Source: Punctularia strigosozonata HHB-11173 SS5 (Eukaryota > Basidiomycota > Agaricomycetes > Corticiales > Punctulariaceae). From it: a stretch of 64,000 nucleotides of DNA. This document shows positions 1 to 64,000 of the stretch, one piece after another. The notes beneath the pieces are model-generated. The model saw only the letters and a program-made list of their open reading frames with translations. It was not told the origin of the DNA and did not search any database. The stretch's first letter is position 1. Every line of letters starts with the position of its first letter. The stretch covers positions 1,347,946-1,411,945 of the forward strand of contig NW_006767437.1 of NCBI RefSeq assembly GCF_000264995.1. Reading direction: 5' to 3'. The position numbers and the translations under genes are program-made.

Positions 1-1583
1 CGAGGAGGCCGAGTGCGAGACGTAGGGCACAATCCCCCCGCTGTGCTTGCGAACGGTGGGCGCACGGACGGTTGAGGCCGGTGATCGCGGGCTGGCCGGG
101 AACTCGAACGCTTTCGCACTCATGGGCGGGGCAGCAAAGTGAGGCTGATAGTCTTCCTGCTTCTCCGAAGGTCCCCAGGTGCGCTCGGCATCCGTCTGAG
201 GGCCGGAGGAGCCCCGGGTGGTGCCGGTAAACGCGGGGCTCAGCACACGCAGCGTGTTGTAGATGAGGGTAACGTTTGCGAGACCTGAGTAGGGTATAAG
301 CGCGAGAACAACCATTTCTGATAGTAGTAGCGGACCAAGGAGGAGGGAGCAAGCAGTGCTGAACACCATAACACCCCACGATACACGGAAGCCTTGAATG
401 AATAGCAGCAACGTAAAGGATACCGGCAGCAGGAGAATGAGGTATGCTTTAAACGACACGAGTTTTAGATTCAGCGTTCGCAGATTTTATGCACGAGAAC
501 TCACCCAGCGGGTACCAAAGCATCGAGGCAGCAATTGCTCTGATAAATCGGTGGTACTCGTCGAAGCCGTGTACTTGACCGCTCCAGCGCTGATGCGGGT
601 CCAACGAGAAGCTGATACCGCCGCGGATAGACATCGTTCCGCGAATGACGAGGAAAATCAGAGAATACAGAATCGCAGAAATCAGAGCAGTGACGAAAAT
701 CTGAGTGATGGATTCAGAACCTTGCACATATAATTTCGTCATAGGAGCATAACCTACCGGAAGCAAATGCAAACAAAACTGATAGGCGGGATAAGCAGCA
801 GATGTGCCGCACGCATACGACATGGAACCATACACAGGACCCCGGGGAGGCGAGACAAAAGCGGGGACCACGCCTTTGAGAACATCGTGAACAATCATGT
901 GAAGACAGAATCCCGACGCATACACGTACCCACGGCAAGGGCACCAGCCCAACCAAAAGTAACCGCGGCGATGTTGACCCACACTGGTTGCTTGTACCGC
1001 AGCACCAACGAGTTGAAGGTGTGCACCGCAACAAGCGCTGTGAAGTACGCCGACCCGAAATCGCCGACGCCCATCAAGGTAGCTGGGTAAAGTTGAGCTC
1101 TTCAGTTCCGGCGCTCGCATAATGATGCATAATGGATTGCCTACCCTGGGTGGTGCATATCGAGCCTGTGAAACACGGCGATGTTCAATACAATGGCATG
1201 GCATCAACAGAGTCCCGCCGATGGAAATAGGCGCACCTTCTTGAATTCCCTTCATCATCACCCAAGCGCCTTCCATCAGCCCAGCGGTGCAGCTGATAAG
1301 GTTGCTCAAGAGCAAGCAGCCTGCGAACAGCCCAAGCTGCGTGCGGAAGAAGATGCGTTCACGGGCGGGCTTGACATCTGACTCCGGGGTGATCAAAGTC
1401 CAGGCAACGCGGGTCGCAAGGAAGAATATGGCCAGGATAGATAGGCAGGAGCATATGAAGATGGGCTACACGTTGAGCTCGCGATTAGAGACGCATGCTT
1501 TGTCGGCAAGTGGTTTTACTGTCACGCACCACGATCGCGGCCACTTCTCCCGAGGTGAAAGCATGCATAGTTACTTGTGACAT
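1..1583 (-). CDS. Seven-helix G-protein-coupled receptor-like protein (partial, C-terminus cut by window)
   Basis: Probable plasma-membrane receptor of the fungal Git3/cAMP-receptor-like GPCR group, which signals nutrients through a G-alpha protein. The start ATG at 1583 opens a short exon. A GTGCGT..CTAAT..TAG intron follows, then the first helix (PIFICSCLSILAIFFLATRV). Further exons give FFRTQLGLFAGCLLLSNLIS, GSICTTQATLMGVGDFGSAY (the usual Cys before helix 3) and FTALVAVHTFNSLVL. Later exons give a loop rich in Gly/Pro and two more hydrophobic spans near 650-720 and 300-400. The tail after about 290 is Ser/Pro-rich and lacks hydrophobic spans, so it is probably cytoplasmic. At least five introns are needed. 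The family is inferred from helix pattern and motif style; the ligand cannot be said. The stop codon lies outside the window. Confidence 0.75.
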
Positions 1584-1990
1584 CGCAAAGGGCGGAAAAC
1601 ACGTTGAATTACGAGTAAGGTGTCTTGATACTGTTCAACAGCAGTTCGCAGCGTCGAGCCGGCACCAAGACAGTCGAAACTAAAGGGGTCGTGAAGAGCA
1701 GTCCCAGACCAAAAAAGAACGAAGGGAAAGCTGTCTAGGAACCAGGAGGAGAATCGAACGAAGATTAGAGGGAGCGTAAGCGTAGCGGGAGCAGCCTCGG
1801 GGGAGAGGAAGGAGACCAGCCTGGCCTGAGAACTTCACGATCATGTTTGATATTGAGGCGGAAAGGGGGCGGTCAAGACAGTAGTGAGCTGACCCGGTAA
1901 CCAAGAACAACGTCGGCGAATCTGATGATTTGCACCCACTGCCGCATTGTACCGTCGGCTCACTGATATGGTAATATGCTATACATTATG

Positions 1991-4897
1991 TCATTGGCGT
2001 GTAAAGAACTTCGCGATGCCCTCCTGCTCCTTAGCGATCTTTGACTTGGTCTTTGCAGTGTTTTTGCCTCTTGCTTTCGATGTTGGAGGTACCACACCAC
2101 GATTGGGTTTGATCTTGGGTTTCGCAAGCTCCTCAGCAAAGTGGAAATCATCGTGCTCAATCCTCAAGGCCGCCAACGCGTCTCTTCGCAAATCCTCGTC
2201 CTCCAGCCCTAAAAGATCTGCAGGCAACGCGATCCGCTTACCGCATCGTTCGCATGTGAACGATGATTGCAAAGCACATGAGTTGTCGCCAGTGTCGGAA
2301 GGATCAAGAGTATCTTGAGTGTTGGGATCACTCGGGGCTGTGTTGTCGCTGTTGTGACGTTTCGCGTGAGGCGGGGGGAAGTGATCACCATCAGCCCGAC
2401 GTTTGCGATGATCCTCAGCCTGGACGTTGCTGGGCTCTTGTATTTGATGCGACGCTCCACCGAAGAAGCCTTCGATATTCCGCTGACCGTCCTCCATCGT
2501 CTCCACGCCCGTGAAAGCAAGCTGGACGGCCGTGATCTTCACCCGTGGAGAGTCCCCGGTGCCAACTAGCTCCTTCCACAGCTTATCCCCAGCAGCAGCG
2601 ATCACGTCGATCGTGAGATTACGCGTGAACGGAAATGGCCCCTGTTTCGACCGACTCTGGGCGTAGCCTGTGGAGTGGCATAAGATGAGCGCCCATATAC
2701 GGCGCCGCACCACCTGTTGAGTATGCCTGACCTTGCCTGACGTGGAGCACCAGCGTCTTGGGCCACAAGCCCGGGCGCGACTCTCTAGCCTCGTTCAGCC
2801 GCAGAGCCAGTTCCGCAGCGAGGACCCGAATCCAGTGATGACTAGCGGAGACACATCAACATGTTGTCGCGGCGGGGTGTGAGAGAGTATGTTCGCGCTC
2901 ACCCCTCTGAAGGCTTGGCCACGGGCGTCGCAAGGTTCTTTGACGCCAACATGCTCTTGTTCACGATCGACTTCTCCTTTACTGCGCAGCACGCGGTGAT
3001 TTAAGGTCACGAGTCATATCGCCGGACATACCTTCGGAGCGATCGATGCCGCTGAAGGGACGTGTCAGGACCAGTCAGTCCGAAGGGACAATCGTGTGTT
3101 GTACCGTAAAATCTCATAAACCCAAAGACTTTCCTCTCCGAACTTCCGCTGCATGACATCTGCTCAAAGGTCAGCACTGACTTGGTGAGACAAGTCGCAT
3201 CGTCGTCACCTAACGACACATTGAGCAGGTCCCCTACCGTCGTCGCATCGAACTCCTGAGCAAGCGCTTCACCCAGCTTTCCACCAAGATTCCTTATCTA
3301 CCATATCCATGGTCAGTGGTGGGTATAGCTTGTCAGCTGCGACAGAGACCTTTTGGAACCTATACGCGCACAGTGAGAAACATCAAACCTATGTCATGGA
3401 TGATCAGTTGGCGCTCACTTCATCGGACGCAGATAGTTGGGAATGGCGCTATTGCGCAGTATAGTCTGAACATATGAGTGGTGATCCCCTTGCCGCTTCC
3501 CAAGAGCAATCTTACTTGACTCATGGGTTTCCGGTAAGACGCTGCGAGCTGTGTTGCCGGCCAAATATATTCGCGGGTCAGCGTTCGGTTCGCAGCAGCA
3601 AGAAGGAATTAAGGTACGAACCTTTGCCAGGAACTTATTCCTAGCAATTCCCTGTCAAACCGCGTCAAACCCATGGCGACCGATTGAATTTCGGTGAACG
3701 ACATACTGCGGACGTTGTATATCCCAGTTTCGTGTGTATGTCCTCTCGGATTTTCTGCATCAGCTCCGCTGCGAGGGATAGGGCGACGTCGTGCCATGTC
3801 GTCGCAGCGTCGCAGTCATCATAATCTTCGTCGCTATTTTGGTCATCGTCGTCGGTCTTCTCATCGTCGACAGGTTTGATGGGCACTACCACTCCCTTTC
3901 CTGACCAGTCTATGGGCGGCGGCGGTGGTAGTCGGCTGTCGAGGCCATGCGGTGCGTCTGGCGGAACACGAGCAAGATAAGGGTATCGATCCAACATCAT
4001 ATTGCGTACGGGGAGGGTGAAGTCAATAAATGCCTCGTCAATTGATGCCTTTTCTTCCGTAAGGAAACGCGATTAGCATGGGTGGAAGGGATATATGAGC
4101 AAGCTCACATACCGACTTCCCCCTCCGGCACCCCCTCCTTGAACATTGCCGCGACCTTCATGCTTTCTCGACGATAATGGTCCAGAGACACCTTGTAAGG
4201 GTTGCGTTCAGCACATCCGTCGTCTTTATAGTGGTACCACCGAGGTACTATGGCACCTTGTGGGTTCGCGTATCGGGATTAGGCCAGTATCCGGGCTCCT
4301 TCGCGCCTTCCTTGTACGTCGCGACGTGTACGCAGATTAGGTCAGGACACTTCTCCTTCGCGTCGCGTGCCTGGAGGGAGACCGGTGTGAGTCGAGCGAA
4401 ATGCTGCTGAGGGTGCGCGATAGAGCCCCACCTTGTCCATTCTGCTGATACCATACTTTCGAGCAGGCTGGGGGGGCATTGTATCAAGATAGGAGTGATA
4501 TCGTGGACACAAATTGAACGCACATAGTTCACCGCTATCAGCATATCCCACTGCTGCACAACCAAAGGCTTTGCAGGATCGATCCCGAGGCGGACTTGCT
4601 CGCATGCGGCATAGAACGCGTCCGCTGGACGCAGAAGCCGAGTCAGTTTCCCCGCTCATCCCGTGTATTGTTGCGAGCACCTACAATCACAAAGCGCTGC
4701 ACGCATCGTCAGGCGCTTTCGATAGGTGTAATCGTCTTGTACCACCTACCGATGACGCGCAAAGGATGCGACACGCCCGGCGTTTGAGAGAGCAGGTGGC
4801 GGTAGGTGATCACCGGGTTGAGGTCATCAAAGTCGGCCTCTGTAGCTTTCGCCTTGCCCTTCCAGATAGCATTGATTCGGGAAGGAGATGTCAGCAT
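1991..4897 (-). CDS. RAD30: DNA polymerase eta (Y-family translesion polymerase, Rad30-like)
   Basis: Y-family polymerase that bypasses UV photoproducts in the nucleus. From the N-terminus: ITYRHLLSQT, the palm motif DAFYAACEQVRLGIDPAKPL, QQWDMLIAVNY, MMLDRYPYLARVP and KIREDIHTKLGYTTSAG. Then GDLLNVSLGD (helix-hairpin-helix), RKFGEESLWVYEIL, KEKSIVNKSMLASKNL and a little-finger domain with WIRVLAAELALRLNEARE. The C-terminal part (1991-2713) holds a ubiquitin-binding zinc finger, Cys-x2-Cys (CERCGK) with His-x3-His (HDDFH). It ends in a PIP-box-like IAKFFTR for PCNA binding. The start at 4897 precedes the conserved N-terminus in the same frame. Roughly eight or more introns are implied. The exon joining HPLRVI to DAFYA (about 4600-4770) is not fully resolved, so the metal-binding DxD there was not confirmed. 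Confidence 0.88.
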
Positions 4898-5247
4898 ATA
4901 TATACACTGTCAGATAGACCGAAGACGAGGAAGAAGCAAAGCATCTCCAATCTCGGTCGTGATTTGTCGAGGGAACGCGCCATCACGTGCGTGTCTCGAT
5001 CGCGGACACCGGGAACGTCGGGCCCGCCGGTGACTCTCGTAAGTTGCACCGTAGGCTTTGTCCAAAATGGATAGGTGATACCAGGCGCTCGCATAGGGAG
5101 ACACGTCGTGCATGTAAGTCCGTAGAACACATGATTAATTCAGGTAGTATTCAGACGAAATACAGACGCAAAGCGAATCGCGTGCAAGAGGAAAACGAAG
5201 GGGATAGGCTGACGGTATCGGTATGATATACAACGATACGACGTAAC

Positions 5248-5882
5248 TCAGAGCTTTGCTTTGCCCTTTGCAGTCTGATGTATTCAAAGCCGCATGAGTA
5301 AATGCTCAAGAATGCTCGCGGCATATAAACGCACCTTCAACACGCCGTCCAGCTTAGTCGCGAGCATCATGTTACCCTTTGTCTTCAGCTTGCCGGTCAT
5401 GAACGCCTTCTGTCCGTCAAGCTGTACGATGAGGGATTAGCGTTGGTTTCGAGTGAGCACCACATGGGGGCAGCGCACCTTGCCCTCGGCGAGCTGCACA
5501 AATGTATCATCGGACAAGATGATGGCGACGTCCGGCTTGGGCTTCGCCTCGCCCTTGTAGACCGTCCCGGTCTTCTTCATGTCGATCGTCCACACGCCCT
5601 CCTTGCCCTCCGCGTTCTTTATGCGCAGCTCGAAGATGCCGTTCGTCTGAAAGACGAAGAAACCGGGCACGTCAGTCCATCCGGCCTTCGTGTAAGATAA
5701 AAAGGCAGACGCACCTTCTTGATTTCCTTCTTCTTCTCCTCTTCGCTGTACGTGCTGGTGACTTGTGCCAGCTGGGAGATGATGTCCGAAGCCTGTGTGG
5801 TACAGCTCATTCGTCAACTCGAATTCTCGCGAACTACGGCGGTTGGACGCGCCTTGAATCCCGGGATGTTGATGTCAGACAT
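5248..5882 (-). CDS. SCP2 sterol-carrier domain protein (POX18-like)
   Basis: Small single-domain SCP2 protein that binds lipids and is often peroxisomal (oleate-induced POX18 in yeasts). Exon 1 encodes MSDINIPGFK. Exon 2 gives ASDIISQLAQVTSTYSEEE. The next gives NGIFELRIKNAEGKEGVWTI and MKKTGTVYKGEAKPKPDVA, then ILSDDTFVQLAEGK. LDGQKAFMTGKLKTKGNMM and a five-codon last exon (GKAKL, stop at 5248) complete it. Intron 1 (5793-5852) fits best as a GC-AG intron (AAG|GCGCGT), because the family reads FKAS with nothing between. A 42-nt GT-AG alternative would add six residues. The product is about 125 aa, normal for the family. The C-terminal AKL resembles a peroxisomal PTS1 signal. Confidence 0.88.
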
Positions 5883-6388
5883 GGTGGGCGAAGAGGAAGA
5901 AGGTCGACGTGGTCAAAGGAAGGAAGAGGGCGTATAGGTATAGGTGGTAATCTCGCGAGCAGAGTCCCCTGCGCCTATGACACCGTCGCAGTGAAATAGG
6001 ATATCGCGTTCGCATGTGATATCCCCATCCTCCCCAGAATTCTCGCATGTGATCCACGCACTGGGTGCAATACCATCTCTCCGGGCGTTCTAGCAGCCCC
6101 ATCCTCGTCTTCTCATCCACCAAGATGCACGCGACGGCCGAGGGCTACAGATCTAGTCGGCCCGCGACTCTGCATACGCATGTGGACGTGCTCTCTGGAG
6201 TATGTAACATCTGGACGCCCGCACACCCTTCATCTCCCGCATTTGCATCGTCCGACGCTTTGAGGAACCGATAGTCAAGGGTACCCCGTTCAACTGCACT
6301 ATTGGCATTTGTGAAACCAGAACAGAGATTCGGTCCATACGCGTACAAGACCACAGGGGCGGAGAGGTTACCGCCCCTTCTCCGCTGC

Positions 6389-7472
6389 TCACAGCGACTT
6401 TTCGAGCTCGATCAGCTCCCATAGCGCTCCCGCCTCGGGCCCAAACTTGTTTACGTCCGCGCTCTTCAACGGCCCCCTCACCTGCGTCCCGCCATGCCCA
6501 AACGCCTTGCTCACGATCGCCTTGATCCCGCCCACCCCGCCCACCTTCGCGACCGCCCAATCCGCCCTCCCCAACCTCTCCTGCAGCCTCATCGCCTCCT
6601 CGACCTTCCCCTCCTTCCACAACTCGTACAACCTCACGTGCACCTTCGGACACACGTTCACGAGCGCCGTGATCGCCCCCGCGCTGCCCGACAACAGGCC
6701 GTGGAGGAACACGTCCGACTTGCCCGCAAAGACGGCGAACGAGGACGCGGGGAGGGCGGCCGTGAGCCGGTGCAGCTTCCCGACGTTTCCGCATGAGAGC
6801 TTGGTGCCGACGATGTTCGGATGCGCGCCGAGCGCGGCGATGAGATCCGAGTCGAGGTCCTGCCCGGCGGTGACGACCGGGAAGTTGTACACCATCGTCG
6901 GGATCGGCGACGCGTCCGCGACCTGCCCCCCACGATCATCGATATGTCCCCCCGTCAGACAGGCACTACCAAAAAAAACATAAAACTACAGAACACGCAC
7001 CTCGCGGTGGAACCGGAGCACGTTCTCGCGCGTCATCGCGGGCACCCACGTCGACGGCGTGAGCACGAGCGCGTGCGTCGCGCCCGCCTCCTTCGCGTCT
7101 TGGCAGAGCTTGATCGTCTCGCGCGTGCTCTGCGCCCCCGTACCCGCGATCACGAGCGTCTTCTCGAACCCGTTCGCGTCGAGCGTCGAGCGCGTGAGCC
7201 GGATCGCGTACTTGCGCTCGTCGTGCGAGAGGTGCTGCGCCTCGCCGTTCGAGCCCTGGACGAGGATGCCCGTGACGCCCGCCTGTGTAGATCCCGATCC
7301 CCATTGCGATGAATAAGAGCCCGATGATGAAAGTCAAAATGACATGCGAGGGCCCGTTTACCTGCGCGAGCCTGAGTATGTGCGCCTTGATCGCCTCCTC
7401 GTCCAGATCTTCGTTCTCCTTCATGAACAGCACGGCGGGGACGTACACCCCAGATAATGGCGGCGTCGACAT
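6389..7472 (-). CDS. Dihydrodipicolinate synthase / HOGA-like class I aldolase
   Basis: TIM-barrel lyase of the DapA/HOGA family, which cleaves or condenses 2-keto acids through a Schiff-base lysine. Exon 1 from ATG 7472 gives MSTPPLSGVYVPAVLFMKEN and LDEEAIKAHILRLAQ. The second exon carries the pyruvate-binding loop GILVQGSNGEAQHLS and ends near VPAMTRENVLRFHREV. The last exon has the catalytic Tyr in MVYNFPV and the Schiff-base Lys in NIVGTKLSCGNVGKLHR, then KSDVFLHGLLSGSAGAIT. Two introns lie near 6960-7000 and 7280-7370. Fungi make lysine by the alpha-aminoadipate route, so a DapA role is unlikely. A 4-hydroxy-2-oxoglutarate or sugar-acid aldolase is likelier (inference). A GTA trinucleotide run near 7494-7508 lies just upstream of the start. 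Confidence 0.87.
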
Positions 7473-8285
7473 TTTTGTGCGTCCGAGTCTCGTAGTAGTA
7501 GTAGTAGTCAGAGTTCCAAAAGTCCACCGGTTATGTATACCACTTTCTGTCCCCCGCGCCGCAGCGCGATACGATACGATCAAGGGTCATATGCATGTGG
7601 TCGCGGCCCGCCCCCTCCCCTCGCGTGCATCGACGGGACTCCGCCCTCGATAACGACAGATCTTCACGAAAAGTCGCAAGCACAGCCACCACGTGGCTAT
7701 CATTGAATTTGAGATCATCGATCTCGCCCGTGGTTCACCCGCGCAACCCGCGCGGATGCGCCGGACCCTTTCACACTTCACGATCAAATCGATGGCCCGT
7801 ACCGATGTATTTTCTTTTACTTGTTTCGCTGGCATCGACCACCACCGCATACCTCGCCTTCCCTACGCAAAGCACGACTTTTCGATCAAAAGCATGTCAA
7901 AATACGGCCGAAGACGTGCGGCTACGAAGATCCACCGTCCTGACATAGTCTAAAGTACGAGAGGGTGCGACATAGGGTGGGTACACAGTACACAGTAACA
8001 CAGGAGCCCGCGTGCGTGGCTGATACAATACGAAGACTAGTCATACACACACAGAAGCGAACGAAGAAACGGAAGACGAAACCCTGAGTATAGTCCACAA
8101 ACGGTAACAGGAAGAGGTATCAAGCATTAACAAGACGAAGAGACGACACTCATGCCCGCGCGAACCACGCGCTCGCGATGTTCATATTCACATCTGTCAT
8201 AAAACAAGGTCAGTACCACCCTTCAACCGAGTCATACACTCTCATGACTCACCCTTCGCAGAGTAAAAAGCGGTTAACATAGCGC
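7473..8285. other. Intergenic stretch between aldolase start and Maf1 end
   Basis: Holds the upstream region of the aldolase gene and the 3' flank of MAF1, both on the minus strand. Short open frames are present on both strands but none shows family motifs or splice-supported continuity. Nothing further was recognised. Confidence 0.5.
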
Positions 8286-9533
8286 TCACGCCCAAGCGCG
8301 CAACCCAAGCGCCCTCGCTCCCGCACCCGCAGCGCCTTCCCATCCCCTAAACCTCTCGCTCCTCCCAGTCCTCTCCCCCACATCCTCGCTCCAGCTCGCG
8401 CCGAGCTCGCTCTCGTCCGAGTCGGACCACCGCCGGCTCATCCCGCGGCTGCGCGCCCAGACGGACACGAACAAGATCCGCTTCAGCTTCCGGTTGACGA
8501 AGAACCAGTGCGAGGACCATAGCAAGCCGCCGCGCCGCTTCATCCGTATGCCCACCCGACGTCCGGCGGGGATCGCGCGTCCCTTGCTGGTCGGCGTCGC
8601 GCTCGACGGAGGCGAAGACGAGTAACCCGACGCGTACGACGGCACGGGCGGCACCACGAAGCGCTTCTTCTGCCGGCGGCGCGGGCTCTTGAACTGGGCG
8701 CCGTCCGGCAGGTCCCCGTCCTCCTCGCCGTCGGACCGGGGCGCGTCGTGGTCGAACTCGAGCTCGAACGCGAACGTCGCGTCTTCCTCGTCCGACTCGG
8801 TCCCGTCCTCGTCGCCGACGCTCGCCGCGTCCCAGTCGTCGTTCTCCCCCTCGTCGTCGTTCGCGAGCGGGTCCGAGTCCAGGTCGGGCGCGTAGGCGTA
8901 CACGTCGCAGTCGGCGAGGCCGATCGCGTCGTCGAGCGCGCGGAAGAGGGCCGGGTGCGTGCTGCTGCTGATCGGCGGAGAGAGGAGGGAGCCTGCGCCT
9001 GCTCCTGCTCCTGATGATCGCGTGGGGAGGGAATAGGACAAGGGCGAGGGGTAAGAGGAGAGGAGCGACGGCGGCGGGGGCAGGTCGGGCGAGGCGGAGG
9101 TGCCTGGGTAGGAGGACGACGGGGCGGAGAGGGGCGCGGCGAGCGAGGCGGAGAGGGCGTGCAACACGGCGGCGGCACCGGCTTGCTCGCGCGAGAACTG
9201 GGCGGGCTTGACGTCCGAGAACTCGTGGTCGGGGAAGGCGGCGTTGAGGGTGGCGATGAGGAGGTAGAGCGTCTTGCGCGCGGACTGGCGGGAGAGGGGC
9301 CCGAAGGGCGTGTCTTCTTCTTCAGAGACGTCGAAGAACCCGGAGGGGGGTGATGAGGAGGAGTGGGCGTGGTCGTCGGCGTAGGCGTGTTCGAGCGACT
9401 TGAAGAGCTTCTTATCGCGGTTGGTGGGTTTGCAGCTGTAGGCTTCGAGCCGGGTGTGGACGCTGCAGTCGGGCCCGTCGTGGGTGAGAGCGCGGGCGAG
9501 GGCGGAGAGGGCGGGGATGTCGATGAACTTCAT
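8286..9533 (-). CDS. MAF1: Maf1, repressor of RNA polymerase III
   Basis: Nuclear-cytoplasmic regulator that binds Pol III and represses tRNA and 5S transcription under stress. The N-terminal signature is MKFIDIPALSALARALTHDG followed by HTRLEAYSCK. PLSRQSARKTLYLLIATLNA and AFPDHEFSDVKPAQF follow. A long Ser/Pro/Asp/Glu-rich linker precedes the C-terminal block GGLLWSSHWFFVNRKLKRIL, FVSVWARSR, seen in fungal Maf1. Acidic stretches (about 8700-8900) match the family's acidic region. It reads as one open frame of 415 codons with no intron, unusual here. The start ATG at 9533 is the first residue of the conserved N-terminus. Long opposite-strand frames over it come from GC-rich codon bias. Phosphorylation control is known for Maf1, but no specific site is claimed here. 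Confidence 0.9.
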   Translation of the reverse strand: MKFIDIPALSALARALTHDGPDCSVHTRLEAYSCKPTNRDKKLFKSLEHAYADDHAHSSSSPPSGFFDVSEEEDTPFGPLSRQSARKTLYLLIATLNAAFPDHEFSDVKPAQFSREQAGAAAVLHALSASLAAPLSAPSSSYPGTSASPDLPPPPSLLSSYPSPLSYSLPTRSSGAGAGAGSLLSPPISSSTHPALFRALDDAIGLADCDVYAYAPDLDSDPLANDDEGENDDWDAASVGDEDGTESDEEDATFAFELEFDHDAPRSDGEEDGDLPDGAQFKSPRRRQKKRFVVPPVPSYASGYSSSPPSSATPTSKGRAIPAGRRVGIRMKRRGGLLWSSHWFFVNRKLKRILFVSVWARSRGMSRRWSDSDESELGASWSEDVGERTGRSERFRGWEGAAGAGARALGLRAWA

Positions 9534-9973
9534 CGTCGTGTGTCGCTCCTGGTGGAGGGGCGGTGGTTGCGGGATGTATGCGGGAGTGCCACAGACCGGC
9601 GGCAGGCAGGAGGAGGAGGACTTGGGCGTCGGTGGGACGAGAAGGGGGGTGTGTGCGAGATAGCGCCGCGGTCAGCCAATGACGTGAGCCCGCGCTAGCC
9701 GCTTTTGGCAGGCGCCGTTGCGTTTGGGTTGGCGGCGAATGGCAAACGTGCAAAGAGTGGATGACTTCCCGTAAGATCTGGAGCGACAGAAACACAGAAT
9801 AAACAGTTCAAACCCCGATCTGTGGGTTATGCTGTACGTTTATGCCCCCGTACGGTGTGGGGCCGAAATAGACATCATAAACGCGGAGGTCCGTTGAGAA
9901 GGGCTGAGCAGCGAATGAGGAAGAGAGAAGGTCACGTGTATGACAAATTCCTGTCTGTAAACGGTCATTTTGG

Positions 9974-10005
9974 TCTGGAAGGGGGGGTCGACCCCCCCTT
10001 CCAGA
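9974..10005. repeat. Perfect 32-bp palindrome with G7/C7 arms
   Basis: TCTGGAAGGGGGGGTC is followed directly by its exact reverse complement, giving a 32-bp palindrome with no spacer. The centre is GTCGAC. It could extrude as a cruciform or be the junction of two head-to-head copies. No transposase or target duplication is visible beside it. Confidence 0.9.
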
Positions 10006-10051
10006 TAAAAGGTCTGTACGAGCGACTTGTAAACCGATAACTTGGCTCGTT

Positions 10052-10071
10052 GATGCCGATTTTTCGGCATC
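10052..10071. repeat. Short hairpin, 8-bp stem and TTTT loop
   Basis: GATGCCGA and TCGGCATC form a perfect 8-bp stem around TTTT, 47 bp after the 32-bp palindrome. Its role is unknown; it may be chance or part of the same small element. Confidence 0.6.
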
Positions 10072-10525
10072 GCTCGCTTAGTGGATTTGTAAGCGAAATC
10101 TATTCTATTCGGCCTTACAGATCCTTACGGGAAGTCACCCAGTGGGAGAGCAGGGGGAGGAGGAGGAGGAACGTGGTTATCGTGCTCCACAGGCGTGCGT
10201 TCTGGCTGGATTTGTGACATGCTGGGGATGCGTGCGTGCGTTCGGACGACGGGGAGTGCGGGACGTGCTCCGGGCAATTTAGGCATTTGCATACTTACTC
10301 AAGTGAAATTTCTCAAAAAGTTAAATTATGTTGTATGAAAGCTCCGCCCGTCCCGGGCTCCCGCGTTCGTGGTTTGAACTCGACTGTCGCAAGCACCAAT
10401 GCGACCGGTGGTGACTTCACCGCATCACAGCCAGCTATGCATTGCAAAGTGCGCGAGAGCTCGGGCAATGGCGCCATGATCTACCTGAGCACTTGAAGTG
10501 CAGCAACAGGCAAATAATCTGGCCG

Positions 10526-11096
10526 CTACGGAGGCTTCGCAACCCTTTTGGCCCATATGGCTTTACCGCACCGCTCACAAATAATCGCCGCCAGCGCGCT
10601 CGTGCCGAAGGTTCTCTGCGCCTGCATCGGCGTATCAGCAGGCTCCCCAACTTCCGTACCTTATCGGTGCGCCAAACTGCACGTATTTGGTATCGACGGA
10701 GCGCGGCAACCACGCCATCGGGTTGTTCCGCTTTCGGAAAACAGGTAACTCCAGCATGTCGTTCGCGCTTGGCCACTGCACCCTAATAGACTCATAACCA
10801 GAGGCACCTGTGACTGACATTCTGGATAACGAAGATGCAGGTAGAGAGGATAGTCTCCTGCACATTTACTGTCTCAAAGGCGACTTGGGTCCAGGTCTGT
10901 GACATACACCTGTAGGTCGATTCTTTCCGAAGCTTGCTCCTATATGCCATAGTGATATGACGGTTGTCCAGGGGTCCCGAGGCTGTGACGGGTCCTCCGA
11001 GCGGATGGATTTTTCGATAGACTGACGGAGCAGGTAAACCACCGTGATCGGAAATGGACCGAGTTGGACGTATTTGCGACCATCGCGCACGCCTTA
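10526..11096 (-). CDS. Hypothetical protein, partial gene model
   Basis: Protein-like exons on the minus strand. One reads GRKYVQLGPFPITVVYLLRQ then SIEKSIRSEDPSQPRDPWTT. A second reads SIRVQWPSANDMLELPVFRK, then MAWLPRSVDTKYVQFGAPIR. The last reads PADTPMQAQRTFGTSALAAI, then ICERCGKAIWAKRVAKPP and a TAG at 10526-10528. Candidate GT..AG introns separate them. KYVQLGPFPI and KYVQFGAPI look like two versions of one motif. CERC is the only possible metal site. The family is not recognised. No convincing start codon was found, so the 5' boundary is arbitrary, and the gene may be degenerate. Confidence 0.35.
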
Positions 11097-11262
11097 TAAA
11101 GATCAGCCGGCCGCACCTGGCTATTAGCTCCTTGGTATATGTATAATGCCAATGTGAGCGCTGGACCCCCCCCTCGTCTCGCTCGTAGTCTTCGACGGAG
11201 TTTCCAGTTCGCGACGGCTCGGAGGGACGTCCATTTCACGAAACTGAATCTGGCGACACGAT

Positions 11263-13628
11263 ATGTCGTCGCGCAGCGCCAGCGTCAGCGTCGAGAAGGG
11301 TCCGCATTCGCCTTTCCACGAAGGCGTCCACTTTGGGAAGGTCCATGAACTCCTGTTCATCATCGTCATAAGCTGTGAGTAAACTTGCGAGAAAAGCCGT
11401 TTTGCGAACACGAGAACTTGATCTGAATTCCGATTTTTTTTGAATAGGTGCACAACTGGTAAGACGGAACCGAGCAGCTGCGCAATAGAAACCGCCCGAT
11501 TTGACGCACGCGACAAGTTCACTCAGGCCAGCCTCGGTCAGGTCGTCGTACCGCTGGAGATCATCGCCAAGTCTTTGGGCACGACCGACCCCGCTCAAGA
11601 GTCATGGACGATCGCCGCGTACTCGCTCACCGTCGGCACGTTCGTCCTGCCAGCCGGCAGGCTGGGCGACATGTACGGGCACAAGAGGGTCCTGCTCGTC
11701 GCCTACGTCTGGTTCGCGCTGTGGTCCCTCGTCGCCGGGTTCTCCGTGTACGCGCGGTCGGTGATCATGTTCGACGTCTGTCGGGCCATGACGGCGGGCA
11801 CCATGGCGAGGCACGCGATGGCCTCGGTCCAGAACGACCACGGCCACCACGCGAACTGCGCGAACAGGCTAGCGAATACCGCTGGGCCACGGGGGGGGGG
11901 GGGTTGATGGTCAACACGCAACAGGAAAAAAAAGGGACCCGGCGCACAAGCGCTCACCTCCGACCAGAAATCCGTTGGGCGCGGCGGCGGCGAAGACGGC
12001 GAACGCGTAGTTCTTGCGCGGTCCGGGTACGTACGTCCGCCCGAGGATGGCGACGCTGTTGACCAAGATGGCCGCGGGCGCGATGCCCTGCTACTTCGTC
12101 ATCCCCGCGGACGATATCCTGGACGCCCCCGACCCCGAAACGGACGGCGGCGCGTCGACCTCGTCCGGTGCGTCATCGGCGCCCTCCGACGAAAGTACGG
12201 CGGGTCCTCGGTTCGACTGGCTGGGCGCGGTCCTCGGCATCGGCGGCCTCGTGCTCGTCAACTTTGCGTGGAACCAGGCGCCGATCGTGGGCTGGCGAAC
12301 GCCGTACGCGTACGCGCTTCTCGTCGTCGGCGTCGCGCTCGTGTGCGCGTTCCTGGTCGTCGAAGGGCGCGTGCACGGCGCGCTCGTACCGACGACGATA
12401 TGGAATCGCCATATCAGCATGATGCTGGCGTGCATGTGAGTTTTTTTTTCCACGAATTTTTTTGGCACCGGCTTCCCGAGAGACTGGAAGGGGGACTCAC
12501 CGTGGTTTTTTTTCCGTCTCGTTTCGGTTCATCAGTGTGTTAGGCTGGGCTACATTCGTGAGCGGTCGTTTTAGCCGCGGCAATGTCACCGCGTTATCTT
12601 CGTTCTTCATGCCGTATCTTCTTTGTCGCGTAGGGAATCTGGAACTTCTACGGCACCCGGTTCTACATACAGATGCGAGGGTACACGCCGCTCGGAGCCG
12701 TCGCGTCCTTCACGCCGGTCGCCGTCGCGGGGGCGATAGCGACGGCCTTGACCGGCTTCCTTCTACCAATGTGCGTATATGCCTTTGTCGCACGCACGCA
12801 CACACTCACTCTTGTCGCGTTTTTCCTGTTACAGTATCGGTCCGTCGCTGCTCATGGTGGTCGCCCTTACCGCGTTCTGCGTCGCTACCGTTCTGTTCGC
12901 GATCGCCCCGGTGCATCAGACGTACTGGGCTCTGACGTTCGTGAGCACCATCATCGCGCCGTAAGCGATCCGTTCACCACGCGAGGCCGTGTCGCCCACC
13001 CGCTCACTTGTTTTTTGGGCCAGATTCGGCCAGGATATGAGGCAAGGATCGCCTGCTTCAATCGTCTCCGAGTCTGGCATATATGTTGACGAGGATCGTA
13101 TGGCAGTTTTCCGGCGGCTTCACTCGTCGCGAGCAATTCCGTTCATCGACATCAACGTGAGCTCATCTCAGCTTCTTATGATCACGAAGGCGCGTTGTTC
13201 ACGATATATACCTTGATCCGACCCCCGAGAACAGAGGGAATGTACGTGTCGCGGTCTTACTACTACTCCTCGGCGTCCCCCCGTAAACTGGCCCGTTGAC
13301 CGGTATGTTGTGCAGCGCCGCCAGCCTCGTCAACACCTTCGTGAACTACTCGGTCTCGCTCGGGCTGGGCTTCGCGGGCACGGTGGAGACGCAGCTGAAC
13401 CGGGGCGGGCGGACGAAGGCGGACGTGCTGCGCGGATATCGGTCCGCGTTCTACCTCGGGATCGGGTTCTCGTCGCTCGGGATCGGCGTCGCCCTGCTCA
13501 ACCTGGCGCTGGACTACCGCGCGGACAGGAGGGGCGCGCACGGATTCGACCCGGGATCGGCGCGGGAAAAGCGGCGCGGGGAGGAGGAGGGCGCACCGCA
13601 CCACGCCGGCGACGGAGCTCGCGCGTAG
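11263..13628 (+). CDS. MFS drug:H+ antiporter-like transporter (DHA2 type) with an internal inversion
   Basis: Multi-spanning membrane exporter of the fungal aminotriazole/DHA2 group. Exon 1 (11263-11374) starts MSSRSASVSVEKG and ends KVHELLFIIVIS. An 11-nt micro-exon (11448-11458) joins it to exon 3 at 11518 (FTQASLGQVVVPLEIIAKSL), then AAYSLTVGTFVLPAGRLGDM and YGHKR, the family's motif-A loop. Bases 11791-12090 read correctly only on the opposite strand. After them YFVIPADD and WLGAVLGIGGLVLVNFAWNQ resume. Later exons are 12536-12557, 12634-12770, 12835-12960, 13024-13041, 13107-13156, a 7-nt exon 13235-13241, and 13316-13628. The intron at 13042-13106 has a GC donor (AG|GCAAGG). The join over the 7-nt exon reads HRHQ-QGIAASLVNTFVNY, as in relatives. 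As presented, the inverted block disrupts the protein. Confidence 0.8.
11791..12090 (-). other. 300-bp inverted segment inside the MFS gene
   Basis: On the plus strand this block has no MFS-like frame. On the minus strand it encodes QGIAPAAILVNSVAILGRTY, then VPGPRKNYAFAVFAAAAPNG and FLVG. A GTGAGC..CCCAG intron follows, then VFASLFAQFAWWPWSFWTEA and IACLAMVPAV. These are exactly the residues missing between CRAM (ending 11790) and YFVIPADD (from 12091). A flip of 11791-12090 keeps the frame at both joins. The 13-G run at 11891-11903 lies in the inverted intron. Confidence 0.85.
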
Positions 13629-14026
13629 GGGGAAGGAGTGTGGGACCGAGGTGCGAATAGAAACCATCGTTTAGACGTCTCGATGGGTGGCCGCGTAGAG
13701 GTGTTATATACGAGCATTTCATAGAGACCAGTCCGGTTTATGGTGCGGCAAGTGTGTATAGTGACGGTATTGTATGTGCGCCCAGACGTTAATCGATGAT
13801 GCATGTCGCGGATACTCCCAGGATGGACGGGTAACGATTTGAACTTGTCGGCGCCCAAGGCGATATACTTAGCCCGCCGCCCCTCTCCCGACCAATCCAC
13901 CCGGGATCTACTCACAGCGGAACGGAGCCAACTCACGCCCAGGAGTCAGGACGGGACATGCCCCGCGCACAGTAGCCCACTTCGTACACCCACACCGCCC
14001 ACTCTACCCGGCCCCGGGCGTTCGCC
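13629..14026. other. Intergenic stretch between two MFS genes
   Basis: 3' flank of the first transporter and promoter side of the second. No gene, repeat or clear motif was recognised. Confidence 0.5.
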
Positions 14027-15816
14027 ATGGACAGGAAAGCGCGCCACTCGTCGGAGCGCCCGCCGCCGCCGAGCTCGGACTGTGGCACAGAAGAGACGGC
14101 GGATAACGAGAGCGACGATGGCGCGCACCAGGGCCCCGGCGCCCCACCCCCGACGCCGATCCCAAAGCTGCAGCTCGCCTGCCTCGCCCTCGTCCTCCTC
14201 GCCGAGCAGACCGCGTTCAACTCCGTCGGCCCGTACCTCCCCGCCCTCCTCCTCTCCCTTCCCGGCGTCGAGCCGGCCGACGTCGGCTTTTACGCGGGCG
14301 CCCTCAGCACCGCGTTCGCCGTCGCCCAGCTCCTCACCAACTTCTTCTGGGGCTGGGCGAGCGACCGCGTCGGGCGCAAGCCCGTGCTCCTCCTCGGTAC
14401 CGCGCTCACGGCGGCGGGCTTCGTCGCGTTCGGCATGTGCGGATCGGTGGGCGCGGCGATCGCGGTGCAGGCAGCCATGGGCGCCGTCAACGGCAACGGC
14501 GGTGCGTTATCTCTCTCTCTCTATACATCTTACCTACCCCGCCTGACATGCACCCGCGATAGGCGTCGTGAACACGATCATGGGCGAGATCACCGACGCC
14601 TCGAACCAGAGCCGCTCGTTCCAGTATCTCCCCGTCGTCTACGGCGCCGGCGGTCTCCTCGGCCCGCTCATCGGCGGCGCCCTCGCTCGCACCGCGCGCC
14701 CGCTCTCGTCCTCGCCGCTCCTCGCCGCGCACCCGTTCCTCCTCCCGAACGTCGCCATCGCCGCCCTGCTCGGCCTCGACTTCCTTGTCGTCGCCTGCTT
14801 CATGCGCGAGAGCCGCCAAGGCGTGCGGCCCCTCTCCGCCCGCCTCCGCGCCCTCTTCCGCCGCCCGTCCTGCCCCAAACGCCGCCGGCTGGCCACGATC
14901 CACATCGCCCCCGGAACGGCGACGACGACGACGTCGGAACGCACCCCGCTCCTCCACCCGCGCCGCTCGCTCGCCTCTATCGCGCCCTCGCTCCTCTCCC
15001 GCGCCTCCTCCCTCTCCCTCTCCCTCCCGCCACACCGCCACAGCCCTCCGCACCCCTCCTCCACCATCCCCTTCCGCTCGCTCCTCACCTTGCCCACCCT
15101 CTCCCTCCTCGCCACCGCCCTCCTCTTCAACCTCGCCCTCACCACGCACGCCACCCTCTTCCCCCCCTTCGCCGCCCCTCCCCCCGCCCGCCGGCCGCGC
15201 CCTCTCCGCCCCCGAGATCGGCGCCGCCCTCGCCGCCTCCTCCCTCGCCGGCATGCTCCTCCAGCTCGCCGCCTTCGTCCGCATCCAAGCCGCCCTCGGC
15301 TCCATCCGCGGCGTCCGCGCCTCCCTCGCCCTCTTCGCCCTCGCCTTCCTCCTCACCCCCTTCGTCGCCTGCCGCCCCTCCCCCCCTTCCTCCCGCCACA
15401 CCAAGGCGGAGGCCCTCTTCTGGACGGAGCTCTCCGCGGTGCTCCTGTTGAGGACGGTCGGCACCGTCCTCGGCCTGACCACGCTCGCGCTCCTCATCAC
15501 CAACGCCGCGCCCTCCCGCGCCTCGCTCGGCGCGCTCAACGGCCTCGCCCAGACGCTCGCCGCCGCCGGCCGCGCCCTCGGCCCTTTCGCCGCGGGCGGG
15601 CTGTTCTCCTTCGCCACCAGCGGGGGAGGCCGAGGGATACTCGCCTGGGCGGTGCTCGCGGGCGTCGCGGTGCTTGGCGCGCTCGTGACGTTCGGGATCA
15701 GGGAGGGCAAGATCGACGTCGATGACGAGAGCGACGAAGAGGAAGAGGAGGAGGAGGAGGAAGAAGAAGAAGAGACGCGGCTTCTCGGCGACGAGGAGCA
15801 GATGAGGGCGCGGTGA
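14027..15816 (+). CDS. MFS transporter (YCR023C/TetA-like), apparent frameshift
   Basis: Membrane transporter with about twelve hydrophobic spans. The first exon has LQLACLALVLLAEQTAFNSV, GPYLPALLLSLPGVEPADVG, then FFWGWASDRVGRKPVLLLGT, which carries the MFS motif A (G-x-x-x-D-R-x-G-R-K). A GTGCGT..TAG intron near 14502-14562 precedes GVVNTIMGEITDASNQSRSF and YGAGGLLGPLIGGALA. A long Ser/Pro/Arg cytoplasmic loop follows. The frame ending THATLFPPF (about 15160) must change by one base to continue as GRALSAPEIGAALAASSLAG (from about 15200). No GT..AG intron fits there, and the stretch is C-rich. This is a real frameshift or a sequencing slip. The C-terminus carries a run of 13 Glu from a GAG/GAA repeat, then TRLLGDEEQMRAR. 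Confidence 0.82.
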
Positions 15817-16098
15817 CCCATTTGCCTCAGGTTTCCTCGTATACTTGAGAGAGACAGATATCATCGGTTTGTAGAACTATTTAGTCGTGTATTTGCTTTG
15901 TCGCCCCGGAGGGATCTCACACATACTATATCCACATTTGTAATAAAACCCCGCAAAACGGTTTCTTCTTTCGCGAAGAGAGAGAGGAAAAGTCCAAACG
16001 GCACACAGCAGAAAAGAAAGCAAGCGCGGAACACATGGAAAAAAACAAACGAGAAACCCAGCCAGCAGACCCCAAAATAACTTGCGCCCGCCACCCCC

Positions 16099-19000
16099 TT
16101 ACACCGTCGCCCGCCCTCCGACGTTGTCCTCGTCCGTCCCCATCCCCATCCCCGCCCACGGATGCCGCATCCCCGCCCCGTCCATCGCCCCGACCACCGC
16201 GCCCGGCCCCAAGTTGCCGACGTACGTGTACGCGAGGTCGGTCGGCGGCAGGTCGAGCTGCCGCAAAAAGCTCGTCCACGTCTCCTGCAGGTTCAGCGGC
16301 GGCCGCGCACGCCCCTCGCCCCCCTCGCCCCCTCCCCCTCTTCCTCCTCCTCCTCCTCCTCGATCGGCGCCCCTACCCCCGCCCCTTCCCACGACTCCGC
16401 GTCGCCGGACGTGGGATAGGGCGACCCCCCGATCGGGGTGCGCTGCGCCGACTCGGCGTGCTGCCTGTAACCCGTGCCGGTGGTCGTCGGGAAGTCGAGG
16501 AGGCTGCTCCGGGCGAGGGAACGCAGGCGCGCGTACCCGACGAGGTGGTCGTCTGCGGCGGCGTCGAGCCGCTCGTCGAGCGCGTCGAGCGCCGAGGAGC
16601 GGTCGAGCGCGAGCCCGGCTAGCTTGCGGTCCGCTTTGCGCATCAGGCGCTGTAAGATCGGCTGTAGGAACGAGAAGAGGGTGGAAGGATCAGCGTTTTT
16701 TTTTCGTCATTTTTACGGTCGGAGGTAAGGAACGGGAGAGAGATAAGGAACAGGGCGGTTCGATTGAACGTGACGGACAGGCCCGGGTCGAGGTTAAGGT
16801 ACCCCGCGCGCGAGGGAGAAATGGGCCATCGTGAAAACAAGTCGACTTACCAGGAACTTTGCGGGTCGCCCTTTGTGCGCGGCGACCTTCTCGAACAGGT
16901 CGCACGCCTGCTTGAGCTCCATGAGCGCCACGTTCGACACCTTGCTCCTGGGCGCGTGGGTCACGACCGAGGCGAGCATCACCTGGATAGGTACAAACAA
17001 CAACAACAACAGAAGAGAAGGGTTATGATTAGCCTCCGCGCTTACGCAATCTCCGAGAACAACGAGGGTACGAGCAAAGAATAGAATAGATAGAAAAGAC
17101 GGGGAAGGGGTAGAAAAATAGAAAGAAGGCGGGGAAGTAGGTTTACGCACCGCACTGGAGAAAGCGTGGGACCAGAGCTCGCCGCATCGCGCGAGCTCGG
17201 CGGGGTATACCTCCGCAATCTCCTTGAGCGTGTTGAGGATGTTGCACGCGCTGCGGTAGGCGGCGAGGAACGAGGGCGCGTACGGGCTCTTGAGTGGGTC
17301 TGCCGGCTGATCGCACACCGCCTGTGCAAAATAGCACCGGTGGATGTATAGCAGGGCTGGAGGACGGGCAAACACCGCACGCAGCGAGATCCGGGAGAGG
17401 ATAAGATAGAAAGAGATATAAAAGGGTGGACGTCAGAGAAAGAGAAGGCGAGGACGTGAGAGAGAGAGAGAGAGGAAGGATTGCGCACTTTGGTCCCGGT
17501 AGGAACGGGGGATGAAGTGGTGCATGAGCGTGCCAAAGTCGGCCGCGCTCGGGCTCGGGGTTACGCGGGAGTAGAGGGGCATCTCCGCGTCGCGCACGGT
17601 GCGGTCGAGCGCGAGGATGGTCGCGTACGCGGGTGCTTTGGCGGTGAGGATTCCGTGGCACACCGGCACGAGGCAGTCTCGGGCGAACCGGGCTTTCCAG
17701 GCGTAAACTGCGCGGGCGGTGAGCCAAGCACCGGGGAAAAAAGGCAGAGAGGAGGAAGAAGAAATCAGTTTAGGGTGACTGCGAGCAGGAAGACCAGATG
17801 GAAGGGGATACGCAGGGAGGAGTGGGTTTGAGCGCCGGAGGGAACGGGGCCGAAGAAGGGGGGACGTACGTTCTGATGCGATCGCAGCGAGGGTGTCAGC
17901 CCCGTACGCACCGTCGACGGTTTCGTCCGGTAGCGCGCAATCGATGAAGGCCAAGTCGAACGTCGGTAGTCGCCCGGTCGCCAAGCTCTGTGGAGAGAAA
18001 CGTTAGATATATTCCTGAATATATGTGCAGCGACTCCACCGACCATCATACAATCCGTGAAACATATATGCCAAAAGAGCGATCTCCGCTTCTGAGCCTC
18101 ATGCGCACTCAGCCGGAAGCGTGAGCAGTCGCGATGAAGCTCCAGGCTCTGCGCCAGTTTTGCGCTCATGCCCCTGAATGCCCCTACAAAACCGACCATC
18201 GTTCAGAACACCTTTCAAGATGTGGTTAAACGTAACATATGGGCGACTTACAGGCACCCTCAACGCTATCCTCTTCCACTTGCAGCGATTTGTGCGTCGC
18301 CATGAAGCTGAGCGTCTGCACCGTGCTCACGCACGGCGGCCTGTCGAACACCGGTTGGAGGTTCAGCGCCGCCCGCGACAGGTGGATGTATCGCGTGGAC
18401 TCTTCGTCCTTCTGCCTTTCGTCCTGAGGTGGAGGCGGGGGCGACCGAGGCGACGAGGCGGACGACGGCGGTGGCGGGCGCGAAAAGTCGGAGAAGACGC
18501 CGAGCGCGAGGATCGCAAACAGCAGCGCACTGCCGTGTGGTAGTAACGGGACCACAGCACGCACGGTCGTCAGTTCGCGGGCTCTCGTGTGGGCGGGGGC
18601 GCGGGGGGGNNNNNNNNNNNNNNNNNNNNNNNNNNNNNNNNNNNNNNNNNNNNNNNNNNNNNNNNNNNNNNNNNNNNNNNNNNNNNNNNNNNNNNNNNNN
18701 NNNNNNNNNNNNNNNNNNNNNNNNNNNNNNNNNNNNNNNNNNNNNNNNNNNNNNNNNNNNNNNNNNNNNNNNNNNNNNNNNNNNNNNNNNNNNNNNNNNN
18801 NNNNNNNNNNNNNNNNNNNNNNNNNNNNNNNNNNNNNNNNNNNNNNNNNNNNNNNNNNNNNNNNNNNNNNNNNNNNNNNNNNNNNNNNNNNNNNNNNNNN
18901 NNNNNNNNNNNNNNNNNNNNNNNNNNNNNNNNNNNNNNNNNNNNNNNNNNNNNNNNNNNNNNNNNNNNNNNNNNNNNNNNNNNNNNNNNNNNNNNNNNNN

Positions 19001-20639
19001 NNNNNNNNNNNNNNNNNNNNNNNNNNNNNNNNNNNNNNNNNNNNNNNNNNNNNNNNNNNNNNNNNNNNNNNNNNNNNNNNNNNNNNNNNNNNNNNNNNGG
19101 GCGGGCGGGGGGGGGGGGGGGCGGAGTCAGCACTCACGTTCGATGGGGCCCGAATCGCGTTGGTATCCCGTTCGATGCCGGCGTCGTCGTCCAGATGGTT
19201 CCTTCGGTCCGCGCCTCTGGGTAGAATAATGGTAATATCTCCCGTTCGAGCTCGGAGCGCGTGACGGGGGCGGCGCACCACGCCGCGCGAAGATAGGAAG
19301 CGCATAGCGCACGGGCGGTCGGATAAGGAGGTAGATGAGAGCGGATAGTTTCGTGTAAGGTGTCGATGGACGTCGGGGGCGAGTGGGAGGGGGCGCTGAA
19401 GAAGGGGACGGAAAGGTGGAGGATGGAATGGGGGAGTGCGGGGAGAGGGTTAGCCAGTAGTTTGCTGGGTTTCGGTGGTGGGGAGGACTAGACGCGTGTC
19501 GGTTTACACGAGGATTATCTTTTCGGAATCAAGAACACGTACGAGTAGGGCCTGTGCATGGGGAGAAGCAGGAGACCGTTCATTAGCGATAGGTGGGTAG
19601 AGAGAGGAAGGGCGCTTGCATACATCCGAGCCGGCCGAACGACCATAGATGGACTTAGTGTCGTACATTCCGTAGGCCTGCGCCGCGATGGTCCCGTAGG
19701 CGCCCCCAGTGTTTTCTTCGGTCTTCATTGCTCCTGCACCTTTACTGTCCTGGGGTGCGCCACCGTCCCCGGAATGAGGCCTCGAATACGGTGATAGGGA
19801 TTGGCCTTGAAGGTGTTGAAAATGCGGGTGGTACATATGCTGGGAGTCGGCCGAACCGGGGATGGTGCCAGACGAAGCGGAGTGGAGGTCAATGGTGGAT
19901 TTTACTTTGAGGAGATCTTCGGTGAGGAGAGGGTGCGGTTCCCGCGGAGGTGGCACGCTTGAGGACGAGGCGACGGAGTACGAGGTGGCATGCGAGAGGG
20001 AGAGCGCGTCTTCGAGCTGACGGATGCGTTCTGACATTTCGGAGATTTTGCGGTGAAGGCGGTCCGTGTCGGCTGTAGTGCGATGTTATGCATATCGGAC
20101 AAACACAAGACATACGACGCATATACGGATGCGTAGACGCAGAACGGGTTTTGCGGTAGGTCAGTTGGGTGTGAATCGACCAATGCCGATCTGCACGGAC
20201 CTAAGACGAATCTAGATGTATAATTGCATGTTAGCCCGTGAGATCGGACGCCGTCTAGCGACCTGTCTTTGTTAGGACGTACCGCGTTCCGTGGCCTGTG
20301 ACGAGGCTGCCGTTCGGACATATGGACTCGCATCCTCGTCGCTTGCAATTCGAACATGGGATGGCTGCTCGGACGTGTTCCGTATCAATGATCGTGGCGC
20401 GGATCCGAGATCGACCGCGCTGCTCACCTTTATCGCACTTGAGCTTCAACCTGGACGTCCCTCAGCAATCTACAGCGAGATTTTATGGACGGCGTCGTGG
20501 CGACTCACCGCCGGCACTCTGCGCACGAGAGCGCGCCCCGAGCCCGCTTCCGCTCGGTTTCCTCCGCCCTTGCGCTCTGCTCGCGCTCGCGCACAACGCC
20601 CGGCTTTCCGCTCCCGTTGTTCGCGCCGGTGTTGGGCAT
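16099..20639 (-). CDS. Zn2Cys6 fungal-specific transcription factor (interrupted by assembly gap)
   Basis: Nuclear DNA-binding regulator. ATG 20639 opens MPNTGANNGSGKPGVVRERE, a basic stretch, then the binuclear zinc cluster split over introns: ALSCAECRRLKLKCDK and IPCSNCKRRGCESICPNGSL (six Cys). RFVLADTDRLHRKISEMSER, IRQLEDAL follows as a short coiled-coil linker. The fungal_trans middle domain is seen as GMSAKLAQSLELHRDCSRFR, SAHEAQKRRSLFWHICFTD, LATGRLPTFDLAFIDCALPD. C-terminal exons include CDLFEKVAAHKGRPAKFL, a Glu run near 16345, and TWTSFLRQLDLPPTDLAYTY, ending at 16099. The 489-N gap (18610-19098) removes one or more exons between the linker and the middle domain. Targets are unknown. 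The neighbouring MFS gene converges on it. Confidence 0.85.
18610..19098. other. Assembly gap (489 N)
   Basis: Unresolved bases flanked on both sides by G-runs (up to 14 G on the right). The gap falls inside the Zn2Cys6 gene. Its true length is not known from the sequence. Confidence 0.98.
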
Positions 20640-21280
20640 CGCCAAGGTGTTTGCAGGATCGCAACGTCGGCGCGTTCTGCTGTGGTTGCACTCTTCTGCG
20701 TCGAGGGTCGGGGGGTGGCGGGAAATCCGGGGGCGGAAGGAGACCGATACTCCGATTTTAAAGGACCGGGCGCAGCGCTCCGGTTCGATCGGACAAATGT
20801 GTTGTGCGTGTCCAGCCGAGTGCCGATGAGCAGCCGTGGGAATACCAGCCCGCCTCGGCGCGTATCGGTCGCCGTCCAGTTAGCGCCCTGAGGCTGGGTC
20901 CTTTGGCGAAGGGCGTAAACCAGAGAGGCGGCTCAAGTCCTCGACGGTCGGAGCGCGTGGTGGACGTGCAGTCGATGCGTCCAAACGCACTTGATATGTA
21001 GTATATGAGCCTCTCGGAGGAGTTAAGACAGGGCACCGACTCACGGCGAGCGCGGGCCCGGCGGCACGGAGCGCTTGGTTTATTCCTGACCGGCATCAGT
21101 TTCCAACACTGATACGCAATCCGAACCGGCACCAGACCCATTGCAACGCACGCCGAGTGTATCGTCCGCCACAGCTTTCGAGTTCCTTGGCCCCGAGCCA
21201 TCAACCCACGTCAGAGCTCCATTTACCCCAGAACCCATCACGACGCCAGCGGCTGCTCTCGAGGGCATAGCTTACACGCC
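20640..21280. other. Divergent promoter between Zn2Cys6 factor and MED22
   Basis: Shared upstream region of a minus-strand and a plus-strand gene. The open frames here have no family features. No regulatory motif was identified with confidence. Confidence 0.5.
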
Positions 21281-22016
21281 ATGGCCGATGCACCGCCGGG
21301 CCCGCAGACGGACGTGTCGCGCCCGTCTGCGCTGCCGACAGCGCGCCTGATAGGACAGCGCGCGCGCGAGAACCAGGCGCTGGTCGACCAGTCGTCGGAC
21401 GAATACCTCAACGCCATCGAGGAGGACTGGAACAAGAAGATCGACGCCGACGTTGAGGCGCTCGTGGACGGTATGACGGATCTCGTGGGCCTCGCATCGG
21501 TACGTTGGTCTGTTTCAGGCCGCGTTTCGTGCTATGTTCTGCGTGCTGGAGAGCTGAGAGGGGCAACGGATGGCAGATCGGGACCAAGGATAAATTTCGC
21601 ATCGCTCAGGAATCTTTCCAAGCCCAATGCCGTGCAGAGTCTATGGTGCGCACCTATCGTCTCAGATGACTCGCGAACGTCTCCTCTCATGCTGTTTCTG
21701 TCCTCCACAGGTTCGCGCGGCCAACTCGCTCCTCTCTACGGTCCACTCCATGAAGCTCCTCCTTCTCATCTCCGACGAAGCCCAGATCGCGAACAAGCGC
21801 GACGCCGAGCTCAGATCGGTCCGCGCCGAGTCGGACGCCGCGCGGAAGGAGGCCGCCCAGCTCCTGGACGAGCTGCTCAAGGGAACGACGCCTTCTTCGG
21901 CCAACGACGAGCCCGAGACCACTCCCGATACCCCCGCCGTCACCCACGACGAGCACGGGATAGACACGCAGAAGGACGACACGGGCACTAAAGATTCGTT
22001 CCAATCTCGAGCCTGA
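21281..22016 (+). CDS. MED22: Mediator subunit 22 (Surf5)
   Basis: Head-module subunit of the Mediator coactivator in the nucleus. Exon 1 has RARENQALVDQSSDEYLNAI, EEDWNKKIDADVEALVDGMT and DLVGLAS. A GTACGT..CAG intron leads to IGTKDKFRIAQESFQAQCRA and ESM. A second GTGCGC..CACAG intron leads to VRAANSLLSTVHSMKLLLLI, SDEAQIANKRDAELRSVRAE. The C-terminus is acidic and Thr/Pro-rich. The predicted product is mostly helical and about 170-190 aa, close to fungal Med22. The ATG at 21281 is 15 codons before the conserved block. The assignment rests on the helix pattern and the EAQIANKRDAEL-type ending of the core. Confidence 0.85.
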
Positions 22017-23969
22017 TCTCTGCGTTAACGCCCCACCACCTCGCCTTCGCCTTCGCCTTCTCCACGACCCATCGCCAGCACCGACCCTCGCAAACGCTCT
22101 AAACATACGCGCTCAAATCTCCGGGCTATCGGAAGGGAGGAACCCGTGACGCGATCATGACCTATCAAACCCGACCTGCACGGCCACGCGCTCAACTGGG
22201 GCGCAGGACGCCGGCCCACCTCCCTATCTCCTCGAAATCTGCCGCATCTGAGATAGCCATCATCCAGGGCATCATCAGAACAAACACGCGCGTCGTGCCC
22301 GTGGGGATCGCACGCAGTCATAATAGCACGTCCATCCGCCGAGTTGCAGGGTTGTATCCCAGCACCCAATGCGGGCCCGCTGTATCAGGGCATTCAGCTG
22401 CGCGTGGCCATGTATAACACAGGGGTAGAGCCTAGCCCCTCGTCCTACGCATCATCAGGCTTCCGTACTCGGAGCACAAGTCAAGAGACGCAAAAAGAAA
22501 CGACATACCATTCGCGGATTGCTCTAGGCTTGAGCTTATGCTTATCTGTGCACACGGGCGGACCGCGGCCGTCGGCGCCTGAGGATCACTTCGAGATCCC
22601 GTTCGCGACCAATATATTATCATACACCGCTTGCGTGTCGGCGAACTCGTTTTCATACCTCGCAGCAAAATAAAAATAAAAATCGCGCACTGCACACCGC
22701 GCCTTCGCAAGCGCTGGAAGCCGTCGACGATCCCCAGCATCGGACCCCACCTCGCCTCCTCCTGCCGGCGTGGACCATATAGTTTTTTGGCATCGGCGTA
22801 GACGCAGAACGATGCTGGGAGTTGTGCAGATCCCCTCGGTGATCCGCGCACACGACCTGGGCGCTTGCTATAGCGATTCCTGTCATCTCCGCCGCCCGCC
22901 ATCATGTTCCTGCGAGTCTGTGATCTCGTTGTGGACAAGAGGGTACCTCTCTTGGGCGCAAACAAAAGAAAGTCGTTCGATGTACAGGAACGAGACTGTT
23001 TTTTGCAGATCGGGACTGGAGTCTGGAGAGCGCACGAGGCTTGCGGTCCTCGGGATTACGTTGGGCTGCAGTAAGTATGGCGTGGCCAGGGTCCTCTCCT
23101 CGGTGCTCAGAGGATATGTCCGTGATGAGCGTCAGTCGAACGATACGTACGTTCCGGCTGATCCGTGGCAAAGGGTGTTCGACTCGAATCGAGCGTGATG
23201 ACGATGAGTCGTTCTGTAGCAACGATGAGTGTTACTGCCGACTCCCCGAGTCTGCACGACGGCCGCACGGCTTTTTTTGGCACGAGCTCGAGGACGCGTG
23301 ACAAACTTCAATAATTCACCACCGACTCGGGTCGGGACCGAAGGTGTAATACGGCTTTCGAAGGGACGTCGTGCTTTTTTTCTCGATGACGGGTATAGAC
23401 GAAGGGGGTGAGTGCGGGACATAAGGGGAGAAGATGTGAGTGAGCACGAGTATGCCAAGATACCGAGTGGTGTCCCTTAATTGTACTCATACATGTTTTC
23501 CTTGGTACTCGTTCAAAGAGGCCTTATGCGAACGAGGCCCTGGGCGATTTACTTCCGCCACTTCCGATCATGGCATCGGTCGTTCGTGTCTTCGTGACGT
23601 CATGTAGCTGGATGCACCACTGCGCGCGCTGTGCTGGTTCTCCCTTCCTTAGCAAAGCCTCCCATCTGAGGAGATGCCGCACGCCTCCACAGTACCACTA
23701 GCATTGCACAGTCCATAGCAGTCGATCATGTCGCTGGATCCGCGTTAGAGGTGTGCAGGTCTTTCGTCAGGCGTGATGTTTACGATGATCATGGCATATT
23801 CGAGACCTTGTTCCGCCCAGTACTCAACTCCTTCGCAGCGTGTTTGTTCACCCAGACCCACCACATCACGTCATAGACGATTCATGCTGGACTGCACGGT
23901 ATATAACAGCTTTTACCCCCCCCCCCCTTCGACGTGCAACATACGAACAATCACAACATCTGCCATATT
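22017..23969. other. Gene-poor stretch of about 2 kb
   Basis: Only short frames on both strands. One possible minus-strand terminal exon (22586-22658) and one 56-codon plus frame from 22904 stand out; neither could be built into a gene. A C-run lies near 23918, just before the SDR gene. Confidence 0.4.
22586..22658 (-). CDS. Possible orphan terminal exon
   Basis: After a T-rich acceptor (TTTTGCTGCGAG) the minus strand reads YENEFADTQAVYDNILVANG, then ISK and a stop at 22586-22588. The composition is protein-like and a GT donor lies 39 bases upstream (..GCGCG|GTGTGC). Preceding exons could not be followed. The family is not recognised; it may be a relic or chance. Confidence 0.22.
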
Positions 23970-25163
23970 ATGCCTCTCGACACTACGAACCCAGCAACTC
24001 TCATGAGCGGTCGCTTCCGCAGAGATCAAATCCCGCCTCTGAAGGGCCGCACTGCCGTCGTGACAGGCGGCAGCGCGGGCATCGGCTACTACGCCGCGCT
24101 CAACCTTGCGCGGGCGGGCGCCAAGGTGCACATCTTGTCCTCCACGCCCGAGCACGGCATGAAGGCCGAGCACGAGATGAACGAGGAGGCGAAGATGGCC
24201 GGCGGATCCGTCACGTTCCACCAGGTTGACTTCGGGGACCTGAGGCAGGTCGATCAGGTCGCGAAAGAGCTTGCGAAGGAGGACCGGCTGGATATCCTGA
24301 TCAACAACGCCGGAGTGGGCCAAGGGCCGCACGGGTTCACGAAGGACGGGCTGGAGTCGCATTTCCAGGTGAGTGAAGAAAAACGCTGAGGCGTATGCGG
24401 TTGCGTTGGAAAGGACGGTTGCGCTCACGTTGGATTCAGGTCAACAACCTCGCGCACTGGCTTCTGACCGTGCGTCTGCTGCCGCTGATGCAGAAGACGG
24501 TGTCGATCGCGCCCCCGGCGTCCGTGCGCATCTGTGATCAATCCTCGGAGCTGCATCGCGCCGCCCCGCCGGATACGCAGTTCGCGAGCAAGGAGGAGAT
24601 CCAGGAGAAGCGCGACCCCAACCGGCTGTAGGCTGATCCCTTTCGCTCGCGCGGTACCGACGTTGGTCCCTAACCGTCTTCTGCAGGTACGGCCGGTCGA
24701 AGCTTGGCATGATCCTCCTCGGACGTCAAATCATCAAACGATACCCCGCCGTGCGAGACAACATCCTCGTTACGGCGGTCCACCCTGGCACGGTCGACAC
24801 CGACCTCCAGGAAGGGTGGGCGGAGACGTACGGCGTCGCGGGCAAGATCGCGGACGTCGTGATGCGGAAGGTGGGCAAGTCCGCGGAGGAGGGCGCCGAG
24901 GCATGTCTGTGGGCGGCGACCAGCACCGACATCACGCCAGAAAACTTTAAGGAGTTCCAGGTGAGGATCTCGGCGTGACGTTGCGCTGATGAAGATGGAA
25001 AGGCTGACCTTGTCTGTCTGTTGGGTAGGGCAACTATTATTCGGAGCCCTATGGAAAGCCCGGGACGGAGACGGACCAGGCGAAGGACGAAGCGTTGGGC
25101 GACAGGTTCTGGGCACTTTGTCAGTTGACGGCGGCGGAGATCCTAGGCGAGCACGTTGCTTGA
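23970..25163 (+). CDS. Short-chain dehydrogenase/reductase (SDR, retinol-dehydrogenase-like)
   Basis: NAD(P)-dependent oxidoreductase with a Rossmann fold. Exon 1 carries GRTAVVTGGSAGIGYYAALN (TGxxxGIG cofactor loop), then HQVDFGDLRQVDQVAKEL and DILINNAGVGQGPHGFTKDG (NNAG). After a GTGAGT..TTCAG intron comes VNNLAHWLLTVRLLPLMQK. The catalytic YxxxK (YGRSK) opens the next exon, after an intron near 24632-24686. NILVTAVHPGTVDTDLQEGW follows, the usual PG motif. The last exon starts GNYYSEPYGKPGTETDQAKD and ends GEHVA, stop 25161-25163. ATG 23970 is used; a second ATG at 24003 would drop eleven residues. The substrate is unknown. Fungal relatives act on lipids or secondary metabolites. Confidence 0.9.
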
Positions 25164-25474
25164 GTTTATCGGGATGATTCTGGGGCATATGTGATCTGGT
25201 GCAGAGAATGTAGAAGAATAATGTATTTTTATGACATTGTGCCGCGCAATCGAGGGGTCGTTCAAGGTTTAGTAGAACATAATCGACACTCAAAGTCGCC
25301 TTGAGCGTTCGCACTGTATCAGCGACATACATAAAATGGAATAACCTTCGATTAAGTTTCGCATAACACGAAGGCAAGCAGGGCGCTTTGTTGCATTACA
25401 TAGATATAGTCAGAATCTTAGGTCGTGACGCTTGCTAGTCTAACGCAGGTCCTTTCGCTATGCATACACATACA

Positions 25475-26435
25475 TCAGTGTATGAAGAGACAGGTGGTCA
25501 TGTGGAACACACCTAATGGAGCTGTCACGTCTTCTTCGTTTACAGCTCGTATAGAGTCAATCCCGAGCTCGTATGATCCATCGATGCCACTATGTCCTCC
25601 AAGCAGGGAAATTCCGACAGACTTGATCTTCCATTTGTTCATGTCCATCTCGCGGGCTTCTTGCAGAACGCCACCTTGAGTGAGAAGGAAGTTATCGAAG
25701 GGTATCTGTGCGGACATTCAACATTCAGGGGTCAATTTAGCAGGGATGTCTAGGGACGCGCGCACGAAAACATCCTCCCATCCGCCGTCTGTCCGCGAGA
25801 AGTATAGTCTGTGCTGCCAGAGATCGGTCGCGAACCAGTCGTCGGTCTGAATGTTGACGAAGTACGAGTTCCGCAAGCGCGGTGTGCCGGCGGCGCGGAC
25901 GCGGAGGGCAAGGTATCGATGTGCGTGAACGTCGTCCAGTATATCACCAAAGAGCGTCGGTCTGTGCTAAGCCGATCATATTGCCTCAATCTCAGAACGA
26001 GGGACAGTGAGCGCAAAGCGTACGTTATTCCTGAACCCAACGTATCCGCTCCGCATCTTGCCTTCCATACCTTCTGGAACTTTCGTCGACAACACACCCC
26101 AGAACTTGGCGGACCACCTCCCCCCGTTCTCTTCCGCGCGTTGTGGGTCCTTGTCGAGGTCGAAGTTGACGGTCGAGCTGCCGCCGATGTCCTTGTCGGA
26201 CATGATATAGTAGTCACCGATATCTTCGGGCGTGTTCATGGTAAACAGCGTTTTGGGGGCACGAGAGGGAGGCTCTACGCCGGACATGCGTGCCACTACC
26301 GAAACGTGAAATCATGTTAGTCTTGAGGTTGCAGATGGCGGAGGTAAAGGAGGGTGTATGCACACTTCCGAAGGCTTGCTCGCGCGCGTATTTCATCGAG
26401 CGGTTTACAAAGAGCGACCATGATTTCGATGCCAT
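25475..26435 (-). CDS. Complex I intermediate-associated protein CIA30 (NDUFAF1-like)
   Basis: Assembly factor for mitochondrial respiratory complex I. Exon 1 from ATG 26435 gives MASKSWSLFVNRSMKYAREQ, a basic start that may target mitochondria. The next exon reads PKTLFTMNTPEDIGDYYIMS, DKDIGGSSTVNFDLDKDPQR and WSAKFWGVLSTKVPEGMEGK, typical of the CIA30 beta-sandwich. The following exon has YLALRVRAAGTPRLRNSYFV and NIQTDDWFATDLWQHRLYFS. The last carries DNFLLTQGGVLQEAREMDMN and KIKSVGISLLGGHSGIDGSY, then ends after AVNEEDVT with a short tail. About three introns are needed. It is divergent from RPT2, with 268 bp between the start codons. Confidence 0.87.
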
Positions 26436-26703
26436 GGTTAATTGCGGTCCTTCCTGAGCGTGGCCAGGTAGAGGGCGAGTTGGGCGTTGACGGTCTAAAC
26501 TCGACGGAATACTGGGGGTGCCTTGGAGGACCCCTTGGTGGCTGTGCCAATTAAGTGACCCCTGGGAAACCTGAGGGGCGCAATAAGCGACGCGCTGACG
26601 CGTTCGTGCTTCTGCTCGTTGTGGCTGAGAGCACTGGAGATCGTTTCCGCTAACACTCACCTCCACCTCCTTCCTCCATTACCTCCCCAACGTGTTTTGA
26701 ATT

Positions 26704-28339
26704 ATGGTGCGCTATACTTGATATGCCTCTCAAATTTGTACGGTTACTGAGACGATCATGTCTATAGGGCCAGACACCCTCCTCCGGCGGCGGGCAGAAC
26801 CCGCAAGGTAACAAGAAACCCGGCGACAACAAGGACCAGAAGAAGAAATGGGAGCCGCCGCTTCCCACTCGCGTCGGGAAGAAGAAGAAGCGCGGGCCCG
26901 CCGCGGCGTCCAAGCTACCGCCTGTGTACCCCGTCACGCGCTGCCGACTCAAGCTGCTCAAGCAGGAGCGCATCAAGGACTACCTCCTAATGGAGGAGGA
27001 GTTTATCGTGAACCAGGAGCGGCTGAAGCCCGCAGACGCTACGAGGGAGGAGAAGAACGAGGAGGACCGGACGAAGGTGGACGACCTGCGGGGAAGTCCG
27101 ATGGCGGTGGGCACGCTTGAGGAAATCATCGACGACGACCATGCGATCATATCGACCGCGAGCGGGCCAGAGTTCTATGTGTCGATCATGTCGTTTGTGG
27201 ACAAGGACCTACTAGAGCCCGGCTGTCAGGTTCTGTTGCATCACAAAAGCCAAAGCATCATCGGCGTGCTGCAGGATGACGCGGACCCGATGGTGAACGT
27301 AATGAAGTTGGACAAGGCCCCGGTGGAGAGCTACGCGGACATTGGAGGATTGGAGCAGCAAATACAGGAGATCAAGGTGACGCCTCATCTCTCCTCTATT
27401 GGCCACCTCTGATCTCTTCGCCTTTCTGTAGGAATCCGTGGAGCTGCCATTGACTCATCCAGAGCTGTACGAAGAGATGGGCATCAAGCCGCCGAAGGGT
27501 GTCATCCTCTACGGCGTACCGGGAACGGGCAAGACGCTGCTTGCCAAAGCCGTCGCGAACCAGACGTCCGCAACCTTCCTGCGCATCGTCGGCAGCGAAC
27601 TGATCCAGAAATACCTTGGAGACGGTCCGAAACTCGTGCGCGAGCTGTTCAGGGTCGCGGAGGAGCATGCGCCTAGCATTGTGTTTATTGACGAAATCGA
27701 TGCTATCGGTACGAAGCGGTCAGTGGCATTGTTGCTTCTTGTTTGCGTCATATTTGTCGCGTGCTCATTGAATTGTTTGCAAAGGTATGATTCTACGTCA
27801 GGAGGAGAGCGTGAAATCCAACGGACAATGTTGGAACTCCTTAACCAACTCGACGGTTTCGACACCCGGGGGGACGTCAAGGTCATCATGGCTACGAACA
27901 AGATCGAGTCGCTGGACCCCGCCCTCATCCGGCCAGGGCGTATAGACCGTAAGATCGAGTTCCCGCTGCCAGACGTGAAGACGAAGAGGCATATATTCAA
28001 GTTCGTTTACTCCTTTGTAACTTACCACGAGGCACGCTGACGAGCTTGTCGTTGCTCCAGGTTGCACACTTCACGCATGTCACTCTCGGAAGACGTTGAT
28101 CTTGAGGAATTCATCATGGCCAAGGATGATCTCTCCGGCGCGGACATCAAGGCCGTCTGTACGGAGGCTGGTCTGCTCGCACTTCGGGAACGACGGATGA
28201 GGGTCAACAAGCAAGATTTCACGACGGCAAGGGAGAGGGTATGTGCTGTTCTTGCTTACTGCCGAGGCTCGGCTGATGCTTGGGCTTGCAGGTGTTGTAT
28301 CAGAAGAAGGAGAGCGTACCGGAAGGCTTGTACCTATAG
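26704..28339 (+). CDS. RPT2: 26S proteasome regulatory ATPase Rpt2 (PSMC1)
   Basis: AAA+ subunit of the 19S base that unfolds substrates and opens the 20S gate. The first coding exon is only the ATG (26704-26706). A GTGCGC..CTATAG intron follows, and exon 2 starts [20 protein letters not shown]. The mature start MGQ fits the N-myristoylation site known for Rpt2. Then [20 protein letters not shown] (coiled coil), the OB-fold, and the Walker [16 protein letters not shown]. Walker B is [14 protein letters not shown]. The second region of homology has [20 protein letters not shown] and [15 protein letters not shown]. The C-terminus is GLYL, giving the HbYX gate-opening motif. Four or more further introns are placed by GT..AG. 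The length is normal for the family. Confidence 0.96.
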
Positions 28340-28928
28340 TTCCTACTGTAATATCTCTCGCTGTTCTCTCCTGCGTATCGATCTTAACGTTCCCGCTCTT
28401 CGTGTGTTCGTGGCCTATGTGGCCGGGGCGCTCAAATGACGCCTGAGGCTCGCTCATCCAGAATACAGACCTTTTGTGCACTATGATCGAGACGATGGCC
28501 CTTCGGAGCTAGTTTATATGTAAGCACCACGACGCAGTAATCTAATCCGTAGACCCGTGACTGAACAGAGATTGTGGACTCCAGTGCACTCTGACCATAT
28601 GTATGCGACACTGGTTGATCAATCATCACTCCACCAACATTACGTTTTGGTCTGTTCGGATCCGCATCGAACCAATGAAATCGCTTGACTGGCGGTACTG
28701 CCAGCGCCCATATGGCTCAGGATCTCGTCACAACGCTCAAAAAGGCTTGGACCGCAGTACAACTCTGTAAAAATAGGATCGCAGCGCGATGTCGTCTTTC
28801 CTGCGTTACCGTACACGGAACTCAAATTGCCATTCGATCCCTGGATCAAGTGTGGCTTGCTTATCTATGCTGCGACTATATAACCCTTTCTCTTGCTTCA
28901 GCTCCCGCTAAAGCCCCCGGAGCCCACC
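28340..28928. other. Intergenic stretch after RPT2
   Basis: 3' flank of RPT2 and promoter side of the dienelactone-hydrolase gene. A TATATAA box-like element at 28876-28882 lies about 50 bp before the start codon. Nothing else was recognised. Confidence 0.4.
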
Positions 28929-30025
28929 ATGGCATCCGTGCTAGTACCATCAAACACTGGCACTGCGCTGGGAGGTCTGGAAGGAACGCCTAGAGGCACT
29001 CAAACACACATCGGGCCTTTTGATACCTATGTTGCCCAGCCGCCCGTTCAGAAGGGGCCCGCTCCAGCAGTTGTCGTCTTTTACGATCAGTTCGGCTTTA
29101 AGGTGTTTATTCCACTAACTGCAAAGTGCTTGAGCTGACTCCGCCCTTATGTAGATCCCAAACGCAAGGCTCATATCTGACATGCTCGCCGAGAAGACTG
29201 GCTTGACCGTCTACTGCCCTGATATATTCGCCGGCGATGGCGTGTCTCCCGATGGTCACAGTGTCGTCGCTGTCGATTCGGAGAGCCACCATAGTCTCAT
29301 CGAAAAGCTTTCTGGTTCGTGAGCGTTTTTCCACGACTGCGATGGCCATCATTGTCTGAGTGCGAGCACAGAGGGCTTCCACCATCACCCCAAGGCACAC
29401 GCCAGCCTGATAACCGACTTTTTGACCGTGTTAAAGCATGAACATGGCCGACTGGCTGCGATCGGGTACGTATTATTCTACCCTGCGATTGTCCCCAGGA
29501 TATGCTGATGACAGGATGATGCAGGTATGGCTGTGGTGGAAAGCATGCCGTGCACTTTATCAGCAGCGGAGTGGCTCAGCTCAAGGCTTCCGTCGTATGC
29601 CACCCCTCTCACGTCTCCTTCGATGATATCTCTCAGATCGAAGAACCTGTCTCATTCGTTTGTGCCGAGCACGATCATGCATTCGACAAGGCTACACGGT
29701 CCGTGCATTCACCTCGAACAGAGGTTTCAGCTGACTCGATGCCCGTGCACTATGGTTTAGAGAGAATGCAGAACAATTCCTCGTCGTCGATCAGCACAAG
29801 GATCATCCGGGCGGCTTCAGTCCTGGGGTCACATCTGCATCCCCCCAAGATGGGCGCCCAGCGGTAAGGCTCAGCAAGGACTTCGAGGCGCAGTTTGTGG
29901 TGTACCCTGGCACTGTGCACGGCTTCGCGATCCGGCCGGACCTAAGCAATCCCGAGACGCGCAAAGCATTCGAAGGCGCATTAGATCAGAGCGTTGCATT
30001 CCTGAAGAAGCATCTTCAGGTCTGA
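28929..30025 (+). CDS. Dienelactone hydrolase family protein, copy 1
   Basis: Alpha/beta-hydrolase of the DLH family (Cys-Asp-His triad), probably a cytosolic ester or lactone hydrolase. ATG 28929 gives MASVLVPSNTGTALGGLEGT, then DTYVAQPPVQKGPAPAVVVF and YDQFGFK. After an intron: IPNARLISDMLAEKTGLTVY, CPDIFAGDGVSPDGHS. The nucleophile Cys is in YGCGGKHAVHF, right after an intron. The acid Asp is in AEHDHAFD and the catalytic His in YPGTVHGFAIRPDL. It ends KKHLQV, stop 30023-30025. Intron positions (before IPNA, before YGCG, after DKATR) match those of copy 2 at 42268-43407, so the two share a recent ancestor. Confidence 0.88.
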
Positions 30026-30324
30026 TTGGGTCAGGGGAACTTCCTGTTTTCACGGGTTTTGAATGAATTGTAATGCCCATATGTTTCCGTTCAATCAGAT
30101 CGGGTTTTGAGAGTACAGCAAATCGTTTTTGCGCTTGCGTAAGGGCTACTAGAACGATATCATGGCTGCAACGAGTCATCCGACGAACAGCGCGAGTAGC
30201 TTTAGCCAGATGGCCATATCACTGTAGCGTCAATCTACAGTCCAATTGGACCCCGAACTACGCGCTAGATAACGGAGTCTCGGCCGATGTGTCGGATAGT
30301 GTATCGGTTAAGTCAATGCTACAG

Positions 30325-32145
30325 CTACACGTCTTGCGCACAGAATACCCTTTTTCGAAATGCCAACTCAGAAAGCTCAGTGTCCATGCGGCCTGATCCG
30401 CTTATCGTTGACCCGATACTTTCGTGAAGGTCGTAGAACAATCGCGATGTCTGAGATAGCAGCCATGTCAATCTGCAACGCATGATCGTGGTGGCGGCGA
30501 CATACGGCAACCGGGTACACGGTCGTCGCCACGCTTGTGATGGGTTAGATGAAGCAGCGTTCAGACTATTTTGCAATAACTCACAAGAGCATGCCATCTG
30601 GCAACACGCGACCTAGAACGTATCGTTGTGAACTCTAAGCTTTGCGCGCAACGCCCAACTTACCAGGCATTGCCAAGTAGACCGCGAGATTTACCGTTTG
30701 TCCAGCTAGTGCCCATGAATCGCGTGTGTATCGATTTGATGGAAGCGACTTACCTAAGATAGCAAAGTAGTATAGGCATCCGTCTCGAAACACGACGAAC
30801 ACTGTGGGCATGAACTGCCTCATGTTCCAAAAGTCGCCAAGTCGCAATGGTCCTTCGTGGATACTGCTGTTTGTCTGGACGAACTTGCAACAAGTAAGCA
30901 AGAAGTATAGAGTTGAGACAGTCACGTCAACGGCCCTGCACAGCGACGCATTAGTCGAGAGCTCGTCATTATACAACCATGACGAGCCATGACGTACGCT
31001 GCCGCGATTGACATGCGATTGAATGAGCTACCGGGGATGGGGGAGGAGGCAAGGCAGCCGCCCAATGGAAGCTCCATGCCCGAAGATGGTTCAACCGCAT
31101 AGGTGCGTATGGCTAGAACAGACCACGCCAGGACCACCTATGCGGTTACGAATGAGGATGTATCAATAAGAAAAGAGCGCGGCGCCTACCAGCACGGAAC
31201 CTAACAGAAGAGCTCATAAGCACCGTCAGCGATTCTACCGAGAAAGAACATACATATATAGAATATTGTTGTGATGACTATTACTATATCGTGTCATTCC
31301 GACTCTCAGCGTGCGGCTACAGTGTGTTGCGGTAGATTACTGACCTTTCCAGATGCCTTTGTATATGGCATTGACCCGCATTAATAACAAAGTCGATCCA
31401 AGCAAGGCGGACGGGGAAAATCCGCCCCTGCATTGTTCTTGTGAGTCTTGAACGTGAAAGAGCCAGTTCCTGCCCTGCTCACACTAGCTGAAGGACACGG
31501 AAATGCGCACAGCTAAGGTACCATGAGCGCTAGATACTCATGCGATAGAAGTTGCCCCGCACAACTGTTGTAAGATGGCGATCCATATTAGTACCCAATA
31601 TTCCTAGAATACTGAATCAACCTAACATGTAGTGGTAGATGAGTCCCCGTTCCGTCTATCGAAGTTTTTCATCCGTCTTGACTTGATTACCACAGTCATA
31701 GAAAGCACGTACAGATTACCATCAAACTATTGATGTGAGTGCTGAACAGGCTTTCTAATATCCAAAGACACTCACCTGAGCACAAGCAAAATATAATATC
31801 TTAAGATCAGGAACAGGACCTTCGTCTTGTTCCATTTCATTCTGTGTACGACGTTCACGGAGAGTCACTCCAATAAGATATATACCATACGTGCGCACCA
31901 ACGTCACCTATTGTCGAATTGTTTCGTGAGTTCGACAAGTGCGAGAGCAATCTATTACCTCAGAGGAGATCGTAAGGATCATATCGTAAACCAGCCAAGT
32001 CAAGCATGCCACTTGGTCATCTCCGATCAGTATTGAAAGAAACGCACGAGAAGATAATCTGCACACCTGTCACATAACTGACGATTTGTATATCTTGTGC
32101 GATGGTGCTGGGTTCAAAGAGGTCTCCACTTAACTGAGAGGCCAT
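30325..32145 (-). CDS. DUF6533-type multi-spanning membrane protein, copy A
   Basis: Agaricomycete family of unknown role with about seven helices. ATG 32145 starts MASQLSGDLFEPSTIAQDIQ, IVSYVT. A 55-nt intron leads to VACLTWLVYDMILTISSEV, the family's N-terminal LxYDxxLT motif. WNKTKVLFLILRYYILLVLR follows. Central exons between 31150 and 31800 were not resolved. Then VVLAWSVLAIRTYAVEPSS, AVDVTVSTLYFLLTCCKFVQ and MPTVFVVFRDGCLYYFAILG (the FRDGxxYF motif), then AGQTVNLAVYLAMP. The end is taken at 30325 (TSRLFYDLHES.. TELSELAF), but it could be 30635. Copy B lies at 45441-47326. Low GC and many small exons make the model tentative. Confidence 0.55.
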
Positions 32146-32865
32146 GCGAGTGACTGAGGGTAAGAACATATGTCGACTCCATGCTTAAGTATACCATGAA
32201 GGCTGTGACACCGTGTAGCTCCAAGAGATGTAGTGATAGTGCCAAGTATATCGCTGCAACGCATGGGTGGACCCTCGAGTTCTGTGTGGCAGTAGTGATG
32301 CATGGCTGTAGACGTGTGACTTTCGTACCGTCAGCAGCGAGCAGAACATCCCCCAAGTGGGGTCGGGTAGGGAGGAACCCAAGGAGAAGGGTTTGCATGA
32401 GACATTACTACTGGAAATAATCAAGTTGCTGTCCTTTCGCCGTGCCGATCCATTGGCAGTAAAGACGGTTTTGGCTCAGAGCGCTAGTCATGTGTCTTCA
32501 ATTGATAGAAGTTGTGTGTCATTTCAATAGCTTTTGCCATAAGTACTTGGTCAAATTTGTGCCGCATAGAACGAAGGCGCAGGGTAGCACCAGAGCTCGT
32601 GGTGTCTGGACTCAAGCTTAGAAGAAGCCATACGTGAACGCACTCGAGTTCTTCCAGCTGGGAGCCAAGCATGACATCATGTTTGCACCTCTCCTCCACT
32701 CACTTCAGCGGACGCCAGCATGCCTCAAATAGTGCTTGTGTCGCTATTGCCTGCGCCCACGTTTTCACCAATCTCAAGATTTCCTTGAGACCCGTCTTCG
32801 AACAAACCGTCGACAAAGATCTCGCATAGCATCATCCTCTTCTCGTTTGTCAAGGCCCACAAGAC
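32146..32865. other. Divergent intergenic stretch, DUF6533-A / GFA gene
   Basis: Upstream region for both neighbours. Short frames on both strands lack family features. Nothing else was recognised. Confidence 0.4.
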
Positions 32866-33837
32866 ATGCCGGTCGACCCCAACGCTCACCCGGACTCGCA
32901 CATGGAGGAGGGGGAGGCGTCCACTATTCCCCACCCGCCTGAGGAGGACCATCCTGATCAGAAACGCGGGAAGAGCTCCTTTCCTTACACAGGATGGGAC
33001 GGACCTATTCCAAGCCAGGCGGGCGGAGACAGGGTATGCATCTAAACAGTGTCACCCTCATTTACATACTTTTTCAACATGCATGTGTAGGAACCGGACT
33101 GGATGAACAAGCCCCCGTACAAGTGGGACAGCAAAGAGTTTGTACCCAAATTTCGGAGTGAATGCTGGTGCGGCGATGGTTCGCGCCGCTTCCCCTCTCT
33201 ATCAAAACTTTCTTCTCATCGTGTTTCTATCGCTTATATAGTTGCTTTCGAGATCAACGGCGACCCTCTTGACGCTAAACACTGTCACTGTCGCCAGTGC
33301 CAGCGCCTGCACGGCGCGCCCTTCCAATGGGCCGTTATCTTCCCGAAAACGTCTGTCCGGCTCGTCAAGAACGACCACAACGCACTCCACTGTTTCTCCA
33401 CCGAAAAGTGCGCCTTTTGTTTACGTTTATCGATATTGGAACTCTGAACTAAAGGGTCTGGATCGTCAAGGCGTACCGGCGAGCACTACGTCCCTTGCAA
33501 AGTATCATGCGATAATTGCCGCTCTCCCTTGTTCGACGAAGGGCGCAATACCGTGTTGGTGTACCCGTCATCCATCCAGTTTGAGGACAACAAAGTACCC
33601 AAGAACTTCATGCCTACCGCGCATATATTCTACAGCCAACGGTGAGTCGAAGCTCAGCCGCATGGGCGCCCCGAGGCTGATTTGCGTGGCTTCAGAGTGA
33701 TGGAAATACCGGATGGCATCCCCAAGTGGACGGGGCACAAAGGCCAGTCAGAGCTCATGGAGGAGATGACTACCGAGGAGAATAAGCTACCGAAATACAA
33801 AGGGCACCGGAAGGAGGGCGAACAACACAACGACTAG
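32866..33837 (+). CDS. GFA/CENP-V-type glutathione-dependent formaldehyde-activating domain protein
   Basis: Small zinc protein of the GFA family; members may react with glutathione adducts, but most are uncharacterised. Exon 1 (ATG 32866) is acidic and Pro-rich: MPVDPNAHPDSHMEEGEAST. Exon 2 has MNKPPYKWDSKEFVPKFRSE, then CWCG, the first zinc motif (CxCG). An intron follows, then FEINGDPLDAKHCHCRQCQR with the CHCxxC motif, and LHGAPFQWAVIFPKTSVRLV. After another intron: GEHYVPCKVSCDNCRSPLFD (CxxC) and NTVLVYPSSIQFEDNKVPKN. The last exon starts VMEIPDGIPKWTGHKGQSEL and ends EQHND, stop 33835-33837. Domain order and spacing are those of the family, with a short charged N-terminal extension. Confidence 0.87.
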
Positions 33838-33998
33838 AGGCACGATCTCCGGGGTCCAGCAACAGTAATTTCACATTTTGTGCCCTATGAACAGTAGAAG
33901 TGGAAGGACAAAGAAAGGATACAAAGGGCAGGGAGTAACACAAGAGAGACATGAGAAGCAGTGGTGTAGGATTAGCGCAATGTATTGTACCAGAGATG

Positions 33999-38390
<4,392 letters not shown>

Positions 38391-39241
38391 TTCCAAGCGA
38401 TTCTAGCCCGGAACGTGCGCATGCAGGGCGATATCGCGTGATGCAAGCAGTAAGACAACCGCCAGGCCGTTGTGAACGGGGGCGGTAAGCTGAGCTGAGG
38501 ATGCAGGCAACAGCCAACTGTCTTACGGTGCTTTGCTTTGACGAGTGCCATCATCATACGCGCCTAGAAAAGTCGATTCGGCGCATGCGCGCCGGGATAC
38601 CAAGCACAGGGAACCGGTTTTACTTCCGATGGCACAATCATCACACACGCAGGGGGGTCGCTCATTATTCGACGGCATCACCGCGTTTCGGCAACCTAGC
38701 CTCGAGGGCTAAACGCCACCGTCAGGGTCTGCCCAGGTAGATAGAACGGTCTGCGAATTTCAGCTGGTGAAACGCGACCGTCACGGGTCCCCAAGCCCTT
38801 GGTCATCCACAGCCGACGTATTAGCCACCATTTGACGCGTGCCCGCTCCCATATACTCGGGGAAAACGGGCGACGGTCGTAGGATACTACGAATGATCAA
38901 TTGCAGCTTGATGGCTACGATCGCATGGGCATTTCACCCAAAAGGCCCAGCCGTGCGCCCCACAGGCGGAGTTGGTGGAGAATACAGTGACAGGGCTAAG
39001 TTAGCGGCCCGCAGGGATCAAGAACGGGTGGAAAGTTTGAGCCGGCCGCGGGACGGAGGCTGAGGAGAGCCTGCGATTCCAGGGTGTTCTCACGGGCGCC
39101 AACCAAGGGGGGGGGGGGTGGTCATCCCGTCGGGTCGTTCGCAGCGCCCTCCTCCTCACTCGTCGCCCATCTGCTGCTCCCCAACAGCCCACCCAACCAC
39201 TCCTAGCGTCGCCCACCACGTCGTACACAACAGTCCAGACG
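38391..39241. other. Divergent promoter, MYST acetyltransferase / LAMMER kinase
   Basis: About 850 bp shared upstream of both genes. It contains a run of ten G near 39108-39117. No open frame with family character was seen. Confidence 0.5.
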
Positions 39242-41167
39242 ATGCACACGGCCGTCCAGCCGTTGCCGGCCCAGATGCTGCCCCAGTACCCTCGCCCGCC
39301 GCTGCACGTCAACGCCGGCAGGAATCCGCCGCCGGCGGTGCTGACGCCAGCGCAGGGCAACACCGTCAGGAAGCGCAAGCGTCCGACGCACTACAGCGTC
39401 AGCTACAGCGAGGTCAAGGAGGTCGACAACGAGGGCAAGCTCCGGGACGTCATTGTTATCGAGGACACGCCGCCCCCGCCGACCGCATCCCCCGCCACCA
39501 CCCGGGCCAGTCTCAAGTTCTCGACGTCGTACCAGCCCACGCAGCTCTCTGGACCCATACGCACTCGGGCACGCGCCGCTGCGGAGGCTCAGGCACTTTC
39601 AGCGAGCACATCGACAAGTACCGTCATCGCACCGCCCGCGAAGAAGCGCAAGCGCGACTACCCGACGCCCTCCAGCGCCAGCAAGGCTGGTCCCAGTAGT
39701 CAACAACATGCCGTATCCACCACGAAGTCGTGGGCCAGCGGCAGTGGACAAACCGTCGATGATGTGAGTCGGTCCATCCCATTGTTCTCGTCGCACACTG
39801 AGATTCTTGCTACTCAGCCATCAAAGACGGAGGTACCTTGCGACGATAAGGAAGGTCACTACATCATCGTCCCCGACGATATGATATACCGGAGGTGTAA
39901 GTATCAACATGGCGACTTGCGACCACCGACCCTGATCCCATCGATATGCAGATCGTACCGTTCGCCTCCTTGGTCAGGGCACGTTCGGGAAAGTCGTCGA
40001 AGCCGTTGACACGCACACAAACAAGCGGGTGGCTATCAAGATTATTCGGGCCATCCAGAAGTACCGGGATGCCAGCAAAATAGAAGTTCGGGTACTCACC
40101 AAACTCAAAGAGCGCGATCCGCTGAATCGACAGTACGTGTGCTACATTTGCTGTTCGACCACATGCTGACGCGGCTTGACCAGCAAATGCATTCATCTCC
40201 TCCAGTGGTTCGACCATAGAAACCACATATGTCTCGTTTCGGAGCTATACGGAATGTGCATATACGACTTCTTGAAGGAGAACGACTTCGCTCCGTTTCC
40301 TCGTCAACATATCCAGTCGTTCGCCCGCCAACTCTTGGGAAGTGTCGCATGTAAGCCGGCTTTTCTTCGGTATATGCGCCGACCCTGACGCGTCACGCAG
40401 TCCTTCATGAGCTCAAGCTCATTCACACCGACCTCAAACCCGAGAATATCCTTCTCGTGTACAATGATTACAAGACCGTCCAGGTGCCGGTAGCCGGGAA
40501 GGTGCGCAGTGATGGGCTTACGTGTAGCGGCTTCCTTACTTACTAACCGAAATAGCGTAACCAACCGCCACGGACGAAGCGCATATTGGAGTCGACGGAC
40601 ATCCGCCTCATAGACTTCGGCTCGGCAACGTTCGACAATGAATATCACTCAACCGTCGTGTCGACACGGCATTACCGGGCCCCCGAAATCATTCTCGGTA
40701 AGTCACGACGCTCGACTCGATGTGTCACATCGCTGATGAAATATCTGTTAGGTCTTGGCTGGACATTCCCCTGCGACGCCTTCTCCCTCGGATGCATCTT
40801 GGTCGAATTCTACACCGGTGTCGCACTCTACCAGACGCACGACAACCTTGAGCACCTCGCCATGATGGAGATGGTGATGGGCAAGATGCCCGAGCGATAC
40901 GCCCGCGCCGGTGCGCGTTCCAAGCCAGAGTTTTTCAAGGAAGGTGGCAAGCTCGCGTGGCCTCCTGCGAAGGCGTCGCGGCAGAGTAAGCGCGAGGTTC
41001 GCGCGTGCAAGCCCCTGCAAGAGATCATCCCGCCGACGGACGTCATCAACCGCCACTTCTTAGATCTCGTCCGCAAGCTGCTGGCGTTCGACCCTGCCCA
41101 GCGGATCACCGTTCGGGACGCCCTTAACCACCCCTACTTTTCGTTGACCATCCCCAACGAACTATAA
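39242..41167 (+). CDS. LAMMER dual-specificity protein kinase (CLK/Lkh1/KNS1)
   Basis: Kinase that phosphorylates SR proteins and regulates splicing, growth or flocculation in fungi. The N-terminal 190 residues are Pro/Ser/Thr-rich and basic, with two KKRKR/RKRKR-like nuclear signals. The kinase begins YRTVRLLGQGTFGKVVEAVD (Gly loop) and KRVAIKIIRAIQKY (ATP lysine). Then LHELKLIHTDLKPENILLVY (the LAMMER variant HTDLKPEN of the catalytic loop) and IRLIDFGSATFDNEYHST, STRHYRAPEIILG. DAFSLGCILVEFYTGVALYQ and EHLAMMEMVMGKMPERY hold the defining LAMMER motif (EHLAMME). It ends RDALNHPYFSLTIPNEL. About seven introns are placed by GT..AG. Confidence 0.94.
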
Positions 41168-41765
41168 CAAACCCAGTGAACGGCGGACCTGGTCCGCCGC
41201 CAAAGTATATCGATAATGAACGAACGATTTTCGCGCGGCCTACACCACTTACTCGTCCGTTGATCCGGATCATCGCACCTTCCCTCCCCTTCAACGCCTC
41301 TTGCACATTGTACCGCTCGCAACTCAACGGATGTCTCGTTCGACGGCTGTCTCCATATATATCCCCGGGGCCTTCCAATACGCGTGTAATCAATACTGCA
41401 ATCCCGTAATGCTTCACTCACCGACCAAATCATCCAGCCTTTTCACGTTTCGCATCCTCTCGTATCATTACCACATTCTTCGCCTGCGATTATCTTCGTC
41501 ATCCTCAACCCTCCCCTCATCCGCACAGGCCTTATCGCCGTACGTGACTCTTCTATGTCCAATATGTCCACTCCTTCGCGAACGATCACATATGTATATG
41601 CTCGAACAACCGGTCCAAAGCTCTCCTTCCTTCTTGCGGCACCCCAACATTCGCCTACTCTTTATCCTCTTGATTAGGGACCCGGGCTATCTGTCTCTGT
41701 AACAGTATAACGTAGCACATGGTGCAACATAGATCAAGACCACGACCAAGACCAAGAAGCCGGAA
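41168..41765. other. 3' flank of the LAMMER kinase gene
   Basis: Short plus-strand frames here (for example 41301-41702) look like non-coding 3' sequence: they lack motifs and are not supported by splice signals. A CCACGACCAAGACC-like imperfect repeat lies near 41735-41757. Confidence 0.4.
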
Positions 41766-42068
41766 CTACGTCGCGAAGGCGTACTCATCATGTACAGGAC
41801 AACCGCCTGACGGATATTGGCGCCAAATTGGCATCGTACCCCCCTGCTCGGTCGGCACGAGGCTCTCCTCAATACAGACCCAGCCGTCGGGTATGTAGCT
41901 ATCGCGGAACTGCTCTGTGGCTGTCACTAGCAATGGGGCAACGCTCCCGCATTGGCGTGGGGCTCGTGATGGCGCAAAAGTAATCGCGGCGATCGCCGCG
42001 AACAACGGTCCAGGTGCGAAGGGGCCCCGGGTCTCCCATGACATGCATGACAAGCCGACTGCCTTCAC
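41766..42068 (-). CDS. Hypothetical short protein or exon
   Basis: The minus strand reads GSVAPLLVTATEQFRDSYIP, DGWVCIEESLVPTEQGGTMP, IWRQYPSGGCPVHDEYAFAT and a stop. The final 60 codons look coding. Upstream, the frame is hydrophobic (GPLFAAIAAITFAPS). It might be a separate small gene downstream of the hydrolase copy 2, or the last exon of something unrecognised. The first Met of the frame may not be the true start. Confidence 0.3.
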   Translation of the reverse strand: MKAVGLSCMSWETRGPFAPGPLFAAIAAITFAPSRAPRQCGSVAPLLVTATEQFRDSYIPDGWVCIEESLVPTEQGGTMPIWRQYPSGGCPVHDEYAFAT

Positions 42069-42267
42069 ACAGCGTAAGTTTAGATACGTCCGCCAAGTCT
42101 GATCTCACAATCCCCCCACACCCCGCTGCGGCCATGTTATGAATACTGCCACGTCCCCCCGGATCCACGAACGGCGCCTTGCCGTCCCAACGACCCAAAA
42201 GCAGGAACGGCCCCTCTCCTCTGCCCAAAATGATGCACCTCCGCGCTTCCGGGGAGGCCTCGGCGAT

Positions 42268-43407
42268 TCAATGCTTGACTTGGAGGTGCTTCGTGACGAA
42301 CGCGGCGGCCTGGTCGAGCGCGCCGTCGAACGCCTTGCGTGTCTCGGGGTCGCGCAGGTCCGGCCGGATCGCGAAGCCGTGCACGGTGCCCGGGTACACG
42401 ACGAGCTGCGCCTCAAAGCCCTTGCTGAGCGCCACCGGTGGTCGCGGTCCCTGCGGCGCCATGCTCGAAACCATCGCGTTGAAATTGTCTCGGGTGTATC
42501 CGCCGGCGTTGTTCATCTGCTGGTCGATGACAAGGAACTGGTTCACACTCTCCCTGAGTGCAAAAGCTGTCGTCAGCGCCGGGGGGGAGGGGCACTATCT
42601 ATCTGTCAAGGCAAGAAAGTACGTACCGGGCGGTCTTGTCGAATACGTGATCGTGCTCGGCCCAGACGAATGAAACTGCCTCCGTAATCTGCGTGATGTC
42701 GTCGAACGAGACGTGCGAGGGGTGGCATACGACCGCCGCTTTGAACTGCACAGTTTGGCTGCTGATAAAGTGGACGGCGTGCTTCGCGCCACAGCCATAT
42801 CTGTATCGACACGAACACGTAATATTTGGTGTCGGTCTGGGTGAGTGCAGTGCAGCGTATCCGATACGTACCCGACCGCGGCAAGTTGGCTGTGCTCGCG
42901 TTTGAGGGCTGTCAGGAACTCCAGTATCTGGGCGGTATGTGCCTTCGGATGATGCTCAAGGCTTTCTACGGCAATAATATCAGCTGCGCTGGATGTTGAC
43001 GCGGCAGGGATGCTGGACCGACCTGACAACTTCTTGATAATGTTACGTTGGTCCTTGATTGCGATGACGCTGTGGTCCTCCGGGGAGACGCCGTCGCCTG
43101 CGAAGATGTCAGGGCAATATACGGTCAAGCCGGTCTTCTCGGCGAGCAGATCGGATATGAGCTTCGCGTTCGGAATCTGCGGGAAAACGGGCTGTCAGTA
43201 CCTGGACGCGCTACAAATGAGCGGGCTGCTCGGGCGCACCTTGAAGCCGAACTCGTCGTAGAAAACGACGACTGCAGAAGAATTATCCTTCTGAACAGGT
43301 GGCTGAGCAACGTAGGTGTCCAGGGGGCCAACTTTCGTCTGGCTGCCTCTGGGTGTACCTTCAAGGCTACCTGCAGCAGGGTATGAGGGAATGATTTCGG
43401 ACGCCAT
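42268..43407 (-). CDS. Dienelactone hydrolase family protein, copy 2
   Basis: Paralogue of the enzyme at 28929-30025. ATG 43407 gives MASEIIPSYPAAGSLEGTPR, DTYVAQPPVQKDNSSAVVVF and YDEFGFK. Then IPNAKLISDLLAEKTGLTVY, CPDIFAGDGVSPEDHSVIAI. A variable middle is followed by ESLEHHPKAHTAQILEFLTA. The nucleophile exon has YGCGAKHAVHFISSQTVQF and VVCHPSHVSFDDITQITEAV, with the acid in AEHDHVFD. The last exon has VALSKGFEAQLVVYPGTVHG (catalytic His), FAIRPDLRDPETRKAFDGAL and ends HLQVKH, stop at 42268. Intron positions match copy 1. All triad residues are present, so it looks functional. The substrate is unknown. Confidence 0.87.
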
Positions 43408-44020
43408 AGGATAATTCGATAGACGCTAGGGACCACTGAAGAAAGACCATGGGGTTATATAGCCATGAAGATAAGCAAAGTTACTCTGCATTCCAGGAAT
43501 TGCACGTCTGGATCGCGCAGTATCCTTGACATGAGAAATCTTAAGGAATTTTGCCATCAGGAAGCGGAGGCAACCACCCGAGAGGTATCATGAAACAAGA
43601 TCATCCTGGGATTGGAACGTAGAACAGACGCGGTGGCACTGCGGAACAAACTGAAATGTAGACCAAACCAGGTAGAGCGTTTTATGAGATCCGGAAAGCC
43701 AATGATGCCATATGGGCGCGTCCCTTATCTTCGACCAGGGCACCCAATCCAGCGAGTCGTTGTATGTTTCTGACAGGCTTCGGGAGTACAGCATCAGTCG
43801 AGTTACATGTACCGAATTGTCCATGAAAGACGAGCAGGTCGCCGGTCAACAGAATGAAAAGGATACACAGTGCACGTGACGGGATATTGCGTTCACGATC
43901 CCTTCCCCGCACGATCATCATGACGCGCATCGACGCTGCACAGTTGGCGCGGGTGACCGTCCCAGTGGCACTTGAATCGGTCGCAACGAATTCGCAGGTT
44001 GTCTACCGCCCACAACAATC
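43408..44020. other. Divergent intergenic stretch, hydrolase copy 2 / DUF1295 gene
   Basis: Upstream region for both genes. A TATATAG element at 43457-43463 lies about 50 bp upstream of the hydrolase start, a position similar to the TATATAA of copy 1. No gene was recognised. Confidence 0.45.
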
Positions 44021-45237
44021 ATGGCCGTCCTCTCCCGCCTCCTCCCCGTTGTCGCGAGTGCCTACGGTCTGCAGTCTGTACTCGCTGCCATCTTTGTACC
44101 GCAGGCCAATGAAAAGTTCTACGATCTGGGCGGCGCGCTAGGGTTCATGTCGACCACGTTTATCTCGCTCTATTACCCCGCACTGAAATCCAAGTTCTAC
44201 GAGGGAAAGATAATCTCGTTGCCGCCGTTGAGCAGCTTCGCGCCCAGACAGCTTCTCATCACCGCTTGCTTGGGCGTCTGGAGCGCCCGACTGGGCAGTT
44301 TCCTGTTCAATGTGAATCGCCAGTAGTATGCGGAGAATCATGTAGTTGAACTGAACTTAGCGCGCCATGAAAGCCGGCGGAGACTCGAGATTCGACGAGG
44401 TCAAACACCAGCCGGGCACGTTCACCGTCTTCTGGATGGCTCAAGGTGTGTATACGGACGTTGTTGTCACGCGCGCGAGGACCGGCTGCTTGTTTCTGAT
44501 CTTTATATTGTAGCTACCTGGGTTCTCCTGGTCGGGTTACCTGTTTACCTAGTGAACGTCCTACCTGGCCACCTGCATCCGGCGCTGTCCATCAGGGACT
44601 ACGCCGCCGCCGCACTTTTCGCTTCGTCGTTCCTCTTTGAGGTGACGGCCGACCACCAGAAGTCGGTATGGCGCAAGGCCAGGGATCGCAAGCAGCATGA
44701 CGAGAAGTTTCTCACGTCCGGTTTGTGGGGCATCTCCCGCCATCCTAAGTGCATGAAGTGCCTTGTTAGCCTCCCCTATATGCGCTAATGCGATTACATG
44801 TATGCAGCTACGTCGGAGAGGTTGGGATTTGGACCGGTATCTGGGCGCTCTCGACCGCGAGTTTGCAGACGGCGTACTTCCCTCGTGGAACGGTCGCTCT
44901 CGCTGCAGCCAGTCCTCTCTTCACCTACTTCCTCCTTCGCAAGGTGCGTGTGTCCTTAAGCTACTATGTACTCGTCTTACTGGTGGGTTTACTGTAGGTT
45001 TCCGGCGTCCCGCCCCTGGAGGTGAGTAAACAATCATGATCGTTCTCGGTTCCGCTGAACATATGCGCCTTCTTCCAGCGTGCTGGGAACAAGAAATTCG
45101 CGGGTGATCCAAAATGGGCCGAATATAAAACGTATGCAGCACTTGTTCCGATATCTCCGTCTGCTCCACTCACGGTATGGCAACCCTTCAGTAATGTTCC
45201 AATCTTCTGGCCATTCACGGGAGGCGACCGATCGTGA
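44021..45237 (+). CDS. DUF1295 (steroid 5-alpha-reductase-like) membrane protein
   Basis: Multi-spanning ER-type membrane protein whose family is related to steroid reductases and isoprenylcysteine methyltransferases. Exon 1: MAVLSRLLPVVASAYGLQSV, FVPQANEKFYDLGGALGFMS, LITACLGVWSARLGSFLFN. Exon 2: RAMKAGGDSRFDEVKHQPGT, FTVFWMAQ. Exon 3: ATWVLLVGLPVYLVNVLPGH, FEVTADHQKSVWRKARDRKQ and the signature FLTSGLWGISRHPK. The next exon completes it with YVGEVGIWTGIWALS. Short exons VSGVPPLE and RAGNKKFAGDPKWAEYKTY follow. It ends WPFTGGDRS, stop 45235-45237. The R-H-P-K/N-Y-x-G-E motif is the cofactor-binding block of the family. The reaction is not known. Confidence 0.85.
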
Positions 45238-45440
45238 ATGGTCATCGTAGTCATTCTTCTTGTGTCTTTAGGGGGTCAAGCTATACGCTATCATCTGCAG
45301 GGTGGCAAGGCTGGGCATGATAGACGCTCCTGGCAGATGGCAAGGTTTCGCTGATGTTCTGTACATTCATATGTCCGTGGCATGTTCTGTGCGCTGTAAT
45401 GGCTAGGAAATGGAGTGCCATCGGAACTATAATGCGCGTC

Positions 45441-47326
45441 TCAACCCGGAGTAGGAATTAGTTCACCCTGAGCCTGTAGCCTAGGATATGTCTGTCCGGC
45501 GATCGACCCAGGTTGATGCTGCCCGATTCCAAGGATGTCGAGCGGTACATCTTCCGGAAACTGGATGGTCTTCGCTGACGATGGACCGTAACCCCCGATA
45601 GAAGCTCGCAGATTCAGGAGCAGGCGACAAGCCTGAAGTGTCACGCATCAGCAGCAAACCAGTACGAGGAGGACGCGGAGAGCCGGCATAAACACATACA
45701 GAGATGGCGTGTGCTGTTATGACGAAGCTACAGGCAGGGGTTTCAGGGTTTGTCGCTGGATGTGTACAAAGCTTTTTGCGTACGGATTGTATAGTGCAAT
45801 CAGCTTGCGGTTCGTGAATGCGAGTGCGTCAAAGATGCTCAGAGCTTGTACGCCTGCCAACGAGTGAGCATATATCCCAGGACCTCGATGAAACGGGTCT
45901 TAACATGTCGTCCTTCGTAAATATAATCAGTCACGCAATTATCTTATTGACTGGTCCTGTACACACATGAAGAACCAAACGGTGCCATCGCGCGTCATGA
46001 TATACAAAATAGGCATCAGTTTCCGCTGGTCACGGAGACATAGGTTCGAAGCCTTGCTTTTCAATGACTGGCGGACCATCATGGCAAGGTATAGCACTGA
46101 AAATGATGATGGTAAGCAAGTCCATCGACCGGGTTCGATTTCGGTGGAATGTCTTACCGTTGACGAGCGTATTCCATATGCTAGTGGTGCATCAGACACG
46201 GGATCAACGTGACATACGTGATTATCCTACCCAACTGCTAGGGAGATCGTGACAAATCTGGGTGGCGACGTGTTGCAGCCGTTGAAGGGCGGAGGCAGCG
46301 TGGATGCAGATGGTCGCAGAGACACGGCATTCGCTGACCAACCGACTAGTATACCCTACACAATAGTTTTGAACCTATCTGGACGTGGCGTATTCAGCCT
46401 TGCATGCTCACGATCAGAGATCCTGCGTCAGGGCATGCGGTTAGTGAATATCTGCTACTGACGGAGGACTGCACGAACCGGCGTATAGTATCCTGACGAG
46501 TAGCCTTGCTTTAAGAGCGTATGATCAGATGGAATATGACACTCTGGCGAAGAAGATAGGGAACTTACCTCTCGGGCTATCATGGTAAAGCGCACATAGC
46601 CTCATGGCCTGCATCATTTCCCCCGTCCCCAACGGAAACACGGAAGTATGGAAGCCCTCGAACCAGAACCAGAACCGGCAGCTAACGAGAGATGGATCAA
46701 CTTCTTCCAGCTCAAGCTGAAATGCCGTGACGCACAATTCATCCTGGCGTTGTTTCAGCTATGAATTCGATAATGTCGTGATGGTCGATTCGATGACTTA
46801 CAGTGAGTTCAACGTCCGGAACTGATATGTCTAAGCTAACAATCAGCGTGGTCGTTTGCCGAGTGCCATTGGTATGCCGTACATTTGAAGCAGAATCTGG
46901 ACCTTCATGTTAATGAATTATGCACTTGCATCGCGAGGCAGACGTACATTATTACGAATGTTGAGTAATACCTCATGACAATATACAGTGCTTTATGCAG
47001 CGTGAAATTTCGCCTGTAGAATAACCCAAAACTGTCAGGATCGCCTAGCTTTTCAACGAGCTGTCGCCTGACCGCCATATAAGCGTAAACTGACTGGAAA
47101 GGTTAGCGGTCGATCTCACTGTCGCAGACAATCAACGCACCTCCTGGGGCAATGTTAACATAACATCGTACAAGAGCCATGTGATGCCCGCTACGTATGC
47201 ACTTGCTACCACTCTCGAGTCCCGAGCTTCCTGAAGCAACAACTTCGTCGTTGTTGGGTCCATTATAACATTGATGGTGGCATTGGGTAGCGTTGCTCCG
47301 AGGATGTCTGGTAGAGTTGATAGCAT
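45441..47326 (-). CDS. DUF6533-type multi-spanning membrane protein, copy B
   Basis: Second member of the family at 30325-32145. Exon 1 from ATG 47326: MLSTLPDILGATLPNATINV, then SRVVASAYVAGITWLLYDVM, LTLPQE. Short exons give FTLIWR and RNFTLHKALYIVMR. One exon has VSCRFWFWFEGFHTSVFPLG, MMQAMRLCALYHDSPR. Later exons give FSVLYLAMMVRQSLKSKASN and MPILYIMTRDGTVWFFMC (the RDGTxxF motif). The last has CRLLLNLRASIGGYGPSSAK and ends at 45441. The motif order is that of the family; several joins between 45650 and 46520 are uncertain. The role is unknown; such proteins occur in large numbers in agaricomycetes. Confidence 0.6.
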
Positions 47327-48162
47327 CCGCCTATCCGAGCAAGCTCAAGATCCATAGAGCCCGGACGAGGCTCCACTATGCCGGTCTGGAACCAAAGTGT
47401 AGGCGGTCAGGATGCCCAGGGGATGCGAGGCACACAGCGTGGGGTGTTCTGAATGTGGGCTATGGAAAGCGGGAGAGAAAGGTCAGGGGAGGGGGGAATG
47501 CCCGAGAGGAGGCGGCTAGAGTTGCCAGTGAGTAACGTGGCGTCGACGAGTTGTGGAGCGATCCACGGAGGTCCACACGGACTGTTGCACGACAGCTTGC
47601 AAATATGCCAGGCGCTCTTTGGTGGAGAAGAAGTAGCACCGCTTCAGTTCATCAGACAACGGACACCGCACTAAAGCAGACGCAAGCGAGTCTAACGAGA
47701 TCGGTCCCGCACATCCCGGTCCGGGGAAAACCGTAGAACCAGGAGCGCTGGATTCATTCTGTCAACGGCGTTCTGCCATGACTTCCGACCTCTTGCTTGA
47801 CCGCATAGGTCTGAGTACTCGGATATCTCTCAGTACCGACAGACCCCGTTGAAGGTTGGCCTGAGCGGGTTGCATATCGCTGACCCTTTGACGTTGTTCG
47901 TCACTGACGAAACGGTCCCGGCTTCTGGATGGTTTTAACGGCGTGCGATACGCCGTCACCTGTACGTTATTGTCACTGGAACCATCAGAAACGCGGGAAG
48001 AGGCGAAGCCTAGAGTGCAGGTGTAACAGCGCCGAGTTCTCGTCATTGCTTCTCGCGGTTCCGGGAGGAATGACGAGACAAAGTCGCGCCAATGAGTCGG
48101 CGGTCCTGTCATGTATGTCCTTGTCAGCGGTTGTGTAGCCCAAAATGGAACCGTTGTCATAC
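47327..48162. other. Intergenic stretch upstream of the tRNA pair
   Basis: A minus-strand frame (47762-48406) covers part of this and both tRNA genes, but shows no motif and is judged not to be a gene. Nothing else was recognised. Confidence 0.45.
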
Positions 48163-48265
48163 GGGCCTGTAACTCAGTGGTAGAGTGCCTGCTTTGCAAT
48201 CTGTCTCCTACGGAGGGCACGGATAAGACTGCATGAAGTCCTGGGTTCAATCCCCAGCTGGTCCA
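48163..48265 (+). tRNA. tRNA-Ala(UGC) with intron, copy 1
   Basis: The cloverleaf is visible. The acceptor is GGGCCTG/CTGGTCC with discriminator A. The D arm is ACTC..GAGT and the T arm CTGGG-TTCAATC-CCCAG. The anticodon stem CCTGC/GCATG has one C-U mismatch. The loop TTTGCA places TGC at 34-36, so alanine. About 32 bases between the loop and GCATG form an intron after position 37. The CCA tail is not encoded, as usual in eukaryotes. Box A and box B sequences lie in the D and T arms. Confidence 0.88.
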
Positions 48266-48346
48266 CGCTTTTTGGGGTTGTTCACTTGCATTACGCTCCG
48301 TCGGGCATTCCCCGATGCAACCGATACATATTCTCGTGTGCCTGAA

Positions 48347-48437
48347 GGGCCTGTAACTCAGTGGTAGAGTGCCTGCTTTGCAATCCTGTGGATGATACGA
48401 CTGCATGAAGTCCTGGGTTCAATCCCCAGCTGGTCCA
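48347..48437 (+). tRNA. tRNA-Ala(UGC) with shorter intron, copy 2
   Basis: The mature sequence is the same as copy 1, 81 bp downstream in the same direction. The intron (about 20 bases) is 12 bases shorter than in copy 1 and differs in sequence. Intron identity is the main difference between the two copies, which implies tandem duplication with purifying selection on the exons only. Confidence 0.88.
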
Positions 48438-48659
48438 CGGTTTTGCCGAAGTCGTTTGCGAAACGAGTTGGGAAATCTAGCATCCCTACGATTACAGTCG
48501 TGTCAAGCATCGAGTATATTAGCTTCTAAATTAGCTCCTTTTCGCCCTTAAGCAGACGACGCGCAACACTGAAAGTGCTGTGCGCCCGCCCTATTTAAAT
48601 ACCATTCAGACCACCAGGACATGTACAAGCACGCTCCCTCCGTCTCGATAGAACGCCGC

Positions 48660-50072
48660 CTATTGAGACTTCCCAAGCTTTTCCTTTTCTTGCTCTTGTC
48701 GTTGCGCGTCCATTCGCTTGATCTCGAGCATCGGGTCGAGGTGCGATTGCGGTTGGCGGTAGGAGCCGTAAAACTTGTCCGCCCACGTGAAGTACTGCGA
48801 GAAGAAGAGAGAGCGACGTCAGCGTAGTTCGGAGCTGAGATCGTCGGATGAATGGGGAAGGTGGGGCGTCGGGGCCAGGATTGAACCTTATGACCCGATG
48901 CGTGCGGCTGCTTGCCCTTTCGGGCAAGAAGTGCCCACCCTTGCACGAGGAGAAAGAGAAAGAGGATGCTCACTTGGCCATAGTTGACGGTGAAGTAGAG
49001 GTGGTGGAGGGTATGATGCGCAGGACCGTTTATGATCGTCTCTAACGGGTGTCCAGTGATCATGTCCGAGTCGTGGATCTGGAGGTTAATATTAAGCTCC
49101 GGAAGATCTTCGGTGAGCGCATATGGCAAACGTACGAATATACTCCAAAAGTTCACGACGACAAAGAGGCCGAGGTAAAGGTAGCGATGGAAAGGCAGCA
49201 GGAAAACGATGAGGTGGTACGGGACGGATTGGAGGTAACCGTCGACAGGATGGAAGGCGTGGGACGCGAATGGGGTGGGGACTATGGAGTGCCGTTCAGT
49301 GAACCAGAGCGGCAGAGCTGGGAGACAGCAACGTACTGATCCATTTGTGATGCGGCTTGTGGATATACTTGTAGATGAGCGGATGGTGCAATAACCGATG
49401 GACCCAGTAAATGCCGTAGTCCGTGAAGAGCAGGAATCTGAAGCGAGTGTCGGCCAGGTTAGCAATCACCGCTATGAGCCAAAGACCGGCAGGAACTTAC
49501 ATAGGTACTGAGGCGACCAACCATAGCCAACCGTATTCCTCTACGTTGTCGTACATGTTCGAATACCCCTGAACTTCCGCAAAGAACCATGGTAGAGTGA
49601 GGAGGGTCATCATAGGGAATGCCCGCAAGCTGCACTCAATCTCCTGTCGTACTTGGTTCTTGAGGAACCGGGGATGGCGCATCATGTTATGGTCGAATAT
49701 GAACTGGTACGAGAGACTAGCGAAGATAAAATAGAGGAGGTGGATGCCGACGAGGGTGAGCACGGATATCGAAAGCAGTTGTCGCGGAATATAGTCTCGT
49801 GGCCACGCGGAGACTACGTCTGGTGATGTCAGAAGGGATGCAGACATGTTGAGGCCCGGGGTCGCATAAGAGAGAGGCGGATGCGGGAGGTAGGAAACAA
49901 CTTGCGACCACGTTGATGGTGCGCATCCGCTCGAGAGGATGGGGGCGAGTGTAGAGCCGTTCACCGACTTGAGAACGGTAGGCACCGCGTCGGCAAACGC
50001 AGAGATAGGGAGGAGGCGCGAGTATAACGCGTCGAGGAAGAGGTCGTCGCAGAGGGTAAGCACGAGATCCAT
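48660..50072 (-). CDS. ERG3: C-5 sterol desaturase (ERG3)
   Basis: Di-iron ER membrane enzyme that adds the C5 double bond in ergosterol synthesis. ATG 50072 gives [20 protein letters not shown]. Helices include [20 protein letters not shown] and [15 protein letters not shown]. The three histidine boxes are present: HRLLHH in [25 protein letters not shown], and HHTLHH in [39 protein letters not shown] and [20 protein letters not shown] lie between. The last exon is [40 protein letters not shown], ending GKSQ with stop at 48660-48662. Four or so introns are needed. Length and box spacing are normal. The ATG follows a longer frame that lacks homology. Confidence 0.93.
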
Positions 50073-50421
50073 GATTAGACGGGGTCGCGTAGGGATATGA
50101 ATGTAAACCTGCAGGGAAAGCCAACCGTCGTCGAGGCCCACGGCGGGGTGCGTGTGTGAGCCGGGGAATGTCGCCCATGGTTTTAATATTCCGAACGGAC
50201 CAGGTCAGACCACTCGAGAAATTTAGCCACGTGGATATCTTATCCGATATGTCATGCCTTCGGCGTCTCCGGCGATCACTTTCTTGGTCATCGATCCTCA
50301 CGGTGACACCGATGTTTGGCGTGACTCTTTGCGGCCGTGCCTCGGCTTCAACCCAGGTTGCATCGCACTCCAGGCAGACCATACAGGGGCTCTAGGTCAC
50401 ATACAGATGGTAGCCAGAACA
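50073..50421. other. Short intergenic stretch between ERG3 start and RAE1 end
   Basis: Promoter side of ERG3. No sterol-response motif was recognised with confidence and no gene was seen. Confidence 0.45.
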
Positions 50422-51887
50422 TCACCGCTTGACACTCGTACGCTTCTTGACCTCGTCATCTTTGACAACGTGCAACATCACCTTGTTCGGCATGCCCGGC
50501 TTCATACCGATATACCCTTTGTGCCAGTCGTATGAGACTGCGTATGCAAATATCGTCCCACTGCGGTTAAAACAGGAGGTAGAGATGGGGCCCGGCGCGG
50601 GATCGAAGCCTGGAATAAGGGAATATATTGGCACCGCACGGAACCTGCAGCAAGAAGATTCACGCACTTTTGAGCCGCGTCCGCGCGTCCCGATCCCAGA
50701 AATGCACCGTGCCGTCCGACCCTTGAGGCTGTTCTCAGTCCCGCGGCGTGGAGCAGCAATAAAATTCATACTCACCGATGGTGGAGAATACGGTGCTGTG
50801 CACGGGATGGAACTTAACGTCGTTGACTGCGTACACCAGAACCTGGTCTTTCTTGTTCGGTACTGCGTCTTGACGGTGACATCTGAACGAATAGTTGCTC
50901 CTGCAAACACATTATACGCCTATCACAGCATGTGGCATGAGTCAGCCACGCACGATGCATCTTTGTCTTCGATCCATTGCATCGCAACTCGGCCTTCGAT
51001 ACTGCCAACGGCGAAACCATTTGCAGAGTTGAAGCAGCAAACGGTACGCGTTTGCCACTTCAACGGCGATAGAACGGTCTGCATTGCGGTCAAGCTTCGG
51101 TCGATTTGGATGAACACAACGAACAGGAATACCTTGTGTATCGTAGTCGGGTTTGTGAGATTCACTATGTGAATCTGTCGTTCCGCGCATCCGACTACTA
51201 ACAAAGGGTACACCACGTCGAGCGCGTAGCAACGCTCCGGAAGGTTCAAGATGGCTATCGGCTGAGCCTGTTGCAAGTTCCAGTACTGCGAATCAAGCAA
51301 GCGCGTCATTGATGCGGTTCGTTGCGGCGTCAACAGACCACGGAAGTGGCAACGTACTTTGACAGTCTTGTCCCAGCTCGCTGTGACGAGGATACCGCCT
51401 TGCGGCGAATCAAAGAACCTGAGCCCCTTGATCGCTCCGTCGTGGTGCGCAACTTGCTGCGATGCGCCTGTTTGCAAGTCGAGCATGCGCGCCGTGTTGT
51501 CTGCGCTACCGGAGAAGACCTTCGTCCCATCCTGTTTTCGTGCCATGTCACTCTCATAGTCTCCGCATATGCGGGCCGCAAATCTGTCGACGAACCGAGC
51601 TCCAACACACGCTAAGGACCGGTCCTTGATGGCTAGTCATTGCTAGCCCTCTCGTCCTTCCTTCCGGGGAAACTTCGTACACTCGAACCTAGGCCCATCT
51701 CTCTCAAACGATGCAACCAAGCTTGAGCATGCGAGGAGAAGCGTACGCTGTTATCCCAGCTTCCGACGGCCAGGTAGTCACCCTGAGGGGAGAATGCCAT
51801 GGAGGACACGGAGTCCGTAGGAGGATCTGCAACCTCGACGTCCGCCACTGCCGCGGCGGTAGTGTTCGAGTTCCCAAAGAACGACAT
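50422..51887 (-). CDS. mRNA export factor Rae1/Gle2 (WD40)
   Basis: Seven-bladed WD40 nucleoporin partner that links mRNPs to the pore. ATG 51887 gives MSFFGNSNTTAAAVADVEVA, then DSVSSMAFSPQGDYLAVGSW, DNSVR. Next KVFSGSADNTARMLDLQTGA, GAIKGLRFFDSPQGGILVTA, SWDKTVK. YWNLQQAQPIAILNLPERCY, ALDVVYPLLVVGCAERQIHI follows, then SPLKWQTRTVCCFNSANGFA, VGSIEGRVAMQ (the GSIEGR motif typical of Rae1). FSFRCHR and KKDQVLVYAVNDVKFHP come next. The last exons hold FAYAVSYDWHKGYIGMKPGM and end KKRTSVKR at 50422. Several introns are needed. Blade order and motifs match Rae1 rather than Bub3. Confidence 0.92.
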
Positions 51888-52112
51888 CACAGAGGGACGA
51901 GTTGAGCGTGCGGTAGATGTCAATGAACGCTGCGCTAGTCTGGCACGCTGTATTAGACTCACGTTCGGTCCCGGATCCCGTTCTTGATGCCGATCCGAGG
52001 TCACATGGGCGCGTCTTGATAGCGAATACGCCTTGGCGACCAACGCGTTCAACGCGTTCATCGCATTCAAGGGTCATGAGCTTTGGCTCGAACTACGACC
52101 ACCATCCCCATC

Positions 52113-53461
52113 ATGTACGACCAACGCTCGGCCTCGCGTTGCGCGATAGACCGGCTACCCACCGAACTGCTTGCACGCATTATCAAGCTCGCCGCCGCAT
52201 ATGTTCTGCGAAATTCCGCAGATCCCTTTCTTCTACAGGAGCGGGCTGAGTCTACCTTGAAGACGACGAGGCTTAGTCTGACTCGAGTCAATAAACAATG
52301 GAATGTTAGTTGACGTCTCTATATCGCGAGTCGGTGCCTCATCGAGTCTTCTGATTCACCCAGGCGATCGCAATTCCTTACCTCTTGGAAGAGATACGCA
52401 TCGGCTGCAAGCTCTCTCCAGAAACCAAACATCTGGGATACGCGCACACCGCCCGTCTCGAAAACCTCATTCGCACCTCGGAGCTTTGCCCGTCCTTGCT
52501 GAAACGCACGCGCACCATGGTGATGCTGCTCGGCTGCCGCACCGTCGCAGATCAGTGTCATGCAGGCGTCCAAATTTGTCATTTACTCTCCCGCGTCTCG
52601 CTGAGGCACTTCTCAACGGACCTGAGCTGTGAAGCACCCTGGCTATCGTTCCTCGTGTCGGGCAGTGCACAGTCCCTAACACATCTCGACATCCACATCA
52701 GCGCGCGCGCCATATCGTGCACAACCATTCCCTCCCTCAACGCTCTGACGAACCTCACGTTTCTGCGTGTGACTGAAGACAACAACCGTAACTCCTACGC
52801 AGCCTCGCTGGAGCATCCCTATCCCGAATCATTGAGCAGTCTTGCGCAACTTTGCCTCCCGCGATTAGAAGAACTGCAACTCATAATCACGAAAAGTCCC
52901 GAAGACGTGCACCCTGACGGCCACATCCCACTCCACATCGGCTTAGCGGCTAATCTGCCGTCCCTCCGCCGTCTTCATCTCTCCGAGGAACAATGGTTCG
53001 AAGAGGGGATGCTCCTGCGTTTCTTAAACGCGTTCGGAGCGAAGCTGGAGGCGCTTCACATCCAGAATGCCTTCATGCCCGACGAGCTCGAACGCATCCA
53101 CGAGCTCGCTCCCCACTTAACCGAGATCGGCTGCTACGTGCCGTTCTCGTACGAAATCGACGTCGAATTCGGCGAACGCTGCATACAACATCCGCGCGTC
53201 CAGCATCTATGCTTCTCGGGAGACGCCTGGTTCTCGGAGACCATACGGCTCATCGATCGAGCGAAACTTCCGAGTTTGATTGATGTTCGCCTCGTGGACG
53301 TTGCGTGGGCTCGCGCACGCGATCCATCGGTGTGTAAGGATAGGAGCTTTGGTTGGAAGTTGATGGAGGATATGCAGGCGGCCTCGGAACTTTCTGTCAA
53401 AGGAATACCGTGTTTCGATATGAACGGCAAAGTGTTTGGCGGCCTGGTGTCGTCAGCATAG
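52113..53461 (+). CDS. F-box-like protein, copy A
   Basis: Probable substrate adaptor of an SCF ubiquitin ligase; agaricomycetes carry many such genes. Exon 1 (52113-52304) starts MYDQRSASRCAIDRLPTELL, ARIIKLAAAYV and ends RVNKQWN, an F-box-like helix set. The GT..AG intron is 52305-52363. Exon 2 reads AIAIPYLLEEIRIGCKLSPE, then LKRTRTMVMLLGCRTVADQC, HFSTDLSCEAPWLSFLVSGS and leucine-rich segments (LEELQLIITKSPEDVHPDG). FSGDAWFSETIRLIDRAKLP lies near the end. The product is about 429 aa. It is similar throughout to copy B (54109-55502), and the intron is at the same place, so the pair is a tandem duplication. Targets are unknown. Confidence 0.82.
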
Positions 53462-53649
53462 CAGTTATTTGTTTATTATATCTATTGCATCCATACTGTA
53501 TAGTCATTTGTACGGTGCTCGTAGGTACTATAAGATGTTTGCTGTCATCCTCTTGGTATGTCCTGGCTATGCCACCCCTGTCCCCCCTCTGACCCAGCCG
53601 AACTTATGGTCGAAAAACTACAGTATATGCAGTATCCTGGCATGAATGA

Positions 53650-53900
53650 GCCCCCCGCTATAGACCTAAGTCTCACCGATACTCGCGCAGATCATCAAGT
53701 TCGCTGCCACGTTTACATGAAGATCGACCCCCATATTCAGCATTTGCTATTCTCCGGGAACGGCTGTTTTTAGCAAGACCATTCAACGCATCGATCGAGA
53801 CAATCTGCCGAGTTCGGTGGACGTGCGGTTCAAAGCCGTATCGTGGACGAGCATTAACGACCCGTCTGATTTCAGATGTTATAAGGGCCAGGCGCGTTGA
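53650..53900 (+). pseudogene. Broken third F-box-like copy (C-terminal remnant)
   Basis: Between the two intact copies the plus strand reads PHIQHLLFSGNG and, after a frame change, FSKTIQRIDRDNLPSSVDVR, FKAVSWTSINDPSDFRC, ending YKGQAR. This aligns with IQHPRVQHLCFSGDAWFSET and IDRAKLPSLIDVRLVDVAWA near the end of copy A. The N-terminal F-box and the repeat body are absent. It is a relic of a third tandem member left by unequal crossing-over or deletion. Confidence 0.7.
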
Positions 53901-54108
53901 ATCGCGCGCACGTGAGCGCGACAACGTCAAGTAACTCCGCTCCCCTCACGCGTACGTCCTTGGCTGCGATCTACGCGCTTCTACGCGTCCGACAAATCAA
54001 CCCACTGCAGCATCGTCCGGCCAGTATGTCGACCAAATATTTTTCCTTGGATCATCGGTTCGAAAAAACTGATCATACAGGCTATATCAGGATTCCGGCT
54101 CTGCAACG

Positions 54109-55502
54109 ATGGCACTGGAACGAGGCTCCTGCGCGATTGGTCGGCTTCCGAATGAGTTGCTCGCCCAAGTTATCGAGCTCGCTGCTGCATACGATCTTTT
54201 GCGAGATGGAGATCCCTTCGTGCTCGCTTCGCCGACCTCCGTCCAAGTCGCAGACAAAACGAGGCGGAGCATCATGCTCGTCAACAAACGTTGGAATGCG
54301 AGTCCGATTTCTCACTGTTTGACGCATCCCAAAGCAGCTGCTAACCTCGTATTTCACAGGCGCTGGCGATGGCTCGAATCACACCTGAGATCAGGACCGG
54401 CTGGAAGACTTCGTCCAGCGACTTCCCCATGCCGTACTTCACGGGATCATTCAATGGTCCCGTCCGTGTTTCAGAGCACTCACCCCACCTGATCAAAAAG
54501 ACGCGCACCATAGTTGCATTGCTGGGCTGGAACTCTGGATCCCCAGAGGAGTGCCGAGCAGGCGTCCAGCTCTGTCATCTTCTCTCGCACCTCGCGTTGA
54601 AGCATTTTTCCACCGATCTGAGCTTTTCAGTACCTTGGCTCTCTTTCCTCGGAATGCGTAGTTCGCAGTCCTTGACACATTTGGATATTCACATCCCCCC
54701 TACCTTCATCTCCGACACCACCATCAGGCAGTTAAACTGCTTCGAGTACCTCGTGTTCCTACGCATGGTGGACGTTGGCGATTTGGAGAGCGACGAGACG
54801 GCTCCCTCACCGGAAAACCTGAAGGATTTGCCCCGGCTTTCTCTCCCTAATCTCGTGGAGATGCAGCTCGTGGTTAAAAACTTCGTTAGCGAGGGACATC
54901 CCGATGGCCCCATACCCTTCCGCATCGGTGAAATGGCTGATCTACCGTCTCTCACTCGTTTACGACTCCACGAAGATTATACGGGAGACGACACACTTCA
55001 GAACCTCCTCAAAGCCCACGGAGAAAAACTCGAAGTCCTGCATTATACCTCCGGCGCGATACCCACCGTATACGACTTCATGTCGTTCTCCCAACTCGCG
55101 CCAAACCTGACTGAATTTGGTTGCCACGTCTCGGCTTACGCTGAAGTCATCAACGGCCACGCCCCACTCATACAGCATCCCCGTATTCAACACTTGTCGA
55201 TATCTGGGCTCGGCTGGTTCACCGAGACCTTGCGCCTCATCGATCGCAAGACCCTTCCGTCTCTACTCAATATTCGTCTTTCCAACGTCGTATGGGCCGA
55301 CATCCGCGAGCGAGACGAGTTCGGAACGGATCGCATGCAACGTAAGGTGTTGGAGGAAATCGAAATCGCTGCGCGCCTCGCAATGCAGGGTATACTTGTA
55401 CTTGACAGGGTCGGCAAGCCGTTCGGTGATCTGGAGTCGGTGGTAGAACGGCGTCGAAAGCAGAAAGTAGAGTTGACCGACGGTGTAGTAACCCAACAAT
55501 AG
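54109..55502 (+). CDS. F-box-like protein, copy B, with GC-AG intron
   Basis: Tandem paralogue of 52113-53461. Exon 1 (54109-54297) is MALERGSCAIGRLPNELLAQ, VIELAAAYD and ends LVNKRWN. The intron 54298-54359 starts GCGAGT rather than GT and ends CACAG, with branch site CTGCTAACC. Exon 2 opens ALAMARITPEIRTGWKTSSS. The body has IKKTRTIVALLGWNSGSPEE, HLLSHLALKHFSTDLSFSVP, SLTHLDIHIPP and HPRIQHLSISGLGWFTETLR. It ends VELTDGVVTQQ. The predicted length is 443 aa. The intron position and phase are the same as in copy A, where the donor is GT. Confidence 0.82.
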
Positions 55503-56343
55503 CCCGTCGTGACATTAGTCCTCTCAGAGCCTCAGTTTCGCGTTGTTGTTGGGGATGGGCAACGCCCAGCCAAAAGTTCGACTCCGACATAACTTCCCAC
55601 GCATACAAAGCACTGCCATGACAATGAAGGGTACCGGACAAAGTGTCTTGTCCGACCAGGTTATGCAGTCAACCAAGCCAGCTGACGTCTAGAATGGTAG
55701 AGAGACTACCGCTTAAATTTGATTCTTGAGAGAATGTTGAGAATAGAATTTCTTTCTTTGTCCTCGGAGGAGTATAAACTAACATCAGCACCGATTAAAT
55801 GGGCCAAAATGGACCAAAAATAAAATTCTATCCTCAACATATTCTCTATTGGCATCCCAAAGAATATTCTAGAAGGGTTGTGCAATTCTAGAACCTTTGT
55901 GGAAGGTACGGCACTTGATGCAAGAAGAACTCTTTTTGCGGGAGTTTGAGCCAGCCATCAGATTCAGCACAGCCACTTCACGGTGCTCTGTAGGAGGGAG
56001 CATGTAGTTTGCAGGAACCAATGAAGTTCAAAATTGATAAGATAGTAAGATATGTCATTTTTTTAATTTTGTAGAGCTTTGCCGAATTTATGACTTGGGA
56101 GAAAGGTCGAGGAATGGGGATGGACACCCAACAACGTGTACATCAAGTAGATGTGTGGCAGTGTAACCGTGGGATTGGTTACGCCTACTTCGTAGGCGTT
56201 GCCCAACCCCATTGTTGTATAGTCAGCAGTATAGAGCGTCACTGACGTCACTACCGATCCCCGCACTCTGTACGCGCGCTCACGCCGACTGCGATCTCGT
56301 TCACGTTCATATCCTTTCAACTTCGACCACGACCACGACCACG
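55503..56343. other. AT-rich intergenic stretch with inverted repeat
   Basis: Lower GC than the surroundings. It includes the inverted repeat listed separately and an apparent second short motif pair (TTCTAGAA-like at about 55868 and 55885). No gene was recognised. Confidence 0.45.
55729..55847. repeat. Imperfect inverted repeat, about 23-25 bp arms
   Basis: AGAGAATGTTGAGAATAGAA (from 55729) is matched in reverse complement by TTCTATCCTCAACATATTCT (to about 55847), about 70 bp apart. One base change and a two-base insertion separate the arms. It resembles the ends of a small non-autonomous DNA element, but no coding part or clear target duplication was seen. Confidence 0.6.
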
Positions 56344-57708
56344 ATGCCTCTACTACATCCGCTACCTCATTCAAGCTCCCTGGACCCCGCTTTTGCATGG
56401 CCTGTAAGCTCGACCGTACCACGCTTTTGCGTACTGACTGAGACAATTCGTGATGCAGGTCAAGTTCTGCACGTACACGACAGCGACATGCTACGTGTTG
56501 TCCATCCTGACGGGAAACGTGTCCCAAGTAGACCGACTATGGACGTGAGCAAGCATTCGCCCTTGCACCACACAGCTCAGCGTTTGAACATGTCGCCATT
56601 GACCTTAGATTTCTCCCGACTATATACACAGCGTATTATGCCCTCCTGCCGTTATGGCCGCATGAAGCCCCCGCGCCACTCTACCCATACGCGCCCGAGA
56701 ACGTCGCGTCGCACATGACGCAAGACTTTAGCCCGCGCGCCGTCATGATGCTCGTCCTCCAGGTTCGTCGCCGCATCACCGTGCTCGTGCCAGTGCTCAT
56801 CTAAGCGCTCGCACACCGCAGGTGATCTGGATGTGCCGACTGTCGTACAACACCTGGCGGCGTGGGCTGTTCAATCTGCACGACGAAGACTACCGCTGGG
56901 AGATCCTCCGGCGCAAGCTGCATCCGGTCCTCTTCCACCTCACCAACCTCGTCTTCATCGCCGCCATCCAGAACATGCTGCTCTTCCTCCTGGCGCTGCC
57001 GACGTACATCGCTGCCGCGCAGCCACACGTCCCGCTCGGCACCTCGGACTACGTCCTCGGCGGCCTAGCGCTCCTCACGGTGCTCACCGAGTTCGTGGCA
57101 GACAACCAGCAGTATTCGTTCCAGACGTTCAAGCACAGCGCGGAGCGGAAGCTGAACGAGAACGACTGGCCCGGCGCGCGCATACGATGGACGACGGAAG
57201 ACTGCGAGCGCGGATTCGTGACGAAGGGTCTCTGGGCTTGGAGCCGCCATCCGAACTTCCTCTGCGAGCAGACGTTCTGGGTACGACGCGCGCATTTTCT
57301 AACATGTCCCTTTGGCTGACGTTGTAGTTCTGGCGGCAGATCATCATGAACCTCGTCCCGCTCTTGTCGCCCCAATCGCCGTCCTTGCCCAAGGTCGTCG
57401 ACGCGCACCACCCCGTCGCCTCGCTCTCCGTGCTGCTGCACGAGCCGACGCCGCTCTGGACGCTCGTGCCCGCGCTCTCGCTGTGCGCGCTCTTCTTCAG
57501 CAGCACGCTCTTCACGGAGAGCATATCGATGAGCAAGTACCCGGAGGCGTACGGCGCGTATCGCCGGCGGGTGGCGATGTTCGTCCCGTTCTTGACGCCC
57601 GTGTGGGGGCTGCTGTTGAGCGTCTTCGGGGGCAGGGAGGAACGGGAGCGCGTGGACCGGCTGGTATACGGGTCTGGTGCCGGTGCGGCAAAGGTGAAGG
57701 ACCAGTGA
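56344..57708 (+). CDS. DUF1295 (steroid 5-alpha-reductase-like) membrane protein, second subfamily
   Basis: Exon 1 (ATG 56344) is MPLLHPLPHSSSLDPAFAWP. Exon 2 is VKFCTYTTATCYVLSILTGN, VSQVDRLWT, joined over an intron to FLPTIYTAYYALLPLWPHEA. Next VIWMCRLSYNTWRRGLFNLH, DEDYRWEILRRKLHPVLFHL and a helix LVFIAAIQNMLLFLLALPTY. The signature is FVTKGLWAWSRHPNFLCEQT. The last exon holds QIIMNLVPLLSPQSP, LCALFFSSTLFTESISMSKY, PEAYGAYRRRVAMFVPFLTP and ends AAKVKDQ. Conserved RHPN and the Y-x-x-Y-x-x-R tail block mark the family. It is only distantly like the DUF1295 gene at 44021, so they are not recent duplicates. The enzyme role is unknown. Confidence 0.87.
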
Positions 57709-58564
57709 AGACCCTCAGAGTTTTGGCATCACGGTTCTCTGGGAGGGTATCCTGCGCCCGCGCCCGGTTAACACCGTTGTTCGTGTGCCCCCTCGGAACC
57801 GAAATATGCGGCAATCATTTGTTCTACGACACAAGCGGAGAGCAGTTCCAGACCGTTGGAGTCCGTCAATTCAACAGGGTGGTTCACCGATACGTTACCC
57901 GGCGGCGACGCGGCGCAATATTTCCAAAGCTGACGCCACGCGACGCCGCGTGGCGTCTGCAGGTCCCAGGGACAGGGCGAAACTGAAAGTGGCCTACGAA
58001 TGTTTACGTTTTCGAAGCCTGCTTTCATGTGAAATTTCCTCTTCGGGTTTTTTCAGGGAGGCGCCACGAGCGGTGCGACCCTGCGCGAGTCATACGCGAT
58101 GGGATTCTGTGGGTAAGTCAATGCGTTGGCCCGGCGGTAGGTCGACGGCGAACACGAAATGCTCGGTGCTCGAGTTGAAATCAGAACGTGCCCCCGTTTT
58201 TTTCGCGATATATCGCCTGAGGCGGCGGTCCGGCTCGTGAGAATCATGCGCCTTTCGCGTCTACAAGAAGCCGCTGCGGGTCGACCGTCGTGGTGGGCGA
58301 AAGCCAAAGATCCACCCGCCGATCCCGCAGAACGTTCGCTGGGCGATCACTTCCCCTGTACATTTGTACATAATCTGCACATTACGCGCTACTATTATGC
58401 TGGGTTATCTATCTAGACGGTCCCTCTTCTCTGCGGCAAGCCGAGTTGATCGTGGATCTATAACGGTCAGCAGCAGCGGCAGCAGCAGGGTTCGTTTCGG
58501 TTTATGTCACTACTTGAATGGGCGGGACGTGGGCTGATTCTATACTTCGATCGTGTAGGCATCG
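57709..58564. other. Intergenic stretch upstream of the dioxygenase gene
   Basis: Mixed short frames without motifs. A (CAG/CGG)n-like run at about 58468-58490 lies near the dioxygenase 5' end. The missing first exon of that gene may be here, but no confident ATG-to-splice model was found. Confidence 0.4.
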
Positions 58565-60453
58565 GTGCGAAATGAAGCACTCGCGCTTCGGCGCAGTTAT
58601 GGGCGGCAACTTACCGCCCACGTCCTCGGGCCACATCTTGATCATGCGTCAGCCCGGCGGTCGGCGCGCTCCCACAGCGCTTTGGCGGCGGCATCGGCGA
58701 CGAAGGGGGATAAAGTGGTCGTTGTGCAATGGCCGGATGGCACCTCGTCGAAATTGTGAGTGGACCTGGATCTTGTCGACCCTGATGATGAGGCGCGATC
58801 TAACTTGGGGGGATGAGCAGTCACCACATTTGGCTCCGCGACCACTGCCGCTGCCCGGAATGCTTCCATCCAGTCACGAAACAGCGGTTGCACAGCACGT
58901 TCGAGGTGAGTAAATTGGCTTTCCGTATGCCGTCATCGCCCTTCTGTCCTGATCTCGACGCGATCATAGATTCCGGCGGACGTAAAACCTGAGGGTGTGC
59001 AAGCGACGCCCGGGGGCTTGAGAGCAACATGTGAGGATCCAGTTCGTCTTGCTCGATGTCGGACACGTAGTGAATGCTCCAGCGTGAGGGCCGTCCCAGC
59101 ATGTTTCGGTCTATCCCTGGTCTTGGCTGTGGACGAATGCGTATGATCGACCCCGGACGGCTGACGACCGTCGGTACCTGTACGTGTTGATTTTCGTGTC
59201 GATGAAGCAGCATCTGCTGAAACTGGCGACGATTGCCAAAGGTCGGTATCGCCGGCGTTATGGGGAGCTGAAATCAGCGAACATCCCCCGACGGTTCCCT
59301 ACGACGGTGTCATGGACCCCAGCGACCGCGGCTTGCTTGATTGGCTGTCCAAGATCGTGGGTCGCCGATCCCACCTTCACAAGCATCTTCATCGACTCAC
59401 TGACATCACCGTTCACACAGGAACGATGGGGATTTTGCTTCGTCTCCGGTGTGCCGGTGAGCACCGACGCGACGGAGGAGTTGTGCAAGCGCATCGGGTT
59501 CATCCGCGAGACGCAGTGTACGTTCGCCCCTTTCGATACGCTTCGCCCATATCTGATACTTTTTGGACGCCGCCATAGACGGCAAGTTCTGGGACTTCAC
59601 CTCCGACCTCGCGAAGGGCGACACCGCGTACACCACCCTCGCCCTCGGCGCGCACACCGACAACACTTACTTCGTGCGTCCCACACCTCATCGTCGCTCC
59701 TTCATACACTCAACACCCCACCGACACATAGACCGACCCCTGCGGCATCCAACTCTTCCACCTCCTCTCGCATACCGACGGCTCGGGCGGCGCCACCCTC
59801 CTCGTCGACGGCTTCGCGGCCGCCGCACGCCTCAAGGCGGACCGCCCGGACGCGTACCGCCTGCTCGCGGAGGTGCCCGTGCCCGCGCACGCCGCGGGCG
59901 ACCCCGGCGAGCTCTACAGGCCGTACCCGCCCGCAGGGTACCCCGTGCTCGGGCACGACGCCGCAGGCGCGCTGGTGCAGGTGCGGTGGAACAACGACGA
60001 CCGGAGCGTGATGCGCTCGGTGGCGCCCGAGCGGGTCGAGGCGTGGTAAGCGGGGGGGCGACTCTCTTTCTCTTGCACAGTGGAGCTGACGTGAGCGTGC
60101 TGGTTTTCCGTAAGGTACGACGCGATCAGGACGTGGAACGAGTACATCACCGCTCCGGAGGCGGAGTACTGGGTCCAGCTGCAGCCCGGTACGGTCGTAG
60201 GTACGCATCACACCCCGGTTCGTTGCCTTGACATTCCGCTGATCCTTGGTATATTCCGTGGTCAGCCATCGACAACCATAGGGTCATGCACGGCCGGTCT
60301 GCGTTCAACGGCAAGCGCCGCATGTGCGGCGCCTACATCGGTGTGGACGAGTACCGATCCAAGCTCGCCGTGCTCAAGGAAAAGTTCTCGCCCCCGGATT
60401 CACCCGAGGCGCTCATGCCAGAGGGACGCAGCATCTGGCACCCGTACCTGTGA
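58565..60453 (+). CDS. Trimethyllysine dioxygenase-like Fe(II)/2-oxoglutarate enzyme (TauD/GBBH family)
   Basis: First enzyme of carnitine synthesis, if the assignment holds; usually mitochondrial. The exons read RRSARSHSALAAASATKGDK (presequence-like), VVVVQWPDGTSSKF, HHIWLRDHCRCPECFHPVTK (zinc-binding Cys/His of the family), IPADVKPEGVQATPGGL, HVSVYPWSWLWTNAYDRP. Then LWGAEISEHPPTVPYDGVMD and GFCFVSGVPVSTDATEEL. KFWDFTSDLAKGDTAYTTLA and LGAHTDNTYF carry the His-x-Asp iron ligands. DPCGIQLFHLLSHTDGSGGA follows, then AIDNHRVMHGRSAFNGKRRM with the last His and the 2-oxoglutarate Arg. Stop 60451-60453. The first codon given is GTG: no in-frame ATG was found, so the 5' exon is missing from this model. 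Gamma-butyrobetaine dioxygenase is the alternative. Confidence 0.82.
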
Positions 60454-60749
60454 ACGACACAAGCACCATCTGGCGTGGATGGATATGGCCACAATCTGAA
60501 GGAGCCTATTGGCCCGCGATTCGGTTGAATGCACTGTGGAAAAAACCCGCTTGTTATCGTTATTGCTAACGCGTCGCTGTTATGATTGGATACGGGACGT
60601 CTAAAAGAGCGCTGTCACCCCTGGTACATATTGGCAGTGATATTCTATCCTAGCGATACATCGGTGGTATAGAGCGATTTCCGACAGCAAGATGATGAGA
60701 ATGACATTAGTATGAATACTTTTGAGTGTGGCGGGCGTCGTTATACCTC

Positions 60750-62992
60750 TTAAGACTGGGCCTTGATCTCCTTCAGCACGAACCCTTCTAGCCCGCCGCA
60801 GAGCCACAGCTCCTGCACACTCGCGCCCACGCTCCGTACCCTGTACCGCCTCGTCCGCTCGCCCTCCGTCCACCCGCTCACCACGAGCTCGCCCGTGCGC
60901 ATGTCCATCTCGACATGCAGACCTTCGTCCACCGTCAGCTCTCCCTGGCGCCCGCCCGCGCCGCGCTTGCCATCCTTGGCGTACGCGGCGGTGAGTTCCG
61001 CGACGAGCGCGGGCGCCTCGACGCACACGAGCCCGTTGTTGATCGCGTTCCGCTTGAATATGTCGCCGAACGAGCCCGCGAGCACGAGCGGCACGCCCGC
61101 CGCCTTCAGCGCCGTCGCGGCCTGCTCGCGCGACGAGCCCGTGCCAAAGTTGTAGCCGGAGACGAGCACCACCCCGCGCTTCGTCCCGTCCGCGTCGACG
61201 ACGCGCGACGTGTCGATCCCGGCGCCGGCGACGAGGTCGCGGACGCGCGCGGCGAAGGCCGGGTCGTAGTTCTCCATCACGACCTCCGCCTGCTTCTCGA
61301 GCGTGATATCGTCCTGGTACGTGTACTTGCCCGGGTAGAGCGCGTCCGTGTTCAGGTTGTCCTGCGGCGCGAAGAGGAGACGGCCCGCGAACTTGACCGG
61401 GAATCCCTCCACGAGCGGCTCCTCCCGCGCCTGCGCGTCCGTCGCCACTTCCTCTTCCGTTTGGCGGATCGCGGTCACGGGCGGGCCGGGAGGCGGCAGA
61501 GCTGCAGGGTCGAAGGGTTCCGGTCCGCAGATGTAGCCCTTCGCCGCGCTCGCCGCGACGACGGCCGGGCTGGCGAGGTACGCGAGCGCCTTCGGGCTGC
61601 CCATCCGGCCCTTGTAGTTCCGGTTGGTGGCGCTGATTCCGACTTCGCCCTCCTCGAGCAGACCCGTGCCGAGGCCGATGCACGGTCCGCATCCGCTGGG
61701 CAGCACCTGCGCGCCGGCGCGGACGAGCGCGTCCCAGTCCCCGCTCTTCTCGCACTCGGCCTGCACGCGCGACGAGGCGGCGGCGACGTAGAAGTGCACG
61801 CCAGGCGCGACCTTGCGCCCGCGGAGCACGGCGGCGGCGGCGGCGAGGTCGGACGCGCGCGCGTTGGTGCAGGAGACGAGGTAGGCCTTGTTGATCCGGA
61901 TCTGCTGCGCCTCGAGCGCTGGCAGCGGCGTGGCGACCTTGACGCTGTTCGGGCCCGAGACGTGCGGGACGAGCGAGGCGAGGTCGAACACGAGGTGCGA
62001 GGCGTAGCGCGCCTGCGGGTCCGATGCGAGCGGCGCGCGACGGAGGGCGTCAAGCCGCGCGTGGTTTATACGCGGGTGCTCCGGCGGCGGGGCCGTGGTG
62101 GAGAAAGTGCGCAGCTCGAGCGCGGTGAGCAGGCGGTCGTACCAGGCCAGCGTGACGTCGTCGACGGGGAAGACGCCCGCGAGCGCGCCCCACTCCGTGG
62201 TCATGTTCGCGATCGTCAGCCGCTCGTCGACGGAGAGCGTCCGGACGCCGTCACCCGCGAACTCGATCGCGGCGTTGAGCACCTCATCCCGGTTGAACGC
62301 GCCGCAGAGCGCGACGATCACGTCCTTGCCCGTCACGCCCGGGGATAGGCGACCCTTCAGCTCGACCTTGACCATGCGCGGGACCTGCCACCACGTCTTG
62401 CCCGTCGCCCAAAGCGCGGCCGCATCTGTGCGCACGATCGGCGTTCCGACGCAGCCTACGCCGCCATACATGTTGGAGTGACTGTCCGATGCGACGGTGA
62501 GCGTGTACGGGAATGCGTAGCCCTCCTCGACGAGGATCTGGTGTCCGATGCCGCGTCCCGCAGGGTAGAAGTCGATGTCATGCTGCCGGGCAAAGGCCTC
62601 GATGGTCGCGTACTTGTGTAGGTTCTTGTCCGACTTGTTTTGGACGTCGTGATCGAGAGTGAAGACGGTCTGACGAGGGTTGTGGATGCGGGTCGCGCCG
62701 ATAGACTTGAATCTACATGCAGCTTTAGCATCTGACGGTTAGGGCGATCCCTGCGAGCTACTCACTTGGAGATGACGGGTCCGGTATTGTCGTGTGTCAT
62801 AACGTGCTCCGGTCGGATCATCACGTAGTCCCCCGCCTGGACGTACTTGCCCTCGGGTAGACCGACCGCATATTTCTGCACGACCTTTTCGATGATTGTC
62901 TGCGGCGGCTTGCGCACGTCGGCGACGGTCGCGAACGTCCTCCGGCGTACCGCCGATCCCCATAGCGCAGGGGAGAAGAACCGATGCACCAT
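60750..62992 (-). CDS. LYS4: Homoaconitase, mitochondrial (lysine biosynthesis)
   Basis: 4Fe-4S hydro-lyase converting homocitrate to homoisocitrate in the fungal alpha-aminoadipate pathway. ATG 62992 gives [20 protein letters not shown], a basic mitochondrial presequence. Then [20 protein letters not shown] and [11 protein letters not shown]; an intron of about 50 nt; [40 protein letters not shown]. Next is [20 protein letters not shown]. The cluster cysteines are in [12 protein letters not shown] and [14 protein letters not shown]. The swivel domain has [40 protein letters not shown]. Stop at 60750. The length fits homoaconitase. It converges on the dioxygenase gene (297 bp apart) and diverges from ILV5. 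Confidence 0.95.
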
Positions 62993-63204
62993 GTCGCCGT
63001 CGTCTTCGTCGTCGAGCGCAACAACGAGCAAAGCCCGGCTAGTATTGAGATTCAGCCAGTGAGCGCCGTCGGATTACCCCGCCGTCCCCCAGTCATTCTT
63101 TCGGGCCAACGTCGTCGGCCGATGGCGCCGCTCGCTGTGCATCACGTGAGGTCGATAAAAAGTCCCCGCTCTCTGCTGCCCGAGTCAACGCCCTCCCGCA
63201 TACC
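62993..63204. promoter_or_regulatory. Bidirectional promoter LYS4 / ILV5
   Basis: Only 212 bp separate the two start codons. A CACGTG E-box is at 63143-63148 and CGAGTCA, one base off the Gcn4/Cpc1 site TGAGTCA, at 63181-63187, 18 bp before the ILV5 ATG. GATAAAAAG near 63154 could serve as a TATA-like element for ILV5. Both genes serve amino-acid synthesis, so joint general control is plausible (inference). Confidence 0.5.
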
Positions 63205-64000
63205 ATGTCCTTCGCACCTCGGTCCACCCAACGCGCCCTCCGCGCCGCCCGTGCGCTCTTCAAAGCCGCCCCCAATCCGGCCCAAACCGCGGCGTACTCG
63301 CTGCTCGCCCGCCAGAGCCAGCAGGTCGCCGCCCAGACCGCCCGCCGGGCGACCGTCGAGGTAAGGAATCAACCGTCGGGATCAGGTCGGGCCAGCCCAT
63401 CTGACGCGCACCATGAACGTAACAGGCGACCCGTGGCGTGAAGACGCTCAACTTCGCCGGCACCGAGGAGGTCGTGTACGAGCGCTCGGACTGGCCGCTC
63501 GCCAAGCTGCAGGACTACTTCAAGAACGACACGCTCGCGCTTATCGGCTACGGCTCGCAGGGGCACGGCCAGGGCCTCAACGCGCGCGACAACGGGCTGA
63601 ACGTCATCGTCGGCGTCCGCCCCGAGGGCGAGTCGTGGAAACAGGCGATCGAGGACGGCTGGGTCCCCGGCGAGACGCTCTTCTCGATCGAGGACGCCAT
63701 CAACCGCGGGACGATCATCATGAACCTCCTCTCCGACGCCGCGCAGAGCCAGACCTGGCCGACCGTCGCGCCGCTGATCACGAAGGGCAAGACGCTCTAC
63801 TTCTCGCACGGCTTCTCGGTCGTGTACAAGGAGGACACGAAGGTCGTTCCCCCTGCTGACGTGGACGTCATCCTCGTCGCGCCCAAGGGCTCGGGCAGGA
63901 CCGTCCGGACGCTCTTCAAGGAGGGCCGCGGCATCAACTCGTCGATCGCGGTGTGGCAGGACGTCACCGGCAAGGCGAAGGAGAAGGCCGTTGCGCTCGC
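63205..64000 (+). CDS. ILV5: Ketol-acid reductoisomerase (partial, cut by window end)
   Basis: Mitochondrial NADPH enzyme of isoleucine/valine synthesis. ATG 63205 gives MSFAPRSTQRALRAARALFK and a long basic, Ala-rich presequence (NPAQTAAYSLLARQSQQVAA). The intron GTAAGG..AACAG (63361-63429) joins TVE to ATRGVKTLNFAGTEEVVYER. The mature domain has SDWPLAKLQDYFKNDTLALI, GYGSQGHGQGLNARDNGLNV (NADPH loop GYGSQGHG), GVRPEGESWKQAIEDGW and MNLLSDAAQSQTWPTV. KTLYFSHGFSVVYKED and VDVILVAPKGSGRTVRTLFK follow. It remains open at 64000. The C-terminal knotted domain lies outside the window. Confidence 0.96.

Follow-up and report, generated by a model that had tools for sequence, protein, structure and literature searches.

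Micro-inversions of less than a kilobase that arise by end joining form a general class: they are short and local, lack end repeats, bring no net gain or loss of sequence, and disrupt genes. In the fungus Sclerotinia sclerotiorum, the portion of the MAT report used here describes a programmed inversion of 3.6 kb that is flanked by 250-bp inverted repeats and truncates a gene (PMC3574095). In mouse, the consulted portion of a preprint describes meiotic breaks that lie close together and are repaired by end joining; the products it names are deletions, duplications and insertions of excised fragments at ectopic sites, with in-place inversion not among them (PMC12918824). In the parts of the literature on fungal or end-joining micro-inversions drawn on here, no intragenic flip of the kind described below was found in a fungus.

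The window analysed, a 64,000-nucleotide stretch of Punctularia strigosozonata DNA, contains a multi-exon gene of the major facilitator superfamily (MFS) within which the block 11791-12090 stands reversed. Like the end-joining micro-inversions, the block is short and local, has no end repeats, shows no net gain or loss, and disrupts a gene; unlike the established members, it is placed in the class from one sequence, and its origin may be natural or technical. As at Sclerotinia MAT, an inversion cuts a fungal gene short here; the differences lie in the length (300 bp against 3.6 kb) and in end similarity at chance level instead of 250-bp inverted repeats (compared with the same portion of PMC3574095). 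The features of the gene are as follows; its exon limits are predicted, as read from the sequence alone.

11263-13628, plus strand: whole MFS (DHA2-like) transporter gene, from start to stop codon, as given by the exon and phase chain; broken by the inverted block in its recorded state
11527-11790, plus strand: exon part left of the block, 88 codons; MFS_1 17-93, EfpA 25-90 of 8ufe_A
11791-12090, minus strand: inverted block, 300 bp (302 bp, 11790-12091, fits equally), coding on the minus strand
11958-12090, minus strand: block coding piece 1, 133 nt (44 codons and 1 nt), open; placed by phase and by a weak match to EfpA 103-145 of 8ufe_A
11882-11957, minus strand: intron within the block, 76 nt, GT-AG
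11791-11881, minus strand: block coding piece 2, 91 nt; placed by phase and by MFS_1 139-164 (E 0.14, below the cut-off)
11905-11907, plus strand: TGA, first in-frame stop when the frame of the left exon is continued into the recorded block
12091-12435, plus strand: exon part right of the block; EfpA 188-254 of 8ufe_A (E 0.064), TIGR00711 180-252 (E 0.0081), bacterial-relative profile 224-299
13042-13106, plus strand: GC-AG intron, 65 nt, from our own exon/intron reading
13235-13241, plus strand: putative phase-preserving microexon, 7 nt, between GT-AG introns of 78 nt and 74 nt, likewise our own reading

Orientation and phase of the block

The gene comprises 1.6 kb of coding sequence and ten short introns, nine with GT-AG ends and one with GC-AG ends; so many short introns point to a fungal source, probably a basidiomycete. 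From position 11791 on, the recorded plus strand no longer codes for the transporter. The frame of the left exon continues for 38 codons into the recorded block before it meets the TGA at 11905, and the right exon is out of phase with the left exon in the recorded orientation. Owing to this stop, the recorded allele is predicted to be null; by arithmetic, its product would have 167 residues. With piece 1 and then piece 2 set between the left and right exons, the phases are unbroken and free of stops on to the stop codon, and the chain across all exons adds up to 1629 coding nucleotides, each piece having been read and searched separately. The segment is thus reversed in place, with the order and phase of its flanks kept. 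The preliminary description had placed a 300-bp inversion at these positions, and its coordinates prove right to 1 bp (300 or 302 bp). It had also seen an intact intron on the opposite strand of the block, which runs from 11957 to 11882, and had proposed that the restored order loses no frame, in agreement with the phase chain.

Codon scores favour the minus-strand coding frame of the block. In that frame, piece 1 scores 0.54 and piece 2 scores 0.50 bits per codon, against -0.54 and -0.74 bits per codon for the other two minus frames of piece 1 and -0.90 to 0.30 bits per codon for six plus-strand stretches. An independent minus-strand gene is ruled out as an account of the block, since the block carries on the phase and the homology of its flanks.

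No damage other than the flip was found in the phases and splice-site dinucleotides over all exons of the gene. A decayed pseudogene is likewise ruled out, the apparent damage at 13040-13315 being made up of the GC-AG intron and the 7-nt exon. A literature search did not find the phrase used for such a 7-nt microexon.

Homology of the separate pieces

The left exon by itself assigns the gene to the major facilitator superfamily, matching positions 17-93 of Pfam MFS_1 with 42.1 bits (gathering cut-off 33.4). Its list of PDB matches (n=9) is headed by five EfpA sequences, followed by two of QacA type ('Antiseptic resistance protein'). For piece 1, PDB lists five sequences at E up to 10 (best E 0.34); all of them are EfpA, and they are the same five that stand atop the list of the left exon. 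EfpA also accounts for five of the nine PDB matches listed for the right exon, the other four being unrelated. On the EfpA chain 8ufe_A, the left exon (25-90), piece 1 (103-145) and the right exon (188-254) are collinear, and in this order of matches the gene resembles the DHA2-type MFS exporters EfpA, EmrB and QacA. The left and right exons also match the NCBIfam DHA2 entry TIGR00711 (485 positions) in order, at 23-100 and 180-252, with 27.2 and 14.9 bits for exons searched separately, the cut-off of 230.2 being that for a whole protein. Unlike these exporters, the locus is a multi-exon fungal gene, the separate pieces of which score far below whole-protein cut-offs.

The MFS_1 match of piece 2, which lies below the cut-off, begins 45 profile positions past that of the left exon, and 46 residues lie between the two in the window. 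Piece 2 has no match in PDB, piece 1 has none in Pfam, and neither has one in NCBIfam. The right exon does not match MFS_1; the one Pfam family listed for it is DctQ (E 0.018, below the cut-off). As controls for orientation, the block was also read on the plus strand, and the three resulting peptides (89, 61 and 38 residues) were compared with PDB and Pfam. They gave 0, 1 and 0 matches in PDB, where the lone match is to a phage tail protein (E 0.65). In Pfam they gave no MFS family and one chance-level match to PTS-HPr (E 0.13).

A profile of 79 bacterial relatives (from 80 loci fetched of 98 confirmed), which is too distant for judging the block, is matched by the left exon at 67-143 and by the right exon at 224-299. 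It sets piece 1 at 146-180, directly after the match of the left exon, with a score of about 0 bits, and does not place piece 2. In a shuffle test with 14 non-redundant bacterial relatives, the score of piece 1 is reached by 6 of 300 shuffles and that of piece 2 by 232 of 300; one plus-strand control gives 4 of 300, so that the test does not discriminate. For six of the 14 relatives, the best alignment pairs the first residue of piece 1 with the Q of an R-x-x-Q motif, the position expected from the RAM/Q junction; for the remaining eight, it falls elsewhere. A search of viral contigs with the left exon returned eight pattern matches and no relative.

Ends of the block and origin of the flip

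Position 11790 holds a G and position 12091 its complement, C, and inverting 11790-12091 yields the identical sequence, so that the event spans either 300 or 302 bp. The ambiguity of the junctions is this 1 bp and nothing further, and at least as much is present in 44% of random blocks (4000 random 300-bp blocks over 11264-13300). Within 10 bp of the ends, the inverted word GGGCA is reached by 21.8% of random blocks; the longest inverted word within 20 bp is 6 nt (27.1% of random blocks reach it), and that within 40 bp is also 6 nt (71.5%). No inverted pair with one arm at each end of the block was found among the 25 listed of 35 pairs. With end similarity at chance level, the block ends bear no mark of recombination, whether homologous or site-specific. 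Near the ends lie two imperfect direct repeats, 11788-11805 and 12068-12085 (18 nt, 78%), which do not argue for a switch, because direct repeats favour deletion and not inversion.

The junctions are free of gap letters. Every 18-mer of 11491-12490 is unique in the window when both strands are considered, so that repeat-driven misassembly has no visible cause in the window. Nor does the window hold a paralogous donor: in tblastn, the only strong match of each piece is itself, the others having E values of 0.011 or worse. On the plus strand, the C-tract of the inverted intron appears as the 13-G run at 11891-11903; the length of this run may be uncertain. Lying 100 bases from the nearer end, the run cannot reverse the block and is ruled out as the cause of the flip, and the assembler error near this run that the preliminary description had offered is not supported as worded, because the run lies inside the block and off both junctions. 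The longest homopolymer of the window is a different one, 15 G at 19107-19121.

The reading that we prefer, with a probability of about 0.52, is a simple inversion with flush ends, 300 (or 302) bp long, in a fungal DHA2-like MFS transporter gene that otherwise looks intact; for a real event of any kind, all real readings taken together, the odds are modestly better than even. In the preferred reading, the transporter gene would have suffered two double-strand breaks, separated by about 300 bp, and end joining would have put the released piece back in reverse with no net loss. The event would be too recent for a second lesion to be visible, and the resulting null allele would have no built-in route for flipping back. 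A real inversion is supported by the EfpA collinearity, the MFS_1 spacing, the unbroken phases and the intact splice ends. If the event is real, two breaks repaired by end joining would agree with its flush ends, with the 1-bp junction ambiguity and with the chance-level similarity; as in simple micro-inversions, inverted repeats at the ends do not exceed chance. Since the gene carries no damage besides the flip, the flip is either very recent, or on one of two alleles only, or absent from the organism; the inverted allele may be one of the two alleles of a dikaryon. Among the three causes offered in the preliminary description, a recent inactivating micro-inversion remains the best fit, with a technical flip staying as its rival.

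That rival, in which misassembly, scaffolding or later handling has flipped the block in the sequence record only and the gene of the organism is intact, we regard as a serious contender at somewhat less than even odds. A purely technical flip predicts the lack of a second lesion in the gene equally well, and it agrees with the undamaged remainder of the gene and with a flush exchange without net gain or loss. A block of exactly 300 bp whose zero-based offsets, 11790 and 12090, are round numbers as well is odd for a natural event and serves as a soft warning, albeit one noticed post hoc. Against a technical flip stands the lack of gap letters and of repeats of at least 18 bases at the junctions within the window, so that a misjoin by an assembler would call for chimeric molecules at each of the two ends.

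It is improbable that the flip is real and stems from programmed breaks made in pairs, such as a meiotic double cut with about 300 bp between its two sites, after which the fragment was ligated back the other way round without loss; the allele would then have been caught before any decay set in, and the partner nucleus might still carry an intact allele against which it segregates. More doubtful still is a switchable segment, also raised in the preliminary description, which would flip back and forth to turn the transporter on and off: all bases are kept in either orientation and the gene is otherwise intact, but neither inverted repeats beyond chance nor recombinase sites are present at both ends. 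The GGGCA similarity is seen in 22% of random 300-bp blocks, the pairs listed (25 of 35) include none that brackets the block, and the known invertible region of a fungus that was used for comparison, Sclerotinia MAT, is flanked by inverted repeats of 250 bp in the portion of the report used (PMC3574095); with end similarity at chance level, a switch is unlikely.

Least probable of all is a double template switch in replication, copying the segment from the opposite strand, which can produce a local inversion without long repeats; most such switches involve shorter segments, and microhomology or a net gain or loss is often left behind, whereas the ends here share at most 1 bp and no net change is visible.

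Were the simple flush inversion real, it would be a clean sub-kilobase inversion and a silent gene knock-out of a kind that automatic gene calling would probably hide, readable from one sequence through protein collinearity alone. Were it technical, it would be a warning on the sequence record. Neither case requires a new mechanism.

Other features of the window

Pfam searches of 39 distinct open reading frames (ORFs) of the window matched 12 at E up to 0.001, and no domain split across strands was seen among these 12; with 621 stop-to-stop ORFs of at least 60 residues in the window, this sample is an incomplete scan for further flips. The plus-strand ORF 14547-15722, which overlaps a long minus-strand ORF, has a weak match to MFS_1 (E 0.00034, 20.1 bits, cut-off 33.4). 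Upstream of the transporter gene lies a perfect 32-bp palindrome (9974-10005), with G7 and C7 around TCGA. Rfam identifies tandem tRNA genes at 48163-48265 and 48347-48437, about 85% alike over 110 bp, whereas ARAGORN finds no tRNA at either position. Two duplications are also present, one diverged and in opposite orientation (29153-29979 and 42320-43178, about 12 kb apart, with pieces of 111-176 bp at 79-86% identity), and one direct (52562-52699 and 54558-54695, 138 bp, 73% identity).
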